From: an uncultured bacterium
GTDB taxonomy: Bacteria; Verrucomicrobiota; Lentisphaeria; Victivallales; UBA1829
Reading direction: 5' to 3'
Length of the DNA stretch: 64,000 nt
Assembly: GCA_949297765.1 (NCBI GenBank)
Contig: CASFTV010000011.1
Coordinates: 1 to 64,000 of the forward strand
Shown: positions 1 to 64,000 of the stretch, piece by piece
Numbering within the stretch: position 1 is the first letter of the stretch
How the letters are laid out: each line of letters begins with the position of its first letter
Translations under genes and position numbers: made by a program
Notes under the pieces: generated by a model
Seen by the model: the letters and a program-made list of their open reading frames with translations, nothing else
Told to the model about the DNA's origin: nothing
Databases searched by the model: none

Positions 1-2
1 CC

Positions 3-251
3 CATGATTTGACTGCCATATTCACCTCCCGCGTTACAGAATGCAAATATAGCATAATTTTCTTGGATTTCATCTTTTATTTAGGGATAAGTTCTAAATC
101 ATGGACCTGCATGCGCCATTCCGGAGGAACCGACAATATTCTCTTCGTCGACGGATACGTTGAAAGCCGTAATATGATGCGCCTCGCCGATCAGCAGCAG
201 TTCTTCTATCAGTTTATTCCGGATGCCTCATATACCGGGATCTGGAATTGA
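3..251 (+). CDS. Pseudopilin-like protein, C-terminal part (5' end outside window)
   Basis: The frame is open from the window edge, so this is the tail of a longer gene. The segment around RHSGGTDNILFVDGYVES matches the C-terminal H-x9-DG signature of the DUF1559-type prepilin-like proteins that are abundant in Lentisphaerota and Planctomycetota. These are usually exported through a type II secretion or pilus-like machinery after N-terminal cleavage. Here ten residues, not nine, separate His and Asp-Gly. The N-terminal cleavage/methylation site cannot be seen. No gene follows within 150 bases, so it is probably the last gene of its unit. Confidence 0.6.
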   Translation, partial: HDLTAIFTSRVTECKYSIIFLDFIFYLGISSKSWTCMRHSGGTDNILFVDGYVESRNMMRLADQQQFFYQFIPDASYTGIWN

Positions 252-329
252 GACTCTTCCCTTTGAATTCTCTTTGCATGAAATTTTCCAAAAAGTGATA
301 TTTGAATAAGCAATTCAACATTGCAGATA

Positions 330-357
330 TTGCCTTTCCGGAATTTTTCTGTATAAT
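330..357 (+). promoter_or_regulatory. Sigma-70-type promoter of the secreted hydrolase gene
   Basis: TTGCCT at 330-335 and a perfect TATAAT at 352-357 are separated by 16 bases. They lie 46 bases upstream of the ATG at 404. Confidence 0.6.
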
Positions 358-360
358 GAA

Positions 361-372
361 AAGCAATCGCTT
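361..372. promoter_or_regulatory. Candidate LacI-type operator
   Basis: AAGCAATCGCTT is a 12-base palindrome with one mismatched position. It sits just downstream of the TATAAT box, where a repressor would cover the transcription start. The nearest candidate regulator is the LacI gene at 4320-5279. Pairing the two is inference. Confidence 0.35.
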
Positions 373-403
373 CAAAGCATAACCATTAAAAGAAGGAATT
401 TTT

Positions 404-3340
404 ATGAGGAAAAATCTTTTTCTTCTCTGTCTCCCCTTTGCTCTTGCGGCAAATCCTGTGTTCAACGGTTCATTTGAACTGGGAACGGACGGATTTGCTC
501 TGGAACAGGAACTGCGGACAGACCTTAACAAAGAATTGAAATTTCATCCGTTGAAAACCGCATCCGCCGCACCGGGAGAAGGGAAACAATCGCTTGAAGT
601 GGAAAATCCCTATGCGGAATATTACAATCTCTTTTCCAAGGATTTCCGTCTGAAACCTTCCACACAGTATGAATTTTCCGTGAAAATGAAGTCTTCCGTT
701 CCGGGGGATCCTGTTTACTTCGGCGTATTCAAGGTTGATCCCAAGTGGTCCGCACATGCAAAAACATTTTCCGCGTCAAAGGAGTGGAAAACATATACCT
801 TCCGCTTTACCACAGCGCCGAAAGAGGGATGGTATCACATTCTGATCCGTCCGGGAAACAAGGATGTGGTCCGGAAATCTTCGATTTTCTTCGACGGACT
901 CAAAATTGAAGAGGTCAGAAAACCCGGAGCCGTACAGCTGGATGCCATTGCCGTTCCGGATAAAAATCTCTATTTGCGCGGAGAGGAGGCGGCATTATCT
1001 CTGAAAATCACAAATCCGGATGCAAAACCCTATTCCGCTCCCGTCACGGTCACGGGAAAGGATGAATACACCGGGAAAGTCTATTTTACAGAAACAGTTC
1101 CTGTTTCCCTCAATCCGGGAGAAACGAAATTTCTTCCGCTCAAACGGGAAAAACTGAACCGCTATGCCGGAATCCGGGTTTCCGTTTCCGGCCCGCGTCT
1201 GAAAACGCATGACTCCTTCTTTTCCGTGATCGGAAAATATACGGCAAAACCGTTCAACATCCTTCAGGATTTTGTCGTAGCCTTCAACGGCGGAATAGAG
1301 TATCAGATGGCTCCGCAAAGCAAAATACCGGCATATCGCGTATTCAATTCCTCATTGGGAAAAGGAATTGAATTGTTTTCCAAAATCGGATGCCGAATTC
1401 TGCGCGATCATGATGGAGGTGTCCGCGGCGTCAACTGGCCTGCGGTGGAATGGGAACGCGGAAAATTCGATTTTTCCCATCTGGATCGTCAGATGGCTCT
1501 GTATGACAAATACAACATCGTGCTGTTTCCGGTTATCGGAGACGGATTCATTGAAAATTACCAGCCCTGGCAGAATCAGCGCTGGCCGCTCTGGGCTGTC
1601 CCGCTGTCTGAACGGGTGAAAAATGATCCGCCGAACTGCATAAAAAGTGCTCGCGGACACATCCTCCTTCCTCCGAAGGATCTTTACCGGAACTATATCT
1701 TCCAGACCGTCAAACATCTGAAAGGACGCGTTCCGGTCTATGAAATCATGAACGAGCCGAATCTTTATCTGGCTCCGGAAACCTATGTTGACTATCTGAA
1801 GGTGGCACATGACGCGATCCGGAAGGCCGATCCCGCGGCAAAAATTTCCGCTTTCTGTGTCACCAGCGATTTCGGAGCCGCAGCAACTCCGTGGATGCAG
1901 GCGGCCGTCAAAGCCGGCGGCTTGAACTATACGGATAATATCGGTTTCCATCCGTATGGCGGACGCGAACTCGGATCCATTCGTCCGGCGGACCGGTATA
2001 TCGCCGATCTCCGAAAAGAGATGCGTTCCTATGGAAAAGGCGATATGCCGCTCTGGAACACCGAACTTTACTACTTGATCGATCAGCAGGTGGAACATAA
2101 CTCCCATAAAGAAACGCTCTGTCAGCCGCATCATATCGTATGGCGGTTTCTGGTCGATCTGGGAGAAGGTGTCGTTCAATCCATCTCCATTCATGCAAAC
2201 TATCTCTGGAAGCGGATGCTCACGCCGAATATGCAGACCGGAAAAAATTTCCATGAACTCATTCCTTCGGAAAATGCAGTGGCCTACAACGCCATGGCAC
2301 GTCTGTTCGAGCGGGCGAAGCCGGTGAAGAAAATCCGGTATCCGAACGGCAACATCTGCTATGTCTACCGCCGGGATGGAAAACTGCAGGCGGCAATCTG
2401 GAACTATCAGAAGAAAAAAGGCATTTCCGCGGATTTCTCCGGATTTTCCTCGATGACCGATCTGTTCGGAAATCCGGAAAAACCCGGTGTCAAACCGCTC
2501 GGAAACGCTCCGTATTATCTGTTCCAGGGAACACTTTCGGAAAAAGAGTTCCTGGCAAAACTGGAGAATCTTCCGCTTCGTCTTGAACGGCCCGTCAGCG
2601 CCGGACAGATCGCGCGGCTCGCCGGAACAACTCTTTTTGTGATGCTCCACAACGACTCCGAAAAGGAACAGTCCGGTATTGCCGGAATCACCGGAGGAGG
2701 CCTTTCCGCGCAAGGCATGACGAATTTCTCCATTCCGCCGCGCCGTTCTCTTTCTCTGGAAATCCCGGTCAAAGAGGTGAAATCCAACGGGAAACCGACG
2801 GAACTTATGCTCTACATCAACGGCGTTCTCACCCGCATCCCGCTGGAAATCGTGAAAAACAAAACCATCGGAAAAACCTTTGAAATGGAGCGGGCAAAAG
2901 GAGAACTCCGGATCGAAAAGAATTCCATCGTTCTTTCCATGACCGTCCGCGACACCACCGATTCCGGACCTTCCGGCAGCCGCAGTCCGTGGGAGACCGA
3001 CTGCGTGGAACTTTTCTTCGATACGGCTCCGCAGAATCTCCCGACCCGGCACGCACAGGCGTATACGAACGAGACTTTCCGCCTGTTTGTCACCCCCCGC
3101 GACAAACAGAAACTCCATGCGCTCGGAGCTGTCAAGCCGGAAATGTGCAAACTTCAGACATCTCTGAACAAGGACGGATACTCTTTCACGCTCACGATCC
3201 CCGTCTCCGTCGGAAAAGCTCTCGGATTCGACGTCAAAATCGACGATTCGGACGGGAAAACGCTGAAGGAATTCACCCTCGGTTCCGGAGAAAAACTCTT
3301 CCAGAACCGCTGCAATTTCAGCCTGTTTCTTCAAAAATAA
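404..3340 (+). CDS. Secreted clan GH-A glycoside hydrolase with carbohydrate-binding modules
   Basis: A 978-residue exported enzyme. A short signal peptide (about residues 1-16) is followed by a beta-sandwich binding module (about 17-175), a linker domain, a TIM-barrel region (about 280-650) and a C-terminal CBM9-like domain (about 790-978; note WETDCVELFFD). The barrel carries IMNEPN with Glu451 as likely acid/base and LWNTELYY with Glu554 as likely nucleophile, the arrangement seen in GH39, GH5 and related clan GH-A families. The exact family and substrate cannot be read by eye. An AAGGA ribosome site precedes the ATG. The next gene starts 12 bases after the stop, so the two form an operon, probably under a LacI regulator. 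Confidence 0.75.
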   Translation: MRKNLFLLCLPFALAANPVFNGSFELGTDGFALEQELRTDLNKELKFHPLKTASAAPGEGKQSLEVENPYAEYYNLFSKDFRLKPSTQYEFSVKMKSSVPGDPVYFGVFKVDPKWSAHAKTFSASKEWKTYTFRFTTAPKEGWYHILIRPGNKDVVRKSSIFFDGLKIEEVRKPGAVQLDAIAVPDKNLYLRGEEAALSLKITNPDAKPYSAPVTVTGKDEYTGKVYFTETVPVSLNPGETKFLPLKREKLNRYAGIRVSVSGPRLKTHDSFFSVIGKYTAKPFNILQDFVVAFNGGIEYQMAPQSKIPAYRVFNSSLGKGIELFSKIGCRILRDHDGGVRGVNWPAVEWERGKFDFSHLDRQMALYDKYNIVLFPVIGDGFIENYQPWQNQRWPLWAVPLSERVKNDPPNCIKSARGHILLPPKDLYRNYIFQTVKHLKGRVPVYEIMNEPNLYLAPETYVDYLKVAHDAIRKADPAAKISAFCVTSDFGAAATPWMQAAVKAGGLNYTDNIGFHPYGGRELGSIRPADRYIADLRKEMRSYGKGDMPLWNTELYYLIDQQVEHNSHKETLCQPHHIVWRFLVDLGEGVVQSISIHANYLWKRMLTPNMQTGKNFHELIPSENAVAYNAMARLFERAKPVKKIRYPNGNICYVYRRDGKLQAAIWNYQKKKGISADFSGFSSMTDLFGNPEKPGVKPLGNAPYYLFQGTLSEKEFLAKLENLPLRLERPVSAGQIARLAGTTLFVMLHNDSEKEQSGIAGITGGGLSAQGMTNFSIPPRRSLSLEIPVKEVKSNGKPTELMLYINGVLTRIPLEIVKNKTIGKTFEMERAKGELRIEKNSIVLSMTVRDTTDSGPSGSRSPWETDCVELFFDTAPQNLPTRHAQAYTNETFRLFVTPRDKQKLHALGAVKPEMCKLQTSLNKDGYSFTLTIPVSVGKALGFDVKIDDSDGKTLKEFTLGSGEKLFQNRCNFSLFLQK

Positions 3341-3352
3341 GGAAAAAAACTC

Positions 3353-4270
3353 ATGAAAAAACTCTTCATTCTTCTTTCCGCATTCTCGCTCAGTTTGAGC
3401 GCAGTGGACCTCACCGTCACTCCCCGCTCTCCATGGAAGGCTTCCGGAGAAAAGGAATATTCGGTTGATTTTGACGGCGGAAAATCCTGGCCGACTCTCC
3501 AGATCAAGCCCGCCACTCTCCGGCCGAACACCTATTACAGACTGACCTTCGAAGCCAAAGACAGCTCCCGCGGCGAGGCAAAAACTCAGGCGGGATTCCA
3601 ATACGCCCGCAACGGAAAAAACGCAACGCAGTATCTTCAGTGGCGCGGAAACCTCGAATACACGCCGATCGTTCTCTATTTCAAAACCGGCGAAACATCT
3701 TCCGCAAATCTGCTTTTCAATATCAATCCCGGTCCGGCGGCGAATATTTCCGTCCGGAATCCGGCTTTGACCGAGCTTTCCGCCGAAGATCTCAAAGCCA
3801 ATCTCCTTTCCGCCGGCGATTTTGAAAACGGCTGCAATTTCTACGGATTCTCTTCCGCCTACGCAAAGGATCTTTCCATCGTTCCCTCCCCCTCGTTCTT
3901 CTGCGGAGAAAAAAGTCTGAAACTGACCAGGAAACCGAACGACACCACCGACATCACCACCTCCAATCTTCCCGCCGTTCCGGGGAAAACGATCAAAGTG
4001 AAATTCTGGGCGAAATCCGCCGAAACCGAGGTTCCCGCCCGGATGATTCTTGATTTCGGTTTCCCGGGATACAAACCGCATCTCTACCGTCAGTTCCTGT
4101 TCAAAATCGAGCCGGAATGGAAAGAATTTTCGTTTTCCTACACGGTTCCCGCCGATCTCAAAACATATCCCGCTCTTACGGAGGGGATGGTGAAATTCCG
4201 CATCGGACTGCTCAAATCTCCGAATGCGGCAGAAACCTGGTTCGACAATATTGAATATCGTCTAGAATAA
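3353..4270 (+). CDS. Secreted protein of two carbohydrate-binding-like modules
   Basis: A 305-residue protein with a signal peptide (MKKLFILLSAFSLSLS) and two beta-rich modules, about 18-140 and 150-305, resembling CBM4/9-type jelly rolls (for example the stretch ending AETWFDNIEYRLE). No catalytic domain is visible. It lies 12 bases behind the hydrolase and ahead of an intrinsic terminator, so it is co-transcribed. It probably helps bind or present the same polysaccharide, which is inference from context. Confidence 0.6.
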   Translation: MKKLFILLSAFSLSLSAVDLTVTPRSPWKASGEKEYSVDFDGGKSWPTLQIKPATLRPNTYYRLTFEAKDSSRGEAKTQAGFQYARNGKNATQYLQWRGNLEYTPIVLYFKTGETSSANLLFNINPGPAANISVRNPALTELSAEDLKANLLSAGDFENGCNFYGFSSAYAKDLSIVPSPSFFCGEKSLKLTRKPNDTTDITTSNLPAVPGKTIKVKFWAKSAETEVPARMILDFGFPGYKPHLYRQFLFKIEPEWKEFSFSYTVPADLKTYPALTEGMVKFRIGLLKSPNAAETWFDNIEYRLE

Positions 4271-4291
4271 GCGGATTGTTTTTTCTGACGG

Positions 4292-4330
4292 AGACGGGTT
4301 CGGAAACAGGAACCCGTCTTTATTTTTTCC
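4292..4330 (+). terminator. Intrinsic terminator of the hydrolase operon
   Basis: A 10-base perfect stem AGACGGGTTC / GAACCCGTCT (4292-4301 with 4310-4319), an 8-base loop, then TTATTTTTTCC. It ends the plus-strand operon and overlaps the last codons of the convergent LacI gene. There is no T-run in the minus direction. Confidence 0.85.
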
Positions 4331-5279
4331 TTTTCGGAGCCGCCGTGCTGCGCCGGAGAAAGAAGTTGTAATCCACAAGCACATTTTCCCTGACCTCTTC
4401 TCTATGGAGGAGCCGGTTCAGCATCACGAAGGCATGTCGTGCCAGATAGTCGTAGTTCTGCATAACACCCGTCATCTGGGGATCGCAGTAAAAATCCATT
4501 TCACTCAGCCATCCGCAGAGAGAGAGATCCTCCGGAATCCGGATGCCGATCTGTTTCAGGCTGTGAAGGACTTTCATTGTCTGAGTCTCCGTTACAGTGA
4601 CGATTGCGGAAACCCCTTTGTCCAGCAGACGGCAGACCGCCCCGACATATTCCGGTTCATTCCAGTCGAGTCCGATGGTCAGATGGTCCGGCAGACCCTG
4701 TTCCGAAAGAATCTTCTGAAATATCTTCTTCCGGTCCTGAAAAGCATAATTGGCGTTTTCTCCCTCAACTTTTGAATATCCGAACATTCCGATCCGGCGG
4801 TGGCCGAGAGAGAGCAGATGCTCCAGCAGAATCCGCATCCCCTGTTCTTCGTTGGAATGCACGGAAAAAACCCCTTCCAGATGCCGGGGCATCGCATTGA
4901 TGCAGATCAGCGGTATTTTATATTTTTTTCCCCAGTAGCGCTCCAGTCCGTCTTCTCCGACCAGAGAGAGCACCGCGCTCGGATTATGTTCTTCTATCAG
5001 TTCCAGATCGTGAAGCGGGATCAGTTCCATCCGGAATCCGGAAAACTGAATGATGCTTCCCAGCCGTTCGATCATATCCTTGTAGTAATAGGCAAGATCT
5101 ATTCTCGGAACCACCAGTGCTATGGTTTTGCCGCTCTGGAGATAACCGGTTTTCCTCGCCGTTTCCAGAACCAGAAGACGTGTTTTCTCCGAAATGCTGC
5201 TGGATCCGTTCAGCGCACGGGAGACGGTCGTTATGGAATATCCGGTTTTCCGGGCGATATCCTCCAGCTTCTGTTTCAT
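4320..5279 (-). CDS. LacI-family transcriptional regulator
   Basis: A 319-residue regulator. The N-terminus has the LacI helix-turn-helix and hinge (LEDIARKTGYSITTVSRALN, then SSSISEKTR), followed by a periplasmic-binding-protein-like sensor domain (about 60-315). GGGAGG lies 6 bases before the ATG. The gene is convergent with the secreted hydrolase operon, which makes that operon its most plausible target. The inducer is unknown. Confidence 0.9.
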   Translation of the reverse strand: MKQKLEDIARKTGYSITTVSRALNGSSSISEKTRLLVLETARKTGYLQSGKTIALVVPRIDLAYYYKDMIERLGSIIQFSGFRMELIPLHDLELIEEHNPSAVLSLVGEDGLERYWGKKYKIPLICINAMPRHLEGVFSVHSNEEQGMRILLEHLLSLGHRRIGMFGYSKVEGENANYAFQDRKKIFQKILSEQGLPDHLTIGLDWNEPEYVGAVCRLLDKGVSAIVTVTETQTMKVLHSLKQIGIRIPEDLSLCGWLSEMDFYCDPQMTGVMQNYDYLARHAFVMLNRLLHREEVRENVLVDYNFFLRRSTAAPKRKK

Positions 5280-5307
5280 TGTTTTCCTCCCGTTCCTCTG
5301 TTATCGG

Positions 5308-5336
5308 ACTGTATCGCTGTTTCTATTTCTTTTCAA
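5308..5336 (-). promoter_or_regulatory. Promoter of the LacI regulator gene
   Basis: On the minus strand, TTGAAA (5331-5336) and TACAGT (5308-5313) are separated by 17 bases, just upstream of the ATG at 5279. A perfect palindrome AAAAGATCTTTT at 5341-5352 lies immediately upstream of the -35 box and could be a binding site. Confidence 0.4.
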
Positions 5337-5352
5337 GAAGAAAAGATCTTTT

Positions 5353-5698
5353 TTTCCTCTCTTTATCATTTTTTGTGTAGCTTTTCTTTTTTTGTCTTCT
5401 TCCGGAAGCCGGGTTTTGAAAACATGGACAAACGAAAAAACGAATCGATCAATTTTACTTTGATCAAATTTTTTATCATGACAGGAATCGCTGCTTCTCT
5501 TTGTTCTTCTGAACGGAACAAAAAATGCGGAAAATCGAGTTTTGAACAGCCGAAGCCGACGCAAAAAACATCGCCAGCTTCGGCGGAAAAGACACCGATG
5601 ATCTCCGCAGACCGGATCTGCAGTTCCGCACCGGATTCCGTTTCCTTCCCTCTGAAATCCGTTGTCCCGGCTGCTGTTTTTCTTCTGCCAACGGCGGA
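5353..5698. other. Gene-free stretch with two inverted repeats
   Basis: No convincing coding frame was found between the two minus-strand genes. It holds GATCAA-N7-TTGATC at 5447-5465, a possible operator. It also holds an 8-base inverted repeat GCCGAAGC/GCTTCGGC at 5549-5584 with a 20-base loop, lacking the T-run of an intrinsic terminator. Confidence 0.4.
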
Positions 5699-7552
5699 TT
5701 ATTTCAGTTCAATCAGTCTGCAGCTTCGCGGAGCAAGTTCGAATACCAGTTTTCCGGAATCGAGGCTCACCGGTTCCTCTCTCCAGAAATCGACAGCCGA
5801 CGCAGCATTCACGCCATGTGCGGCAGGATCAAAGAAGAATGTTTCCGGCGTCTCCCCCCAGTTGACCAGGAGAACCCGCCATCCGGCCTTCAGTTTCTGA
5901 AGGAACTGGGTCGGACGGTCGGTCCGGAAAAGATCCAGCGGACGCGCCGCCTCTCCCGATTCCGCGCTGACCACTTTCCGGGCAAGAAACAGTCCTTTTT
6001 CATTCAGCACGGTCATTTTGTCGGAAAGGTTGACCGCGCCTCCCGCGGCAAGAACCATGCTCAGAAGAACTTCCAGCTCGGAAATGGTCATGGTGGCAAG
6101 TTTGTAGTTTCTGGACGGCAGATTCCTGTCGGACGGCTCCACAAACGGCCACATGGGATTCAGGCGGTCCAGATCCGGGTCGTTCGAGGTCTCCGCAGAA
6201 CGGCAGAGAGCAAAATCCGGATCGTTCAGCCAGAGCTTTTTATTCGACCAGAAGTGAGCCACCACCGCGGAAGCGTTGTGCATGCAGCTTTCCCAGCGCG
6301 CATGAATGTCCGCTCCGATGCGGACCGCCTCCACCATGCTGTTTCCGGCTGTATAGGGATAATTGCATCCGAGAAGAACCGCGCGTCCGTCAATTCCGCG
6401 GTAAATCGGAGCAAAAAGCCGCGGAATCAGCTCATCCCGGCGGACCATCGGATCGGCAAAGCGCGGCGCCTTGAAAATCGAACAGAGAAAATCAAGTTTG
6501 AAATACCGGTATCCCATTTCGGCATAACGGCGGAACAGCTTTTCCAGAAATTCCTCCGTCTTCTTCACCGTCGGATCCAGCACGAATCCGTAACGGCGCA
6601 TGCACTCGTAGGCCAGACAGGGCTGATTTCCCGCAGACCGGGCAAGCATGTCATAATCAATCTGGGCGATCCGGCTGTGCGGTTCCGCAATCGCGGGTGC
6701 GAACCAGAGTCCCGGTTCAAATCCCATCCTGGTCAGCTCCTTTGCGAGAAATTCCATTCCGGACGGAAAACAGGAGTTCGCCTCCCATTCGCCGTAACAG
6801 TACTGCCAGCCGTCGTCCACAATGATGCGTTTCACATGTCTGGAAAGAACCGGATCTTTTGCAATGAATTCCGCATTCCGGAGAACCTCTTCCTCGGTAA
6901 TGGTCCAGCGGTAATAATCCCAGCTGTTCCATCCGGCGGAGGGAGGTGTGTCGAATGTTTTTTTCACGTCGCAGTTCTCATCGGCATAGGACTCCATCAG
7001 CGAAAAACCATCCGCCGAACTGCGGAATGAGAGAACCGGAAAAGCGATCTCCGTTCCTCCGTAAAACTCGACAGGAAACACCATTTGCAGATCCCGGATT
7101 CCGCCGGAATGCGCGGTTCCCCGGAAAAGAGCGGGAAAACCTCCGTGAAACGGCGTCGAACACTGAAGCGTCCGTCCGTTTTTCGTAATGGAAAGAAGCA
7201 GCTCCCCGGTAAAGGAAGCCTCTCTGTCGATGCGCGTCAGATCATACGCCTGACAGCCGCCCATCCGAACCGCCTGGGGAAGAACATGATCCGCCTCGAA
7301 TTCCGGAACGGAAAACAGCGTCAGCTCCAGACGATCCGCCGGTTTGTTCAATGTTCCGGAAAGAGCGGCATCCATCCGTCCGGATTTTTCCGTCAGGAGA
7401 AGTTTCCAGCTTCCTTCCGGAGTCGATGCGGACCATCCGGCTTCATCCGCCTTCCAGTTGAGCTGCCGGGGCGCATCTCCATTCACGGACAATGCGGAGT
7501 TCAAAACGATGGAAGAAAATCCCTCCATTTGAATTTGAGGCTGAGCGGTCAT
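5699..7552 (-). CDS. GH36-type alpha-galactosidase
   Basis: A 617-residue cytoplasmic glycosidase. The GH36/GH27 hallmark NSWDYY is followed by IIVDDGWQ. FKLDFL supplies the probable nucleophile Asp354 and RIGADIHARW the probable acid/base Asp415. An N-terminal beta-sandwich and a short C-terminal beta domain flank the barrel. There is no signal peptide, so it should act on imported alpha-galactosides. The ATG at 7552 was chosen because AAGGAG lies 8 bases upstream; the in-frame GTG at 7561 runs into that site. The gene follows a LacI regulator by 24 bases in the same direction. Confidence 0.85.
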   Translation of the reverse strand: MTAQPQIQMEGFSSIVLNSALSVNGDAPRQLNWKADEAGWSASTPEGSWKLLLTEKSGRMDAALSGTLNKPADRLELTLFSVPEFEADHVLPQAVRMGGCQAYDLTRIDREASFTGELLLSITKNGRTLQCSTPFHGGFPALFRGTAHSGGIRDLQMVFPVEFYGGTEIAFPVLSFRSSADGFSLMESYADENCDVKKTFDTPPSAGWNSWDYYRWTITEEEVLRNAEFIAKDPVLSRHVKRIIVDDGWQYCYGEWEANSCFPSGMEFLAKELTRMGFEPGLWFAPAIAEPHSRIAQIDYDMLARSAGNQPCLAYECMRRYGFVLDPTVKKTEEFLEKLFRRYAEMGYRYFKLDFLCSIFKAPRFADPMVRRDELIPRLFAPIYRGIDGRAVLLGCNYPYTAGNSMVEAVRIGADIHARWESCMHNASAVVAHFWSNKKLWLNDPDFALCRSAETSNDPDLDRLNPMWPFVEPSDRNLPSRNYKLATMTISELEVLLSMVLAAGGAVNLSDKMTVLNEKGLFLARKVVSAESGEAARPLDLFRTDRPTQFLQKLKAGWRVLLVNWGETPETFFFDPAAHGVNAASAVDFWREEPVSLDSGKLVFELAPRSCRLIELK

Positions 7553-7576
7553 TGATTTCACTCCTTTTTCTTATTT

Positions 7577-8587
7577 TCAACTGATTCTGAAATTATACCT
7601 TCCAAGAGTTTCAAGTTCTCCAAACTGTTCCCTTCTCAGAAAACGGGCGGGCAGAACACATTCTTCACGGGAAAATGTTTCCGGGTGTTCCATCTGATTG
7701 TTCAAAAGCGCCAGTCCTTCTGTAACCAGAGGGGAAAAACGATATTGAACCGCTCCGATGATCCGGGAATCGTCAATCACATCCGAAGGGAGGGTATAGA
7801 CGGTGATGATGTTCGGAAAATATCCTTCTGCAAACTCCCGGATTTCCCGGACAAGAACCCGGGCTGCACGGCAGTTTGTCAGAAACAGAAACGGCGGACG
7901 GCGGCGCAGCACCGTTTTGCAGATGCTTTCCAGATCGGAATCTGTGACAAGATTCCGCGAACATCTTACACGAATTCCCAATCGTTCCGCATGCTCCTTC
8001 ACGAGTCCCGCAACCGTATTTCCTTTCCCGGAAATCAGATCAAGACTCTTCGCTCCATGTTCCGCACAACAGGAAAGCGCGTCCGCAACCGCACCGGAAA
8101 AATCATTGTAAACACAGGAAAAATCAGGATGAAAACGATTCACCGACACGATCGGAAAACGACGCTGCCGGAACTCCTCATAAAACGGATTGTCATTCGG
8201 CAGCTCGACACAGCAGAACAAACCGTCCACCCCGTTGTCCAGCAGACTTTCCAGACAGCGGAGACGGTTTTCCCGTTTCCACTCGGTCACCATCAGCAGA
8301 AGACGGCGATGACTCCGTTCAATCTCCCGCATGGCCAGATCCACCAGATAGTAGGAAAACGGATCACGGATATTCCCGATAATCATCCCCACCGTCCCCG
8401 TCCGTCCTTTCGCAAGAGCACGGGCGGCAAAACTCGGACGATACCCGAGCTCCCGAACCGCTTCATCAATCCGCTTCTTGGTTTCCCGGGAAATCTTCGA
8501 AGAGAGCGGATGGCGGTTCAAATACAGCGAAACCAGCGTCTTTGAAACCTGAACTCTCCGCGCAATATCTCTGATTGTAACTTTCAT
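7577..8587 (-). CDS. LacI-family transcriptional regulator (alpha-galactosidase operon)
   Basis: A 336-residue regulator. The helix-turn-helix is VTIRDIARRVQVSKTLVSLY, then the hinge and a sugar-binding-like sensor domain. The start was placed at the ATG at 8587 (MKVTIRDIARR), as usual for the family. An in-frame GTG at 8623 would sit inside the ribosome-binding purines. It is the first gene of a two-gene unit with the alpha-galactosidase and is probably autoregulated through the palindrome just upstream. Confidence 0.88.
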   Translation of the reverse strand: MKVTIRDIARRVQVSKTLVSLYLNRHPLSSKISRETKKRIDEAVRELGYRPSFAARALAKGRTGTVGMIIGNIRDPFSYYLVDLAMREIERSHRRLLLMVTEWKRENRLRCLESLLDNGVDGLFCCVELPNDNPFYEEFRQRRFPIVSVNRFHPDFSCVYNDFSGAVADALSCCAEHGAKSLDLISGKGNTVAGLVKEHAERLGIRVRCSRNLVTDSDLESICKTVLRRRPPFLFLTNCRAARVLVREIREFAEGYFPNIITVYTLPSDVIDDSRIIGAVQYRFSPLVTEGLALLNNQMEHPETFSREECVLPARFLRREQFGELETLGRYNFRIS

Positions 8588-8598
8588 GTTTCCCATCC

Positions 8599-8616
8599 GG
8601 TTAAACCGGGTTAACC
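8599..8616. promoter_or_regulatory. Candidate LacI-type operator, autoregulatory
   Basis: GGTTAAACCGGGTTAACC is an 18-base palindrome with 9-base half-sites differing at one position and a CCGG centre. It lies 11 bases upstream of the LacI start codon. Confidence 0.5.
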
Positions 8617-8702
8617 ATATCACCTCCCGGCCGGAAAATCAAGTCTGAATCCGGAAAAAACTCAAAAAGAGATGAAAATGCCGTTCCGGATTCCATCCGG
8701 AT

Positions 8703-8765
8703 CCGGGATCTTGTCCTTGTCGCGGACGGCGGCAAACCGCCGGCCGTATGCCGCATGAAACAAAA
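8703..8765 (+). repeat. Dispersed hairpin repeat, copy 1 (divergent)
   Basis: Shares the core GTCCTTGTCGCGG with copies at 14907 and 37565. The middle hairpin is perfect: CGGCGG/CCGCCG (8727-8732 with 8737-8742). The first and third hairpins are weaker here. It lies between the LacI gene and the alaS promoter. Confidence 0.7.
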
Positions 8766-8827
8766 ACCGGAACAATAAAAAATCCATATCCCTTTTCCAG
8801 ATTTTCATCACTTTCTTTCCAAAAAGG

Positions 8828-8856
8828 GTTTACGAAACGCAAATGCGGATGTATAT
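8828..8856 (+). promoter_or_regulatory. Promoter of alaS
   Basis: TTTACG (8828-8833) and TATATT (8851-8856) with a 17-base spacer. The start codon is at 8898, with AGGAGG at 8880-8885, a rather long 12-base distance from the ATG. Confidence 0.5.
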
Positions 8857-8897
8857 TACCGCGAACCAAAGAGAACTACAGGAGGCTTTACACTCAA

Positions 8898-10679
8898 ATG
8901 AACGCAAATCAACTCCGATCGAAATTTCTTGAATTTTTCAAAAGCAAAGGACACGCCGTCATCAAAAGCGCACCTTTGATTCCCGATAATGATCCGACTG
9001 TTCTGTTCACAACCGCGGGCATGCACCCGCTGGTTCCCTTTCTTCTCGGAGCGCCGCATCCGCTGGGAAAACGACTCTGCGATGTGCAGAAGTGCATCCG
9101 GACCGGCGATATTGACGAAGTGGGCGATCCGGTCCACCTGACGTTCTTCGAAATGCTCGGCAACTGGTCGCTCGGCGATTACTTCAAGGAGACCGCTATC
9201 CGGAACAGTTTCGAATTTCTGACAGGAAAAGAGTGGCTGAACATTCCCGTGGACCGTCTTGCCTTCACCGTCTTCGCCGGCGATGAAAATGCACCGTTCG
9301 ACGAAGAGGCATTCAATCTCTGGCGCTCGCTCGGAGTCAGCGAAAAACGAATCGCAAAACTCCCGAAAGAAGACAACTGGTGGGGACCGGCCGGACAGAC
9401 CGGACCGTGCGGACCGGATACCGAAATGTTCTACTGGACCGGACCGATGCCGATTCCGGAAACGTTCGACCCGAAAGATAAACGCTGGGTCGAAATCTGG
9501 AACGACGTGTTCATGCAGTACAACAAAACCGCGGAAGGCACATTCATCCCTCTGGAAAAACGCAATGTGGATACCGGAATGGGCGTCGAACGGGTCACTG
9601 CGATTCTCCAGGGAAAATCAAGCTGCTACGACACGGAAATTTTCGCTCCTCTGTTTGCGGAACTCGACCGGATCCGCGGCATGGAACCCCCTGCGGAACG
9701 CACACGTTCCGAACGCATTGTCGTGGAACACATGCGCGCAGCAACATTCATTCTCGCGGACGGAATCACGCCGGGAAAAGTCGATCAGCCCTACATTCTC
9801 CGCCGTCTGATCCGCCGCGCAATCCGGGAAGCGAAACAGGCCGGCGTAACGGTTCCATTCACATCGAAAATCGCACAGATCGTCATCGACAACTACGGTG
9901 ACGCCTATCCGGAACTCCGGGAAAACCAGGCGATGATCCTTGAGGAACTCGACCGGGAAGAGTCTCTTTTCAAACAGACTCTGGAACACGGAGAAAAGGA
10001 ATTCGAAAAATTCATTTCCCGCGTTCCCGCTCATATCCAGAACAAAGTGGTCAGCGGCAAAAATGCCTTTTTCCTCTATGAAACCTACGGCTTCCCCATC
10101 GAACTCACGGTCGAAATGGCAAAAGAAAAAGGGTTCACTGTTGACAGAAAAGGATACGAGGAAGCATTCCGCAAACATCAGGAACTTTCCCGTCAGGGGG
10201 CGGAACAGAAGTTCAAAGGGGGCCTTGCCGACCATTCCGAAGAGACCGCGCGTCTGCACACCGCCACCCATCTTCTCCACAAAGCGCTTCGGATCGTCCT
10301 GGGCGACCACGTTGCGCAGAAAGGCTCCAACATCAATGCGGAACGTCTCCGCTTCGATTTCTCCCATCCCGACAAGATGACGCCGGAACAGATTGCGGAA
10401 GTCGAAAAACTGGTGAACGAGGTCATTGAAAAGAAATACCCCGTCATCTGCGAAGAAATGAGTCTGGAAGACGCCAGAAAGAGCGGAGCGATCGGCCTGT
10501 TCGGCAATAAATACGGAGAACGGGTGACGGTTTATTCCATGGGCGACTTCAGCAAGGAAATCTGCGGCGGTCCCCATGCCTCGAACACGGGAGATCTCGG
10601 TTCCTTCAAGATCATCAAGGAGGAAAGCTCCAGCCGCGGCGTCCGCAGAATCAAAGCGGTCATCGGAAAGAAACAGTAA
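8898..10679 (+). CDS. alaS: Alanyl-tRNA synthetase, short form
   Basis: Class II synthetase that charges tRNA-Ala. The N-terminal catalytic part is complete (motif 2 region CIRTGDIDEVG, then TFFEMLGNWSLGDYFK). The editing domain is present, with zinc/editing motifs HTATH (His454, His458) and CGGPH (Cys556, His560). The protein is 593 residues, while typical bacterial AlaRS is about 875. It stops right after the editing domain, so the C-terminal C-Ala/DHHA1 oligomerisation domain is missing. The editing motif also comes about 100 residues earlier than in E. coli. The reading frame is clean with a normal stop, so this looks native, not truncated by mutation. Its own promoter lies upstream, and the STAS gene follows by 21 bases. 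Confidence 0.92.
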   Translation: MNANQLRSKFLEFFKSKGHAVIKSAPLIPDNDPTVLFTTAGMHPLVPFLLGAPHPLGKRLCDVQKCIRTGDIDEVGDPVHLTFFEMLGNWSLGDYFKETAIRNSFEFLTGKEWLNIPVDRLAFTVFAGDENAPFDEEAFNLWRSLGVSEKRIAKLPKEDNWWGPAGQTGPCGPDTEMFYWTGPMPIPETFDPKDKRWVEIWNDVFMQYNKTAEGTFIPLEKRNVDTGMGVERVTAILQGKSSCYDTEIFAPLFAELDRIRGMEPPAERTRSERIVVEHMRAATFILADGITPGKVDQPYILRRLIRRAIREAKQAGVTVPFTSKIAQIVIDNYGDAYPELRENQAMILEELDREESLFKQTLEHGEKEFEKFISRVPAHIQNKVVSGKNAFFLYETYGFPIELTVEMAKEKGFTVDRKGYEEAFRKHQELSRQGAEQKFKGGLADHSEETARLHTATHLLHKALRIVLGDHVAQKGSNINAERLRFDFSHPDKMTPEQIAEVEKLVNEVIEKKYPVICEEMSLEDARKSGAIGLFGNKYGERVTVYSMGDFSKEICGGPHASNTGDLGSFKIIKEESSSRGVRRIKAVIGKKQ

Positions 10680-10700
10680 GAAAAAGAAAGAGGACACGCA

Positions 10701-11198
10701 ATGAGCACAGAAATCATCATTTCAAACGATGGAGACGCCTACTTTATCACCGTTAACGGAAGAGCGACGTTCGAACACGCGTCCCAACTGCGCAATCTTG
10801 CGAAAAGCCTGGAAAGCGTTGTCTTTTCCAGGATCTGTCTGGACCTGAAAAACTGCGGCGGAATGGACAGCACTTTCATGGGAATCCTTGCCATGCTCGG
10901 ACTGCGCGCGAAGAAAATCAACGCTCCCATGTACGTCTACAACGCGGATGAAGCCAATCTCGCCCTGCTCCAGGGCCTCGGGTTGCGGAAACTCTTCGAA
11001 TTCCGCGACGGAAATATGGAACAGTCTTCCGGAAAAGACTGGGTTTCCGAATCCGGTGAAACATCCGGACGCGCCGAAACAGTTCTCGAAGCTCATCAGA
11101 CTCTGATGACCGCCGATGAACAGAATGTCAAAAAATTTGAGAAAGTAGTCGAACTCGTCCAGAAGGATCTCGACAAACTGAACAAAGAGAAAAACTGA
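10701..11198 (+). CDS. STAS-domain protein (anti-anti-sigma-like)
   Basis: 165 residues. Positions 1-105 form a STAS domain like SpoIIAA/RsbV, with the loop GGMDSTFMGIL in which the Ser of DST is the usual phosphorylation site. The remaining 60 residues are a charged helix (ending VVELVQKDLDKLNKEKN), uncommon in minimal RsbV proteins. No anti-sigma kinase (RsbW-like) is present nearby. It follows alaS by 21 bases and is probably co-transcribed. The partner is unknown. Confidence 0.75.
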   Translation: MSTEIIISNDGDAYFITVNGRATFEHASQLRNLAKSLESVVFSRICLDLKNCGGMDSTFMGILAMLGLRAKKINAPMYVYNADEANLALLQGLGLRKLFEFRDGNMEQSSGKDWVSESGETSGRAETVLEAHQTLMTADEQNVKKFEKVVELVQKDLDKLNKEKN

Positions 11199-11281
11199 CC
11201 GTTTCCTGACCTCCGAATCCTGCGAAGAGAGCAATCCGCCTGCACCCCGGAGACACTCTCCCGCAGAGATCGGAAAAATAT

Positions 11282-12331
11282 TTACAGACGAATCATTCCG
11301 GAATCGGAAAACCGTGTTTCCGAGGGAAGGTCGGTAAACGCATAAAAAATCTGTCCCGCTCCTTCCAGTTTCTCAAAAAAAGCATCCCTTGCATTCCGGT
11401 CCAGATCGGCAACTGCGTCGTCCACCAGCACAACCACCTTCTCCTCCAGTTCGGAAACAAGTTCGAATTCCGCCAGTTTCAATGCAAGAGAAACCATTCT
11501 GCACTGTCCTCTTGATCCGAAATAACGGAGCGGTTTTCCGGAACAGAGCAGATCAAAATCATCCACATGCGGTCCTGTCAGAGTCATGGAGCGCTCCAGA
11601 TCCTTCTCCACGCTCCGTTCCAGCTTCTCCAGAAAGGTTTCGGACGCGGTCGACGCCGGCGAATGCCGGGAAACAATCGAAAATTCCTGAAGCTCCGGAC
11701 GGATCTCCGAAAGCACATACCGCACCTTCTTCTCCAGCATCTCCAGAACCTCCAGACGCTTCCGTACAATCACCGCTCCGGAATCCGCCAGCAGAGCCGC
11801 ATACGCGCTCAGCAGCGAACGGTCCGCACTCCGGCGGTCCTTCAGCAGACAGTTCCGGCTCCTCAACGCCGCCGCATATTTCTGCAGCGCCGAAAAATAA
11901 GAACGGTCCATCATACAGATAAACATATCCAGAAACCGGCGGCGGAACACCGGAGAACCGGTCAGAATCACCGGATCATCCGGCAGAAACGCCACACATT
12001 TGAAGGAATCGGCAAATTCGCTCGCCCGCCGGACCGGAACTCCGTTCAGAAACAGTCTCCGTTCGGAAAAATCCTCAACTTTCAATTCCCGGTCCCAGCG
12101 GTCGTTCCGCCGCAGTTTCAGACAGATCTCAAAACCATTCGATCCGATTCTGCGCAGTTCACGGATCCTGGATGTCCGGAAGGAACGCAAACTGGAAACA
12201 AAATAAATCGACTCCAGAAGCGATGTCTTACCGCGTCCGTTCGCCCCGAGAAACACGATGGAACGCGCATCCAGATGAAATTCAGCCGATTCAAAATTGC
12301 GGAAATTTTTTAACGCAATGTTTTTCAGCAT
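11282..12331 (-). CDS. recF: DNA replication and repair protein RecF
   Basis: 349 residues. SMC-like ATPase that loads RecA at gaps with RecO and RecR. Walker A is GANGRGKTSLLE near the N-terminus, the signature FGSRGQCRMVSLALKLAE lies in the C-terminal half, and Walker B is VVVLVDDAVADLD. It follows dnaN on the minus strand, the classic order, but a terminator-like hairpin separates them. Confidence 0.92.
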   Translation of the reverse strand: MLKNIALKNFRNFESAEFHLDARSIVFLGANGRGKTSLLESIYFVSSLRSFRTSRIRELRRIGSNGFEICLKLRRNDRWDRELKVEDFSERRLFLNGVPVRRASEFADSFKCVAFLPDDPVILTGSPVFRRRFLDMFICMMDRSYFSALQKYAAALRSRNCLLKDRRSADRSLLSAYAALLADSGAVIVRKRLEVLEMLEKKVRYVLSEIRPELQEFSIVSRHSPASTASETFLEKLERSVEKDLERSMTLTGPHVDDFDLLCSGKPLRYFGSRGQCRMVSLALKLAEFELVSELEEKVVVLVDDAVADLDRNARDAFFEKLEGAGQIFYAFTDLPSETRFSDSGMIRL

Positions 12332-12344
12332 CCGCCCTTACCCG

Positions 12345-12383
12345 AAGAAAAAAGGGCATGGATCCCGTTTCGATTCCATGCCC
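12345..12383 (-). terminator. Terminator between dnaN and recF
   Basis: Read on the minus strand, a 9-base perfect stem GGGCATGGA / TCCATGCCC (12375-12383 with 12354-12362) is followed by a T-run (AAGAAAAAA on the plus strand, 12345-12353). It probably attenuates read-through from dnaN into recF. Confidence 0.75.
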
Positions 12384-12404
12384 CTGTTCCGGAAAAAACA
12401 ATCC

Positions 12405-13505
12405 TCAGTTTTTGCGCATCGGCATGATGACATACAGGAATCCGTCATCGCTCTTGATGGCGATCGGACTCATTGCATCGTTCATCTTCAGCGTAACCTT
12501 CTCCACATCCAGACGTTTGAACGGATCCGCCAGGAACTGGGGATTGAACGAAACGGAAACATCCTCAAACCCGTATTCCACCGGAATGGTTTCATGGCCC
12601 TCTCCGATGTTGATGCTGTTTGCTTCAAACTTCAGCTGATTGGCGGAAAACGTCAGCTTCACATACGCCGACGAGTCAAACAGCGGAATGCTGACAATCT
12701 CCAGCGCATCCACAAACGCGCGGCAGGGAAGCTCCACCTGTTTGGAAAACGCGGTCGGAATCACCTGACGGTACTGCGGATACGCTCCTTCGATCAGCTT
12801 CGACGTAATCACCGTGTCACCGATCCGGAAAATCACCTGGTTGCTTCCGATTTCGATCAGGATCTCGCCCTCTTTTTCCATCATGCGTTTTGCTTCGGCG
12901 GCGGCCTTGATGGTGATGATGATGTCGCCGTCCGACCCTTCGGGCGCCTCGTCCAGCAGTTTTTCAACCAGCGCAAGCCGTTTTCCGTCCGTGGCGACGG
13001 CGGTCAGATTGCCTTCTTTCACGGAAAGCAGAATGCCGTGCAGGAACTTTCTTGCATCGTCAAAACTTGCCGCATAGGAGATCCGGTCGATAATCCGGGA
13101 GAAATCCGCCTGTTTGAGTTTCAGTTTCCGCTGCGGCTCAAACGCCACCGGCGCAGGGAAATCTCTCGGATCGAGTCCGAGAAGCATGAATTCCGCCGTT
13201 CCGCAGGTAATTCTGGAGTGATGATTTTCATTGGTCTCAATGACCACATCGTCATTTTTGAATTTGGAGACGAGGCCGAGAAACCGTTTCGCCGGAATGG
13301 TGGTGGCCCCCGCTTCCTGAACATCCGCTTCGATTCTGGTGGAAATGCGCAGTTCAAGATCCGTTGTGGTAAAGGTCAGTTTGCCATCCTCCCCGGTTTC
13401 GACAAGAACATTCGCAAGAATCGGCAGAGTTGTCCTGGAGCCGATGATATTGCAGACTTTTTGAAGAGCTTTCAGAAGCACATCCTTCTTGACACTGATT
13501 CTCAT
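12405..13505 (-). CDS. dnaN: DNA polymerase III beta subunit (sliding clamp)
   Basis: 366 residues, the usual clamp length, starting MRISVKKDVLLKALQKVC and ending LYVIMPMRKN. Three clamp domains are recognisable (TTLPILANVLVET and SPIAIKSDDG regions). The ATG at 13505 was chosen because AAAGG lies 7 bases upstream and the N-terminus then matches the family. The frame continues 100 codons further upstream but without family similarity. dnaA is not adjacent; the upstream gap carries DnaA-box-like motifs. Confidence 0.95.
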   Translation of the reverse strand: MRISVKKDVLLKALQKVCNIIGSRTTLPILANVLVETGEDGKLTFTTTDLELRISTRIEADVQEAGATTIPAKRFLGLVSKFKNDDVVIETNENHHSRITCGTAEFMLLGLDPRDFPAPVAFEPQRKLKLKQADFSRIIDRISYAASFDDARKFLHGILLSVKEGNLTAVATDGKRLALVEKLLDEAPEGSDGDIIITIKAAAEAKRMMEKEGEILIEIGSNQVIFRIGDTVITSKLIEGAYPQYRQVIPTAFSKQVELPCRAFVDALEIVSIPLFDSSAYVKLTFSANQLKFEANSINIGEGHETIPVEYGFEDVSVSFNPQFLADPFKRLDVEKVTLKMNDAMSPIAIKSDDGFLYVIMPMRKN

Positions 13506-13554
13506 GACCGTACCTTTCTTTGCCGTTTGTTTCCGGATTGAATTTCCATTGCGT

Positions 13555-13583
13555 ATTGTACTCCATAATCCTTGAAATATCAA
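13555..13583 (-). promoter_or_regulatory. Promoter of dnaN
   Basis: Minus-strand TTGATA (13578-13583) and TACAAT (13555-13560) with a 17-base spacer, about 50 bases from the dnaN ATG. Confidence 0.6.
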
Positions 13584-13920
13584 CCCCGCTTCCGATTTTT
13601 TCCGGACTTTTTTCCTTCGCGGATTTCTCCACATTTTTAAGAATATTTTCTTTTTACAAGATGAATTTATCGGTATTCTTAGACGTGTTGATATGTTGAA
13701 AACCTGTGACCGTTCAACTCGTTTTCCGCGGATTTTTCTTTGTTCATGAAATGTTTTTGTTCTGTTCAGAAAGGATGAGTTGTCGACATGGCAGAAGTTG
13801 TTCATCTTTTCTTCACATGTTTTTCACAAGTTGTGAACAAAGCGGAAAATTTTCATCTGTTCCGTCTTTTTTGCATCGCGGCTGTTGATTTTCCGGATTG
13901 CGGATGTATTTTAAAGAATT
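13584..13920. other. Candidate origin of replication (oriC) region
   Basis: A gene-free stretch upstream of dnaN. It contains DnaA-box-like nonamers: TTCTCCACA (13625-13633, one mismatch to TTATCCACA) and a tight cluster of TTCTTCACA (13809-13817), TTTTTCACA (13820-13828) and inverted TTGTTCACA (13832-13840). Between them is an AT-rich block (13631-13681) that could unwind. A dnaN-flanking position is a common oriC site. dnaA itself is not here and the boxes are imperfect, so this is a candidate only. Confidence 0.45.
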
Positions 13921-14331
13921 ATGAAACGATACTCTGTCCATGTTCTGATGATTGCCGGAGCGGCGCTTGTTCCGCTTCTTTCCTCCTGCGCGCTGTTCGA
14001 CAAGGATAAATCCATCCTCTCCCCCGCCATGTGGAGCGAAATCGACCGCAACCGGGAAAATCTCAACAAACTGCGCATCGGCATGACACAGGAGGAAGTC
14101 CGCGCAATCATGGGAGAACCGATGATCGGCCAGGTCTACAACACCGAACACCACTGGTTCTATTACACAAGGACGCGCTGGAGCGACGGAATGGCCACCC
14201 GCGACGAATGTACACCCGTGGTCTTCGACGATCTCGGACTGCTGATCGGCATCGGAAACCGCTTCTACAAGGAAAACTATTCCACCACCTTCTGGAGCGA
14301 CAAGTCCATCGAAAAGGTGATTGAGGAATGA
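13921..14331 (+). CDS. BamE/SmpA-like outer-membrane lipoprotein
   Basis: 136 residues. A signal peptide ends in the lipobox LSSC with Cys23 as the lipidation site. The core LNKLRIGMTQEEVRAIMGEP is the typical opening of the BamE/SmpA/OmlA fold, a small lipoprotein that stabilises the outer-membrane protein assembly (BAM) machine. Its stop overlaps the maf start (ATGA), so they are translationally coupled. Confidence 0.7.
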   Translation: MKRYSVHVLMIAGAALVPLLSSCALFDKDKSILSPAMWSEIDRNRENLNKLRIGMTQEEVRAIMGEPMIGQVYNTEHHWFYYTRTRWSDGMATRDECTPVVFDDLGLLIGIGNRFYKENYSTTFWSDKSIEKVIEE

Positions 14332-14897
14332 ATCTGATTCTTGCGTCGGTTTCTCCGCGCAGAAAAGAGCTGCTTTCCCGTCTCGGAATTCCATTTGATG
14401 TCTGCGCCTCCCGTGCAGAGGAACGGTCTGACGGCCCGTGGATGATGACCGCTCTGGAAAACGCCTGCGCAAAGGCGGAGGAAGTCTCCGCACGATTCCC
14501 CGAAGCTCTGGTTCTCGGAGCTGATACGGTCATCGAATTTGAACACCGGATTCTCGGAAAACCCCGCGATCTGTCCGATGCGGAGGCCATTCTGAGCATG
14601 CTTTCCGGAAAAACCCATGCGGTGACGACGGGATGCGCGATCCGATGCCGGAAATCCAATATCGGAATCCGGTTTGCGGAAACCTCCCTCGTCACCTTCC
14701 GTCGTCTCGACCGGAACACCATCCGCGAATATCTTTCCCTGGTTTCGGTTCTTGACAAAGCCGGCGCCTACGCCATCCAGGATCACGGAGATAGGATCAT
14801 CGACAGCTACAAAGGGGACCTGGAAACTATCATCGGTCTTCCCGTGACACGAATCCGTGAAACATTCCGCTGCCTTGATTTCAGTCCGGAAAAATGA
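14328..14897 (+). CDS. maf: Maf-family nucleoside triphosphate pyrophosphatase
   Basis: 189 residues. Starts LILASVSPRRKELLSRLG, the Maf signature, with LGADTVIEFE and DKAGAYAIQDHG further on. Maf proteins hydrolyse non-canonical or modified nucleotides (dTTP, UTP, m7GTP subfamilies) to the monophosphate and are linked to septum control. The subfamily is not certain by eye. It overlaps the preceding lipoprotein gene by 4 bases. Confidence 0.9.
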   Translation: MNLILASVSPRRKELLSRLGIPFDVCASRAEERSDGPWMMTALENACAKAEEVSARFPEALVLGADTVIEFEHRILGKPRDLSDAEAILSMLSGKTHAVTTGCAIRCRKSNIGIRFAETSLVTFRRLDRNTIREYLSLVSVLDKAGAYAIQDHGDRIIDSYKGDLETIIGLPVTRIRETFRCLDFSPEK

Positions 14898-14906
14898 TCC
14901 CATTTT

Positions 14907-14973
14907 CCGGGGACAGGGACTCTGTCCTTGTCGCGGTCCGGCGGCGAGACGCCGGTCGTGTGCAACACGAAAA
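14907..14973 (+). repeat. Dispersed hairpin repeat, copy 2
   Basis: Three consecutive hairpins: GGACAG/CTGTCC (14911-14927), CCGGCG/CGCCGG (14938-14955) and TCGTGT/ACACGA (14956-14970), all perfect. It lies between the convergent maf and formyltransferase genes. It matches copy 3 at 37565-37629 (inverted) over nearly its whole length. Confidence 0.85.
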
Positions 14974-14981
14974 AAATCCCG

Positions 14982-15794
14982 TCACGGAAGCGGAACGGGT
15001 TTTGGTACGGAAGAGGAATAATCCACCGTCAAAACAGGAGAATCCTCATAAAGAAGAACTCCTTCCGGAGAAATTTGAAATTTTCCTTCGGAGAAATCGT
15101 CGGCAACCCGTGGAAAGAGAGTCCAGTCGCCGAACCGTTTAAGCTGATTCAAATTATACTCCGCAATCTGTTTCAAAAGAACTTCATTCTCCCGGAGTTC
15201 CCCGCGTGTGTGCCCGAGAAGATCGACAGGGACTTTGGCGGAAATTCCCGGAATGCAGCCGTGATCCATTTCAGGAGCTCCGGGGGTGAACGGCGTTGCG
15301 ATCAGAACACTGCTGCGAAGATGGTCGAATCCTGCCAGGATCGCTTTCCGGACAGGGACTTCATGCAGACCGGTCAGAAGAGGTTTTCCATCCTGCATGA
15401 CCGTCAGATCGCCCGGATGAATGTTGAGACAGGGGAAGTCGGCCACGATATTGGTCAGCGGGACGAATCCGGCAAGGAGCCCGAAATCCGGTTGAAAAGG
15501 ACGGATTTTCCGGCGCAGATCGTCGGTCCAGAGCTGCCGGACCCGGAATCCCTCTTTTGTGGCAATGGAAATTTTCGAAAGACCGTGTTCTGCGTAAAAC
15601 CGGAAGATGTCAGCTTCAACGAAGGGAATGCCGTTCTGTTCCGCCAGTTTGCGCGCCCGGGTGTGGCCGCTCCGGTCAGTGACGATCGCACAGCAGTGCC
15701 AGGCTGTTCCACAGCGCGGCGAAGAGAGCAGTTTTTCCGCATTGCTCCCCGTTCCGCTGAGAAAAATCACGGCATTGGAGTATTTTCTTTTCAC
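14982..15794 (-). CDS. Formyltransferase-family protein (PurN-like)
   Basis: 270 residues. The opening AVIFLSGTGSNAEKLL and the central CLNIHPGDL (Asn and His of the formyl-transfer site) match the formyl_trans_N fold of GAR transformylase PurN. It is longer than PurN (about 200 residues) and the loop PEMDHGCIPGIS differs, so another formyl acceptor is possible. The start is GTG at 15794 with GAGGAG 9 bases upstream. It is transcribed divergently from the next gene. Confidence 0.65.
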   Translation of the reverse strand: MKRKYSNAVIFLSGTGSNAEKLLSSPRCGTAWHCCAIVTDRSGHTRARKLAEQNGIPFVEADIFRFYAEHGLSKISIATKEGFRVRQLWTDDLRRKIRPFQPDFGLLAGFVPLTNIVADFPCLNIHPGDLTVMQDGKPLLTGLHEVPVRKAILAGFDHLRSSVLIATPFTPGAPEMDHGCIPGISAKVPVDLLGHTRGELRENEVLLKQIAEYNLNQLKRFGDWTLFPRVADDFSEGKFQISPEGVLLYEDSPVLTVDYSSSVPKPVPLP

Positions 15795-15829
15795 AAAACT
15801 TCGCTCCTCATTTGAAATTTACCCATTTG

Positions 15830-15844
15830 ATGTATAAAATACAT
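15830..15844. promoter_or_regulatory. Palindrome in a divergent promoter region
   Basis: ATGTATAAAATACAT has perfect 6-base arms with a 3-base centre. It sits between the divergent formyltransferase and secreted-protein genes, where one factor could control both. Confidence 0.35.
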
Positions 15845-15912
15845 AATGTTTTAATTTCGGCAAATGAAAAGATGAAAAAAAGAATGAAAATACAGCTTCC
15901 GGGAGAAGAAAG

Positions 15913-16473
15913 ATGATGAAAAACTTTATCGGGAAAATGATGACAGCACTGCTGATCTCCGCGGGAATCGCAGTTCCGACAGTGGCAAAGGCCGCCGCAT
16001 GGGATGGCGGAGACTGGCCGAAACAGGTGGAAGGACGCGTCATCGAATATTTGATTATTACCGCGAATTACGAAAGTCCGCGGGATCTTGCAGCGGCGAT
16101 TCAGGAGGCGACCCGCAATCCCATTCTCCTGCTTCCTTCGGCCGATGCGGAAAACCCCACTCTCTATCTGATCCTGCCCGACGGAAAAGATCCTGCCCCG
16201 GTCGATCCCGATCAGTTCAGCGCATATATTTCATCGCTGAACCCGAAACGGATCATCATTATCGGCGACGATACCATCGTTCCCCGCGAATACCGGGTTG
16301 CAATCGACAAAAAATATGAAGTCATTGATTTTGCCAGCCGGAGCTGGTTTGTGAATGCGGTTTCCGCAGCCAATCTTTTCAACTCCGAAAAAATTAAAAA
16401 GAACTTCGAGGAAAAGCGCGCCGCCGCGAAAACGGAGGCCGCTGAAAAGAAAACCGCGGCGGAGGAACAATGA
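15913..16473 (+). CDS. Secreted protein of unknown function
   Basis: 186 residues with a cleavable signal peptide (about 1-27, ending AKAAA), a folded core of about 120 residues and a Lys/Ala/Glu-rich helical tail (155-186). The stretch SSLNPKRIIIIGDDTIVP faintly resembles cell-wall-binding repeat 2, which is a weak call. GGGAG lies 7 bases before the ATG. Its stop overlaps the start of the ABC-2 permease (ATGA), so the two proteins are made together. Confidence 0.6.
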   Translation: MMKNFIGKMMTALLISAGIAVPTVAKAAAWDGGDWPKQVEGRVIEYLIITANYESPRDLAAAIQEATRNPILLLPSADAENPTLYLILPDGKDPAPVDPDQFSAYISSLNPKRIIIIGDDTIVPREYRVAIDKKYEVIDFASRSWFVNAVSAANLFNSEKIKKNFEEKRAAAKTEAAEKKTAAEEQ

Positions 16474-17432
16474 ACATCTTTTACCGTCTGACGGTCAACA
16501 CATTCAAGGAGTGCGTGCGGGAACCGATCTTTTTTCTGCTTCTTCTGGTCGGTCTTGCGCTGATCTGCATTCTCCCGATGTTCGCAATGTTCGTTTTCCG
16601 CGAACAGATCAAACTGGTCGTGGACAGCTCCATGGCGACAACAATGGTGCTCGGCCTGATTGTCGCGGCGCTCTGCTCAAGCCATACAATTACACGGGAA
16701 ATGCGCAACGGGACAGTTCTGCTGCTGCTTTCCAAACCGGTTCCGCGCTATACATTCATTGCAGCAAAAATTGTCGGGGTGACCATGGCGCTGACCGTGT
16801 TCACATTTGTGATGATCTGCTCCTCATTTGTGTCGGTGATGATCGCCAAAGACCAGTTCCGTCTTGATTTCGGGGCAATGGGATTCTATTATGGACTGAT
16901 TGCGGTCTGCGCTTTGCTCGCCGCGGTTCTGAACTATATCAGAAATATGCCGTTTTCCTCGTGCATCACATTCCTGATAGCGGCAGTGCTTCCGGTCTAC
17001 GCGATTCTGCTGTATCTGATCCGCGGCGCTCCGGACGACGAAGGATTCATTCCGCCGCTGCAGTTCATTACGGCAATTTCTTTGCTGTTTCCGGCCATCT
17101 GGCTGATGGGTGCGATCTCCGCGGCGCTGGCAACACGGTGCGGAATCGTTGCCAACCTGACGACCTGTTCGGTTCTGTTTTTTCTGGGACTGATTTCAAA
17201 ATATGTCTCGACCCGTCTGCTCGGCGGCGGTGTGATGGGGGATCTGCTTTCCGCGGTTCTTCCGAACTGGCAGTATTTCTGGATGGCGGATGCGCTTGCC
17301 GCACATACGCACATTCCCCTCCGCTATCTCGGATGGGCGCTGCTGTACAGTATTATTTACGGCGGATTCTGGTCTGTCTGGGCGATGGCGCTGTTCAATG
17401 ACCGGGAAGTCGCAAAAGACGCGATCAACTGA
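16470..17432 (+). CDS. ABC-2 type transporter permease
   Basis: 320 residues with about six hydrophobic segments and the ABC-2 permease feature SSHTITREMRNGTVLLLLSKPVPR after the second membrane segment. Such permeases export drugs, polysaccharides or lipids, or act in gliding or exoprotein systems. No ATP-binding subunit is encoded nearby, so the ATPase must come from elsewhere. It is coupled by a 4-base overlap to the secreted protein upstream; the SGNH hydrolase starts 8 bases downstream. Confidence 0.75.
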   Translation: MNIFYRLTVNTFKECVREPIFFLLLLVGLALICILPMFAMFVFREQIKLVVDSSMATTMVLGLIVAALCSSHTITREMRNGTVLLLLSKPVPRYTFIAAKIVGVTMALTVFTFVMICSSFVSVMIAKDQFRLDFGAMGFYYGLIAVCALLAAVLNYIRNMPFSSCITFLIAAVLPVYAILLYLIRGAPDDEGFIPPLQFITAISLLFPAIWLMGAISAALATRCGIVANLTTCSVLFFLGLISKYVSTRLLGGGVMGDLLSAVLPNWQYFWMADALAAHTHIPLRYLGWALLYSIIYGGFWSVWAMALFNDREVAKDAIN

Positions 17433-17440
17433 GAGTTGCG

Positions 17441-18430
17441 ATGGACGGTCTGAATGCGATTCCGGCAGCCGATTCCCGGATCGTCTATTCCGATTACCAG
17501 AATCTGGTGCGCAATGGACTGCGCATCGGATTCACCCGCCTTCCCGCGGATGAAAAGAAGTATCATCTGGATTCTCCGGGAGCGCGGATGAGATTCCGGA
17601 CAAATTCCAGTCGTCTGTCGGTGGATCTTCTGTACCGGGAACGTGTCAATCCGCAGAGAATGCAGAACGGAGTGGGCGTCTACCGGATTGACGGAAAATC
17701 CGGAGAGAAGTGGACCTTTGAACGGTCACGCCGCGACGGATGCAAAAATGAACCGGTCACCGTTCGTCTTCCCGCGGATGGACAGTGGCATGATTATGAA
17801 CTCATTCTCCCATATGGAGACATTGTGGAAATTCATGCGCTTCACGCAAGTCCGGATGCGGATTTTGAAGAACCGGAAGCGCGGCCTTCGGAAAAAATGG
17901 TGTTTTTCGGCGATTCGATTGTCCATGGATTCAGTGCGTCGCGAATCGACCGGACTTTCCCGTTTCTGACGGGAGAACTGCTGGATTGCGAGGTCGTCAA
18001 TCTTGGAATTGCCGGAATCGGACTCAATCCTGGCGCGGCAAAAATTCTCGGAGGCATGAAGATGGATCGACTGGTAGTCTCCATCGGTGCAAACGACTGG
18101 AGAGAAGGAATGCTGCCGGGAAAATTCCGGACAAATCTGGAAAAGTTTATTCACGATTTCCGGATGTTTCAGAAAGAGACACCGGTAATTTTTCTTACGC
18201 CCGCATGGATTTCTCCGAAATTCAAAGCTCCGGCGGCGCGTCACCCGCTGGACGAATTCCGGGAGGCGATCCGGACGGCCGTTGCGGAAAGCGGAGATCC
18301 GTTTCTCCGCGCAATCGACGGAGAGCGGCTGATGGATCACGATCCCGCTCTGTACGAAGCGGATCACCTCCATCCGCGCGATGCAGGCATCGAGCAGATG
18401 GCGGAACGGCTCGCGGAACAGCTGATCTGA
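17441..18430 (+). CDS. SGNH/GDSL hydrolase with N-terminal beta domain
   Basis: 329 residues. Residues 1-145 form a beta-rich domain. The rest is an SGNH esterase fold with block I VFFGDSIVHG (catalytic Ser), Gly block NLGIAGIG, Asn block SIGANDW and DHLHPRD with the catalytic Asp/His. The two-domain plan resembles CE2-type carbohydrate esterases, so deacetylation of a sugar is likely. No signal peptide is seen, so the protein appears cytoplasmic. Confidence 0.75.
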   Translation: MDGLNAIPAADSRIVYSDYQNLVRNGLRIGFTRLPADEKKYHLDSPGARMRFRTNSSRLSVDLLYRERVNPQRMQNGVGVYRIDGKSGEKWTFERSRRDGCKNEPVTVRLPADGQWHDYELILPYGDIVEIHALHASPDADFEEPEARPSEKMVFFGDSIVHGFSASRIDRTFPFLTGELLDCEVVNLGIAGIGLNPGAAKILGGMKMDRLVVSIGANDWREGMLPGKFRTNLEKFIHDFRMFQKETPVIFLTPAWISPKFKAPAARHPLDEFREAIRTAVAESGDPFLRAIDGERLMDHDPALYEADHLHPRDAGIEQMAERLAEQLI

Positions 18431-18460
18431 GAAAAGAGACGGAAAAAAGGAAAACAAGCA

Positions 18461-19405
18461 ATGAAACTGACGGTTCTGGACGGATATGCAGCAAATTACG
18501 ATGAGGCGGTTCCTTTTGAAGCTCTCGCGGAATTCGGAGAATATCAGGTGTTCGACCGCACGCCGCGGGAAAAAACCGTGGAAAGAGCAAAAGATTCCGA
18601 ACTTGTTCTGACCAATAAGACCGTACTTGATGCGGAAATTCTTTCCGCTCTTCCGAATCTCCGCTATATCGGAGTTCTTGCAACGGGATGGAATGTGGTC
18701 GATACGGATGCTGCACGCCGCGCCGGAATCGTTGTGACAAACGTTCCTTCCTACAGCACGCAGAGTGTTGCACAGCTGGTGTTTGCGCATCTTCTCAATC
18801 TCTGCCGGGAAGTGGAGAAACACGCTCGGAGCGACTGGAGCAAAGCGGAAGATTTCTCCTACTGCCTGACGCCTCAGATCGAACTGACGGGACAGACGCT
18901 CGGAATCGTCGGATTCGGAGAAATCGGACGATCCGTCGCTTTGTCGGCCCTCGGATTCGGCATGAGGGTTCAGACCTTTACGCGGACGCCGTCGAAGATC
19001 GACATTCCGCAGGTGCGCGCCGTTTCCTTCGAGGAACTCCTCCGCACTTCCGACGTTGTCTCGCTCCACTGTCCGCTGACAAAGGAAAACGCCGGGCTGA
19101 TGAACCGCGCGGCATTCGAAAAGATGAAGAGAACAGCAATTCTGATCAACACCGCCCGGGGCGGCCTTGTGGATGAAACGGCTCTTGCAGACGCTCTGCG
19201 CAGCGGAGAAATCCGCGCAGCGGGTCTGGATGTGCTCTGCCGGGAACCTCCCGCTCCGGACAATCCGCTTCTCCATCTGCCGAACTGCCGGATCACTCCT
19301 CATCTGGCATGGGCGACGGAAGCCGCGCGGAAGCGGCTGATGAACTGTGCGCTTGAAAACATCCGGGCATTTCTAAGAGGAAAGAGCATCAATGTGGTGA
19401 GCTGA
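18461..19405 (+). CDS. D-2-hydroxyacid dehydrogenase (glycerate dehydrogenase-like)
   Basis: 314 residues. NAD(P)-dependent oxidoreductase interconverting a 2-oxoacid and a D-2-hydroxyacid. The Rossmann motif is LGIVGFGEIGRSVA, the substrate Arg lies in LINTARGGLVDE, and the catalytic His in ITPHLAWAT. The best guess for substrate is hydroxypyruvate/glycerate, not proven. AAAAAGGA precedes the ATG. It is followed within 12 bases by thiS. Confidence 0.85.
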   Translation: MKLTVLDGYAANYDEAVPFEALAEFGEYQVFDRTPREKTVERAKDSELVLTNKTVLDAEILSALPNLRYIGVLATGWNVVDTDAARRAGIVVTNVPSYSTQSVAQLVFAHLLNLCREVEKHARSDWSKAEDFSYCLTPQIELTGQTLGIVGFGEIGRSVALSALGFGMRVQTFTRTPSKIDIPQVRAVSFEELLRTSDVVSLHCPLTKENAGLMNRAAFEKMKRTAILINTARGGLVDETALADALRSGEIRAAGLDVLCREPPAPDNPLLHLPNCRITPHLAWATEAARKRLMNCALENIRAFLRGKSINVVS

Positions 19406-19416
19406 AAGGATTTTGC

Positions 19417-19620
19417 ATGACCATCGAATTCAACAGGAAGAAAAAACAGACGGCGGATGGAATCAGCATTGCTGCGTTTCTCCGGACCGAAACAATCCAT
19501 CTGTCGAATCTGATTCTGGAACTGAACGGGGAAATTCTCCGTCCGGACGCGGATCTGGAGTCGATGCAACTGAAGGACGGCGATTGCCTGAACGCATTTT
19601 CGCTGGTCGGAGGAGGATGA
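19417..19620 (+). CDS. thiS: ThiS-like sulfur carrier protein
   Basis: 67 residues, a small beta-grasp (ubiquitin-like) protein ending LVGGG. The C-terminal Gly-Gly is the site adenylated by ThiF and loaded with thiocarboxylate sulfur. ELNGEILRPDADLE matches the ThiS core. It is immediately followed by thiF. thiG, thiH and other thiamine genes are absent from the window. Confidence 0.8.
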   Translation: MTIEFNRKKKQTADGISIAAFLRTETIHLSNLILELNGEILRPDADLESMQLKDGDCLNAFSLVGGG

Positions 19621-19621
19621 A

Positions 19622-20221
19622 ATGCAGGTGAATCCGTACTTGAGCAGAGAGGAGAAAGACCGGCTTCAGAGCGTGAAAATCGGCATCGGAGGAGCAGGCG
19701 GACTCGGTTCAAACGCCGCAATGCACCTGGTTCGTGCCGGAATTGAACATCTTGTTCTTGCGGATTTCGACACGGTCAATGCCGGCAATCTCAACCGTCA
19801 GTTTTTCTTCCGCGATCAGATCGGGAAATTCAAGACGGAAGCTCTCGCGGAAAATCTCTGGAAAATCAATCCGGATCTCCGTCTGGAACTTCACACGGTC
19901 CGTGTGACGGCGGAAAATATTCACACACTTTTCGACAAATGCGATCTGTTCATTGAAGCGTTCGACTGTGTGGAATCAAAATCGCTGTTTGTCCACGAAC
20001 TTCTTCCGCTCGGCCGTCCGGTAATCGCTTCCAGCGGTCTTGCCGGATGGGGAAACACCAATGCGATGCAGATTCGGAAGGCGGGAGAGAATCTGTATCT
20101 GGCGGGAGACTTGAAGTCGGGAATCGGAGAAGAGCTTGCTCCGCAGTCGCCCCGGGTCGGAATCGCCGCCGCTCAGGAGGCGAATGTCGCGCTCGCCCTC
20201 CTGCTCGGAAAAGAGATCTGA
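19622..20221 (+). CDS. thiF: ThiF-family sulfur carrier adenylyltransferase (short type)
   Basis: 199 residues, the short E1-like type (ThiF family 2). The nucleotide-binding loop is IGIGGAGGLGSNAA, followed by LVLADFDTVNAGNLNRQFF with the Asp and Arg used for ATP and C-terminal acyl-adenylate chemistry. The zinc Cys pairs of longer E1 proteins are absent. It activates the Gly-Gly tail of the adjacent ThiS. The ribosome site GGAGGA lies inside the last codons of thiS, giving tight coupling. Confidence 0.85.
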   Translation: MQVNPYLSREEKDRLQSVKIGIGGAGGLGSNAAMHLVRAGIEHLVLADFDTVNAGNLNRQFFFRDQIGKFKTEALAENLWKINPDLRLELHTVRVTAENIHTLFDKCDLFIEAFDCVESKSLFVHELLPLGRPVIASSGLAGWGNTNAMQIRKAGENLYLAGDLKSGIGEELAPQSPRVGIAAAQEANVALALLLGKEI

Positions 20222-20235
20222 TGCAGAGGGAATCT

Positions 20236-20673
20236 TCAGTGTTTTTTCTGTTTTGTCAGAGAAATTTCCGTTCGGTATAGAACTTTTTCGACTAGATTGA
20301 TCAAAACATTTCGTTCGATTTCCGTCAAATCCTGGGTCATGATGGCATGACAGCGGTCGATGACGGCGCTGATCCGCGGAACCATTTTCAGAGCTTTTCC
20401 GGTTGCATGAAGCTTGAAATTTCTTCTGTCGTTCTCATCGGTTCTGCGTGTAATGAGTCCGGCTTCGAGGAGCTGCCGCACGATAACGGCTGTGGTACTT
20501 TTGCTGATTTTGAGTTTATCGGAAAGTTTTTCCTGCGAGATGCCGTCGTTGTCCACGATCCCCATGAGAAATGGAAACTGACCCATGGTGACAGGAAGTT
20601 TTTTGAGTTCCCGCGCATAATATGTATGCGTGCAGCGGCAGATAATATAGATGGCCTCCGTCAGATTCCGCAT
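20236..20673 (-). CDS. MarR-family transcriptional regulator
   Basis: 145 residues with a central winged helix (ISQEKLSDKLKISKSTTAVI, then the wing DENDRRNFKLHATGKA), the standard MarR layout. It is divergent from a second MarR-like gene across a 205-base gap with palindromes. The ligand is unknown. Confidence 0.85.
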   Translation of the reverse strand: MRNLTEAIYIICRCTHTYYARELKKLPVTMGQFPFLMGIVDNDGISQEKLSDKLKISKSTTAVIVRQLLEAGLITRRTDENDRRNFKLHATGKALKMVPRISAVIDRCHAIMTQDLTEIERNVLINLVEKVLYRTEISLTKQKKH

Positions 20674-20805
20674 AAGAATCTCCCTCGTTCCGCAAAAGAT
20701 TTTTCTGAGAAAATAATATAGACTTCCAAGTGAATTTTACAATCGGATGGATTGATTTTTTCTTTTTTATCTTGTTTTTTCCGAATAATGAAGTATATTA
20801 AATTG

Positions 20806-20821
20806 TTCGTAATAGAACGAA
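20806..20821. promoter_or_regulatory. Candidate MarR operator
   Basis: TTCGTAATAGAACGAA has perfect 5-base arms around 6 bases. It lies between the two divergent MarR-type genes, about 60 bases upstream of the plus-strand start. Confidence 0.45.
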
Positions 20822-20878
20822 TGAGGAATAATCGTCTTGAAGAGAACGTTCCAGGATGGAGGAAGGAGGTTCGGAAAA

Positions 20879-21205
20879 ATGAAAACAGATCAGTTTTTTG
20901 ATGCATATCGAACGCTCTGCAGGGAGTGGGAATTGTTTCTGGCCAGCAACGGGATCCGGCTGATTTCCCATCCGGGGATTCGTGTGCTTTCCGTGTGCTA
21001 CTACATCTACCGTCATCCGGGATGCTCTCTGAATGAGGTGGCGGGAGAATTCGGCATTACGGCGGGAACGGCGTCGAATCTGGTGGAAACGCTCTGCCGG
21101 AGGAGATTTCTGAAACGGACACCCTCGCGCGCGGATCGCCGGAGTATTTGTCTGACAACCACTCCGCACCTGAACACCTTTCTGAAAAAGGTGGAGACAT
21201 TCTGA
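20879..21205 (+). CDS. Small MarR-like winged-helix regulator
   Basis: 108 residues. NEVAGEFGITAGTASNLVETLCRRRFLKRT and RADRRSICL form the winged helix typical of MarR proteins, but the C-terminal dimerisation helix is short. The start was moved to the ATG at 20879, which has GGAGG 9 bases upstream. It is divergent from the other MarR gene and lies just ahead of the fatty-acid cluster, separated by a terminator-like hairpin. Confidence 0.75.
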   Translation: MKTDQFFDAYRTLCREWELFLASNGIRLISHPGIRVLSVCYYIYRHPGCSLNEVAGEFGITAGTASNLVETLCRRRFLKRTPSRADRRSICLTTTPHLNTFLKKVETF

Positions 21206-21217
21206 TGATATTTCCGG

Positions 21218-21242
21218 GAAAACGGCGTTTTCACTTTTTTTC
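21218..21242 (+). terminator. Terminator after the MarR-like gene
   Basis: Stem GAAAAC/GTTTTC (21218-21223 with 21227-21232) and a T-run. The stem is only 6 bases, so it is moderate. Confidence 0.5.
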
Positions 21243-21251
21243 CGCGCTCTC

Positions 21252-21279
21252 TTGATTTTCCGGAAACAGGCAGTACATT
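21252..21279 (+). promoter_or_regulatory. Promoter of the fatty-acid synthesis cluster
   Basis: TTGATT (21252-21257) and TACATT (21274-21279) with a 16-base spacer, 48 bases before fabD. Confidence 0.55.
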
Positions 21280-21326
21280 AATTTTCAGTTTTTCAATCTC
21301 TCTTTTTTTATGGAAAGGTATAACAC

Positions 21327-22229
21327 ATGAAAGCTGCTTACATTTTTTCCGGTCAGGGAGCACAGACCGTGGGCATGGGGAAGGATCTCTATGAACAAAG
21401 CAATGCGGCGGCGGCAATTTACAATGAAGCCGACACCGTCCTGGGATGGAGCATTTCCGAAATCTGTTTCAACGGACCCGCGGAGAAATTGACGGAAAGC
21501 AAATACTGTCAGCCGGCAATCTACACGACAAGCATGGCGTGTCTTGCGGCATACCGGGAGAAATATGACGGAGATCCGGATGAAATCGTCGGCTGTGCCG
21601 GCCTGAGTCTCGGGGAGTACGCGGCTCTTGCATGCGCGGGATATTTCACATTTGCCAACGGACTCAAACTCGTCGCCCGCCGCGCGGAACTGATGGACGA
21701 GGCCTGCAAAAACACGCAGGGTGGAATGGCCGCCATCATCGCCGGGGATCCCGCCGTGATCTGGGAGGTCTGCGAAGAATGCGGAATAGATGTGGCCAAC
21801 TACAACTGTCCGGGTCAGATCGTCATCAGCGGAGTCAAGGACGGCGTTCTGAAGGCCTGCGGAATCCTCAAGGAAAAAGGAGTGAAGCGCGCTCTTCCGC
21901 TCAACGTCGCGGGAGCGTATCATTCCCGTCTGATGAGCGAGGCGGGAAAACAGCTGCGCGGTCCGCTTTCTGAAACATATGTGACCGCACTGGAATATCC
22001 GGTTGTGCAGAATCTGACCGGCGGAGTTGAAACCGATCTTCAGCAGATCCGGGAAAACCTTGTCGGACAGGTTGCGGGAAGCGTAAAGTGGGAGGAGTGT
22101 GTCAGGACTCTGATCGGACTCGGAGCGGAAAAATTCATCGAATTCGGCCCGGGCAGCGTTCTGACCGGATTCGTCCGAAAGATTGATCCCTCCAAAGAAG
22201 TGCAGAATGTCTCCGGAATGATCTCATAA
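21327..22229 (+). CDS. fabD: Malonyl-CoA:ACP transacylase
   Basis: 300 residues. Transfers malonyl from CoA to acyl carrier protein to feed fatty-acid elongation. FSGQGAQTVGMGKDLY opens the protein, GLSLGEYAAL holds the catalytic Ser and NVAGAYHSRLM the catalytic His. It is followed by fabG 21 bases later, in the usual fab order. fabH and plsX are not in this cluster. Confidence 0.95.
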   Translation: MKAAYIFSGQGAQTVGMGKDLYEQSNAAAAIYNEADTVLGWSISEICFNGPAEKLTESKYCQPAIYTTSMACLAAYREKYDGDPDEIVGCAGLSLGEYAALACAGYFTFANGLKLVARRAELMDEACKNTQGGMAAIIAGDPAVIWEVCEECGIDVANYNCPGQIVISGVKDGVLKACGILKEKGVKRALPLNVAGAYHSRLMSEAGKQLRGPLSETYVTALEYPVVQNLTGGVETDLQQIRENLVGQVAGSVKWEECVRTLIGLGAEKFIEFGPGSVLTGFVRKIDPSKEVQNVSGMIS

Positions 22230-22250
22230 CCGAATTGAAAGGATTGCAGA

Positions 22251-23000
22251 ATGGGAAAAAAACTGGAAGGAAGAGTGGCGCTTGTCACCGGCGGCGCCCG
22301 CGGCATCGGCAGAGCAATCTGTGAGAAACTTGCCGCAGAAGGCGCGACCGTGGCCATGGTCGACATCATGCCCGACGTTGCGGAAAAAACGGCATCGGAA
22401 TTCCGCGCGAACGGTTTTGAAGCGCTCGCGGTGGCGGCAAACGTCGCAAAATACGAAGATGCGGAAGCGGCAGTCAAAGCGGTTACGGAAAAATACGGTA
22501 AGCTGGACATTCTCGTGAACTGTGCCGGCATCACACGCGATACCCTCATGCTCAAGATGACGGAACAGGACTGGGATGCGGTCATCGCAGTCAATCTGAA
22601 GGGCGTGTTCAATATGACGAAGGCGGCGATCCGCCCGATGATGAAGGCCCGTTACGGCCGGATTGTGAATATTTCCTCGGTTGTCGGCAAGATGGGCAAC
22701 GTGGGCCAGGCGAACTACTCGGCGTCGAAGGCGGGCGTGATCGGGCTGACCAAGACGACCGCCCGGGAATTTGCCTCCCGGAACATTACGGCGAACGCGG
22801 TCTGCCCGGGATACATCGCCACGGATATGACTGAAAAACTGCCGCAGGAAGCCCGGGATGCGTTCCTTGTGAACATTCCGCTGAAGCGCGCCGGCCAGGC
22901 GTCGGATGTGGCGGGAGTGGTGTACTTCTTCTGCTCTCCGGAAGCCGATTATGTGACCGGTCAGGCTCTGAACTGCGACGGCGGATTCCTTATGAGCTGA
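22251..23000 (+). CDS. fabG: 3-oxoacyl-ACP reductase
   Basis: 249 residues, a short-chain dehydrogenase that uses NADPH to reduce 3-oxoacyl-ACP. The nucleotide loop is TGGARGIG, the catalytic Ser lies in NISSVVG, the Tyr-x3-Lys pair in NYSASKAG, and the C-terminus is LNCDGGFLMS. The context (fabD before, acpP and fabF after) fixes the assignment among many SDR paralogues. Confidence 0.95.
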   Translation: MGKKLEGRVALVTGGARGIGRAICEKLAAEGATVAMVDIMPDVAEKTASEFRANGFEALAVAANVAKYEDAEAAVKAVTEKYGKLDILVNCAGITRDTLMLKMTEQDWDAVIAVNLKGVFNMTKAAIRPMMKARYGRIVNISSVVGKMGNVGQANYSASKAGVIGLTKTTAREFASRNITANAVCPGYIATDMTEKLPQEARDAFLVNIPLKRAGQASDVAGVVYFFCSPEADYVTGQALNCDGGFLMS

Positions 23001-23041
23001 TCCGGATGCGGGAAGAATCAGGAAAAAAAAGAGAAAAAAAC

Positions 23042-23069
23042 TTGACTTTTCCCGCTTTGAGTGTAAAGT
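23042..23069 (+). promoter_or_regulatory. Promoter of acpP
   Basis: TTGACT (23042-23047) and TAAAGT (23064-23069), 16-base spacer. With the terminator behind acpP this allows an abundant ACP-only transcript. Confidence 0.55.
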
Positions 23070-23134
23070 AAGAGGAAGGCAATTATCGTTTTATAAAAGC
23101 AACGGAACGAAACTTTTATCAGAAAGGGTTTGAA

Positions 23135-23377
23135 ATGTCGGAAATTGCGGATAAAGTGAAGAAGATCGTTGTCGAACAGCTTGGCGTGAACGAAGACCAG
23201 GTGACCGCGGATGCCAAATTCATCGAAGATCTGGGAGCAGATTCTCTGGACCAGGTCGAACTGGTGATGGCTCTGGAAGAGGCTTTCGGCGCCGAGATTC
23301 CCGATGAAGATGCTGAAAAACTTACAACGGTTGGTGATGCCATCGCTTACGTTGAAAGCAAGCAGAACAAAGGCTGA
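23135..23377 (+). CDS. acpP: Acyl carrier protein
   Basis: 80 residues, acidic four-helix protein. [14 protein letters not shown] contains the Ser that receives 4'-phosphopantetheine. It carries growing acyl chains among the Fab enzymes and supplies donors for lipid A acylation. Flanked by its own promoter and an intrinsic terminator. Confidence 0.97.
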
Positions 23378-23396
23378 TCGGTCTTTAGAAAGCATG

Positions 23397-23438
23397 ATGG
23401 GTCATTCAACCCGCAAGGGTGGTGGCCCATTTTTTTTG
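23397..23438 (+). terminator. Intrinsic terminator between acpP and fabF
   Basis: Outer stem ATGGGTC/GGCCCAT (23397-23403 with 23424-23430), inner stem ACCC-GCAA-GGGT, then eight T residues. It lies 14 bases ahead of the fabF start, with GGAGG between them. Partial read-through would set ACP above FabF. Confidence 0.85.
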
Positions 23439-23452
23439 TAAAGGAGGACGGA

Positions 23453-24706
23453 ATGAATTCCAGACGAGTTGTAGTAACGGGAATCGGAGCCGTTTCCAGC
23501 ATCGGCAACAGCGTGGATGCGATGTGGGAATCACTTCTTGCCGGCAAAAGCGGAATTGGACCCGTGACGAAATTTGATGCCGCCGACTACCGGACCCGGA
23601 TCGCCGGAGAAGTCAGAGATCTGGACGTATCAAAATACATGACGGAAAAGGAAGCCAGACGCCTGGATGATTTCTGTATCTATGCCATTGCCGCGGGCGA
23701 CGAGGCAATGAAGGATGCCGGACTCGGCATTGATCTGCGCGACGGTACCCTGGCAGATCCCAACCGGGTGGGCGTCTGCGTCGGAAGCGGAATCGGCGGA
23801 ATGCGGACCATGGAAGAGCAGTGCATGAAGATGCTTCAGCAGGGACCTTCAAAAGTCAGTCCGTTCCTGATCCCGATGATGATTATTGATATGGCTTCCG
23901 GTTCGCTTTCCATGCGTTACGGAGCGAAAGGACCGAATCACGCGGTGGTTTCCGCCTGCTCGACGGCAAGTCATTCGATCGGAGAATCGTACTGGATGGT
24001 GAAACGCGGCGATGCGGATATTATGATTACCGGCGGTACGGAGGCTTCGGTTTCCCGGCTCGGACTGGCAGGTTTCTGCTCCATGAAGGCGCTGAGCCAG
24101 AGAAATGATGACCCGACCCGCGCAAGCCGTCCGTTCGACAGGGACCGCGATGGGTTTGTCATGTCCGAAGGCGCCGGAATCCTGATTCTGGAAGAGTATG
24201 AGCACGCCAAGGCGCGCGGGGCGAAAATCTATGCGGAAATGGTCGGATACGGTGCGACCGGAGACGCGTATCACATCACCTCGCCCGCCCCGGGCGGAGA
24301 AGGCGGAGCAAGAGCCCTTTCGATGGCCCTGAAGAATGCCGGACTCAATCCGGAAGAGGTGGATTACATCAACGCGCATGGAACAAGTACCCTGCTCAAT
24401 GATAAATTTGAGACGGCCGCAATCAAGACCGCGTTCGGCGAACATGCCTATAAACTTGCGATGAGCAGTACAAAAGGATGTACGGGACACTCCCTGGGCG
24501 CAGCCGGCGGACTGGAAACCATCGTCTGCCTCAAGACGATTCAGACCGGAGTGATTCCCCCGACCATCAATTACGAGACGCCGGATCCGGAATGCGATCT
24601 CGACTGCACGCCGAACACTCCGCGGGAACGGACCGTGAAGGTTGCCCTCAATACGAATCTCGGGTTCGGCGGACACAACGGCGTTATCATTGTTAAGAAA
24701 ATTTGA
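23453..24706 (+). CDS. fabF: 3-oxoacyl-ACP synthase II
   Basis: 417 residues. Condenses malonyl-ACP with acyl-ACP in chain elongation. The thiolase-fold catalytic triad is seen in VVSACSTASHS (Cys), NAHGTSTLLND (His) and TKGCTGHSLGAAG (His). GGAGG precedes the ATG. Expression depends on read-through of the acpP terminator unless an unseen promoter lies within it. Confidence 0.96.
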   Translation: MNSRRVVVTGIGAVSSIGNSVDAMWESLLAGKSGIGPVTKFDAADYRTRIAGEVRDLDVSKYMTEKEARRLDDFCIYAIAAGDEAMKDAGLGIDLRDGTLADPNRVGVCVGSGIGGMRTMEEQCMKMLQQGPSKVSPFLIPMMIIDMASGSLSMRYGAKGPNHAVVSACSTASHSIGESYWMVKRGDADIMITGGTEASVSRLGLAGFCSMKALSQRNDDPTRASRPFDRDRDGFVMSEGAGILILEEYEHAKARGAKIYAEMVGYGATGDAYHITSPAPGGEGGARALSMALKNAGLNPEEVDYINAHGTSTLLNDKFETAAIKTAFGEHAYKLAMSSTKGCTGHSLGAAGGLETIVCLKTIQTGVIPPTINYETPDPECDLDCTPNTPRERTVKVALNTNLGFGGHNGVIIVKKI

Positions 24707-24714
24707 GGTTTGAA

Positions 24715-25437
24715 ATGAAGAAACTGATTCTCGCACTGACGGTTCTTTCGCTGGCCGGTCTTTTTTCCGCATGTCAGTCGGCGAAGGAAGAGACGGTTGA
24801 AGACAGACTCCGCGATGAATACGGATGGAAGGGAACAGCTCTCCCGAAGGCGGCTCCCGATCCCCAGACCGTGATCACCGACAGCGAAGATGCGAAAACT
24901 GAACCGAAAGACGCGGGAATCGTTTCGACCATTGATCTCAAGGATACGGTCCAGACGCCGATCGACGAACAGCCCCCTCTGCCGCCGAAAGAGGAGAAGA
25001 AATCTGTTCCGTCAGAAGGAAAAAAATCTTCCGTCAAAACTCCGTCAAAAGCGAAATATGAGCTTACGGGAGAGAGCAAAGTCCGAATCGTCAAAAAAGG
25101 GGAAACCCTCTCCTCCATCGCAAGGAACGAATACCACGACGGACATCTGTGGGGATTCATTTTCCGCGCGAACAAGGAGCTTCTGAAGGGAAATCCCAAT
25201 CTGATCCGTCCCGGAATGAAGATTACGATTCCCGGAATCCGGAAAGTCTCACCGGGAAAGGAGACTCCGAAAGCCGGGATGACGGAAAAAGCGGAAAAGA
25301 AACCTGCGGATGTCAAAGCCGCAGCGCCTGCCGTTCCGGCCGCTTCCCAGGAAAAGAAAGAGCTGCCGAAGGAGTCTCCCTCCACGGTTCTTCCGGCTCC
25401 GGTGGAAAAGGCTCCCGAGGCTCCCAGGACCAATTAA
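24715..25437 (+). CDS. LysM-domain lipoprotein
   Basis: 240 residues. The signal peptide ends in LFSAC (Cys20, lipidated). A Pro/Lys-rich linker leads to one LysM domain (about 123-168: VRIVKKGETLSSIARNEY ... IRPGMKITIP), which binds the GlcNAc of peptidoglycan, then a low-complexity Ala/Pro/Lys tail. Likely an envelope protein tying the outer membrane to the wall. The start was set at 24715 (MKKLIL), four codons inside the open frame, to give a proper signal peptide. Confidence 0.8.
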   Translation: MKKLILALTVLSLAGLFSACQSAKEETVEDRLRDEYGWKGTALPKAAPDPQTVITDSEDAKTEPKDAGIVSTIDLKDTVQTPIDEQPPLPPKEEKKSVPSEGKKSSVKTPSKAKYELTGESKVRIVKKGETLSSIARNEYHDGHLWGFIFRANKELLKGNPNLIRPGMKITIPGIRKVSPGKETPKAGMTEKAEKKPADVKAAAPAVPAASQEKKELPKESPSTVLPAPVEKAPEAPRTN

Positions 25438-25444
25438 AAGCACC

Positions 25445-26491
25445 ATGAAGAACAGCGAAGAAGAGAGTCAGGATCCGTTATCGCCGTTGTCCGCGGTATC
25501 CGCCTGTCTTGAGCATTCCGGCCCGGAAATCGACGCTGTTTTTGCAGGAAATCTTTCTTCCAATCTGAAACGGGTGGAAGAGGCGTTCGGCGTCACTCTT
25601 GTAACGCGGGATTCATGGATCCGGATTGAGGGTGCCGACGGAGAAGGCGTCAAAACGGCAAAGGCCTTTCTGGAACATCTGTTCCGTCTTCAGACGGACT
25701 CACGCCGCCCGCTCCGCCAGATGGATTTTGATCTGGCGCTGAAGGCTTATTCCTCGGGAACACCGACGGAACTCGGTAATTTTTTCGCAGCGAAAATCAA
25801 GATATCCCGCAAGCGCCAGGAGATTGTTCCCCGAACCCGCAACCAGCTTGCCTATGTGGAGGCGATGAGCAGAAACGATATCGTGTTTGCGCTCGGACCG
25901 GCGGGAACAGGGAAAACATATCTGGCGGTCGCGATGGCGGTCAATGCGCTGATGACCGGAAAACGCGACCGGATTATTCTGGCGCGCCCCGCGGTGGAAG
26001 CCGGTGAAAATCTCGGTTTCCTGCCGGGAAAACTGGAAGATAAGATCAATCCGTATCTGCGCCCGCTCCACGATGCCCTCCGGGAAATGATTGAGCCGCA
26101 GGAACTGGCAACGTTGACGGAACGGGGAATGATCGAACTGGCTCCGCTGGCATTCATGCGCGGAAGAACGCTCAACAACTCCTTTATCATTCTCGACGAG
26201 GCTCAGAATGCAACGGACGATCAGATGCTGATGTTTCTGACCCGTCTCGGTTTCAATTCGCAGTGCGTGGTGGCAGGAGATCCGTCACAAACGGATCTGC
26301 CGTCCCGCAGGCCGGGCGGACTGACGAAGGCGATCCGTCTTCTGTCAAAAATTGACGGAATCGCAATGTGCCGTTTCGACCGGAACGATGTGATGCGGCA
26401 TTCTCTTGTAGAACGGATCGTCAGCGCATACGAACACGCGGCCCGCAGAGAAACCGCGGACACGTCCGAAATGACGGATCCGGTGAAATGA
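25445..26491 (+). CDS. ybeZ: PhoH-family ATPase (YbeZ type)
   Basis: 348 residues. Walker A GPAGTGKTYLA (about 151-161) and Walker B FIILDEAQN, with RPAVEAGENLGFLPG characteristic of PhoH. YbeZ-type PhoH works with the RNase YbeY in rRNA processing and stress. Here pgpH stands between ybeZ and ybeY, a known conserved order. The start at 25445 lacks a strong ribosome site and follows the lipoprotein stop by 7 bases. Confidence 0.92.
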   Translation: MKNSEEESQDPLSPLSAVSACLEHSGPEIDAVFAGNLSSNLKRVEEAFGVTLVTRDSWIRIEGADGEGVKTAKAFLEHLFRLQTDSRRPLRQMDFDLALKAYSSGTPTELGNFFAAKIKISRKRQEIVPRTRNQLAYVEAMSRNDIVFALGPAGTGKTYLAVAMAVNALMTGKRDRIILARPAVEAGENLGFLPGKLEDKINPYLRPLHDALREMIEPQELATLTERGMIELAPLAFMRGRTLNNSFIILDEAQNATDDQMLMFLTRLGFNSQCVVAGDPSQTDLPSRRPGGLTKAIRLLSKIDGIAMCRFDRNDVMRHSLVERIVSAYEHAARRETADTSEMTDPVK

Positions 26492-26504
26492 CGGAGGAAT
26501 AATC

Positions 26505-28868
26505 GTGTTTTCCCTGTTGCAGAATTTTATTGCCAAACGGAAAATGGCGCAGAAAGGGATGGTCAATACATCCCGGAAAGTCAATAAGAAGGAGTCGCTG
26601 GTTTCACGGATCATGAAAAACAAGCTGCTCTGCTGGAACGTGACGATGCTGCTCGTTCTTGCCGCCAGCGTGTTTTCCATGATGAACCAGGAACGGCATC
26701 CGGCGGTGCCGCGTCTGGTGAAGGGACAGATCGCCACGTTCACCGTGTACGCCATGTTCGATTTTCAATACGAGGATAAGGAAAAGACCAATCAGGAAAA
26801 GGCTGCCATCCTTGCAAAACTGCCGCTGTTTTACCGGATCAATGAAAAAGCGTCGGCGGAGATCGCCTCGGAACTTTCCGCGCTGTTCAAAGAGGTTCGC
26901 GCGCGCAAAGAGGCCATTTCCCGGGGAATAAGTTATCTTCCGCCGGATACCGCCGCCGGAAAACGCGTTGCGGAGCTTTCGGAACCGGCGCTGAACAATC
27001 TGTTTCTCGTGGCCGATGCGCCGCAGCTTTACCGGAATCTGCTGGAGCAGACCGCTTCCGTGGTCGACAACGGAATCGTTCCTGTCTACGACAAGGAGAA
27101 TATCCCGTGGACAAAACCGGTTCGGGTGATCGACGTCTACGACCGGGTGCGGGAATCCCGGCAGCTGAAAGATCTTCCAACAGCGCCGGAAGCCGCTGTC
27201 CAGATCAGCGAACTCGTCCTTGAGACATTTACATCGCCCGAAAAAATGGAGGTGCTGAAAACTCTCTCGGCGCTGATTGAGCAGCAGCTCCCCGCGGCGG
27301 AGATGACCTCCGACAAGGCATATACCGAAAAACAGGAACGCGCCGCCCTCAAGCAGATACAGCCCGTCATGCGGGAAGTGACAAAAGGACAGCCTCTTGT
27401 AACCCGGGATGCGGTCGTCACACCGGAGGATATTGATCTTCTTGAAACCTATGCGCAAATCGCAAAGGAGCGTCTGGAAAAAGTTTCGGATATTGAACGC
27501 GCCGTCCGGATCGTCAAATCGGCGGCGACAACACTTCTGATCCTGCTGTTCTGCGGAATCTATCTGTATCATATTCATCCGGATGTCCTGCGCAGCAACG
27601 GACGGATCCGCATGATGGGATTTGTCACGATCACCGCCATTCTGCTGAATGTTCTCGCATACCGCGTATTTCTGATTTTCGGAGAGCTGGAGTCGATCCC
27701 GCCCTGGCTGACCTATATTGCAATCCCGCTGGGATTCGCTCCGATGGTCCTCTCCTCAATTTACGGAATGCGATCGGCCCTGTTCACAGGTCTGTTTGTT
27801 TCCGTGATCGCGGCGCTCTCGGACAACGACTCGTTCCATATCATTCTGATGGGACTGATTATCAGCGGGATTTCCTCGTTTGCGGTGCGGCGGAGCGTGA
27901 ATTACCGGAATTTCTTCATTTCCGGTTTTCTCGCGGTTTCGCTGACGACGCTGGCAGTGGGGCTGCTGCTCGTCTGGCGCGACATGGCCGATCCGAGCAA
28001 GGTGATCTATCCATGGGTGTTCGTCCTTCCGTTTGTGACAGGACTGCTGACGACCGGCGCCACGCAGATCATGCTCTATATTCTCGAAGTCTGTTTCGAT
28101 ACGACCACCAATATGTCGCTGCTTCTGTACAGCGATTACAATCATCCGCTTCTGAAGCGTCTCCAGTTTGAAGCGCCGGGGACCTATCATCACAGCCTGA
28201 TCGTTTCGACGCTCGCCGAAGCCGCGGCAAAGGAGATCGGAGCCAATCCGATCAAAGCCCGGGTCTGCGCCCTGTTCCACGACGTCGGAAAACTCTCGCA
28301 TCCCGACTATTTCACGGAAAACAACAACGGGGAAAGCAAACACAAGGATCTGATGCCGAAAATCAGCGCCCTGATTATCCTCAATCATGTGAAGGAAGGA
28401 CTGGAACTCGCCCGCAAATATAAACTGAAGAAACTGATGCGGGATGCCATTCAGCAGCATCACGGAACCGATGTGGTGTATTTCTTCTATAAACTGGCAA
28501 AGGATTCCGGAGAACTGGTGGATGAACACGATTTCCGGTATCAGGGGCCGACACCGCAGACAAAGGAGATCGCGATTCTGTCGCTGGCGGATGCCTGTGA
28601 AGCCGCCTCCCGCTCCCTGCAGAAGCCGTCGCACGGGAAAATCGAAGAGCTCGTGACGGAGATCATCGTGAAACGAATGCGCGACCATCAGCTCGACGCC
28701 GCCAACCTGACGTTCCGGGAACTGACGGTCATCAAAGAAAGTTTTGTCAAAACACTCACCTCGATGCTTCACGCACGAGTGGCTTACCCGAAGGAAGTGG
28801 TACCGGATGAGGACGATCTGTTCGTGGATGCGGCAGCAAGAAAAGCGGCCGAACAAAAAAGCTCTTGA
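26505..28868 (+). CDS. pgpH: PgpH-like 7TM receptor with HD phosphohydrolase domain
   Basis: 787 residues. After one N-terminal membrane segment there is a large extracytoplasmic 7TMR-HDED domain (about 70-340), a seven-helix membrane region (about 345-530) and a cytoplasmic HD domain with His562 in YHHSLIV and His592-Asp593 in FHDVGKL. Homologues (PgpH/YqfF) hydrolyse cyclic di-AMP. The start is GTG at 26505 with GGAGG 7 bases upstream. The 3' end overlaps ybeY by 41 bases. Confidence 0.9.
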   Translation: MFSLLQNFIAKRKMAQKGMVNTSRKVNKKESLVSRIMKNKLLCWNVTMLLVLAASVFSMMNQERHPAVPRLVKGQIATFTVYAMFDFQYEDKEKTNQEKAAILAKLPLFYRINEKASAEIASELSALFKEVRARKEAISRGISYLPPDTAAGKRVAELSEPALNNLFLVADAPQLYRNLLEQTASVVDNGIVPVYDKENIPWTKPVRVIDVYDRVRESRQLKDLPTAPEAAVQISELVLETFTSPEKMEVLKTLSALIEQQLPAAEMTSDKAYTEKQERAALKQIQPVMREVTKGQPLVTRDAVVTPEDIDLLETYAQIAKERLEKVSDIERAVRIVKSAATTLLILLFCGIYLYHIHPDVLRSNGRIRMMGFVTITAILLNVLAYRVFLIFGELESIPPWLTYIAIPLGFAPMVLSSIYGMRSALFTGLFVSVIAALSDNDSFHIILMGLIISGISSFAVRRSVNYRNFFISGFLAVSLTTLAVGLLLVWRDMADPSKVIYPWVFVLPFVTGLLTTGATQIMLYILEVCFDTTTNMSLLLYSDYNHPLLKRLQFEAPGTYHHSLIVSTLAEAAAKEIGANPIKARVCALFHDVGKLSHPDYFTENNNGESKHKDLMPKISALIILNHVKEGLELARKYKLKKLMRDAIQQHHGTDVVYFFYKLAKDSGELVDEHDFRYQGPTPQTKEIAILSLADACEAASRSLQKPSHGKIEELVTEIIVKRMRDHQLDAANLTFRELTVIKESFVKTLTSMLHARVAYPKEVVPDEDDLFVDAAARKAAEQKSS

Positions 28869-29292
28869 ACGCCTTGCCGCGGATGCGGCTCTCGCGGCGG
28901 GTCTGCCGGATCCGCTGGATGTGGCCGTGATTTTTCTGCCCGAAGACGCCATGGCGGAACTGAACTGGGAATCCCTGCGCCATCAGGGACCGACCGATGT
29001 GATCTCCTTCGATCTCCGGAATGCCGGCGGAGAAATGCCGGAAACGGAAAAAGAGGAATTCGAGGCCGATGTAGAAGTCTATGTCTGCCCGGACGTGGCG
29101 CGGAGAGAGGCCCGGAAACGGGGCCTGCCCTACTCCAGGGAAGTGGTCCTCTACCTGGCCCACGGACTCCTTCACGCCGCGGGAGAGGACGATCTCGTTC
29201 CCGAAAAGAAACGAAAAATGCGCAGACGCGAGAAACAAGTTCTCGCCGCGCTCGAAAACAACCATCATTTTGAAAGGATTTTCGGTTCCTGA
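28828..29292 (+). CDS. ybeY: Endoribonuclease YbeY (rRNA maturation factor), altered zinc site
   Basis: 154 residues. Metal-dependent RNase needed for 16S rRNA 3' processing and ribosome quality control. GPTDVISFDLR is the family signature. The zinc motif is normally H-x3-H-x5-H; here it reads HGLLHAAGEDD, so His112 and His116 are kept but the third ligand is Asp122. The start at 28828 is a best guess: an ATG at 28807 is also in frame and neither has a strong ribosome site. It overlaps pgpH and precedes corC by 20 bases. Confidence 0.88.
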   Translation: MRQQEKRPNKKALERLAADAALAAGLPDPLDVAVIFLPEDAMAELNWESLRHQGPTDVISFDLRNAGGEMPETEKEEFEADVEVYVCPDVARREARKRGLPYSREVVLYLAHGLLHAAGEDDLVPEKKRKMRRREKQVLAALENNHHFERIFGS

Positions 29293-29312
29293 CAACCAGG
29301 CGCCGGCATAGT

Positions 29313-30590
29313 ATGGAAACCATTCAGATTCTGATTCCGCTGAGCATCGTGCTCTATATTCTGATTTCCTGCGTTTTCGACGCATTCGAGGATCTTTCCG
29401 GCGGACGAGTCCGGAAAATCGAAGAGAAAAATCCCGAACTGGCGGAAAAACTGGACTCCTGGCTGGAACGGGACGATCAGATCCGCATGCTGTTCAAACT
29501 GCTGCTGTTCGCCATCGCGGCGGTTTTTTCGATTTCCGTGTACAGTGCCGCCGGAAATCTGGAATCGCTGTTCGGAATGAAGATTCCGTATCTGGATGTG
29601 ATCGTTCTTGCTCTTTCGCTGATTCTGCTCTGCTCAGTCAGCGATCTTCTTGCGAAACTGATCCTGCCCCGTGCCGATCTGCTGATTATCAGTGTGACCA
29701 TCCCCGTGATGCTGGTCTGCGCCCGGATTATTCTGGCGCCGCTGGCGCCGCTCTTCCATCTGCTGAATAAAAAAATGAAGAAGATGATGGAGGACGTGCC
29801 TGAACCGGAAGACAAGGCAAGTCTGGAAGACGAAATTCTGGATATGATGGAGGATGAACCGGACGGTCAGCTGGAAGAAGGGGAAAAACGCATGATCCGC
29901 GGCATTTTCGATCTGCAGGATATGTCGGTCAAGGAGATCATGACTCCGCGCGTGGATATGGTGGCGATTCCGCTTTCGTCGAGCATCGAGGAGGCAAAAG
30001 AGGTTTTTGTGGCATCCGGCCACAGCCGGATTCCGGTCTACGGACGCTCCATCGACGAGATCCGCGGCATCATCTATGCAAAGGACTTTCTGGCGCTTCC
30101 CCAGGAAAAGAAGAGTCTTGCCGGAATGATCCATACCCCGATCTTCATTCCCGAAACGAAAGCGGTGGACGAACTGCTGGAAGAGATCAAACGGACCCGG
30201 AATCACTTTGCCGTCATCATTGATGAATACGGCGGAACCAGCGGAATCGTGACGTTTGAAGATATCATCGAAGAGATCGTCGGCGATGTCCGCGACGAAT
30301 ACGACAGCGCGGAGGACGCGATGGAGAAACCGCAGCTGATGCCGGACGGATCCGTTCTTCTCGAAGCCCGGACACCGGTCTCCGATGTCAACGAAATTCT
30401 CGATATCGAAATTCCCGACACGGAACACGCCGATACGATCGGCGGCTACATCTGCGCGGAACTGGGACGGATTCCCGAAGAAGGAGAAACCTATACCGCT
30501 CCCGGACTGTTCCGGGCGGAGATCGTGAAAGCCGACAAACGCAAAATCCAGAAACTGAAACTGACGGTGCCAGACAATGAAGATGAATGA
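29313..30590 (+). CDS. CorC/HlyC-family protein with CBS pair
   Basis: 425 residues. A shortened membrane region (about four hydrophobic segments, residues 5-150), an acidic linker, two CBS domains (about 205-330; MTPRVDMVAIP opens the first, IIDEYGGTSGIVTFEDIIEE the second) and the C-terminal CorC_HlyC transporter-associated domain. The family is linked to Mg/Co efflux or tolerance. It sits in the conserved phoH-pgpH-ybeY-corC order. Confidence 0.88.
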   Translation: METIQILIPLSIVLYILISCVFDAFEDLSGGRVRKIEEKNPELAEKLDSWLERDDQIRMLFKLLLFAIAAVFSISVYSAAGNLESLFGMKIPYLDVIVLALSLILLCSVSDLLAKLILPRADLLIISVTIPVMLVCARIILAPLAPLFHLLNKKMKKMMEDVPEPEDKASLEDEILDMMEDEPDGQLEEGEKRMIRGIFDLQDMSVKEIMTPRVDMVAIPLSSSIEEAKEVFVASGHSRIPVYGRSIDEIRGIIYAKDFLALPQEKKSLAGMIHTPIFIPETKAVDELLEEIKRTRNHFAVIIDEYGGTSGIVTFEDIIEEIVGDVRDEYDSAEDAMEKPQLMPDGSVLLEARTPVSDVNEILDIEIPDTEHADTIGGYICAELGRIPEEGETYTAPGLFRAEIVKADKRKIQKLKLTVPDNEDE

Positions 30591-31254
30591 AATCCCTTCT
30601 TCCGAACCGGCCACTCCGACTCTTGCCGCGCGATTCCGCAACACCATGATCGCGGGATTGTTTATCGTGGTGCCGATTTTCATCACGCTGTGGGTGGGAC
30701 ACTGGGGGGTGTCCGCAATGACCGACTGGGCGGTGTCCCTGTACGCCCGCTCGGGATACGAAGATTTCCCCGCCTGGGCGGTGGTGGTCCGTGTGGCGAC
30801 AATCCTTCTGATTTTTGTCGGGATCTTTTTTGTCGGTCAGATCGCCAAGATCACTCTCGGACGGAACTTCATCCGCTGGACTCAGATGCTCCTCCTGAAA
30901 CTGCCGCTTCTCCGGATCGTTTATTCAACCTGCGAACAGATCGGGGAAACCGTCAAATCATCGCAGGGGGGGCTGTTCAAACAGGTGGCACTGTTCGAAT
31001 ATCCGAAGAAGGGATCCTATGCCATCGGGTTCATCACCAATTACAATGAAGAAAAATTTGAGGTGAATGAGCATCTGGCCGAAGAGGTTTACAGCATTTT
31101 CATGCCGACCACGCCGAATCCGACCAGCGGATTCCTGATTTTCATCCCCAAAAGGGAGTGCATCGTTCTCCACATGAGCGTTTCGGAGGCGATGACCCTG
31201 ATCGTGAGCGGCGGCGTCATCCTTCCCGGAAAGAAAGTGCAGGGACAGAAATGA
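30577..31254 (+). CDS. DUF502 membrane protein
   Basis: 225 residues with two N-terminal membrane helices (GLFIVVPIFITLWVGHW and VVRVATILLIFVGIFFVG) and a soluble C-terminal part (PLLRIVYSTCEQIGETV, IFMPTTPNPTSGFLIFIP), matching the DUF502 family. Function unknown. The start overlaps the corC stop by 14 bases and its stop overlaps the kinase start (ATGA), so three genes are translationally chained. Confidence 0.85.
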   Translation: MKMNEIPSSEPATPTLAARFRNTMIAGLFIVVPIFITLWVGHWGVSAMTDWAVSLYARSGYEDFPAWAVVVRVATILLIFVGIFFVGQIAKITLGRNFIRWTQMLLLKLPLLRIVYSTCEQIGETVKSSQGGLFKQVALFEYPKKGSYAIGFITNYNEEKFEVNEHLAEEVYSIFMPTTPNPTSGFLIFIPKRECIVLHMSVSEAMTLIVSGGVILPGKKVQGQK

Positions 31255-32264
31255 AACTCAGGCGCGGCGCGTGGGAGTGGCATTTGAACGATCCCTCCGT
31301 TCTGGAACCGTGGGCGGACCGCATGGAGGAGCTGGCGGCGAAACCCCTGAAACACAACAGGGTGCGCTGCGTGTTCCGCACGGAAGATGCTTCCGGATGC
31401 GGATGTTTTGTCAAACTCGAACGGAAAAACGGTTTGATGAACCGTCTCCGGAACACGTTTTATTCGAAGGCGGAGTCGGAGTACGAATCCGGACAGCTTT
31501 TGCGGTCCTGCGGGATTCCGTGCGTGGAATATCTGGCGTGGGGGAGGCGCGGCGCGGCTTCGGCGCTGGTCTCCCGTGCCATGGAAGGAGTCCGTTCGGC
31601 TCTGGAGTACTGGTATTCCACCGCCCGGTGGGACGAACAGGAAAAAGAGCGGTGGCTGAATGCTTTTTTCGATCTGGCCTTCCAGTTCCGGCAGAACAAT
31701 CTCAGCCACAGGGACTTTCATGCGGGGAATGTGCTGTACCGCCCGGAGACGGGAGAGGCGGCCATCGTCGATGCGTACGGGATATGCCGGAAGGAAAAAC
31801 TGGAAGATCAGGATTTGCGCGATCTGCTGCACTGGCTGCTTCCGTTGCGGATGGATGTTTCCGATGAAGAGCTGATGGAACGTCTGGACCGGCGGGGCAT
31901 TCTCCGGTTCGAGGCGGAACCGTTTTTCCGGGAGATGGTGCGTCTGGAGGAACTCCGGGTCGAACACGACTGGGAAAAACGGCGGAGGAAACAGATTCTG
32001 TCGGGAAACTCCAAATTCAGCCGGACCGAGGGAAACCGGGAAATCCGCCACACGCTCTGGTTTGAACCGGCACCTCTGCCCGGAGAGGATCAGATGGTGC
32101 TCCGGGAGATGGAAACCCCGGAGGCGGAAGACCTTTGGCTTTCCTCCTTCTACCGGCAGCTGCGGGCGGAAAAACTTCACGAAGTTCCGCTGATCTGGGA
32201 AAAAAATGGAGGAAAAAGTCGTCTTTTTCTGCTTTCAGGGGATAAAAAATCGTATTTTTTTTGA
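31251..32264 (+). CDS. Lipopolysaccharide kinase (Kdo/WaaP-like)
   Basis: 337 residues with a protein-kinase-like fold of the Kdo/WaaP/InaA family. The catalytic loop is SHRDFHAGNVL (Asp155) and the metal-binding motif reads VDAYG (Asp174) in place of DFG. Such enzymes phosphorylate the inner core of lipopolysaccharide on the cytoplasmic face, which fits kdsB and the lipid A acyltransferase 3 kb downstream. The start was placed at 31251, overlapping the DUF502 stop. Confidence 0.8.
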   Translation: MKLRRGAWEWHLNDPSVLEPWADRMEELAAKPLKHNRVRCVFRTEDASGCGCFVKLERKNGLMNRLRNTFYSKAESEYESGQLLRSCGIPCVEYLAWGRRGAASALVSRAMEGVRSALEYWYSTARWDEQEKERWLNAFFDLAFQFRQNNLSHRDFHAGNVLYRPETGEAAIVDAYGICRKEKLEDQDLRDLLHWLLPLRMDVSDEELMERLDRRGILRFEAEPFFREMVRLEELRVEHDWEKRRRKQILSGNSKFSRTEGNREIRHTLWFEPAPLPGEDQMVLREMETPEAEDLWLSSFYRQLRAEKLHEVPLIWEKNGGKSRLFLLSGDKKSYFF

Positions 32265-32282
32265 GATTCGCAAATTTTTTTG

Positions 32283-32310
32283 TTGAATTGTCCTGAAGCA
32301 ATGTTATATT
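32283..32310 (+). promoter_or_regulatory. Promoter of the stand-alone membrane protein gene
   Basis: TTGAAT (32283-32288) and TATATT (32305-32310) with a 16-base spacer. Confidence 0.6.
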
Positions 32311-32375
32311 CGTCTCTTAAGGAGACATCTTTTCAAATTTTCTAAAGGAACAACAAATAGGAGAGGAAAGTAAAG

Positions 32376-33161
32376 ATGGAAATTGCAACGGTTGCCATTA
32401 TGATCGCCGCATTCATCGGAATGATTATTTGCGCAAAGAAGCAGAAGACGAACCCGAATGCAAAAACAATCGCCATTTTGTGCCTGATCGTTGTAGTGGT
32501 CTGCGCCGGAAAGTTCCTGGTTGATACGGGATCTTTCGGTGGAATGTCCCGCGAAATGAAAGAGGCTCTCGCAAGCTATGAGCGCTTCAGCGAAGCATCC
32601 GCCCAGGCAGCAGGAGAACTGGTCTCCAAGAAATTTGCCGGAAAGAACGTTCTGGTGGTGGCCTCCGGCGGAAACGCCTGGGAAAAACAGCCGAACAAGC
32701 TTGTGGAATATGTCAAGAAATACATCACCGGCGCGAATGTCTCGGTGAAGGGCCTTCCCTATGATGTCCCTGAAAACGATACCGGAATGATGGTGGAAGA
32801 GTACATGAACGCGAAATACTTCAATCAGCTCTTCGACGAGAACAAGGATGTCGATGTGTTCGTGATGACCCTCAGCCTTCCCTATGATCCCTCCCAGATG
32901 GCGAAAATCAAACTCTGGAATCAGAAGAATGCGCCGAAACTCGTCCTCATCAATGCGGATGTGAACTTCCTCGGAGCGGAAATCAAGAAGGGAACCATCG
33001 CCGGTGCCGTTGTGATGCGTCCGGATCTCAAGCAGGAAGATTTCGAAAAGAACGCGCCGAAGGATCTCAAGGCCGCGTTTGAAGCAAGATATCTGCTGAT
33101 CACGCCGGAAAATATCGACGCGACCGCGAAAAAGTATCCCAATCTGTTCGCCCGTCCGTAA
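32376..33161 (+). CDS. Membrane-anchored protein of unknown function
   Basis: 261 residues. Two N-terminal membrane helices (about 4-20 and 31-48) are followed by a soluble alpha/beta domain with strands NVLVVASGG, DVFVMTLSLPYD and KLVLINADVNF, reminiscent of a Rossmann or periplasmic-binding-like fold, but no family is recognised. It is a single-gene unit: its own promoter, GGAGAGGA ribosome site and a strong terminator. The first helix may also act as an uncleaved signal. Confidence 0.75.
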   Translation: MEIATVAIMIAAFIGMIICAKKQKTNPNAKTIAILCLIVVVVCAGKFLVDTGSFGGMSREMKEALASYERFSEASAQAAGELVSKKFAGKNVLVVASGGNAWEKQPNKLVEYVKKYITGANVSVKGLPYDVPENDTGMMVEEYMNAKYFNQLFDENKDVDVFVMTLSLPYDPSQMAKIKLWNQKNAPKLVLINADVNFLGAEIKKGTIAGAVVMRPDLKQEDFEKNAPKDLKAAFEARYLLITPENIDATAKKYPNLFARP

Positions 33162-33184
33162 TCGGATTCGGAAAAATTGGAATC

Positions 33185-33210
33185 AAGGACAGCTTCGGCT
33201 GTCCTTTTTT
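33185..33210 (+). terminator. Strong intrinsic terminator
   Basis: Perfect 9-base stem AAGGACAGC/GCTGTCCTT with a TTCG tetraloop and a T-run. Confidence 0.92.
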
Positions 33211-33216
33211 GTAACG

Positions 33217-33939
33217 ATGGATGATTTGATTCTTTCGCTTCCCGGCGGAGAGGATGTGGGAATTTCGGTCCGGACGTCGAAACGAGCTGTCCGGATTCGT
33301 CTTCAGGTGACGGAGTCCGGGGTCGTGCTGGTGCTTCCGGAGCGTGCCGATCCGGATTCCGCGCTGAAATTCCTCCATTCACAGACAGAATGGCTGGAAA
33401 AGGTGCTGAAACGGACTCCTCTGCGGAAAGCGCCGGCGGATCCCCCCGAAGAGATTCATCTGGAGTTTACCGGAGAGACGCTTGGGATCGTCTATGAACC
33501 CGGAGATGTTGTATGGACCGGTGTGCGTTCCCGGAATCCGGAGGAGCTGCTGGTGTCCGGGAATACGGAGTCGCCGGCCTGTTTCCGGGCTCTGCGGGAG
33601 TGGCTGGTGCGGAAGGCAAAACAGGAGATTCTGCCGTTTGCACAGGAGATCTGTTCGGAATTGAATTTTGAAATCCGGGAGTTTTCGATCGGACTCCAGC
33701 GCAGTGTCTGGGGCCGCTGCAGCTCCGAGCGGAAAATGACGCTCAATGCGGCGCTGCTGTTCTTTCCCAGGGGGATCGTCCGCTATGTGGTCATTCATGA
33801 AGGATGCCATCTGACGGAGATGAATCATTCGATCCGTTTCTGGAATCTGGTGAAGAAATATTATCCGTATCCGGATCATGCGCGCCGGGTTCTGAACAGC
33901 CGCGGTGCGCTTCCCGCCTGGGTTCATGCAAAGGAGTAG
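33217..33939 (+). CDS. YgjP-like zinc metallopeptidase (DUF45)
   Basis: 240 residues. The C-terminal half has SVWGRCSSERKMTLNAALLF and VIHEGCH (zinc motif His194-Glu195-x2-His198) followed by EMNHSIRFW, whose His is the likely third ligand. This is the YgjP/WLM-type metallopeptidase fold. Substrate unknown; E. coli YgjP is linked to UTP hydrolysis in some reports. The start lies 6 bases after the preceding terminator, and no clear ribosome site is visible. Confidence 0.8.
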   Translation: MDDLILSLPGGEDVGISVRTSKRAVRIRLQVTESGVVLVLPERADPDSALKFLHSQTEWLEKVLKRTPLRKAPADPPEEIHLEFTGETLGIVYEPGDVVWTGVRSRNPEELLVSGNTESPACFRALREWLVRKAKQEILPFAQEICSELNFEIREFSIGLQRSVWGRCSSERKMTLNAALLFFPRGIVRYVVIHEGCHLTEMNHSIRFWNLVKKYYPYPDHARRVLNSRGALPAWVHAKE

Positions 33940-33955
33940 ATCGCGGGATCGGTAT

Positions 33956-33983
33956 TTGTATTCCGCGGAAAAACGGATATATT
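33956..33983 (+). promoter_or_regulatory. Promoter upstream of kdsB
   Basis: TTGTAT (33956-33961) and TATATT (33978-33983), 16-base spacer. The ATG is at 34039. Confidence 0.5.
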
Positions 33984-34038
33984 ACGGAGACGGGGAACGG
34001 GGACTTGGAACAATGTTTGCAAGCGGGAGATTTTCAAG

Positions 34039-34794
34039 ATGAAACAGCTCAGAACCATCGCCGTTATTCCGGCACGGCTCGCAAGTACAAGATTTCCGGA
34101 AAAAGTGATTGCAGAACTCGGTGGAAAGCCGATTATTCAATGGGTGTGGGAACGGACAGTCCGTTCGAAGGCCGACCGGGTGCTTGTCGCGACCGACAGC
34201 GAAAAGGTGTTTGCGGTTGCGGAATCGTTCGGAGCATCCGCGGTGATGACCTCGCCGGATCATCCATCCGGTTCCGACCGCGTCTGGGAGGCGGTCAAGG
34301 GGATTGACTGCGATGTAATCATCAATGTCCAGGGCGATGAGCCGTTCATGAAGCCCGAAGTGATCAATGCGCTGATCGACACCATGGCGGAAGAGGATCA
34401 GCCGGATATGGCGACCGTCGTTGTGCCTTCGACCCGGGCGGAAATCGCATCGAATCCGAATCTTCCGAAGGTGGTGGTCGGGACGGATGGGCGGGCGCTT
34501 TACTTCAGCCGGTCCGAAATCCCGTTCCTGCGGACCGGTGGAACCGATATGCCGCTTTACCGTCACTGGGGGATTTATGCGTATCGCCGTGCCGCGCTGG
34601 AGCGCTTTGTCTCTCTTCCGGAAAGTCCGCTTGAAAAATGCGAAAAGCTCGAACAGCTGCGCGCTCTGGAAAACGGTATGAAAATCAAGGTGGTGAAAAC
34701 CTGTTTCCAGAGCATCGGAATTGATACGCCGGAAGATCTTGTCCGGGCGGAAGAGTATCTTCGGCTCCGGAAGGAACAGAAGGAATCGGTATGA
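34039..34794 (+). CDS. kdsB: 3-deoxy-manno-octulosonate cytidylyltransferase
   Basis: 251 residues. Makes CMP-Kdo from Kdo and CTP for lipopolysaccharide inner core. VIPARLASTRFPEKVI is the nucleotide-binding signature, followed by VQGDEPFM and the dimer motif RHWGIYAYR. First gene of kdsB - acyltransferase - recN, overlapping the next gene by 4 bases. It shows the organism has a Kdo-containing outer membrane. Confidence 0.95.
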   Translation: MKQLRTIAVIPARLASTRFPEKVIAELGGKPIIQWVWERTVRSKADRVLVATDSEKVFAVAESFGASAVMTSPDHPSGSDRVWEAVKGIDCDVIINVQGDEPFMKPEVINALIDTMAEEDQPDMATVVVPSTRAEIASNPNLPKVVVGTDGRALYFSRSEIPFLRTGGTDMPLYRHWGIYAYRRAALERFVSLPESPLEKCEKLEQLRALENGMKIKVVKTCFQSIGIDTPEDLVRAEEYLRLRKEQKESV

Positions 34795-35789
34795 AACGTT
34801 TTTTCCAGTATCTGGTTTATCTGGCGGCTCTGGGATTCATGAAGATCATGGAGCGCCTGCCCCGCCGGATGTTCCGGGGGCTGGCCTGGCTGTTTTCCTG
34901 GATCGCAATGCCGTTTCCGCAGCTCGGCGGACTTGTCCGCATGAACATCCGGTGTGCGTTTCCGGAGAAGGGGAAAAAGGAGGTTTTCGATCTCTCCCGC
35001 CGCTGTATTGCCAGTCTGGTTCTTACCGTTTGCGAGTTCTTCTGGTTTCACAACAAGCCGGAGAAGATCCGGGAGATGGTGGATATTCAGCCCAATCTTG
35101 CCCGGGTCGCGGAAACTGCTGTAAAGTGTCTGAAGGAAGGGCGGCCGGTGATTTTCATCACGCCGCACCACGGAAACTGGGAGTTCTCCGGAATGGTGCT
35201 GGGAATCGTGTTCGGATTCAAGATGGCGACCGTGGTGCGCACGCCGCGCAATCCGTATCTCGGCCGCCTGATTACCGGCGGACGTTCCGTTCAGAATGTG
35301 CAGATCATCGAATCCCGCGGCGGAATGATGAAGCTCGTGCATGCGATGGAGAACGGAAGTGCGGCCGGAATGCTGGTCGATCAGAATGTCAAGATCCGCA
35401 ACGGAGGGGCGTTTGTTGATATGTTCGGTCTGCCGTGTCCGGTCACCCGTTTCCCCGGAACAATGGTGCTCAGGAAAAACGCCTATATCGGAGTCGGCTC
35501 CTGCATCCGGATGCCCGACGGACATTTCAAGGCGACGATGGATCCGCTGCCGAAACCCTCTTCTGAATATGCCTCGGAGGAAGAGGTGATCCGGGATATT
35601 ATGAAAATGACTGAAGATCTGATCCGCATGGCGCCGGAACAGTATCTCTGGCTTTACAAGCGCTTCCAGCATATTCCGCAGGAGGCTTCCGAGGAGCTGA
35701 AAGCAAAATATCCGCCCTATGCGCAGGTGGTCAGGTCCTCCTTTTTCAGCCGGGTGCAGAGTGCGCGGAAAAAGCCGGATGGAGAGTGA
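34791..35789 (+). CDS. Lipid A acyltransferase (LpxL/HtrB family)
   Basis: 332 residues. One N-terminal membrane segment, then the acyltransferase motif ITPHHGNWE with His126 and Glu131 (H-x4-E). The family adds secondary acyl chains to Kdo2-lipid A from acyl-ACP at the inner membrane. Whether it acts at the LpxL or LpxM position cannot be told. Translationally coupled to kdsB. Confidence 0.85.
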   Translation: MKRFFQYLVYLAALGFMKIMERLPRRMFRGLAWLFSWIAMPFPQLGGLVRMNIRCAFPEKGKKEVFDLSRRCIASLVLTVCEFFWFHNKPEKIREMVDIQPNLARVAETAVKCLKEGRPVIFITPHHGNWEFSGMVLGIVFGFKMATVVRTPRNPYLGRLITGGRSVQNVQIIESRGGMMKLVHAMENGSAAGMLVDQNVKIRNGGAFVDMFGLPCPVTRFPGTMVLRKNAYIGVGSCIRMPDGHFKATMDPLPKPSSEYASEEEVIRDIMKMTEDLIRMAPEQYLWLYKRFQHIPQEASEELKAKYPPYAQVVRSSFFSRVQSARKKPDGE

Positions 35790-35795
35790 TTCCCG

Positions 35796-37466
35796 ATGCT
35801 CCGCTGGCTTCATATTAAAAATCTTGCGCTGGTGGACGAAGCCGATCTGGAATTTTCTCCCGGATTCAACGCGGTGACCGGAGAAACCGGCGCCGGAAAA
35901 TCGGTCCTGATGGGAGGAATATCACTCCTGCTCGGCGGACGCTTTGATAAAAGCATGATTCGTCAGGGGACCGAGCGATGTGAGATTTCCGGAGAGTTTC
36001 ATCCCGATCCCGCTGCGGAGGAACCGCTTGCCGATCTGCTGGAGGAATTCGGCATCGCGCGCTCGGAGGACTCCGCTCTGCTGGTCCGTCGGATTTTCAC
36101 GCCGTCGGGTGGACGGATTTTCATCAATTCCTCTCCTGCGACGGCTCAGATCCTCCGCGCGGTCGGGGAACTGCTGGTGGATGTCCATAGTCCGGAGGAG
36201 ACGTTCGGACTGATGAAAAACTCGGTTCAGCTGAAAGCGCTCGACCGCTTTGCGCATCTGGAAGAGCTTCTGGGGAAGACCGCCGCCGCATGGGACGCCA
36301 TCCGCGGCGTCGAGGCGGAAATGGAAGAGTTCCGGAAATCCATGCCCGATGCGGAGGAAGCGGAACATCTGCGCAGAGTTGTTGCTGAAATCGAAGGGGT
36401 GAATCCGGAGGAGGGCGAAGATGCCCGGCTTGAAGCGGTTCATTCGGCGGCGTCGAATGCAAAGGCGATTCTGGAGATTGCCGCCGCCGCGTCCGCGGCG
36501 CTGAGTGAATCCGATGATTCCATCATGGATCGTCTTTCTGCGGTCCGGCGTCTGCTCCGTCCGCTGGAGAGCATCGACCCCGCATACGCCGGCTCGTTTC
36601 TGGAAAAGTGCGATGAGCTTTCGGAGGCGCTTTCCGATCTCGCCGGCGGACTGCAGTCCCGCGCCTCTTCCGTCGATCTTGACGAGGCGGAGTTTGCCGC
36701 CCTCGAAGAGCGGATTCGCGATCTGCAGAATCTCAAACGCCGGTACGGTCCGGAAATTCCCGACGTCTTTGCCTCTCTCGCGGATGCTCAGCGCCGCCTC
36801 GAACTGTTTGAAAATTCCGCTCAGGAACGGAACCGTCTCGAAAACCGCATGAAAGAAGTAAAAAATGCTCATGCGGCCCTTTGCGGAGAACTTTCCCGCG
36901 CCAGAAAAAAGGCCGCCGCCGCTCTGGAAAAAAAATTGCGGGCGGAAATTGTCAAACTTGGATTTCTGCGGGCGGAGTTTCAAACGGAATTTTCGGAAAC
37001 GGTCCCCGGACCGAACGGAGCTGACCGGATTGAATTTCTGTTTTCCGCAAATCCCGGTGTTCCCGTCCGTCCCCTGAAGGACGTCGCAAGCAGCGGAGAG
37101 CTTTCCCGCGTGATGCTGGCTGTTAAAACCGTTCTGGCGGAAGTCGATGAAATCCCAACCCTCGTGTTCGATGAAATTGACGCCAATATCGGAGGCGAAA
37201 TCGCCGCGGTTGTGGCGGGAGAACTTCAAAAGCTGGGAAGGAAAAAACAGCTGCTCTGTATTTCCCATCTCGCGCAGGTGGCTGCGCGTGCCGACCGTCA
37301 TTTTGCTGTCGAAAAAAATGTGACAGAACGTTCTGCGGTGACCTCCGTCCGGAAACTTTCTCAGAAAGAGCGGATTCTGGAACTCGCCCGAATGCTCGGC
37401 GGCGGACCTGCCGCGGAAAAACATGCAAAGACTCTTCTTGTTCCCTCGGAAAATGCCGGATCTTGA
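35796..37466 (+). CDS. recN: DNA repair protein RecN
   Basis: 556 residues, the normal length. SMC-like ATPase acting early in double-strand break repair. Walker A GETGAGKSVLMGG (near residue 31), coiled-coil middle, SSGELSRVMLAVK signature and Walker B LVFDEIDANIGG in the C-terminal half. It starts 6 bases after the acyltransferase and ends the operon. No LexA-like box was noticed. Confidence 0.95.
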   Translation: MLRWLHIKNLALVDEADLEFSPGFNAVTGETGAGKSVLMGGISLLLGGRFDKSMIRQGTERCEISGEFHPDPAAEEPLADLLEEFGIARSEDSALLVRRIFTPSGGRIFINSSPATAQILRAVGELLVDVHSPEETFGLMKNSVQLKALDRFAHLEELLGKTAAAWDAIRGVEAEMEEFRKSMPDAEEAEHLRRVVAEIEGVNPEEGEDARLEAVHSAASNAKAILEIAAAASAALSESDDSIMDRLSAVRRLLRPLESIDPAYAGSFLEKCDELSEALSDLAGGLQSRASSVDLDEAEFAALEERIRDLQNLKRRYGPEIPDVFASLADAQRRLELFENSAQERNRLENRMKEVKNAHAALCGELSRARKKAAAALEKKLRAEIVKLGFLRAEFQTEFSETVPGPNGADRIEFLFSANPGVPVRPLKDVASSGELSRVMLAVKTVLAEVDEIPTLVFDEIDANIGGEIAAVVAGELQKLGRKKQLLCISHLAQVAARADRHFAVEKNVTERSAVTSVRKLSQKERILELARMLGGGPAAEKHAKTLLVPSENAGS

Positions 37467-37499
37467 ATCGTTGAGTTTGGCGGGCTGATGATTCCCCTC

Positions 37500-37564
37500 T
37501 TGGAGAGGGAGATGAGGGAGGGATGGGAAATGGAAAATGGGGGATGGGGATGGAAAATGGGGGA
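37500..37564 (+). repeat. Purine-rich, G-run tract with a direct repeat
   Basis: Almost free of C and rich in runs of three to five G. GGAAAATGGGGGAT occurs twice (about 37530-37543 and 37552-37565). It sits between recN and the hairpin repeat. Confidence 0.6.
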
Positions 37565-37629
37565 TTTCGTGCTTCGCACGACCAGCGTCTCGCCGCTGGA
37601 CCGCGACAAGGACGAAGTCCTTGACCCGG
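37565..37629 (-). repeat. Dispersed hairpin repeat, copy 3 (inverted)
   Basis: Inverted relative to copies 1 and 2. All three hairpins are perfect: TCGTGC/GCACGA (37567-37581), CCAGCG/CGCTGG (37582-37599) and AAGGAC/GTCCTT (37608-37622). Confidence 0.85.
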
Positions 37630-37662
37630 AAAAATGCGGTTGCATTTTTCCGTATTTTTTTT
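37627..37662 (+). terminator. Intrinsic terminator after recN
   Basis: 11-base perfect stem CGGAAAAATGC/GCATTTTTCCG (37627-37637 with 37642-37652), GGTT loop, then TATTTTTTTT. It ends 160-200 bases after the recN stop and touches the last codon of the convergent AraC gene. Confidence 0.88.
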
Positions 37663-38521
37663 AGAAGCGCAGTTTCCGGCGGAACTGGAGCGGTGTAATG
37701 CCGTAATAGCGGCGGTAAGTGCTGATGAAGTAGGCGCTGTCGATAAAACCCAGTTCCTGCGCGATGTCGGCGATAGAGAGTGTGTGCTGGCTGAGCATTC
37801 GGCGTGCCTCTTTCATTTTCAGGTCCAGGACGAGCTGCGCCGGAGTTTTGCTGTAGAAGTGTTTCCAGTAGCGGAAGAAGGTTCGGCGCGAGAGGCCGTG
37901 TTCGGCGATCAGGCGGTTCATTTCGAATGGTTCTTTGTAGTGGTACTGGAGATAGGAGGCGATCTGCCGGATTTTTCGTTCTTGTTCGTTTTCCGGATGT
38001 TCGGCGCTTTTTCCGCTGATGATGAGTTCCTGAAGCAGAAGCCAGCAGAGCGTGTCGATCCGGTCTGCGATCCCGGATTCCTGTGAGCGGGAGAAGAGCG
38101 AGGTGATGCTGCGGATCAATTCCGGTATTCGCGGATCGGCAGGAATTTCCCAGCAGATTTTGTTCAGATCAACGCCAAGTTCCACCAGTTTGTCGTGCAG
38201 GGAGGCGTGGTAGATGAAGAAAAAGGCTTCGCGCATTCCGGAGTAGTGGTATTTGTGGAGCGGGCCGTCGTGTTTGACGAAAACATGGGGAAAGCGGTTC
38301 GTGTAGACCGTCTCTCCGACGGTGTCGACCGCGATGTTGTCCTCGGAATTCATCCGGACGCAGAACTCTATCTGGTTTTCATGACGGCCGACGAATTCAC
38401 TTGATTCCTCGGTCACGGTTCCGAGATTCAGGACCGGCAGCGGAAAATGAAACAGCCGCGGCGTTTCCTGAAGGTCAATCCGGACAAAGCGCAAAGTGGA
38501 AGATTGTTGTCGTTTCGGCAT
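37661..38521 (-). CDS. AraC-family transcriptional regulator
   Basis: 286 residues. The N-terminal sensor part is cupin-like and the C-terminal 100 residues form the double helix-turn-helix (NRLIAEHGLSRRTFFRYWKH; SIADIAQELGFIDSAYFIST; YYGITPLQFRRKL). Such regulators usually bind direct repeats and respond to sugars. Targets are unknown; neighbours are recN and dxs, so the target is probably elsewhere. Confidence 0.88.
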   Translation of the reverse strand: MPKRQQSSTLRFVRIDLQETPRLFHFPLPVLNLGTVTEESSEFVGRHENQIEFCVRMNSEDNIAVDTVGETVYTNRFPHVFVKHDGPLHKYHYSGMREAFFFIYHASLHDKLVELGVDLNKICWEIPADPRIPELIRSITSLFSRSQESGIADRIDTLCWLLLQELIISGKSAEHPENEQERKIRQIASYLQYHYKEPFEMNRLIAEHGLSRRTFFRYWKHFYSKTPAQLVLDLKMKEARRMLSQHTLSIADIAQELGFIDSAYFISTYRRYYGITPLQFRRKLRF

Positions 38522-38639
38522 AATGGATACTGTACAGCGTTTTGCGGAACAGTCAAGCGGACGGCTTCTGGAAATCTTCTGTTTCCGGCGAAAGCGCGGC
38601 GGATGGGCTGGATATTTGCGAATATCGGGGAAAAGAGAT

Positions 38640-38668
38640 TTGCATCCGATCGCTTTTTGTGGTACATT
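38640..38668 (+). promoter_or_regulatory. Promoter of dxs
   Basis: TTGCAT (38640-38645) and TACATT (38663-38668) with a 17-base spacer, 26 bases before the ATG. Confidence 0.6.
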
Positions 38669-38694
38669 GTCGGGAATCAGGAAAGGCGGAATGA

Positions 38695-40572
38695 ATGGAA
38701 GGGTTGCTTGGCCGGATCAACGGACCGCAGGAGATCAAACAGCTGTCGCGGGAGGAGCTGGAGCGCCTCTGTGAGGAGATTCGTTCGGAGATTATTTCTG
38801 TCGTCTCGAAAAACGGCGGGCATCTTGCGCCGAATCTCGGCGTGATCGAACTGACGGTCGCGCTTCACCGGGTCTTCAACAGCCCGGAGGATGCGATCGT
38901 CTGGGATGTGGGGCACCAGTCATATCCGCATAAAATGCTGACCGGGCGGTACCGCCGGTTTCATACGATCCGGCAATACGGAGGGCTTTCGGGATTTCAG
39001 TCGCCCGCCGAATCGGAGCACGATGTGTTTGCCACGGGGCATGCAGGTTCCGCGCTTTCTTCCGCTATGGGACTCGCCGCGGCGAATGAACGGAACGGGC
39101 GCGAAGGAAAAGTGGTCGCCGTCGTGGGCGACGGCGCTCTCGGAAACGGCATTTCGCTTGAGGCGTTGAACAATGTCCGCGAATTCCACCGGAATTTCAT
39201 TCTGGTGATTAATGACAACAAAATGTCCATTTCCAAGAGCGTCGGAACGATCTCCACGCATCTGACGCGCTTTATTACGGGCCGCCGATACAACCGTCTG
39301 AAGACGCATGTCAAATATATTCTGCGGAAACTCCCGCTGGGAACGCATGTGATTCACTTTGTCCGGAGAATTGAGGAGCTGACAAAAAATCTGCTGGTTT
39401 CCAGCGTCTTTTTCGAGGAGATGGGATTCAAGTATGTCGGGCCGATCGACGGACACGATCTGCCGTCGCTGATCGAGCATTTCGAAAAGATCCGGGAGAT
39501 CACGTCGCGCCCGATCGCGGTGCATGTGATTACGGAAAAGGGACACGGATGCAAATATGCGATTTCGTCGCCGGAGAAATTTCACGGCGTGCCCGCGTTC
39601 GATCCCGAAACCGGCGAACTCCTTCCGGCGCCGAAAAACACCTATTCCTTTTCCGCGGCGTTCGGAGATGCCGTGGTCCGTCTGGCGGAGGAACATGGCG
39701 ATGTGGTTGCCCTGACCGCCGCCATGTCGGGCGGAACGGGATTGAACCGCTTTGCAAAGCAGTTTCCGGACCGCTTTTACGATGTCGGCATTGCGGAGGA
39801 ACACGCGGTTGTGTTTGCGGGCGGCCTTGCGGCCGGCGGTCTGCGTCCGGTGCTGGCGATTTATTCCACGTTTCTGCAGCGGGCGCTCGACTGTGTGTTT
39901 CACGATGTCTGCCTGCAGAACCGGGCCGTGATCTTCTGCGTGGACCGCGCCGGCGCCGTGGAGGACGGGCCGACCCATCATGGAATTTATGACCTGCCGT
40001 TCCTGCAGGGAATGCACAATCTTGCGATTCTCTGCCCGCGCGATGCGACGGAACTGGGAGAGATGCTTTCCGCCGCGTATGAGAACAGCGGACCGGTGAT
40101 GATCCGTTATCCGCGTTCCAATGCGTCGGACCTTGCGGTGCCGCGCTCTCCGCTTGTCTGGGGGAGGGCGGAGGTGGTTTCCTGCGGCGGGAGAGTCTCC
40201 ATCTGGTCCAACGGACGCGAACTGGTGACGGCGCTTGCGGTCGCCGCGCTGCTTCGGACAAAAAATGTTGCCGCGTCCGTCGTCAATGTGCGTTTTCTGA
40301 AGCCGTTTGATTCGGAGCTGCTGGTCCGGGAGGCGGAGGAGAAGCTGATTGTCACCATAGAAGACAGTCTGCATGCGGGCGGCCTCGGACGGATTGTCAA
40401 CGATCTGCTGATTCACCGGCCGAACCGGGGGGTTTTGCATTTCAGCTGGAATGCGGATCTCCTGCCTCATGGATCGGTGCCGCTTCTCCGGGAACACTTC
40501 GGACTGCATCCGGAGGAGATTTCCACGAGAATTCTTGCCGCACTCGAATCCCGGAAGGGATCGATGCCATGA
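38695..40572 (+). CDS. dxs: 1-deoxy-D-xylulose-5-phosphate synthase
   Basis: 625 residues. Thiamine-diphosphate enzyme condensing pyruvate and glyceraldehyde 3-phosphate, the first step of the MEP isoprenoid pathway. WDVGHQSYPHKMLTGR, the ThDP motif GDGALGNGISLEALNN, GIAEEHAV (catalytic Glu) and the transketolase C-terminal domain are all present. Its stop overlaps the start of the next gene (ATGA). Confidence 0.96.
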   Translation: MEGLLGRINGPQEIKQLSREELERLCEEIRSEIISVVSKNGGHLAPNLGVIELTVALHRVFNSPEDAIVWDVGHQSYPHKMLTGRYRRFHTIRQYGGLSGFQSPAESEHDVFATGHAGSALSSAMGLAAANERNGREGKVVAVVGDGALGNGISLEALNNVREFHRNFILVINDNKMSISKSVGTISTHLTRFITGRRYNRLKTHVKYILRKLPLGTHVIHFVRRIEELTKNLLVSSVFFEEMGFKYVGPIDGHDLPSLIEHFEKIREITSRPIAVHVITEKGHGCKYAISSPEKFHGVPAFDPETGELLPAPKNTYSFSAAFGDAVVRLAEEHGDVVALTAAMSGGTGLNRFAKQFPDRFYDVGIAEEHAVVFAGGLAAGGLRPVLAIYSTFLQRALDCVFHDVCLQNRAVIFCVDRAGAVEDGPTHHGIYDLPFLQGMHNLAILCPRDATELGEMLSAAYENSGPVMIRYPRSNASDLAVPRSPLVWGRAEVVSCGGRVSIWSNGRELVTALAVAALLRTKNVAASVVNVRFLKPFDSELLVREAEEKLIVTIEDSLHAGGLGRIVNDLLIHRPNRGVLHFSWNADLLPHGSVPLLREHFGLHPEEISTRILAALESRKGSMP

Positions 40573-42464
40573 ATCGAAAACTTCCCTGTTTTCTGATTCT
40601 TTCCGGCGGAATATTCGCATTGCTTTCCGCATTTGTGTTTCTTTATTTCAATATGATCGGTCTTGAGCCGGCGTTTTTCAAGGCATTTTACACGGATCTT
40701 GTGCCGCATGCGGCAATTGTTCCCTTGCTGCTGCTTTCTCTGCTCGGCGGATTTATTCTTCAGAGCAAGGCCGGGGAACGGGGGCCGATGATGGCACGGG
40801 CGCTGCTGCCGGCATATCTGCTGTTTCCGCTGCTGCTGCCGCCGCTTTCATTTTTCCGGGTGACGGTGTTTATTTTTCTTGTGATGATTGTGGTCTGGCG
40901 GCTGGCTCTGGTGTGCGGATGGTACTTCCCTGCCTGGAGGAGAGGGCCGACGCTTCTGCTGTTGTTCGCGGGAACGCTGATCGGAATCGGCTGGGGGATT
41001 TTCATGCAGATCGAGTCGTTCAACCGGCTCTGGTTTACCTACACCGACTGGACCGAATATTACATGGGGTATCTCCGCTTGACGGAAAGCCTGAAAAAGC
41101 CGATACTTTTCTGTTACAATGCCGGCCATTTCAATCCGTTTCCGAATATTCTGATTACGCCGGTGATCGCGCTGTTTCCGTATCCGCAGACGCTGTTTGT
41201 GCTGAATTCGCTGTTTATCTATTCGACCGTGCCGCTGTGGTATCTTCTGGCGCGTTCCCTCGGGATGAGGCGTTGTCCCGCGGTGCTTTCGGCGCTGCTT
41301 CTGATGTGTCATTTCACGATACCGAATCTGAATCTTTCCCTGTTCTACGGATTTCACCCGATCATTCTGTTTCCCGCGCTGCTGCTGGCATTCTACTACT
41401 TTTACCGCAAAGGGAACCGGACGGGATATGTTCTCTTTTTCCTGCTGATCCTTTTTCTGCAGGAGACGACGGCGGTTTTCTGGTTCGGCTGGGGACTTTA
41501 TCTGGTGCTGAAGCGGAAATACTGGCAGGGGATTGCGCTTGCGGCCTTTTCCTGCGCCTGGTTTGCTTTTGCGGTGAAGATCGTTTCTCCGGTCGTGAAG
41601 AGAATGCTCTACAGCTCCGTTTCCGAAGCATGGAGCAAAAATTATGTGCAGACCTTTCATTATGCGGAACTCGGGACATCCATTTCCGGGATTCTGCTTG
41701 CTCCGTTCACAAAACCGCTTCTGTTTTTTGAAAAACTGTTCAATCCGATGAATTTTTATTTCTGCGGAGTGGTTCTTCTTGCATTTTTTCCGCTGGCGCT
41801 TGCGGCGCCGCGTCTTCTGGTTCTCTCGCTTCCGCTGCTTGCGGGAATTTTTCTGATGGGAGGGGCGGACGCGTTGAATATTTCCATGTGGTATCAGACG
41901 GAAATTTTTGCGATCCTGATTCTTTCCTGTGCCGCAGGATATGCACACTTCCGGAAGAAAGGGTGTTTTTGCATGCGTCCCGCGGAGGTTGGACTTCCTT
42001 CGTCCGGCAATCGTCGAAACGCGGTTGCGGCACTTTTTGCAGTGATGGCGGGGATGCTGTTCTGCGGCTTGTTTTTCGGCCGTCTTCCAATCGGGAAATA
42101 CTCGTTCCGCAGGATTCAGGAACGGCCCGACTGTTCCGCACTGATCGAGCAGGTCAAATCGAAGATCCCGCCGACCGCGCATCTCCTGACGACTCCTCAG
42201 ATGCGGATTCACTTCATCCGCCGTTCGAACGATCTTCTGAAAGCGCGGCAGCCGTTCCGGAGCACCTATATTCTAACCTATCTGGATGATCTGCATGTCG
42301 ATTTTGAACAGAACCGCGAACTCTATGAGCGGATGAAAACCGATCCCGCATACGAACCGGTTTTCTCCCACGAGGAGCGCGGCTGCAATCTGATTCTTTA
42401 CCGGAGGAAAATTCCGGCTACAGCAGAGAAACCGCCAGAAGCACCGTCCAAAGCAGCAGAATAA
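40569..42464 (+). CDS. DUF2079 multi-pass membrane protein
   Basis: 631 residues with about 12 membrane segments. FHPIILFPALLLAF and the loop after YTDWTEYY match DUF2079, a family thought to have a GT-C glycosyltransferase-like fold. Function is unproven. Translationally coupled to dxs. The 3' end overlaps a convergent small gene by 47 bases. Confidence 0.75.
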   Translation: MNRKLPCFLILSGGIFALLSAFVFLYFNMIGLEPAFFKAFYTDLVPHAAIVPLLLLSLLGGFILQSKAGERGPMMARALLPAYLLFPLLLPPLSFFRVTVFIFLVMIVVWRLALVCGWYFPAWRRGPTLLLLFAGTLIGIGWGIFMQIESFNRLWFTYTDWTEYYMGYLRLTESLKKPILFCYNAGHFNPFPNILITPVIALFPYPQTLFVLNSLFIYSTVPLWYLLARSLGMRRCPAVLSALLLMCHFTIPNLNLSLFYGFHPIILFPALLLAFYYFYRKGNRTGYVLFFLLILFLQETTAVFWFGWGLYLVLKRKYWQGIALAAFSCAWFAFAVKIVSPVVKRMLYSSVSEAWSKNYVQTFHYAELGTSISGILLAPFTKPLLFFEKLFNPMNFYFCGVVLLAFFPLALAAPRLLVLSLPLLAGIFLMGGADALNISMWYQTEIFAILILSCAAGYAHFRKKGCFCMRPAEVGLPSSGNRRNAVAALFAVMAGMLFCGLFFGRLPIGKYSFRRIQERPDCSALIEQVKSKIPPTAHLLTTPQMRIHFIRRSNDLLKARQPFRSTYILTYLDDLHVDFEQNRELYERMKTDPAYEPVFSHEERGCNLILYRRKIPATAEKPPEAPSKAAE

Positions 42465-42717
42465 GAATGGCGAACCCGCGCAGACAGTGACGGAACGCCG
42501 TCCGGAAGATCTCCATTCCGGACGGATTTTCCTCTGTTTGCAGCGGATTTGCCCATGTGACGGCCCTGTGCGTGAGAAACAGAAACACCGCGATGACCTC
42601 CACGGCAACCAGCAGTGCCGGATGCAGTCCGAAGAACAGCGCAAGCGTAAAGATCAGAGCAAACAGCGCAAACGTATCCCAGATCAGAAAACAGATTTTT
42701 TTCAGAGTCGGATTCAT
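42418..42717 (-). CDS. Small three-helix membrane protein
   Basis: 99 residues with three hydrophobic segments (about 13-32, 33-50, 77-97). No family recognised. Its ATG overlaps the stop of the upstream hydrolase gene (ATGA), and its 3' end overlaps the convergent DUF2079 gene. The overlap with a hydrolase that should act on sugars is the only functional hint. Confidence 0.6.
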   Translation of the reverse strand: MNPTLKKICFLIWDTFALFALIFTLALFFGLHPALLVAVEVIAVFLFLTHRAVTWANPLQTEENPSGMEIFRTAFRHCLRGFAILILLLWTVLLAVSLL

Positions 42718-43643
42718 CGTTTTCCGAAGGGGAATTCATCCACGGCCTTCTGGGCGATTTCGCGGAGGAATGCGGCATCGCGATTGCCGATGGTGTCGGG
42801 AACGAATGTCACTTCGGAGGTTTTATGTCCGAAGAGCGCGGCGAACCAGACGCACGCCTGCAGATACTGCCCGCGGTCATTCAGATGAATCGTGTCGCGC
42901 CGCAGCTCCATTTCACCGGTCTCGGCATTTTTCACCCAGCGGATGGTCCCGACGAATTCCGATGCCTGCGGCGGAAGATCCGGCCAGCGCAGCGTATTCA
43001 TCAGTTCGGGGTCATAGTTCGGGAACAGATCCTTCTGTGCCTGACGGGCGAGCTGAACGGCATATCCGGTGGGGATGATTCTGCAGTTGAGTTCATCGGC
43101 CAGTTTTGTGTAGGCGGCGGTCAGGGCGTTGTACATGCCGGTCTGGTCAATTTTCCACGGACCGGGATCGAGCGTCACGCCAAGTTCCCGGCAGCGGTCG
43201 TACATTCCCTGATTGAACTCCCAGATTCCGCCGGGGCGGATGCGCGGGTCGTCCGCCCGGTATGCCCAGGTCTGCTGAATGCGGACTTCCGCCTGCGGCG
43301 CATGTTTTTTCACATATTCGTAAATATATCCGGCGAAAGGCTGCATGGTTTCGGCGCGCCAGCTGAAATGGCTCGCCTGCTGGATGGTGACAATATCCCA
43401 GGCTTCGCGGGCGAGGATGTCGCGCAGTTTCGCCGTATATCCCTGATACATCCGGTAGACGGGATCTTTTTCTTCGTTGGAAATGTAGTTCCAGTGGCGG
43501 TGCAGTTCGCATCCGCCGTGGTTGGCCCGTTCAAAATGGAGTGTGCATCCGGCAGACTCCACCACCTGCGGCCAGTAGGCGGCAAGACTGTCTGTAAAAC
43601 TGTTTCCGATGGTCAGAACGTTCAAAGAATCTCTGCGGTCCAT
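42714..43643 (-). CDS. DUF4886-type SGNH hydrolase
   Basis: 309 residues. Opens NVLTIGNSFTDSLAAYWPQV, in which the Ser of GNS replaces the usual GDS Ser, then IVTIQQASHFSW and a C-terminal RDTIHLNDRGQYL with the catalytic Asp/His. This matches DUF4886 SGNH proteins found in polysaccharide utilisation loci. The start at 43643 has AAGGA 8 bases upstream. No signal peptide. Confidence 0.75.
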   Translation of the reverse strand: MDRRDSLNVLTIGNSFTDSLAAYWPQVVESAGCTLHFERANHGGCELHRHWNYISNEEKDPVYRMYQGYTAKLRDILAREAWDIVTIQQASHFSWRAETMQPFAGYIYEYVKKHAPQAEVRIQQTWAYRADDPRIRPGGIWEFNQGMYDRCRELGVTLDPGPWKIDQTGMYNALTAAYTKLADELNCRIIPTGYAVQLARQAQKDLFPNYDPELMNTLRWPDLPPQASEFVGTIRWVKNAETGEMELRRDTIHLNDRGQYLQACVWFAALFGHKTSEVTFVPDTIGNRDAAFLREIAQKAVDEFPFGKR

Positions 43644-43681
43644 AAAAAAATCCTTTCGTTGAAAAAGTTGCTGTTTGGAGT

Positions 43682-43710
43682 AATGTATCAAGAATCCGCG
43701 AAAAATTCAA
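43682..43710 (-). promoter_or_regulatory. Promoter of the DUF4886 gene
   Basis: Minus-strand TTGAAT (43705-43710) and TACATT (43682-43687), 17-base spacer. Confidence 0.55.
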
Positions 43711-43719
43711 TCGGATTTG

Positions 43720-43747
43720 TTGATTTCGGGAAGAAAAACGATATATT
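43720..43747 (+). promoter_or_regulatory. Promoter of gltS
   Basis: TTGATT (43720-43725) and TATATT (43742-43747), 16-base spacer. Back to back with the minus-strand promoter. Confidence 0.6.
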
Positions 43748-43836
43748 GAGCGTATCCGGAAGCCCGGTGGTGCGGGGCGGAGAGGAATACCGGAATTCAG
43801 CGGGCGGGAGGACCGCCGGAAAGGATTTGTTGCAGG

Positions 43837-45198
43837 ATGAATGCAGTGATATCGTTTTGCGGACTTTGTCTTCTTCTGATTCTTGGAAAATTTCTGCGGA
43901 TGCATGTTCCGCTGTTTCAGAAACTCTATCTTCCGTCGTCGGTGATCGGAGGCGGAGTCGGATTGGTGCTGATCTCTCTGTTCGGCAGCCGCATTCCCGT
44001 GGCGTGGACCGCGGGATGGGGACAGGTTCCCTCGTTCCTGATCAACATCGTTTTCGCCGGTCTGTTTCTCGGCGTTGCGACCCCGGGAATCCGCAAGATC
44101 TGGAAAGTGACCGCACCTCAGCTCTGCTATGGACAGATTCTCGCCTGGGGACAGTATCTTGTCGGCATTCTGGTGGTGGTCCTGATTCTGAAGCCGCTGT
44201 TTCATGTGGAACCGGCGTTTGCGGCGCTGATTGAAATGGGATTCGAGGGCGGACACGGAACGGTCGCCGGACTGGTCAACACCTTCGAGGAGTTCGGATG
44301 GCCCGAAGGAAAGGATCTCGGATTCACCGTGGCCACGGTCGGCATGATTACCGGTGTGGTGCTCGGCATGTGGCTGGTGAATCTCGCGGTCAAATTCGGC
44401 TGGGTGAAAAATATCCGTCTGTTTGAAGACCAGACGCGGTTTGAACGTAAAGGCATCTATCCGGACGGCGAGCAGCCGCCCGCGGGAAAACAGACGGTCG
44501 CTTCAGATTCCATCGATTCTCTGGCTCTTCATATCGCCATCATCGGTCTTGCCGTAACGCTCGGCTGCCTGATCCGGGAACTTCTGATCGCGGTGAATTC
44601 CATTGCGCCGGAAGCGATCCGGGAACTGAAATTTCTGGCAAGTTTCCCGCTGTTTCCTCTCTGCATGATCGGCGGACTGATTCTCCAGAAACTCTTCACG
44701 TTCCTGAAAATGGATTATCTGATCGACCACGGTCTGATGCAGCGGCTGGCGGGAACGTCTCTGGATTTCCTTGTGGTTGCGGCGGTTGCGTCGATCCGTC
44801 TTGAATTTGTCGCGGCGAACTGGATGCCGCTGACGATTCTCTGTCTTGCCGGAGTCGCATGGAATGTCTCTCTGACCCTTTTCCTGGCGCCGCGCGTTTT
44901 CACCAACGCATGGTTTGAGCGGGCGATCGCGGAATTCGGACAGTCCTCCGGGGTGACGGCGACCGGACTTCTGCTGCTTCGGACCGTGGATCCGGAAAAC
45001 AAGACCGTTGCTCCCGAAGCATTCGGGTACAAACAGCTCCTTCATGAGCCGATCATGGGCGGCGGCATCTGGACCTCCCTTGCCGTCTCCCTGCTTCTGA
45101 CCCAGGGGTTTTCCGCTGTATTCATCACGACGGTCATCATGCTGGTTCTCTGGCTTCTTTTCTGGTTTTTTGTCCTGCGGAAAGGCTCCTACATCTGA
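43837..45198 (+). CDS. gltS: Sodium/glutamate symporter (GltS family)
   Basis: 453 residues with 10-12 membrane segments in two inverted halves. The conserved loops GFEGGHGTVAGL and FGQSSGVTATGLLLLRTVDPE are the GltS re-entrant signature regions. Takes up glutamate (or a related acid) with sodium. Divergent from the DUF4886 gene. Confidence 0.88.
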   Translation: MNAVISFCGLCLLLILGKFLRMHVPLFQKLYLPSSVIGGGVGLVLISLFGSRIPVAWTAGWGQVPSFLINIVFAGLFLGVATPGIRKIWKVTAPQLCYGQILAWGQYLVGILVVVLILKPLFHVEPAFAALIEMGFEGGHGTVAGLVNTFEEFGWPEGKDLGFTVATVGMITGVVLGMWLVNLAVKFGWVKNIRLFEDQTRFERKGIYPDGEQPPAGKQTVASDSIDSLALHIAIIGLAVTLGCLIRELLIAVNSIAPEAIRELKFLASFPLFPLCMIGGLILQKLFTFLKMDYLIDHGLMQRLAGTSLDFLVVAAVASIRLEFVAANWMPLTILCLAGVAWNVSLTLFLAPRVFTNAWFERAIAEFGQSSGVTATGLLLLRTVDPENKTVAPEAFGYKQLLHEPIMGGGIWTSLAVSLLLTQGFSAVFITTVIMLVLWLLFWFFVLRKGSYI

Positions 45199-45255
45199 TT
45201 CTCTCCGGAGCGGCGGATCCACTCTTTCTTTCCGGAGGGAGAAAACAGGAGCTCT

Positions 45256-46507
45256 TCAGTTGGAAAACATCTGATACGCTTTCCATTCCCAGACGGCGTT
45301 TTCCGCGAAGAAAAGACCGGCATAATGCAGCTTGTTCCATGGAATGGCCGATGCGGCCTGCCGCAGTTCCTTCAAGGCCGGTTCAATCAGATCCTCTTCC
45401 CGGGAAATCAGGATCAGCCACATCGCCGCGCAGGAATCCAGAATGGTCCTTTTTTCCTCGCCGACCGCCGGAGAAATTTTCCTGTGCCAGAGAGAAGCCA
45501 TTTCGCCGCATGCAAGAGTCGCGGCCTCTGTACATGAGGTGTGCGCGCGCCATGCGCTGAGCATCTTTCGCCAGTCCGGGTCAAAGGTCCGTCCGGGAGT
45601 ATAGTCCCGCCATTGAGTCAGCAGGGCCACGGAGTTTTCCGCGATTTGCCGCAGACTCTTTTTACAGATCTTTTGGACCTCGGGCTCGGGACGATCCAGA
45701 AAACTCCGGAGGGCATAGCAGGAATGAGTCAGATACCACGCGGTTTTCCCGGAATCGCGGGGATAGCCTTTTTCGAGAAGCTCCTTCAGACGCATCCCTT
45801 CAAAAAAGATCTCGTTCCAGTATTGCATAAAAAGACCCTTTTTTTCCGGCGCGACTTTTTCATACAGATGAAGTGCCGTCAGCAGATGAACCGCGCCAAG
45901 CCACGCTTCATAGATGCCGTTCCGGTGGATATAGGATCCTCTCTCAAAACCCGGCCGATCGCCTGGAACCGTCCAATGATTCGCATACAGCCCGTCCAGC
46001 TGACGAAGCAGGTGGCTGCGGCAGATCTCCTTTTCCCTGTTCGAAGGAATCCCGCTTTCCATATAGGCGTCAAGAGCCAGAAGCCAGGGAGAAATCTGAT
46101 CGTCCGACGACCCGGGATAGTGACTGTACCCATCGGCGCCGACTCCGCGGCAGATGCAGCCGTCCACCGTGCAGACATCCTGAATGAGCAGAAGTCCCTG
46201 TACAAGCCGGCGAATTTCCGTTTTCCGTCTCCTTCTCTTTCCCTTCATGAAGAGCAAGGTGGTAGGCCGTAAGGAGCCCCAGCAGATAGTCTCCATTGAA
46301 AAATCCCGCGTTTTCGATCGGCGACCACCAACCCAGCGCATTGGGCTGATTTCTCTCGCATTCTTCTGCCGTCGGAAGAGAAAGATTCCCCTCCAGATCG
46401 GCATAATCCAGCATGATATTGTTCTTGTCAATGAAACGCTTCCAAATCGTGGAATGGATCTCATGCTGCGCCAGTTCCAAAGCCGCATCCGTTTGTTCGT
46501 TTCTCAT
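45256..46507 (-). pseudogene. Frameshifted gene, large alpha-helical protein
   Basis: The N-terminal part (from ATG 46507, MRNEQTDAALELAQ, AAGGA upstream) runs to about residue 95 in one frame. The C-terminal 320 residues continue in the +1 frame from about 46224 to the stop at 45256. The total of 1252 bases is 3n+1. The junction is near TTTT at 46221-46224 (GGAAAACGG on the coding strand), so a one-base insertion there explains the break. The restored product would have about 416 residues, rich in helix pairs with aromatic and acidic residues (for example HWTVPGDRPGFERGSYIHRNGIYEAW), suggesting an (alpha/alpha) barrel sugar enzyme; no family is certain. Sequencing error is the alternative. 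Confidence 0.7.
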
Positions 46508-46547
46508 CGTCGTCTCATCCTTTCCGCTACTTGGATCAATCATTTTT

Positions 46548-46559
46548 TCTCCATGGAGA
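46548..46559. promoter_or_regulatory. Perfect palindrome upstream of the frameshifted gene
   Basis: TCTCCATGGAGA, 40 bases upstream of the start codon. Possible operator. Confidence 0.25.
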
Positions 46560-46642
46560 GTTTCTCAACAGCCCGGCAACGTTTTCTGCGGAAAAAAATG
46601 CGAGAGCTTTTCTGATACAGGCGCACCTCCTCTCGAATGTCT

Positions 46643-46672
46643 AAAAAAAAGACTCCCCGAAAACGGGGAGTC
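46643..46672 (-). terminator. Intrinsic terminator after the solute symporter gene
   Basis: On the minus strand, perfect 9-base stem GACTCCCCG/CGGGGAGTC with a TTTT loop and eight T residues. Confidence 0.92.
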
Positions 46673-46701
46673 CAAAAACACACCGGGTCAAACCCCCGGA
46701 A

Positions 46702-48960
46702 TTATTTATCCTCGAAAATCTGACCGTTGTCATCCGGATCTTCGACGCGCTTTTCAAGGTCGATGAAAAGCTGTCTTGCGTCATGAATACCGCCGATTAG
46801 GAACCAGATCGTTGATACAACACCGACGATTCCGGGAATCAGCAGAGTGGTAATGAAGAATTTCACTGTCCACCAGGAGTTCGGCCACGGGCGGATTGCG
46901 TTCCAGATCACAATACAGACGAAGATCAGGATCACGCTGTAAACCACAGAGTATCCGAAAACGGAATACGCAATGATTTTGTCTCCGCGGGTGTATTCCG
47001 GCGTAATGCCGATAATTTTGCTGAACACGTTCCGCACAGTCCATTTTTCCGGCTGGGGAGTCGGTCCGTCGGCATAGATTCCGCGATGGAGCAGCTTGTC
47101 AAGGTCGTACGGCTTGTAGGTCAGATAGGACCCGATCACATAGCCGCCGACGGAAAGAATCATGGAGATAAAATAAATCTCAAACGAATTGATGGGGAAC
47201 TTCACCGGATCCATCGTCCATTGAATCCAGGGGTTGAACGGGGAGGAGATGGTGACCAGGAATGTATCCAGACCTTCCACCCAGCCCATTTTTTCAAGGA
47301 AGGGATAGACCGACAACGCCCAGTTGCGCTGCATAATCAGTCCGAACAGCGAGGTTCCGGAACCGAAAATAATCGCACACCATGCGCCGGTCAGATTTCC
47401 GAAACGGCTGTACAGACCGAAGACCATGATCGGTCCTGCACCGCCGAGCCACAGCGAACACATGATCGTCGTAAACATGTTGATATAGTCGAGCTGGGCG
47501 AAGAACAGCGAGACGATCAGGAAGAAGACCGCCACTCCAACGGTCGTCAAACGCAGATACAGCAGATGTTTCTCGGGCGGCAGACGGCCTTTGAACATCG
47601 GCAGCACCACGTCCTGCATCAGAGTGGACGACGCATTGAAAATACGGCTGTCGTCCGTGGAGATCAGCAGCATGACCATCAGCAGACAGAAAATTCCGAG
47701 CATTCCCACCGGGAAGATTTTGCTGACCACCGCCGGCATCATCATCTGCTGGAAAAGCGAACGGTACTTCTGGAACTGATAACGTCCTTCCGGCGAATCT
47801 CCGAGCGCCTGACGGACCGTGTTGAAGTACGGCGTATCAAGATTTTTCTGCTGGGAAAGCGGACCGGAAATATCCTTTTCCGTCAGGCGTTCCGGAATTT
47901 TCCGCACCTCGTCCATAATCTGTGACCGGAGCAGCGGATCGGGAACCGCCTCCTCCAGAACCTTCGCGGAAAGATGCTGACGGACATCGGTGCTCGAAAT
48001 CGGGAACCGGTTCTTTCCGACAAAGTGAGGACTCGTCATAAAGACGATCACCACAATGGCCAGCAGCAGAATCATCATCCAGGCGAAACCGTTTCTCCAT
48101 GCGCCGAGCACGCCCGCCATTTTCTGTTCATGCGGGGTTTTGGCGGCGCCGCTGGTGTCGTTCCCGATCCATCCGGCGCGGTTCAGAACCGATCCGAGAA
48201 GGGAGACCACCAGTGCAAACATATTGAAGTCGCGCAGCTGGGAAACATCATACGGATTCATGAAGCTCTGACCGGGAACGCGGTTCCACATCACGGGCGC
48301 AATGTCACCGGTCCACGAGAAGTTCAGAATGATATAACCGACAATCACCACGAAGATCGGGTAACTGAGCAGTCCCTGGAAACAGTCCGTGATCAGCAGC
48401 GAAATACGGCCGCCCGGCCAGATGAAGATCATCGCCAGCGTCAGACAGAGAAACACCACAATGCCGTAACACGGAAGACTGATTCCGAAAAGCATGATCT
48501 TATGCGGAAGTCCAAGATAATAAATAAAGAAATTGGTCGCGATCGCGGGCCCGATCGCATTGGTGACCATTTCAGCGATAGTTCGAAGTGTTGCGCAGAA
48601 CACACGGAAGAATTTGCTTCCGTACCGCATTTCGAGGAACTGCCCCATGGAAAGACACCGGGTCTCCCGCCAGCGGTACATACAGTATCCGGTCAGGGCC
48701 ATGAACACGCCCACCGGCGCGGTGATCGCTCCCCAGAATCCGACGGCGAATCCGGTCTGATAATTCTGTTCGCACCCTGCGACCAGTGTGATGACGGACA
48801 GTCCCGCGGTCATGTCTCCGACCGAGAGAACATAACGCCCAGCAATTCGTCCCGCCGCCAGAAAGTCGACAACGCCTCTCGCGTATTTTCGCGAATAGAT
48901 GGACACCCAGATCAGCAGACTCATCGGGATGACCACGATACACCAATCAATCCAACTCAT
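46702..48960 (-). CDS. Sodium:solute symporter family transporter
   Basis: 752 residues, against about 500-550 for typical SSS members. The N-terminal part shows the family pattern (VDFLAAGRIAGRYVLSVGDMTAGLSVITLVAGCEQNY, then FLEMRYGSKFFR). A hydrophilic stretch of about 90 residues (around 320-410, starting near STDVRQHLSAK) is inserted between membrane segments. The substrate is unknown; sugar or organic-acid uptake is likely in this context. It has its own promoter and terminator. Confidence 0.82.
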   Translation of the reverse strand: MSWIDWCIVVIPMSLLIWVSIYSRKYARGVVDFLAAGRIAGRYVLSVGDMTAGLSVITLVAGCEQNYQTGFAVGFWGAITAPVGVFMALTGYCMYRWRETRCLSMGQFLEMRYGSKFFRVFCATLRTIAEMVTNAIGPAIATNFFIYYLGLPHKIMLFGISLPCYGIVVFLCLTLAMIFIWPGGRISLLITDCFQGLLSYPIFVVIVGYIILNFSWTGDIAPVMWNRVPGQSFMNPYDVSQLRDFNMFALVVSLLGSVLNRAGWIGNDTSGAAKTPHEQKMAGVLGAWRNGFAWMMILLLAIVVIVFMTSPHFVGKNRFPISSTDVRQHLSAKVLEEAVPDPLLRSQIMDEVRKIPERLTEKDISGPLSQQKNLDTPYFNTVRQALGDSPEGRYQFQKYRSLFQQMMMPAVVSKIFPVGMLGIFCLLMVMLLISTDDSRIFNASSTLMQDVVLPMFKGRLPPEKHLLYLRLTTVGVAVFFLIVSLFFAQLDYINMFTTIMCSLWLGGAGPIMVFGLYSRFGNLTGAWCAIIFGSGTSLFGLIMQRNWALSVYPFLEKMGWVEGLDTFLVTISSPFNPWIQWTMDPVKFPINSFEIYFISMILSVGGYVIGSYLTYKPYDLDKLLHRGIYADGPTPQPEKWTVRNVFSKIIGITPEYTRGDKIIAYSVFGYSVVYSVILIFVCIVIWNAIRPWPNSWWTVKFFITTLLIPGIVGVVSTIWFLIGGIHDARQLFIDLEKRVEDPDDNGQIFEDK

Positions 48961-49105
48961 TTCTCTCCCTTGAACGTTTTAATTCCCTGATTTGCGGCTT
49001 TGGAATCTGCGGATGTTTCAAAACAGCGGAAAGAGCGGAAGTCCCCCTCATCTGCGAACTGCCGCTCCTGTTTTAAAAAACATTTCACATTCCCACCGGA
49101 GGATT

Positions 49106-49133
49106 ACTATAGCATAAAAACAGGAGAAATCAA
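49106..49133 (-). promoter_or_regulatory. Promoter of the solute symporter gene
   Basis: Minus-strand TTGATT (49128-49133) and TATAGT (49106-49111), 16-base spacer. The untranslated leader is about 140 bases. Confidence 0.6.
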
Positions 49134-49158
49134 TCCGGAAAACAGGAAAAATCAATCC
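49118..49158 (-). promoter_or_regulatory. Tandem direct repeats over the symporter promoter
   Basis: AAACAGGAGAAATCAATCC (49118-49136) and AAACAGGAAAAATCAATCC (49140-49158): 18 of 19 bases match and the starts are 22 bases apart, two helical turns. The first copy covers the -35 box and the second lies upstream of it. Two same-face activator sites, as for AraC-type proteins or response regulators, fit well. Confidence 0.6.
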
Positions 49159-49214
49159 ATTTTAACTATTTTTTTCATACGGGGAGCCGACCGGGCGGAG
49201 AATTCGCAACTCCT

Positions 49215-51620
49215 TCAGCTCCCGAGATATCCGTGGATGGCGGAAACCAGATTTTCCACGCTGACCGGTTTCCGGAGACAGAGATCCACTCCCGATTCCA
49301 GAATGGCCGCATGTTCCGCTTCGGTCAGTCCCGGACTGATTCCCAGAATAATCAGATTCGGATTGGTGCTGCCCGTCCGGATCGCCGCAAGAAGCGGTGT
49401 GCAGAACGCCTTCTGGAAATTCAGTTCCAGAAGCAGAAAATCAAAATGTTTTTCCTTCAGAAGACGGATGCACTCTTCCGGCGTTGTCGCATGCGTCAGA
49501 GAACACGGCTCGTTTTCCAGCATCATGGAGAACATCGTGAAACTCGTTGCCGACGGATCCGCCACCAGGATCTCATAGTGCCGGCCGTCGCGCAGATAAA
49601 CCTTCCGGTTCCGGTCCGGGGAGAAGATGCAGCTCGAAGTCCTGGCATGCCGCATGTTCTCCTCCTGCTCCCGGTTGCCCGAAAGCACCATGTCCAGCGG
49701 ATCCTGTTTCGGGAAGACCAGCTCTATTTCCGTGTTGGATTCCCGGGTCCTCTGAACGGAGAAACGGGCTCCCAGAAGCGCCGCCTGAAACTTGATGATC
49801 GTCAGATTCAGAATCGGCGCCGCGTAACCGGGAATGAACCGGCGGGAGGCGGCAAACTGAATGCGTTCGTTGAAAAGATCCGCCAGCGAGAGTGTTTCTG
49901 TCGAGCGAGTGTCGTAGAAACGGAATGCGATTTCATGTTCCCGGTCGGTGCAGCTCCAGCGGACCCGTGTCTTCGGCGGCGCAACGGAAAGCAATGTGGT
50001 CGCCGCAAGTTTCAGAAGGCGCAGCATGATGGCCCGGTCCGAAATCATCCGGTCCGGAAGATCCGAACAGCAGGTCTCGAATGCCACATGCCGTTCCGAA
50101 GAAAGCGGAACACAGGCGTCCGAAATCTCCCGGACAAGCTCCGAAACATCAAACTCCGAATAAGAGGGGTCGCCTTCCGAAAGATCCAGTTCCGCAAGAT
50201 TCCCCAGCGCCGCCAGAAGACGGTTCGCCGCAAGGGCCTCTTCATGAATCTTCCGCAGCGGTGTCAGATTCTCCTCCTGGTTTTTCTGCTTGTGCAGAAG
50301 CAGACCGGAAAAGCTGATCATCAGACTGACGGGGTCCTGAAGCTCCGTCACCATGTCGTTCAGCAGAACCGATTTCATCCGGTTGGAATTTTCCGCATCG
50401 CTCCGCGCGAGAAGCTCCCGCTCATGGCTCTTTTTCAGACGGACCGTCAGACTGGCGAACTTGTCCCGCAGATGATTGAGATTGCTGGAGATCTCCTGCA
50501 CCTCTTCCGAATCCCCCGCCCGCAGATTTTCCGGAAGCTCCTCGCCCCGGGAAAGACGGCTTGTGAAATCCAGAATCCGGTTCACCGCGTTGGAAAGATT
50601 CCGCGTGCTGACCAGCAGCGGAATAAAGAAGATGAACAATCCGAGAAGAGCAAAAAGAATCAGAAACAGCACGCTTCCCGATTCCATTCTCAGAAATGCC
50701 GCGGGCGCCGGTGCGGCAGCCCGTGCCTGAACAAGCCGCAGTTCCCGCGCCGGCGTGGAAACGACCTGAAGTGTGATCGCCGCGAGACTCCAGTTCCGTC
50801 CGGTGGCTCTGTCGGTGATGGTTTCCTGTTCAAAACGGCGCGATCCCATGATCGACACCAGACGCGAGGCCAGAAGCTGCATCCGCAGTTTCAGATCCCC
50901 GGAATGGAGGAACTGCACCTCCCCCTGCCGGTAGCTCCCGGTGACCTCATGCCCGTGCATCAGAAAAAAAAGAGTCGGAATTTCCGGCTCGGCAAAACGG
51001 CTCAGAAGACGTCTGGTATTGATCTGATACGCGGTCAGACGGTCATTGCTTCCGGAGAAGCGCCGGGATACCGCCCACAGAAATCCGGTCCCTTTCGGCG
51101 GAACGACAATCATGGAGTCGCTGATGAAATTTTTCCGGAACGCGAGCAGTTCCTCCGGGACGGCCGAATCGGTTGTATGACGGTTGGTTTCCGAGCAGCT
51201 TTCGCTCTGGATATTTTCTTTTCCGTCGCCGTCTGTAACGGTCACAATGCGTTCCACTTCCAGCGGCAGATAGCGTCCGTCGGAAAACCCTTTCTCCCGG
51301 GCGAGGTGTTCCAGCGCATTCATCAGCGGCGATTCCGTGTCTCTGCCGTTCCGGGGGGCCTTTTCCGCCATGAGGAGATTCAGAAGCTCCAGATCCTGAA
51401 ACATGGAGTGGAACATTTCCTCCAGCCGGACGGCGTGTGCGAGGGAATCCGCCCGCAGCTGTTCCTGCGATGCCTCTTCAAGAAGCCGGGCGGTGTAGGC
51501 GGCGTTTTCCTCCAGATAAGAATCCGTCTTCAGGTAAAACAGAAGAAACACAAGCAGACTGGCAAAAATGGCGGCGCTGCCGACGGAAACAATGATTTTG
51601 GTCTGAATTTTCATTCGCAC
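49215..51620 (-). CDS. Degenerate hybrid histidine kinase (pseudo-kinase with receiver-like domain)
   Basis: 801 residues. A membrane helix (about 7-27), a large extracytoplasmic sensor (30-310), a second helix (about 318-342), a HAMP-like linker, a HisKA-like pair of helices, an ATPase-like region and a C-terminal receiver. In the H-box, where active kinases have S-H-E-L-R-T-P, it reads MVTELQDP, so the phospho-acceptor His is Thr425. The ATPase region lacks recognisable N, G1 and G2 boxes. The receiver has LLLELNF, so the phospho-acceptor Asp is Glu732; the acidic pair is reduced to one (LVADPSA), while the Lys of LRKPV is kept. The gene starts 5 bases after the pseudokinase gene. It probably signals by binding and not by phosphotransfer, which is inference. 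Confidence 0.8.
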   Translation of the reverse strand: MRMKIQTKIIVSVGSAAIFASLLVFLLFYLKTDSYLEENAAYTARLLEEASQEQLRADSLAHAVRLEEMFHSMFQDLELLNLLMAEKAPRNGRDTESPLMNALEHLAREKGFSDGRYLPLEVERIVTVTDGDGKENIQSESCSETNRHTTDSAVPEELLAFRKNFISDSMIVVPPKGTGFLWAVSRRFSGSNDRLTAYQINTRRLLSRFAEPEIPTLFFLMHGHEVTGSYRQGEVQFLHSGDLKLRMQLLASRLVSIMGSRRFEQETITDRATGRNWSLAAITLQVVSTPARELRLVQARAAAPAPAAFLRMESGSVLFLILFALLGLFIFFIPLLVSTRNLSNAVNRILDFTSRLSRGEELPENLRAGDSEEVQEISSNLNHLRDKFASLTVRLKKSHERELLARSDAENSNRMKSVLLNDMVTELQDPVSLMISFSGLLLHKQKNQEENLTPLRKIHEEALAANRLLAALGNLAELDLSEGDPSYSEFDVSELVREISDACVPLSSERHVAFETCCSDLPDRMISDRAIMLRLLKLAATTLLSVAPPKTRVRWSCTDREHEIAFRFYDTRSTETLSLADLFNERIQFAASRRFIPGYAAPILNLTIIKFQAALLGARFSVQRTRESNTEIELVFPKQDPLDMVLSGNREQEENMRHARTSSCIFSPDRNRKVYLRDGRHYEILVADPSATSFTMFSMMLENEPCSLTHATTPEECIRLLKEKHFDFLLLELNFQKAFCTPLLAAIRTGSTNPNLIILGISPGLTEAEHAAILESGVDLCLRKPVSVENLVSAIHGYLGS

Positions 51621-51625
51621 TTCTT

Positions 51626-52609
51626 TCAGGTTCTCTTTTTCGCGATTTTTTTCAGCTTCTCCCGGACATACTGGATGTGCTGGAGCCGGGCGTTGACCGT
51701 TGCGATGATGGTCGGATAATCGGGCCGTTCCAGGGGATTGGGACTGACCATTTTGCAGATCAGTTCCGAAATGGAGTCGTTGACCATTTTGGCGATCCAG
51801 TGGTTGTGGACGATTCTCCGGCCGTCTTCCTCATCGCTGGGGACTTCGGTTCCGGTCAGGAGATAGTAGAACAGTGCGCCGAGGGAGTAGATGTCGGTCC
51901 GTTCATTGACGGTGCCGTTTTTCGCCGTTTCCGGCGCAGAGAACAGATTGAGGTTCATGTATCCCGCGTTCTGCAGCAGTTCATAGAGTCCGAAATGGAT
52001 CAGGCTGGTTTTTCCCGTCTGTTCGTCGAGAATGACGTTTGTGGTGTTGACTTCTCCGTGGAAGAGTCCGCGCTCCGTTGCGGCCTGGAGTCCCGCGGCG
52101 ATGCCGGCGATCCATCCGCAGGCCGTTTCCAGCGGAGCGACGCCGTCCGATGCAAGCAGAGATTCCTGAAGCGATTTCCCCGTGAGATCCGGTGTCACCA
52201 GAAACGGCAGGGTGCCGATCACGCCGATGTTGAACACCGTCACAATGGACGGATTGTTCAGAATGGCGAGGGTCCGGCCGATGTCGACAAACTGACGGCA
52301 TCGTTCCTCCGAAGCGGCGTAGAACGGATTGAGAAAATGAAGAGTCACCATGCGGTCCAGAGAAAGATCCACCGCCCGGACCTGGGTGACAACTCCGGTT
52401 GATTCCTCGATCGGCGTGTCGATCCGGAAGGTGTCCACCCAGAGCGGACGGACCACCTGCGAGGAGCAGACCGGACAGACAAAGGACGAAAATACGGGGA
52501 TCTCAGTAACATCAAAATGCTGTCCGCATGACGGACAGCTCATTTTCAGAACTCCGCCTGCGGATTCCGAGGCAATCAGCTCCGTCAGCGTTTTGTTTTC
52601 TTCATCCAT
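51626..52609 (-). CDS. Zinc-ribbon pseudokinase (Ser/Thr kinase fold without catalytic residues)
   Basis: 327 residues. The N-terminus has a zinc ribbon (CPSC at 25-28, CPVC at 45-48). Residues 60-310 follow the protein-kinase fold: APET, the DxxSLG segment (TDIYSLGALFYYLLTG) and the C-lobe RPDY motif are intact. Catalytic positions are changed: the ATP-anchoring Lys is His91 (VTLHFL), HRD reads HGE (Glu186), the catalytic-loop Lys is Asn and DFG reads HFG (His205). The glycine-rich loop is also lost. It should not phosphorylate, but the fold is well kept, as in scaffold or regulatory pseudokinases. Second gene of the operon. Confidence 0.82.
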   Translation of the reverse strand: MDEENKTLTELIASESAGGVLKMSCPSCGQHFDVTEIPVFSSFVCPVCSSQVVRPLWVDTFRIDTPIEESTGVVTQVRAVDLSLDRMVTLHFLNPFYAASEERCRQFVDIGRTLAILNNPSIVTVFNIGVIGTLPFLVTPDLTGKSLQESLLASDGVAPLETACGWIAGIAAGLQAATERGLFHGEVNTTNVILDEQTGKTSLIHFGLYELLQNAGYMNLNLFSAPETAKNGTVNERTDIYSLGALFYYLLTGTEVPSDEEDGRRIVHNHWIAKMVNDSISELICKMVSPNPLERPDYPTIIATVNARLQHIQYVREKLKKIAKKRT

Positions 52610-52614
52610 GGCGG

Positions 52615-53406
52615 TCAGACGATCCAGAAAGTTTCCGTTGGTTGTGATGCATTTGCGACACGGTGTATAATATCACATCTTGCCAGATAGTCAAGCCGTT
52701 CTTCCGCCATGGCCTCGACAATTCCGCGATCGTTGCATTCGGAACTCAGGTGGGCGAAGAGCAGATAGCGGGTGTTGTCCGAGAGGATGTCGTCGAGCGC
52801 CTCCATGGTTTCCTTGTTGCTGAGGTGTCCGTAGCGGTTCATGATCCGCCGCTTGAGCCGCAGCGGACGGTCGGACTCCGCCAGCATTTTCAGATCATGA
52901 TTCGATTCCAGCAGAAGGGCGTCCGCTCCCGTCAGTCTGGATTTGACGGATTCCGCGAGGTGGCCGAGATCCGTCACAATGGAAATTTTCCGTTTCCCGT
53001 ACAGAAAATTGAACGCCACGGTTTCCGGCGCATCGTGCGGGACCGTGAACGGCTCCACCGTGATTCCGCAGAGAGAAAATGGTGTTCCCGCGGCAAACAC
53101 CATCCGCTGTGAACCGATCCGGTTCCGGCTCTGGAGCGAACGGCAGACAATCGCGGTCGCATAGCATGGAATCCGATAGGTGTCGGCAAAGATGCGGACC
53201 CCTTTTGTATGGTCCGTATGCTCATGCGTCACCAGAACGGCCCGGATCTCCTCCGGTTTCACGGAGACCGCGTTCAGCCGCGCGCAAAGCTCTTTCCCGG
53301 AGAAGCCCGCATCGACAAGAATCGCTCCTCCGGGAGTATGAATCACCGTCGCATTGCCCGAGCTGCCGCTTCCCAGATTGGTCAGGCCGAAAAGATGCTC
53401 CATCAT
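52615..53406 (-). CDS. WalJ/YycJ-type MBL-fold hydrolase
   Basis: 263 residues. Metallo-beta-lactamase fold with the motif VTHEHTDHTKG (HxHxDH), LGSGSSGNATVI at the start and the metal ligands of PHDAP and VTDLGHL. Homologue of Bacillus YycJ/WalJ, a putative exonuclease encoded beside the WalRK two-component system. Here it is the first gene of an operon with two dead kinases. The start ATG has GAAGGA 5 bases upstream. Divergent from rpoN. Confidence 0.85.
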   Translation of the reverse strand: MMEHLFGLTNLGSGSSGNATVIHTPGGAILVDAGFSGKELCARLNAVSVKPEEIRAVLVTHEHTDHTKGVRIFADTYRIPCYATAIVCRSLQSRNRIGSQRMVFAAGTPFSLCGITVEPFTVPHDAPETVAFNFLYGKRKISIVTDLGHLAESVKSRLTGADALLLESNHDLKMLAESDRPLRLKRRIMNRYGHLSNKETMEALDDILSDNTRYLLFAHLSSECNDRGIVEAMAEERLDYLARCDIIHRVANASQPTETFWIV

Positions 53407-53439
53407 GAAAATCCTTCAAAAAAAATTTTATGGCCTTTT

Positions 53440-53468
53440 ATTATACAGTTCCATGCGCTATATTTAAA
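53440..53468 (-). promoter_or_regulatory. Promoter of the MBL / pseudokinase operon
   Basis: Minus-strand TTTAAA (53463-53468) and a perfect TATAAT (53440-53445) with a 17-base spacer. Confidence 0.55.
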
Positions 53469-53516
53469 ATGAAAAATCAAAAAAATTAATCTTTTATTTG
53501 CAGATTGCGAACCACC

Positions 53517-54968
53517 ATGGCGGAACCGTCGCAGGGAATGATACAGGGAAATGAGCTCCGGCAGGAGCAGACCCTTACGCCGCAGCAGCTGCAGTCTCTG
53601 GATATCCTGTACGCTCCCGCCCTGGAGCTTCAGCAGAAGGTCAACCAGGAACTGGACACCAATCCGATTCTTGAACTTGCGGAGCCCGAATCCGATCCGG
53701 AGGCGGCTCTGCCCTCTTCCGCCGGCGCGGAGACGCCGGAACTCGGTTCCGAACGGGACGATATGGAAGAGGAACTTGCAAAAATTCTTCAGCTCACCGC
53801 CAGCGGCTATGCGTCGCCCTCCGAGGCGGCTCTGCCGTCCGGATTCGATCCGGAGGACGAGGAGGAACGGCAGGCATACCTGTTCAATTCCATTGCTGAC
53901 GAAGTTTCCATGCAGGAGCAGCTTCTGGAGCAGCTCCGCTGTTCGGATGCTTCGCCGGAACTTGCCGGGATCGCCGAGACTGTGATCGGCGGAATTGACG
54001 AGTCGGGCTATCTGAAAACCCATCCCGCGGATATTGCCACCGGAACGGGATGTTCCATTGAGGAGGCGGAGGAGGCCATTCGTCTGGTGCAGTCGTTTGA
54101 TCCGCCCGGAATCGGTGCGCGTGATCTGCGGGAGTGCCTGCGGATCCAGCTCCAGCGGCTCGGAAAAGATTCTCCGGAACTTCTGGACCTGGTGGAACAC
54201 CATCTGGACGAGATCGCCCGGAACAAACTTCCCCAGCTGGCGAAGAGCATGGGGATTCCGCTCGAGAGACTCTACTCGGATATTGCGGAAATCAAGAAAC
54301 TCAATCCCTGTCCCGGCAATCTGATTTCGGATGTGCGGCCGGTCTACCTGCTTCCGGAAGTGACCGTTGAACGGGACGGCGATGAGTTCAAGGTCGTTGC
54401 CGACGATTCCTATATTCCGCGTCTGCGCATTTCGAAATATTATCTGAAGCTGCTGGAGGATCCCGCCACGCCCGATGACGTCCGATCCTACATCCGCGCC
54501 AAGATCACCAGCGGAAACGGGTTGATGAAATCGCTGGAGCAGCGCCAGAAAACCATTAAACGGATTGCCGACGTGATTGTGGCCGCCCAGCATGATTTTT
54601 TCGCCAGAGGCGTCGAATACCTGAAGCCGATGACCATGCAGCAGGTGGCGGACAAGCTCGGTCTGCATGAGACAACCATCAGCCGCGCAATCGCGAACAA
54701 ATATCTTCAGACGCCGCGCGGAATCTTTGAGTTCAAATATTTTTTCACCGGAGGGTTTCAGTCGAAGCAGGGGGAGGAGATCTCCTCGCGCGGGGTCAAG
54801 GAGATCATCCGCGATCTGGTGGAGCGGGAGAATCCCGCCTCTCCGCTCTCGGACAGCAAACTGACGGCGCTGCTGAAGGAGCGCGGACTCGACGTCGCCC
54901 GCCGGACCGTCGCAAAATATCGGGAGGAGCTTGGCATCCAGTCCTCCCATCTGAGGAGAAGTTTCTGA
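53517..54968 (+). CDS. rpoN: RNA polymerase sigma-54 factor
   Basis: 483 residues. Region I is Gln/Leu-rich (QEQTLTPQQLQSLDILYAPALELQQKVNQELDTNPILEL). The core-binding domain follows, then a helix-turn-helix (MTMQQVADKLGLHETTISRAI) and the RpoN box ARRTVAKYREELGI near the C-terminus. It directs polymerase to -24/-12 promoters and needs an AAA+ activator, none of which is in this window. The ATG at 53517 was preferred to an in-frame TTG at 53505; neither has a strong ribosome site. The stop overlaps the next gene by one base (TGATG). Confidence 0.95.
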   Translation: MAEPSQGMIQGNELRQEQTLTPQQLQSLDILYAPALELQQKVNQELDTNPILELAEPESDPEAALPSSAGAETPELGSERDDMEEELAKILQLTASGYASPSEAALPSGFDPEDEEERQAYLFNSIADEVSMQEQLLEQLRCSDASPELAGIAETVIGGIDESGYLKTHPADIATGTGCSIEEAEEAIRLVQSFDPPGIGARDLRECLRIQLQRLGKDSPELLDLVEHHLDEIARNKLPQLAKSMGIPLERLYSDIAEIKKLNPCPGNLISDVRPVYLLPEVTVERDGDEFKVVADDSYIPRLRISKYYLKLLEDPATPDDVRSYIRAKITSGNGLMKSLEQRQKTIKRIADVIVAAQHDFFARGVEYLKPMTMQQVADKLGLHETTISRAIANKYLQTPRGIFEFKYFFTGGFQSKQGEEISSRGVKEIIRDLVERENPASPLSDSKLTALLKERGLDVARRTVAKYREELGIQSSHLRRSF

Positions 54969-57247
54969 TGGCTCTTCCCGGAACGCGCATTCTGATCCGT
55001 CTTCTGCTGTTTGTTCTCTGCGTGGCGACGTCGTTTTTCATCAAGACGTGCCACTACAACCTGGAGGCCGTGCAGATGGCGGGGGCGATCGGCGATGCGG
55101 AGGCGCTCCGGTTCCGCGATTTTCGCGACGCCCTGCCGCTGAAGCGTCCGAATTTCATGCCGTATACCATCGAAAGCGCCATGATGTTCGCCTATGCGAA
55201 GGATGTTGCGGAAGGGAAAGGCGTTCCGGCATACGATCCCCGTCTTGCGTATCTGCCGGACGTTCCGCCGTATGCGCAGATGAATATGACGCTGGAATGG
55301 GTGCTCGGATGGGGGTTCCGGATCTGGAGCGTCTTTTTTCCTCCGGAGAAACCGTCGCCCGGCGAACTGAGATATCAGGACAATCCCGCGTTTGCCGCGT
55401 TCGCCGCATGGAATGTGCGGCTCTGGACCTGTTTTATTCCGGGATTGATCTTCCTCTGGCTTGTTCTGCTGCGGACACCGTTGTGGCTGGCGTTTTCGGG
55501 CGGGATGCTCCATGCGGTTGCGGTCTCCGCGATTGCCCGGGCGACCGGACAGGATATTGTCCGGGGTGATTTCTGCATTCCGCTGATTCTGCTGAGCATG
55601 GTGCTGGCGCACTCGTTTTATCTTAAGCCCCGGCGATGGAAACTGGCGGTCCTGTTTCTGGCGGTGTTCGGGTGTTTTGCCGCATGGGATCTGAGCCAGC
55701 TGCTGTTTGCCGGATGGGCGGGATACGAGATTCTGCGCCTTCTCTGCGGAGGGATGCCGGGCCGGAAGAGAAGAACGGTCTGGATCGTGATGGTGCTGGC
55801 GATTGCCATGAATGCGCTGTTTGTGCCGTTCAATGTGACGTACGGGCTGATCATGTCGCCGTTTTTCTGTATTCTTCTTCCGCTTCTGCTGGTGATGCTG
55901 TCGATGGATGTGTTCCGGGAGGGGATGTCGCGGTCGTTCCGGAAGAGGATTCTTCTGTTCGCGGTGGCGCTCGGCTGTCTCTGGGGATTCCATGCGCTGT
56001 TTGTGGACAACCCCGGATACCGGGCCAACTACAGCCATTTCTCCGAGACCATGAAGGCGAAATGGAAATTCGGAAACGTCAAACCCGCCGATCCGTCAAA
56101 ATTGAGTTATGACGCCCGGATGATGTGGACACCGTCCATGCACTCCGCCACCTGGAGTATTGCCGTCAGTTTCTTTCCGTCACTTGGTTCTCTGCCGTTT
56201 TTGAGTATAAAAAATGTTCCGTCATTGATCCGTCAGGCGTGGAACTATGCGCCGGTCTCGCTGACGGCGCTGCTGCTGATGCTGCTTGCCGGAGGTTTGT
56301 TCACACCGGTGCGGACCGCCCTGCTGAGGGATCTGCCGCGTTCCGCTCTGCCGGGTCTGTTCCTGATCGGGTTCCTGATCGGATTTGTTTTCATTGTCCG
56401 GTACCATGAATTTGTGATCATTTTTCTGGCGCTTTCGCTGCCGCTCACGGCGCAGGCGGTGCTGCACGGTCTGAGAACCGGATATCCGGTCCGGGGGCGC
56501 CGGATTGCCGGTCTGTTCCGGGCCGCGACGGTTTTTCTGATCCTTTTCCCGCTTCTGGTGGAGCTTTATGCGGCGCTCGGCGGACGGCAGAGGGAGTACA
56601 GCGGAGACATCTACTTCCGGAAAACCGCGCAGCTGATCGAATGGTTCCGCCGGGAGGACATGCGTGAAACGACTGTTCTTGCCAATTTCACGGTCGGGCC
56701 GATGCTGATGGCGTACTGCGGAACCCGTCTGGTTCTTCAGCCCCAGTTCGGCATGGAGCCGATCCGCCGCCCCGTGGAGGAGTATCTGAACATCCTGTAT
56801 CACAGGGATGAACGGACGCTCAGCGAATTCTGTTCCCGATACGGGGCAAAGTATCTGCTTTACGACCACGGATCCCTCGGAACGCTGCATCCGTATTCCA
56901 GCGCATATATTGCGAATGCGGTTCACGTCTCCCGGCGTTCTCCGGCGTACAGAATGCATTATGAGCCGAATCATCTGGCGGATTTCTATCCGGTTCCGCC
57001 GCCCGGGGATCTGGCCGATCTGGGAACAAAGTACACGGTATTCCGGGTCGTCAGTTTTGACGACCGCCTGGAGGCGTTCAAATATCTGGCGCGGGCAAAG
57101 CGCGCGTGGGCGGCAAAGGAGAAGAGGACGGCGGGAGAGGAGTTGAAGCGGTCGCTGAATCTGGATCCCTGTTCGGAGGAGGCGCGGGATCTGTTTTTCC
57201 GTCTGTACGGGAGGATGCCGCATGTTTCGCTGAAATCCGTCGAATGA
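54968..57247 (+). CDS. Large polytopic membrane protein, GT-C-like
   Basis: 759 residues. One N-terminal helix, an extracytoplasmic loop (about 30-140: NFMPYTIESAMMFAYAKD, then GVPAYDPR), about 10 more membrane helices to residue 540, then a soluble C-terminal domain with a TPR-like helical end. The layout is like oligosaccharyltransferase or GT-C glycosyltransferases (an STT3-like loop with an Asp/Arg pair). No family is certain. It starts inside the last base of rpoN and is convergent, 4 bases apart, with the next gene. Confidence 0.7.
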   Translation: MALPGTRILIRLLLFVLCVATSFFIKTCHYNLEAVQMAGAIGDAEALRFRDFRDALPLKRPNFMPYTIESAMMFAYAKDVAEGKGVPAYDPRLAYLPDVPPYAQMNMTLEWVLGWGFRIWSVFFPPEKPSPGELRYQDNPAFAAFAAWNVRLWTCFIPGLIFLWLVLLRTPLWLAFSGGMLHAVAVSAIARATGQDIVRGDFCIPLILLSMVLAHSFYLKPRRWKLAVLFLAVFGCFAAWDLSQLLFAGWAGYEILRLLCGGMPGRKRRTVWIVMVLAIAMNALFVPFNVTYGLIMSPFFCILLPLLLVMLSMDVFREGMSRSFRKRILLFAVALGCLWGFHALFVDNPGYRANYSHFSETMKAKWKFGNVKPADPSKLSYDARMMWTPSMHSATWSIAVSFFPSLGSLPFLSIKNVPSLIRQAWNYAPVSLTALLLMLLAGGLFTPVRTALLRDLPRSALPGLFLIGFLIGFVFIVRYHEFVIIFLALSLPLTAQAVLHGLRTGYPVRGRRIAGLFRAATVFLILFPLLVELYAALGGRQREYSGDIYFRKTAQLIEWFRREDMRETTVLANFTVGPMLMAYCGTRLVLQPQFGMEPIRRPVEEYLNILYHRDERTLSEFCSRYGAKYLLYDHGSLGTLHPYSSAYIANAVHVSRRSPAYRMHYEPNHLADFYPVPPPGDLADLGTKYTVFRVVSFDDRLEAFKYLARAKRAWAAKEKRTAGEELKRSLNLDPCSEEARDLFFRLYGRMPHVSLKSVE

Positions 57248-57251
57248 CCGG

Positions 57252-59405
57252 TCATCCGCGGATTGCCCGGGCGGCCCGTGTCGCCGCGAGCGCCAGTGCA
57301 CAGAGGAGCGTCCCTCCCGGCGACGGGAGAAGCAGAAACGCCGCCGTCAGAAATCCGACACCGCCCCCGAAAAGGGCTGCGGAAGGAATGCAGGCTGCTG
57401 CCGTCTCTTCTCCGCACTGTTCCCGGATATGAAAATACGCACACCCGGAACAGAGGCCGAGAGCAAAAACGGTACACAGAAGGCTGAAGACCGGAGAGCC
57501 CCCCGGAAGAATCATGAAAAGACAGAGCGCCAGCGGAAGAAGTGTCGCCAGCAGGGAAAGAATCCGGACAATGGTTTTTTTCCGGGAGAGCATTGCGCCC
57601 GCGATTCCGCCGCCGGCGAACAGCAGCATCAGAAGCGGCATGTTCCCGTACAGCGTGCCGGTCCGGATCTGCAGGATGTACAGCGCCATTGCGAGAGTCC
57701 CGACCGCGTAAAAACCGTTTTCCAGCGAAAGGAACATTCCCCGCCGGCCGATGCTGTTCGCCTGGATGTACCGCAGCGGAAGATAAATCCCCGCAAGACA
57801 GAAAAACAGTACGAGCGCATGCTCCGAACAGAAACGGTAGATCGACAGCAGTGCCTGAAACAGCGGCGATGAAAGAAACGGACTGTTCTTCCAGGACAGA
57901 AGAACCGTTTCCGGATAGAATTCCCGGTTTCCGGATTTTGTTTCGGAAAGTGCAAGGATTTTCTGCGTTTCCGCCTTGTCGAAGAGCAGGTTTCCCGTCA
58001 CGAGGAAAAGTCCCGGCGGGATGACCGGCGGCGATCCTTCGAACAGTTTTCTTGCCCGGGCCGCAAGGATGTCCGGAGAGAGGGTCAGATTCTTCCGGGT
58101 GGATGCCAGAAGAATGTCGCTTCTCCCCGCGGAAAACAGCACGTTCGGAAATACCTGCTTCACGGTGGCGATGATGCTTGCCTGCAGCTCTTCCACCGCG
58201 GCTCTGGAGTAGCCTTCCGGTTCCGGGAGCAGAAGTGCGAAGACCCCGTTCTCCTTCAGGCTCCGACGGGCCGTTTCAATCATTTCCACCGTGTGGTAGC
58301 GGTGCATTCCGAGAGAGTAGATGTCGGTAATCCCGATCAGGAAAAGATCATACAGCCCTTCGCGATCCTTGAAAAAAGAGATCGGTTCGCAGAGGTGAAA
58401 GTGCAGTTTTTCCCGTTTCACGTTCAGCGCGGACGCCGCGGAAAACAGAACTGGATCCGGAAGGCAGACATCCACGGATTCCACATTCGGCATGCTCCGC
58501 AGCGCATAGAGCAGCCAGGTGTTCAGGCTGCTGACAACGGCGACTTTCTGAGAGATCCGGCTTTTCTGGAGTACCGGAAACAGAACCTGCAGTTTCTCGT
58601 TTTCCGGCGTGGAGTTTTCTTTCCGCCGCAGTTTTCCGTTATGGAAGATTCCGAATCTGCTGAATTCATACCGTCCGGTCGGCGCGTTCCGCGAGATCCT
58701 GGAGACGGGCGCGATCTTCCGTTCCGCAAGAGAGAGCGTTTCCTGAAAGAAAAAAAATCCGGCAAGGAGAAATCCGAGAAATACCGCAATTTTCCGGCCC
58801 CGCGGCATCGGAAGCCCCGGAAGTGCTCCGCACAGAGCGCAGAACAGAAACAGGGCGGCGGAAAAGATGGTCGTCTGGAGCACGGTCATCATTGCCGCCC
58901 GGAACCAGGAGAGCAGCAGAAAGACCGCGCCGCCCGCGCAGATCCCGCTCAGAAGGCCGAATATGTGAACCCGGTGGTCCGGCAGATGCTTTGTCCGGCA
59001 GAAAAAGACCCCGTAAAGAATCCCGAACGCCACTCCGGAGGAGATGGTTGTAATCAGATAGATTCCGAACAGCAGCTCTCCCGACGCCTCCCGGATGAGG
59101 TTCCGCCGCAGATCGAACGAACATAAAATGGAGGTCTCCAGCAGAAGCACCAGAATGGCCGTTGTCACCGCGGCGGCGGAGAAAAGATAGAGCGGTTCAT
59201 AGCGGTCGCTCTGCTTGTGCGGCAGCACCGGAAGCATGGAGATGAATGCCGCCGTCAGAAGCACCGGCGCCGCAATCGCCGCAAGAATGAACTCTTTCCC
59301 TCCGGTTGACGCCATGATGTTCTGAAACAGACTCGTTCCGATCAGCAGCGTGAAGGCTCCCAGCAGAAACGATTCCGGAAACAGCGTGGAACGGAAGGAA
59401 AACAC
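57252..59405 (-). CDS. Membrane protein with degenerate spermidine-synthase-like core
   Basis: 717 residues. About seven N-terminal membrane segments, a soluble Rossmann-like centre (about 230-450) and five or six C-terminal segments. This is the plan of the fused membrane aminopropyltransferase-like proteins. The nucleotide loop reads VVSSLNTWLLYAL, where active SpeE has a Gly-rich motif, and the catalytic VDSTDP becomes IGITD, so binding of decarboxylated AdoMet is doubtful. Function unknown. Convergent with the GT-C-like gene and followed upstream by an exported protein gene. Confidence 0.65.
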   Translation of the reverse strand: MFSFRSTLFPESFLLGAFTLLIGTSLFQNIMASTGGKEFILAAIAAPVLLTAAFISMLPVLPHKQSDRYEPLYLFSAAAVTTAILVLLLETSILCSFDLRRNLIREASGELLFGIYLITTISSGVAFGILYGVFFCRTKHLPDHRVHIFGLLSGICAGGAVFLLLSWFRAAMMTVLQTTIFSAALFLFCALCGALPGLPMPRGRKIAVFLGFLLAGFFFFQETLSLAERKIAPVSRISRNAPTGRYEFSRFGIFHNGKLRRKENSTPENEKLQVLFPVLQKSRISQKVAVVSSLNTWLLYALRSMPNVESVDVCLPDPVLFSAASALNVKREKLHFHLCEPISFFKDREGLYDLFLIGITDIYSLGMHRYHTVEMIETARRSLKENGVFALLLPEPEGYSRAAVEELQASIIATVKQVFPNVLFSAGRSDILLASTRKNLTLSPDILAARARKLFEGSPPVIPPGLFLVTGNLLFDKAETQKILALSETKSGNREFYPETVLLSWKNSPFLSSPLFQALLSIYRFCSEHALVLFFCLAGIYLPLRYIQANSIGRRGMFLSLENGFYAVGTLAMALYILQIRTGTLYGNMPLLMLLFAGGGIAGAMLSRKKTIVRILSLLATLLPLALCLFMILPGGSPVFSLLCTVFALGLCSGCAYFHIREQCGEETAAACIPSAALFGGGVGFLTAAFLLLPSPGGTLLCALALAATRAARAIRG

Positions 59406-59420
59406 GGAAAGGGGTCCGGG

Positions 59421-59987
59421 TTATTTTTTCTGCGCCGGTTTTTCAGCCGGTTTTTCTTCCAGAAGACCGGTTTCCGGAATGGCGGAGGGATCTGTGAACG
59501 CCTCGCCTTTTTGATCCCGGAAGAAGAGCGGGGGCGGATTGGAAGAGCTTTCGATCAATTTCACCTTCAGAGAGTACTCGAAGGTTTTCCCGTCCTCCGG
59601 GCGTGCCGGCTGGAAGAGAAGACGGCATTTCGCATTGCCCGTATCCCGGAGTTCCCAGCGGGAGGCGTCGTAGGGATCGCTGTTCAGGGCGATTGCTCGG
59701 CAGGGGAATTCCCGGTCGCCCGCGGTGAGGACATAGTCGTAGATTCCGATGGAACGCCCCGGATGAAGCTGAACCACCACCTCCGCCCAGATTCCGTCCG
59801 GCGTATCCTTGCCGGTGTCGGACGCAATGGACGGTTTCTGCGTGGATACTTCTGCGGAGAGGATCGTTCCCGCGCGGAACGGCATGCTCTTTTCCGCGCC
59901 TCCCGCGAACAGCGGAAGGACAAACAGTACCAGAAGAATTTTTTTCATCGCGGATTGGTTCGGGCGGACGTGCGGATTCTTTTCCAT
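59421..59987 (-). CDS. Exported protein of unknown function
   Basis: 188 residues. Signal peptide with a long N-terminal region (KKILLVLFVLPLFAGG), a beta-rich middle and a Lys/Pro/Glu tail. The ATG at 59987 was chosen because GGAGG lies 10 bases upstream; the inner ATG at 59948 has none. It is 17 bases behind the aminotransferase gene, and the membrane protein follows 15 bases on, so the three are probably one transcript. Confidence 0.65.
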   Translation of the reverse strand: MEKNPHVRPNQSAMKKILLVLFVLPLFAGGAEKSMPFRAGTILSAEVSTQKPSIASDTGKDTPDGIWAEVVVQLHPGRSIGIYDYVLTAGDREFPCRAIALNSDPYDASRWELRDTGNAKCRLLFQPARPEDGKTFEYSLKVKLIESSSNPPPLFFRDQKGEAFTDPSAIPETGLLEEKPAEKPAQKK

Positions 59988-60004
59988 GGGTCGGCGGCCT
60001 CCGG

Positions 60005-61219
60005 TTATGACTTCTTCAACGATTTGAGAAATGCGTCGATGCGTTTCAGTGCTTCACGGATTTTTTCCATAGAGGTTGCATAGGAACAGCGGACATACCC
60101 CTCGCCGGATTTTCCGAAGGCGTTTCCGGGAACAACGGCAACCCGCTGCTCCATCAGCAGCCGCTTTGCGAATTCGGTCGAGGAGAGTCCGGTCGACGTG
60201 ATGTTCGGGAATGCGTAGAACGCGCCTTCCGGCATGAAGCAGGAAAGCCCCATCCGGTTGAATCCCTTGACGATCACGTTGCGGCGGTTCATGTATTCGC
60301 GGCGCATGGATTCCATGTCGCGCTTTCCGTTGCGGAGAGCTTCTTCGGCGGCCTCCTGGGCGGTGATCGGGGCGCAGAGCATGGAATACTGATGGATTTT
60401 CATCATCGTGTCGATGATTTCAAACGGGCCGCAGGCGTAGCCGATGCGGAATCCCGTCATTGCAAACGCCTTGGAGAATCCGTGGAGGAACACGGTGCGC
60501 TCCTTCATGCCGGGAAGCGAGGAGATCGCCGGAAGAATGTGTCCGGAATAGGTCAGCTCGGAGTAGATGAGATCCGAAAGAACGAGCAGATCATGTCTTC
60601 TTGCGATGTCCGCGATGGCTTCGAGCTGTTCCATGTCCAGCGTTGCCCCGGTCGGATTGCACGGGAAGTTCAGGAGAATCGCCTTGGTTTTCGGCGTGAC
60701 CGCTTTTTCCAGATCGGCGGGGTCGAGGGCGAAGTTGTTTTTTTCGTAAGTCGGGACCGGGACCGGGACTCCATGCGCCATCCGGATTTCGGAGTAGTAG
60801 GAGACGTAGCAGGGTTCGTTGTAGATGATTTCGTCACCCGGATTGGTGATCGCGCGGACCGCCAGATCCAGCGCCTCGCTGACGCCGACCGTTACAATGC
60901 ATTCATGTGCCGGATCGTAATCCGCCTTGTAATTCTCCGCGACGTATTCGCAGATAGCCTTGCGCAGGGAGGGCAGCCCGAGGTTCGAGGTATAACTCGT
61001 ATGGCCGCGTTCGAGCGAGTAGATGGAACCTTCGCGGATGGTCCACGGCGTGACGAAATCGGGTTCTCCGATGCCGAGGGAGATCACATCGTCCATCGTG
61101 TTGACCAGCTCGAAGAAGTCCCGGATTCCGCTTTTCGGAAGAGTGACAATGTGCCGTGCGAGTTTCGACTCCGGATTACGGGGTGATTTTAAGTCTTTCG
61201 TGTTCTTCTTCATTTTCAA
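60005..61219 (-). CDS. Class I/II aminotransferase (PatA/AspC-like)
   Basis: 404 residues, PLP-dependent. LGIGEPDFVTP opens the catalytic part, LLNFPCNPTGA is the pyridine-ring region, LSDLIYSELTY supplies the Asp, and HGFSKAFAMTGFRIGY holds the Schiff-base Lys; a C-terminal Arg lies in EGYVRCSYA. Amino-acid specificity is not readable. The 5' end overlaps the Lrp regulator by 44 bases, a common pairing that suggests amino-acid-responsive control. Confidence 0.9.
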   Translation of the reverse strand: MKMKKNTKDLKSPRNPESKLARHIVTLPKSGIRDFFELVNTMDDVISLGIGEPDFVTPWTIREGSIYSLERGHTSYTSNLGLPSLRKAICEYVAENYKADYDPAHECIVTVGVSEALDLAVRAITNPGDEIIYNEPCYVSYYSEIRMAHGVPVPVPTYEKNNFALDPADLEKAVTPKTKAILLNFPCNPTGATLDMEQLEAIADIARRHDLLVLSDLIYSELTYSGHILPAISSLPGMKERTVFLHGFSKAFAMTGFRIGYACGPFEIIDTMMKIHQYSMLCAPITAQEAAEEALRNGKRDMESMRREYMNRRNVIVKGFNRMGLSCFMPEGAFYAFPNITSTGLSSTEFAKRLLMEQRVAVVPGNAFGKSGEGYVRCSYATSMEKIREALKRIDAFLKSLKKS

Positions 61220-61667
61220 ACAGCTTTCCGGATTCTTTGTACTTCTTCAGAATGAAATGGGTGGAGGTGGAGACGACGCCTTCCATCGGCGCGAGCTTGC
61301 TGGAGACGAATTCCGCCACGTCGTTCAGCGTTTCCCCGCGGACTTCGATCATCAGGTCGAACAGTCCGGAGGACATCAGATACAGGCTTTCCACCTTTGA
61401 AAACCGGCTGATCCGTTTTGCCACCCGGTCGAATCCGCCGTTGCGTTCCGGTTTGACTTTGACTTCAATGATCGCCTTGACCGCGTTCTCCGGGAGTACG
61501 GAATCATCGAACAACGCCCGGAAACCCACAAGGATTCCGCTTTTTTCCAGCTTCCTGATCGTATTTTCGACCGTCTTTCCGGAGACGCCGATCCGTTCCG
61601 CGATTTCCTCGTTGGAGAGTCGGCCGTCCTCACGCAGAAGTCTCAGAATTTCGTTTTTATGATCCAT
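61176..61667 (-). CDS. Lrp/AsnC-family transcriptional regulator
   Basis: 163 residues. Winged helix (ILRLLREDGRLSNEEIAERIGVSGKTVENTIRKLEKSG) and a RAM ligand-binding domain (about 65-145). AAGGAG lies 7 bases before the ATG. First gene of an operon with the aminotransferase, so it probably senses an amino acid related to that enzyme. Confidence 0.9.
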   Translation of the reverse strand: MDHKNEILRLLREDGRLSNEEIAERIGVSGKTVENTIRKLEKSGILVGFRALFDDSVLPENAVKAIIEVKVKPERNGGFDRVAKRISRFSKVESLYLMSSGLFDLMIEVRGETLNDVAEFVSSKLAPMEGVVSTSTHFILKKYKESGKLFENEEEHERLKITP

Positions 61668-61701
61668 ATTTTTTCTCCTTGGAACAAAGTTTCATGCCGT
61701 T

Positions 61702-61730
61702 AATATAACGCCGCAATACAGATTTAACAA
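61702..61730 (-). promoter_or_regulatory. Promoter of the lrp-aminotransferase operon
   Basis: Minus-strand TTGTTA (61725-61730) and TATATT (61702-61707), 17-base spacer. Confidence 0.6.
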
Positions 61731-61815
61731 ATGAATCCGAGAATTTTTCATTTTCCCGTTACCGGATTCCGTTTTTTCCGGGAGACGTTTTTTCCAGAAA
61801 AGAGGCTCTGCCGTC

Positions 61816-61844
61816 TTGAATTCTTTTTCCGCAAGCGATATTTT
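61816..61844 (+). promoter_or_regulatory. Promoter of the heparinase-like gene
   Basis: TTGAAT (61816-61821) and TATTTT (61839-61844), 17-base spacer. Confidence 0.5.
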
Positions 61845-61858
61845 ATCCGCAAATATCG
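61836..61858. promoter_or_regulatory. Operator-like inverted repeat over the -10 box
   Basis: CGATATTT - 7 bases - AAATATCG, perfect 8-base arms. It covers the -10 region and start, so binding would repress the heparinase-like gene. Confidence 0.55.
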
Positions 61859-61936
61859 TCTTTGAGAACAAAAAAACGGTGCGCCGCGGCAACGCCCTCC
61901 GCACCGGGCCGGCAACAACGCAGAAGGAGAGCTTCG

Positions 61937-63772
61937 ATGAAACAGCAGGATTTGTATATGGATTCCTTTCTTCCGCAGAATTTCTATGAAACCATTGAAT
62001 CCGGAGCGTTTGAACACCGTCTGTTTCCCCCGTTTTCCGATCGGGCCGCGTGGGAGGCGGTGCAGCGGAAGGCGTCCCGGAAGAATCTGGTGGCGGAATT
62101 GATGGATGAGGCGGAAAAAATCCGTCTGCAGCCGCCCCAGCGCCTCCTCTTTTCCCGGTATTGCGAATACAGCATCAACGGAAACAGGACCCGCTATGAG
62201 GGCGGATATTTCGGCCGGCGGAACCGGATGGGGACCCTCGTGCTGGCGCTCTGTCTTTCCGGGGACCGCAAACGGTGGCTGATGCCGGTCCTCGATTATC
62301 TGACGGCGATTCTGGAAGAATGGTCGTGGTGCATGCCGGCGCACGCGGTCTGGAACGGGGTGTTCCCGGGACAGAACAGTCAGTCGGATCTCTTTGCGTC
62401 GGAAACCGGGGCGCAGATCGGGCTTGCGGTCAACATCCTCGGAGAGTTGTTCGACGAGGTCTGGCCCGGATTTTCGGACCGTCTCCGCGAAGAGACGCTT
62501 TCCCGGACCGTCCGGAACGTTCTCAATCCCGAGACCCGTCCGCTGAACCACTGGTTCAACGCCGGAAGGCCCAACAACTGGACCCCGTGGTGCTGCTACA
62601 ACAATCTTCTGACGGCGGTCTGTCTGGAGCGCGATTCCCGGAAGCTGGCCCGGATCATCCGCACCTTCCTCCGTCCCGTTTCCCGGTTCGCGTGGTTCTA
62701 TGCGGATGACGGATACTGCGAAGAAGGCTCCAGCTACTATAACAAAGCCGGGGGAATGCTGTTCAAAACAACCGCTCTTCTGGAAAAAATTGTTCCGGGC
62801 TCCATGAAATCCTTCTATGCCGATCCGAAGAACCGGGCGATTTTCGAATATATTGCGAAAGTCCGGATCGGCGGCGAACTGCTGGCCTATGCCGACGGGT
62901 CGTCCCGTGCGCCCCAGCTTTCCATTGTCGTTCCCTGCGGCGCCGCGATTCACTCCCCCGCGCTGACCGCTTTCGGTCGCGGAAAGACCCTCTCCATCCA
63001 GCGCTGGTGCGGCGATGAGCTCGCCGAGACTCTGACCGCTCTGTTTGATTATCCCGACCGCATTTCCGGGGATCCGGACGATCTGCCTCCGGTATCCTTC
63101 TTTGCAGACCGGCTGGCCGTTCTGCGGACGTCCGGCTTCTCCGCCGCTCTCAAGGCCGGATGCAACGCGGAACCCCACAATCACAACGATCTCGGTCAAT
63201 TTTTCCTTTACCGCGGCAGAACGCCGGTCATTGTCGATGCCGGATGCGGTGCCTATTCCAAACGCAACTTCTCCCCCGAGCGCTATACGCTGTGGTATAC
63301 GCGCGGAAGCGGACACAACGCTCCGGTTTTCGGTTCGGTGGAGCAGCAGGAGGGAAGCGCGTTCCGCGCCCGGCTGCCGAAACCCCGAAAGACCAAAAAC
63401 GGATGGACCCTTTCCTGTGATCTTTCCGACGCCTATCCGCCGGAAGCAGGGGTGCAGACGTTCAAAAGAACCCTGGATTTCTCGCCGGACAGGGTTGTGG
63501 TGGAGGATTCAATCCGCAGAAGCGGATCAGCGGAAAACAGGGAAATTTTTCTCAATCTGATGACGCCGGAAACGCCCGTTGCGGACGGAAAAACGATCCG
63601 TCTCGGCAGCGTGATTCTTTCCCTGGAGGAGATCGAATTCGTCTCCTGCCGGAAACTCCCGCTGCTCACCAGCAAAAACAATCCCGATTTCGGGCGGTTT
63701 TCGCTGACGAGGATTCTGCTCAAAACCCGCTCCGATCACTACCGGATGATCTTTACGCCCGCGGGAAAGTGA
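61937..63772 (+). CDS. Heparinase II/III-family protein
   Basis: 611 residues. An (alpha/alpha) toroid (about 1-370) followed by a beta-sandwich that opens with EPHNHNDLGQFF, the Hepar_II_III_C signature (His414, His416). The family consists mostly of polysaccharide lyases acting on uronic-acid glycans. No signal peptide was seen, so a cytoplasmic oligosaccharide lyase is likely. The ATG at 61937 was chosen because AAGGAG lies 7 bases upstream; the open frame extends 25 codons further without similarity. An operator-like palindrome covers its promoter. Confidence 0.8.
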   Translation: MKQQDLYMDSFLPQNFYETIESGAFEHRLFPPFSDRAAWEAVQRKASRKNLVAELMDEAEKIRLQPPQRLLFSRYCEYSINGNRTRYEGGYFGRRNRMGTLVLALCLSGDRKRWLMPVLDYLTAILEEWSWCMPAHAVWNGVFPGQNSQSDLFASETGAQIGLAVNILGELFDEVWPGFSDRLREETLSRTVRNVLNPETRPLNHWFNAGRPNNWTPWCCYNNLLTAVCLERDSRKLARIIRTFLRPVSRFAWFYADDGYCEEGSSYYNKAGGMLFKTTALLEKIVPGSMKSFYADPKNRAIFEYIAKVRIGGELLAYADGSSRAPQLSIVVPCGAAIHSPALTAFGRGKTLSIQRWCGDELAETLTALFDYPDRISGDPDDLPPVSFFADRLAVLRTSGFSAALKAGCNAEPHNHNDLGQFFLYRGRTPVIVDAGCGAYSKRNFSPERYTLWYTRGSGHNAPVFGSVEQQEGSAFRARLPKPRKTKNGWTLSCDLSDAYPPEAGVQTFKRTLDFSPDRVVVEDSIRRSGSAENREIFLNLMTPETPVADGKTIRLGSVILSLEEIEFVSCRKLPLLTSKNNPDFGRFSLTRILLKTRSDHYRMIFTPAGK

Positions 63773-63782
63773 GTTCCCGCGC

Positions 63783-64000
63783 TCAGAACCGCACAAGAAC
63801 CGCTTCCGGCGGACAGAGAATGCGGACCGGAATCCAGGTGGTCCCGATCCCGGAGGAGACAAGAAGCGCGGAAGGACCGGATTTCCGCTCATAGAATCCG
63901 TATTCAAACCGCTTCCAGTAGCGGGAGGAGGCGCGGAGGGCGCCGAATCCCGGCAGACGGATCTGGCCGCCGTGAGTGTGTCCGCAGAGCGCAAGATCAA
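63783..64000 (-). CDS. Metallophosphoesterase, C-terminal part (5' end outside window)
   Basis: Reading the minus strand from the window edge gives 72 residues before the stop. The stretch DLALCGHTHGGQIRLPGFG is the C-terminal metal-binding signature (GHTHGGQ) of YaeI-like calcineurin-type phosphoesterases, and it continues SSGIGTTWIPVRILCPPE. The family includes UDP-diacylglucosamine and phosphodiester hydrolases; the substrate is unknown. It is convergent with the heparinase-like gene, with stops 10 bases apart. Confidence 0.8.
   Translation of the reverse strand, partial: DLALCGHTHGGQIRLPGFGALRASSRYWKRFEYGFYERKSGPSALLVSSGIGTTWIPVRILCPPEAVLVRF

Follow-up and report, generated by a model that had tools for sequence, protein, structure and literature searches.

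Pseudo-histidine kinases and bacterial pseudokinases are already known kinds of protein (PMC12632262, PMC12599244, PMC4211667), and only about 0.9% of HisKA domains are without the His (PMC12632262). DivL of Caulobacter keeps the DHp-CA fold with Tyr (or Ala) at the acceptor His site and has been conserved for a long time in one lineage; it has cytoplasmic PAS domains, no fused receiver, and no Ser/Thr kinase or MBL partner. Its example shows that a transmitter without the His is able to act as a sensor of a phospho-receiver (PMC4211667). RcsD and the RetS-type regulators are histidine kinase-like membrane proteins that work through other kinases, RcsD via an Hpt domain and RetS, which has receivers, by acting on GacS. 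The pseudokinases ActPs1-3, GLW, CP1, DLHK, and DYD have lost all three catalytic motifs, and several of these families have a C-terminal TM helix; the review that describes them mentions neither Lentisphaerota, nor a zinc ribbon, nor a lactamase (PMC12599244). In Firmicutes, the gene of the MBL hydrolase WalJ/YycJ adjoins that of WalK, an active histidine kinase with a separate regulator, WalR. YycJ/WalJ has been described as a 5′-3′ dsDNA exonuclease in mismatch repair (so cited in PMC4801191 and listed in PMC9836290), and S. aureus walJ is transcribed independently (PMC4801191).

The window (the whole stretch of 64,000 nt analyzed here, from an uncultured member of the Victivallales) contains three closely packed minus-strand genes beside rpoN, which encode an MBL-fold hydrolase (MBL), a Ser/Thr pseudokinase (PK), and a hybrid pseudo-histidine kinase (HK). 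This arrangement was confirmed, with a gap of 5 bp at each junction and a divergent match to rpoN (Table 1). We found no paper on the HK family or the operon in the open-access literature. The likelier HK start was the ATG at 51614 (799 aa), not the GTG at 51620, because the sibling genes begin at that site. The first part of the PK gene holds, at 52519-52539, a near-perfect 9-bp inverted repeat (GCTGTCCGT...GCGGACAGC) followed by a T-rich stretch; the hairpin may be fortuitous or may serve as an internal attenuator. The synteny check found no WalR-like regulator or response regulator encoded adjoining the operon.

Table 1 Features of the operon and its surroundings in the window
Feature	Position	Strand	Description	Support
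rpoN (sigma-54)	53505-54968	+	Divergent from MBL gene	Pfam
Candidate sigma-70-type promoter	53440-53468	-	TTTAAA-17-TATAAT, upstream of MBL gene	Consensus match only
MBL gene	52615-53406	-	MBL-fold hydrolase, WalJ/YycJ-like, 263 aa	Pfam Lactamase_B_2, E = 2e-21
PK gene	51626-52609	-	Zinc-ribbon Ser/Thr pseudokinase, 327 aa	Pfam Pkinase, E = 3e-13
HK gene	49215-51620	-	Hybrid pseudo-histidine kinase, 801 aa (GTG start)	
Receiver domain of HK	49236-49571	-	Approximately residues 684-795; D688, E732, S762, K784	Pfam Response_reg, E = 8e-8

The HK comprised, in order, TM1, a periplasmic domain, TM2, a HAMP-like region, DHp, CA, and the receiver. The changed residues T425 and E732 and the retained receiver Lys (K784) were as the initial annotation gave them. 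In addition, the ATP-binding domain has lost its N, G1, and G2 boxes, a change that the annotation had not mentioned, and HATPase_c had no Pfam match in HK. The AF2 model of HK was of moderate quality (pLDDT 69.7, pTM 0.39). Among the best structural matches of its DHp/CA part were RetS (Z 17.8) and DivL (Z 17.3; Foldseek, VIA), and the best VIA matches of its receiver were receivers (Z about 17); the VIA list was filled by DHp/CA and receiver domains and barely probed the rest of HK. The AF2 model of PK showed the kinase fold and the zinc ribbon (pLDDT 84.6). The predicted structures retained a kinase fold in PK and the DHp, CA, and receiver folds in HK, the latter as the initial annotation had stated. 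A binding module would be expected to keep its fold while losing catalytic function, and a shared fold is not by itself evidence of function.

A profile of the transmitter and receiver recovered the HK family in 56 of the 137 genomes of the order, with membership decided by score and by a match that began at the first HAMP-like positions, then by the tree. The tree split 55 HK members from 55 other histidine kinases without exception (support 0.89). The acceptor His was present in none of 55 family members vs. 52 of 54 comparison histidine kinases, which were drawn from the window genome, the order, the class, the phylum, and other phyla; the corresponding counts were 0/55 vs. 51/54 for the G1 box and 1/55 vs. 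50/54 for the G2 box. The residues found at the acceptor site across the family were P, L, C, I, T, A, S, W, K, R, D, and N. TM helices were detected in every member (TM scan), and the most divergent recognizable members matched Pfam HisKA, HAMP, and Response_reg but not HATPase_c. Searches of the class and phylum outside Victivallales returned only lower-scoring histidine kinases, and those inspected have the His. Judged by sequence, the HK family is monophyletic and restricted to Victivallales among the searched class and phylum. The pseudo-HK state is common to the whole family and was probably fixed in its ancestor, because the His and G1 are absent throughout. With the His lost and the fold and gene kept across a lineage, HK is a pseudo-histidine kinase that may act in a DivL-like mode. 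The family differs from DivL in its freely varying acceptor site, the absence of G1 in every member, two TMs, and a receiver, and from RcsD and RetS in that it has no Hpt and its operon encodes no cognate kinase.

Elsewhere in the window genome, six HisKA matches were found, of which four were orthodox by motif, a fifth (L216) by alignment, and the sixth marginal; all five clear HisKA kinases have the His. About ten of the 13 other Ser/Thr-kinase-like matches keep HxDxK. Two loci, L228 (G000:C21:6400-7600) and L230 (G000:C2:26500-27400), showed no standard catalytic loop by motif search and are possibly more pseudokinases. Another zinc-ribbon Ser/Thr kinase of the genome, L231 (G000:C2:138417-141071, 745 aa), is intact. 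Directly after it comes a free-standing receiver of 139 aa whose acidic residues are intact, which makes a second pairing of a Ser/Thr kinase with a two-component protein.

The receiver Asp was kept in 16 of the 52 HK members with this region (families f1, f2, f5, and f7), including the genus siblings and L192; Glu was found in the window and L072, and the remaining members, chiefly of family f4, had S, A, T, or another residue. The pseudo-receiver state thus holds for the window species and f4, not for the whole HK family. L192 (G003:C149, 5564 bp) was 88% identical to window positions 44119-49660 and had Asp732, with a receiver dN/dS of about 0.10 vs. the window. This contig is probably mis-binned and comes from an organism closely related to the window species; G003 also carries its own, more distant operon copy. 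Because L192 has Asp732, Glu732 reads as a recent change in one species. A locked phosphomimetic state of T425 and E732, one of two modes of action first suggested for the module, was rejected: site 425 varies among relatives, and position 732, also variable, is Asp in the nearest relative and the siblings.

In PK, the catalytic Lys, the HRD Asp, and the DFG Asp are all absent (H91, E186, and H205), which makes it a Ser/Thr pseudokinase. The motif residues H91 (Lys), H184-G185-E186 (HRD), and H205-F206-G207 (DFG) agreed with the initial annotation, to which we add the loss of the glycine loop (EESTGVV) and of the alpha-C Glu. The zinc ribbon (Cys25/28/45/48) was retained. Of the 53 relatives in the alignment, 47 have an intact PK, with the Lys, an HHD..K..N loop, and DFG, DFD, or DLG; G045, G078, and the window's genus, with all its four species, make up the six exceptions. 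The genus siblings, which retain the Lys, carry HGE and GFG and are also pseudokinases, and within the genus the loss of the Lys (H91) was confined to the window PK. Because the exceptions fall in different genera, PK apparently died in three separate losses, in the window's genus, G045 (L076), and G078 (L140). In G045, the HK gene sits elsewhere in the genome, apart from PK. Intact relatives (e.g., L070 and L064) have HHD for HRD at the catalytic loop and are non-RD kinases, and many f4 PKs have DFD in place of DFG. The view that two kinases were inactivated jointly did not survive this comparison: the HK loss is order-wide, whereas most genera have an intact PK and the PK loss in the window's genus was a separate event. 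Intact orthologues in close relatives had been named in advance as a sign of decay or sequencing error; these were found for PK and for Asp732 but not for the His.

The best matches of PK by sequence and structure were PknB/StkP-type Ser/Thr kinases, with which it shares the kinase fold and, in most PK relatives, a membrane anchor. It differs from them in the absence of PASTA repeats, the N-terminal zinc ribbon, HHD rather than HRD in relatives, and, in the window's genus, the missing catalytic residues. The NCBIfam model PknB_PASTA scored 89.6 bits on the window PK against a cut-off of 450; with no PASTA repeat detected by Pfam and the active site gone, the window PK is not a PknB/PASTA kinase. 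From the described pseudokinase families (PMC12599244), it is set apart by its N-terminal zinc ribbon and its position nested in a clade of intact kinases. According to the TM scan, PKs of families f1, f2, f3, and f7 mostly have one C-terminal TM helix, and in some genera a long extracytoplasmic region comes after it. A TM tail closes the sibling PKs, whereas the window PK, only 36% identical to them, has none; many f4 PKs are also without it. The long extracytoplasmic part is on HK (with a short PK) in some genera and on the PK tail (with a short HK) in others (L061-L100, L129-L168), and on both in g7. A sensor domain common to the tail of PK and the periplasmic region of HK was rejected (hhalign probability 0.3%).

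MBL is the sole intact enzyme of the window operon. Its metal site HxHxDH is intact (HEHTDH from His61), and the metal-site motifs were kept in all aligned relatives. Identity to the genus siblings was 66-68%, and NCBIfam gave superfamily matches only, all below the cut-off. As in WalJ/YycJ-WalRK, the hydrolase gene adjoins a histidine-kinase gene, but in the window the HK is dead, WalR is absent, and a Ser/Thr kinase gene is inserted. The parallel with WalRK drawn in the initial annotation is therefore weak, given also the reported exonuclease function of WalJ and the independent transcription of walJ in S. aureus (PMC4801191).

PK and HK were contiguous in 29 genomes across several families, and MBL was visible upstream in 28 of these; the comparison across Victivallales supported a conserved operon. 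MBL and HK occurred without PK in six genomes, and MBL and PK without HK in many. Neither PK nor HK is obligatory in the unit, because such loci exist without the third gene. Approximately one third of the HKs, mostly of family f4, lay away from the operon, some of them at contig ends. An rpoN gene adjoining the MBL gene was found in several other genera and is widespread in the order. Nine PK-like loci were inspected in the class outside Victivallales; none had an MBL neighbor, and a pairing of MBL and PK beyond Victivallales was rejected on this basis.

Pairwise dN/dS among the siblings G001-G003 was 0.10-0.16 for HK, 0.16-0.21 for PK, and 0.08-0.13 for MBL; these values rest on the siblings, and pairs with the window have a near-saturated, unreadable dS. 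Both pseudo-enzymes are under purifying selection among the genus siblings. Because the sibling PKs are themselves dead (HGE, GFG), this selection acts on pseudo-enzymes. All members had full-length open frames.

Starting from the observed anatomy, conservation, catalytic losses, synteny, and purifying selection, the reading we consider best, at about even chances, is a membrane receptor or scaffold module built on a fixed pseudo-HK and working by conformation, coupled to Ser/Thr signaling in most relatives and acting by binding only here. HK would be a two-TM receptor that passes a periplasmic signal via HAMP and a coiled coil to DHp, CA, and the receiver. These domains would keep their folds without the usual ATP binding or His autophosphorylation, and the output would be conformational, the docking of a partner; kinase-free signaling of this kind is known from DivL. 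In most of the order, the partner would be the adjacent, usually membrane-anchored, active Ser/Thr kinase, and the receptor would gate or scaffold Ser/Thr signaling in place of His-Asp transfer. In the window's genus, where the kinase is also catalytically dead, and in the window species, where the anchor is gone too, PK would have become an adaptor, and the unit would act by binding alone. A module that works by binding, the other mode of action suggested initially, or by allostery is sensible because both kinase-like proteins are catalytically dead, and the conserved operon also favors it. We infer a physical interaction of PK with HK, the direction of the signal, and a role or link of MBL, the possible effector; a complex is not proven by gene order.

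The main rival, which we regard as rather unlikely, is that the dead DHp/CA of HK reads a phosphorylated receiver, in cis or on a separate regulator, and that PK is a mere neighbor. DivL, which has neither the His nor kinase activity, reads DivK~P in this manner (PMC4211667) and ranks with the best matches of HK by fold and by profile, and the receiver Asp persists in the 16 members that include the genus siblings and L192. Yet HK persists in f4 and the window, where this Asp is gone (S, A, T, or E), so that a phospho-receiver in cis is not a general input, and the operon has no response regulator gene beside it. Progressive decay, with a pathway being lost and the window at a late stage (PK anchor and motifs gone, receiver Asp replaced by Glu), would account for the independent catalytic losses of PK in genus g1, G045, and G078, for the loss of the receiver Asp in f4, L072, and the window, and for the complete absence of PK or HK from some genera. 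It is nonetheless improbable given the full-length frames in all members, the kept folds, the persistence across the order, and a dN/dS well below 1 for both pseudo-enzymes among the siblings and near 0.10 for the receiver vs. L192. Far less probable still is sequencing or assembly error in the changed residues. The assembly is a metagenome-derived draft, but the changes lie at motif positions in intact frames, and HGE and xFG in PK and the loss of the His in HK recur in independently assembled siblings; error is thereby refuted save for E732 and H91, each found only in the window genome within its genus.

For MBL, simple co-transcription is a possibility of some weight, although we do not favor it: MBL would be a YycJ-type housekeeping DNA-repair nuclease, and PK and HK would act elsewhere. 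The mismatch-repair exonuclease activity reported for YycJ/WalJ (as cited in PMC4801191 and PMC9836290) and the pairing of MBL with PK alone or HK alone are consistent with it. The link of MBL to PK throughout the order, the PK-like genes examined outside it that have no MBL neighbor, and the HK that remains beside MBL even where PK is missing argue against it. Returning to the membrane receptor or scaffold, we tentatively suggest that the HK receptor was rewired into an order-wide sensory scaffold of the adjacent Ser/Thr kinase and, in some genera, into a kinase-free complex that may control the MBL nuclease.

Well-studied pseudo-histidine kinases such as DivL are few. Here, a monophyletic, order-wide family without the His or G1 is kept beside a Ser/Thr kinase whose catalytic residues survive in most species and have been lost in a few. 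This natural series, in which the kinase is alive, dead, or absent and the receiver Asp kept or lost, bears on the catalytic steps that are dispensable to a two-component-like receptor still under selection, and on whether histidine-kinase receptors can couple to Ser/Thr kinases.
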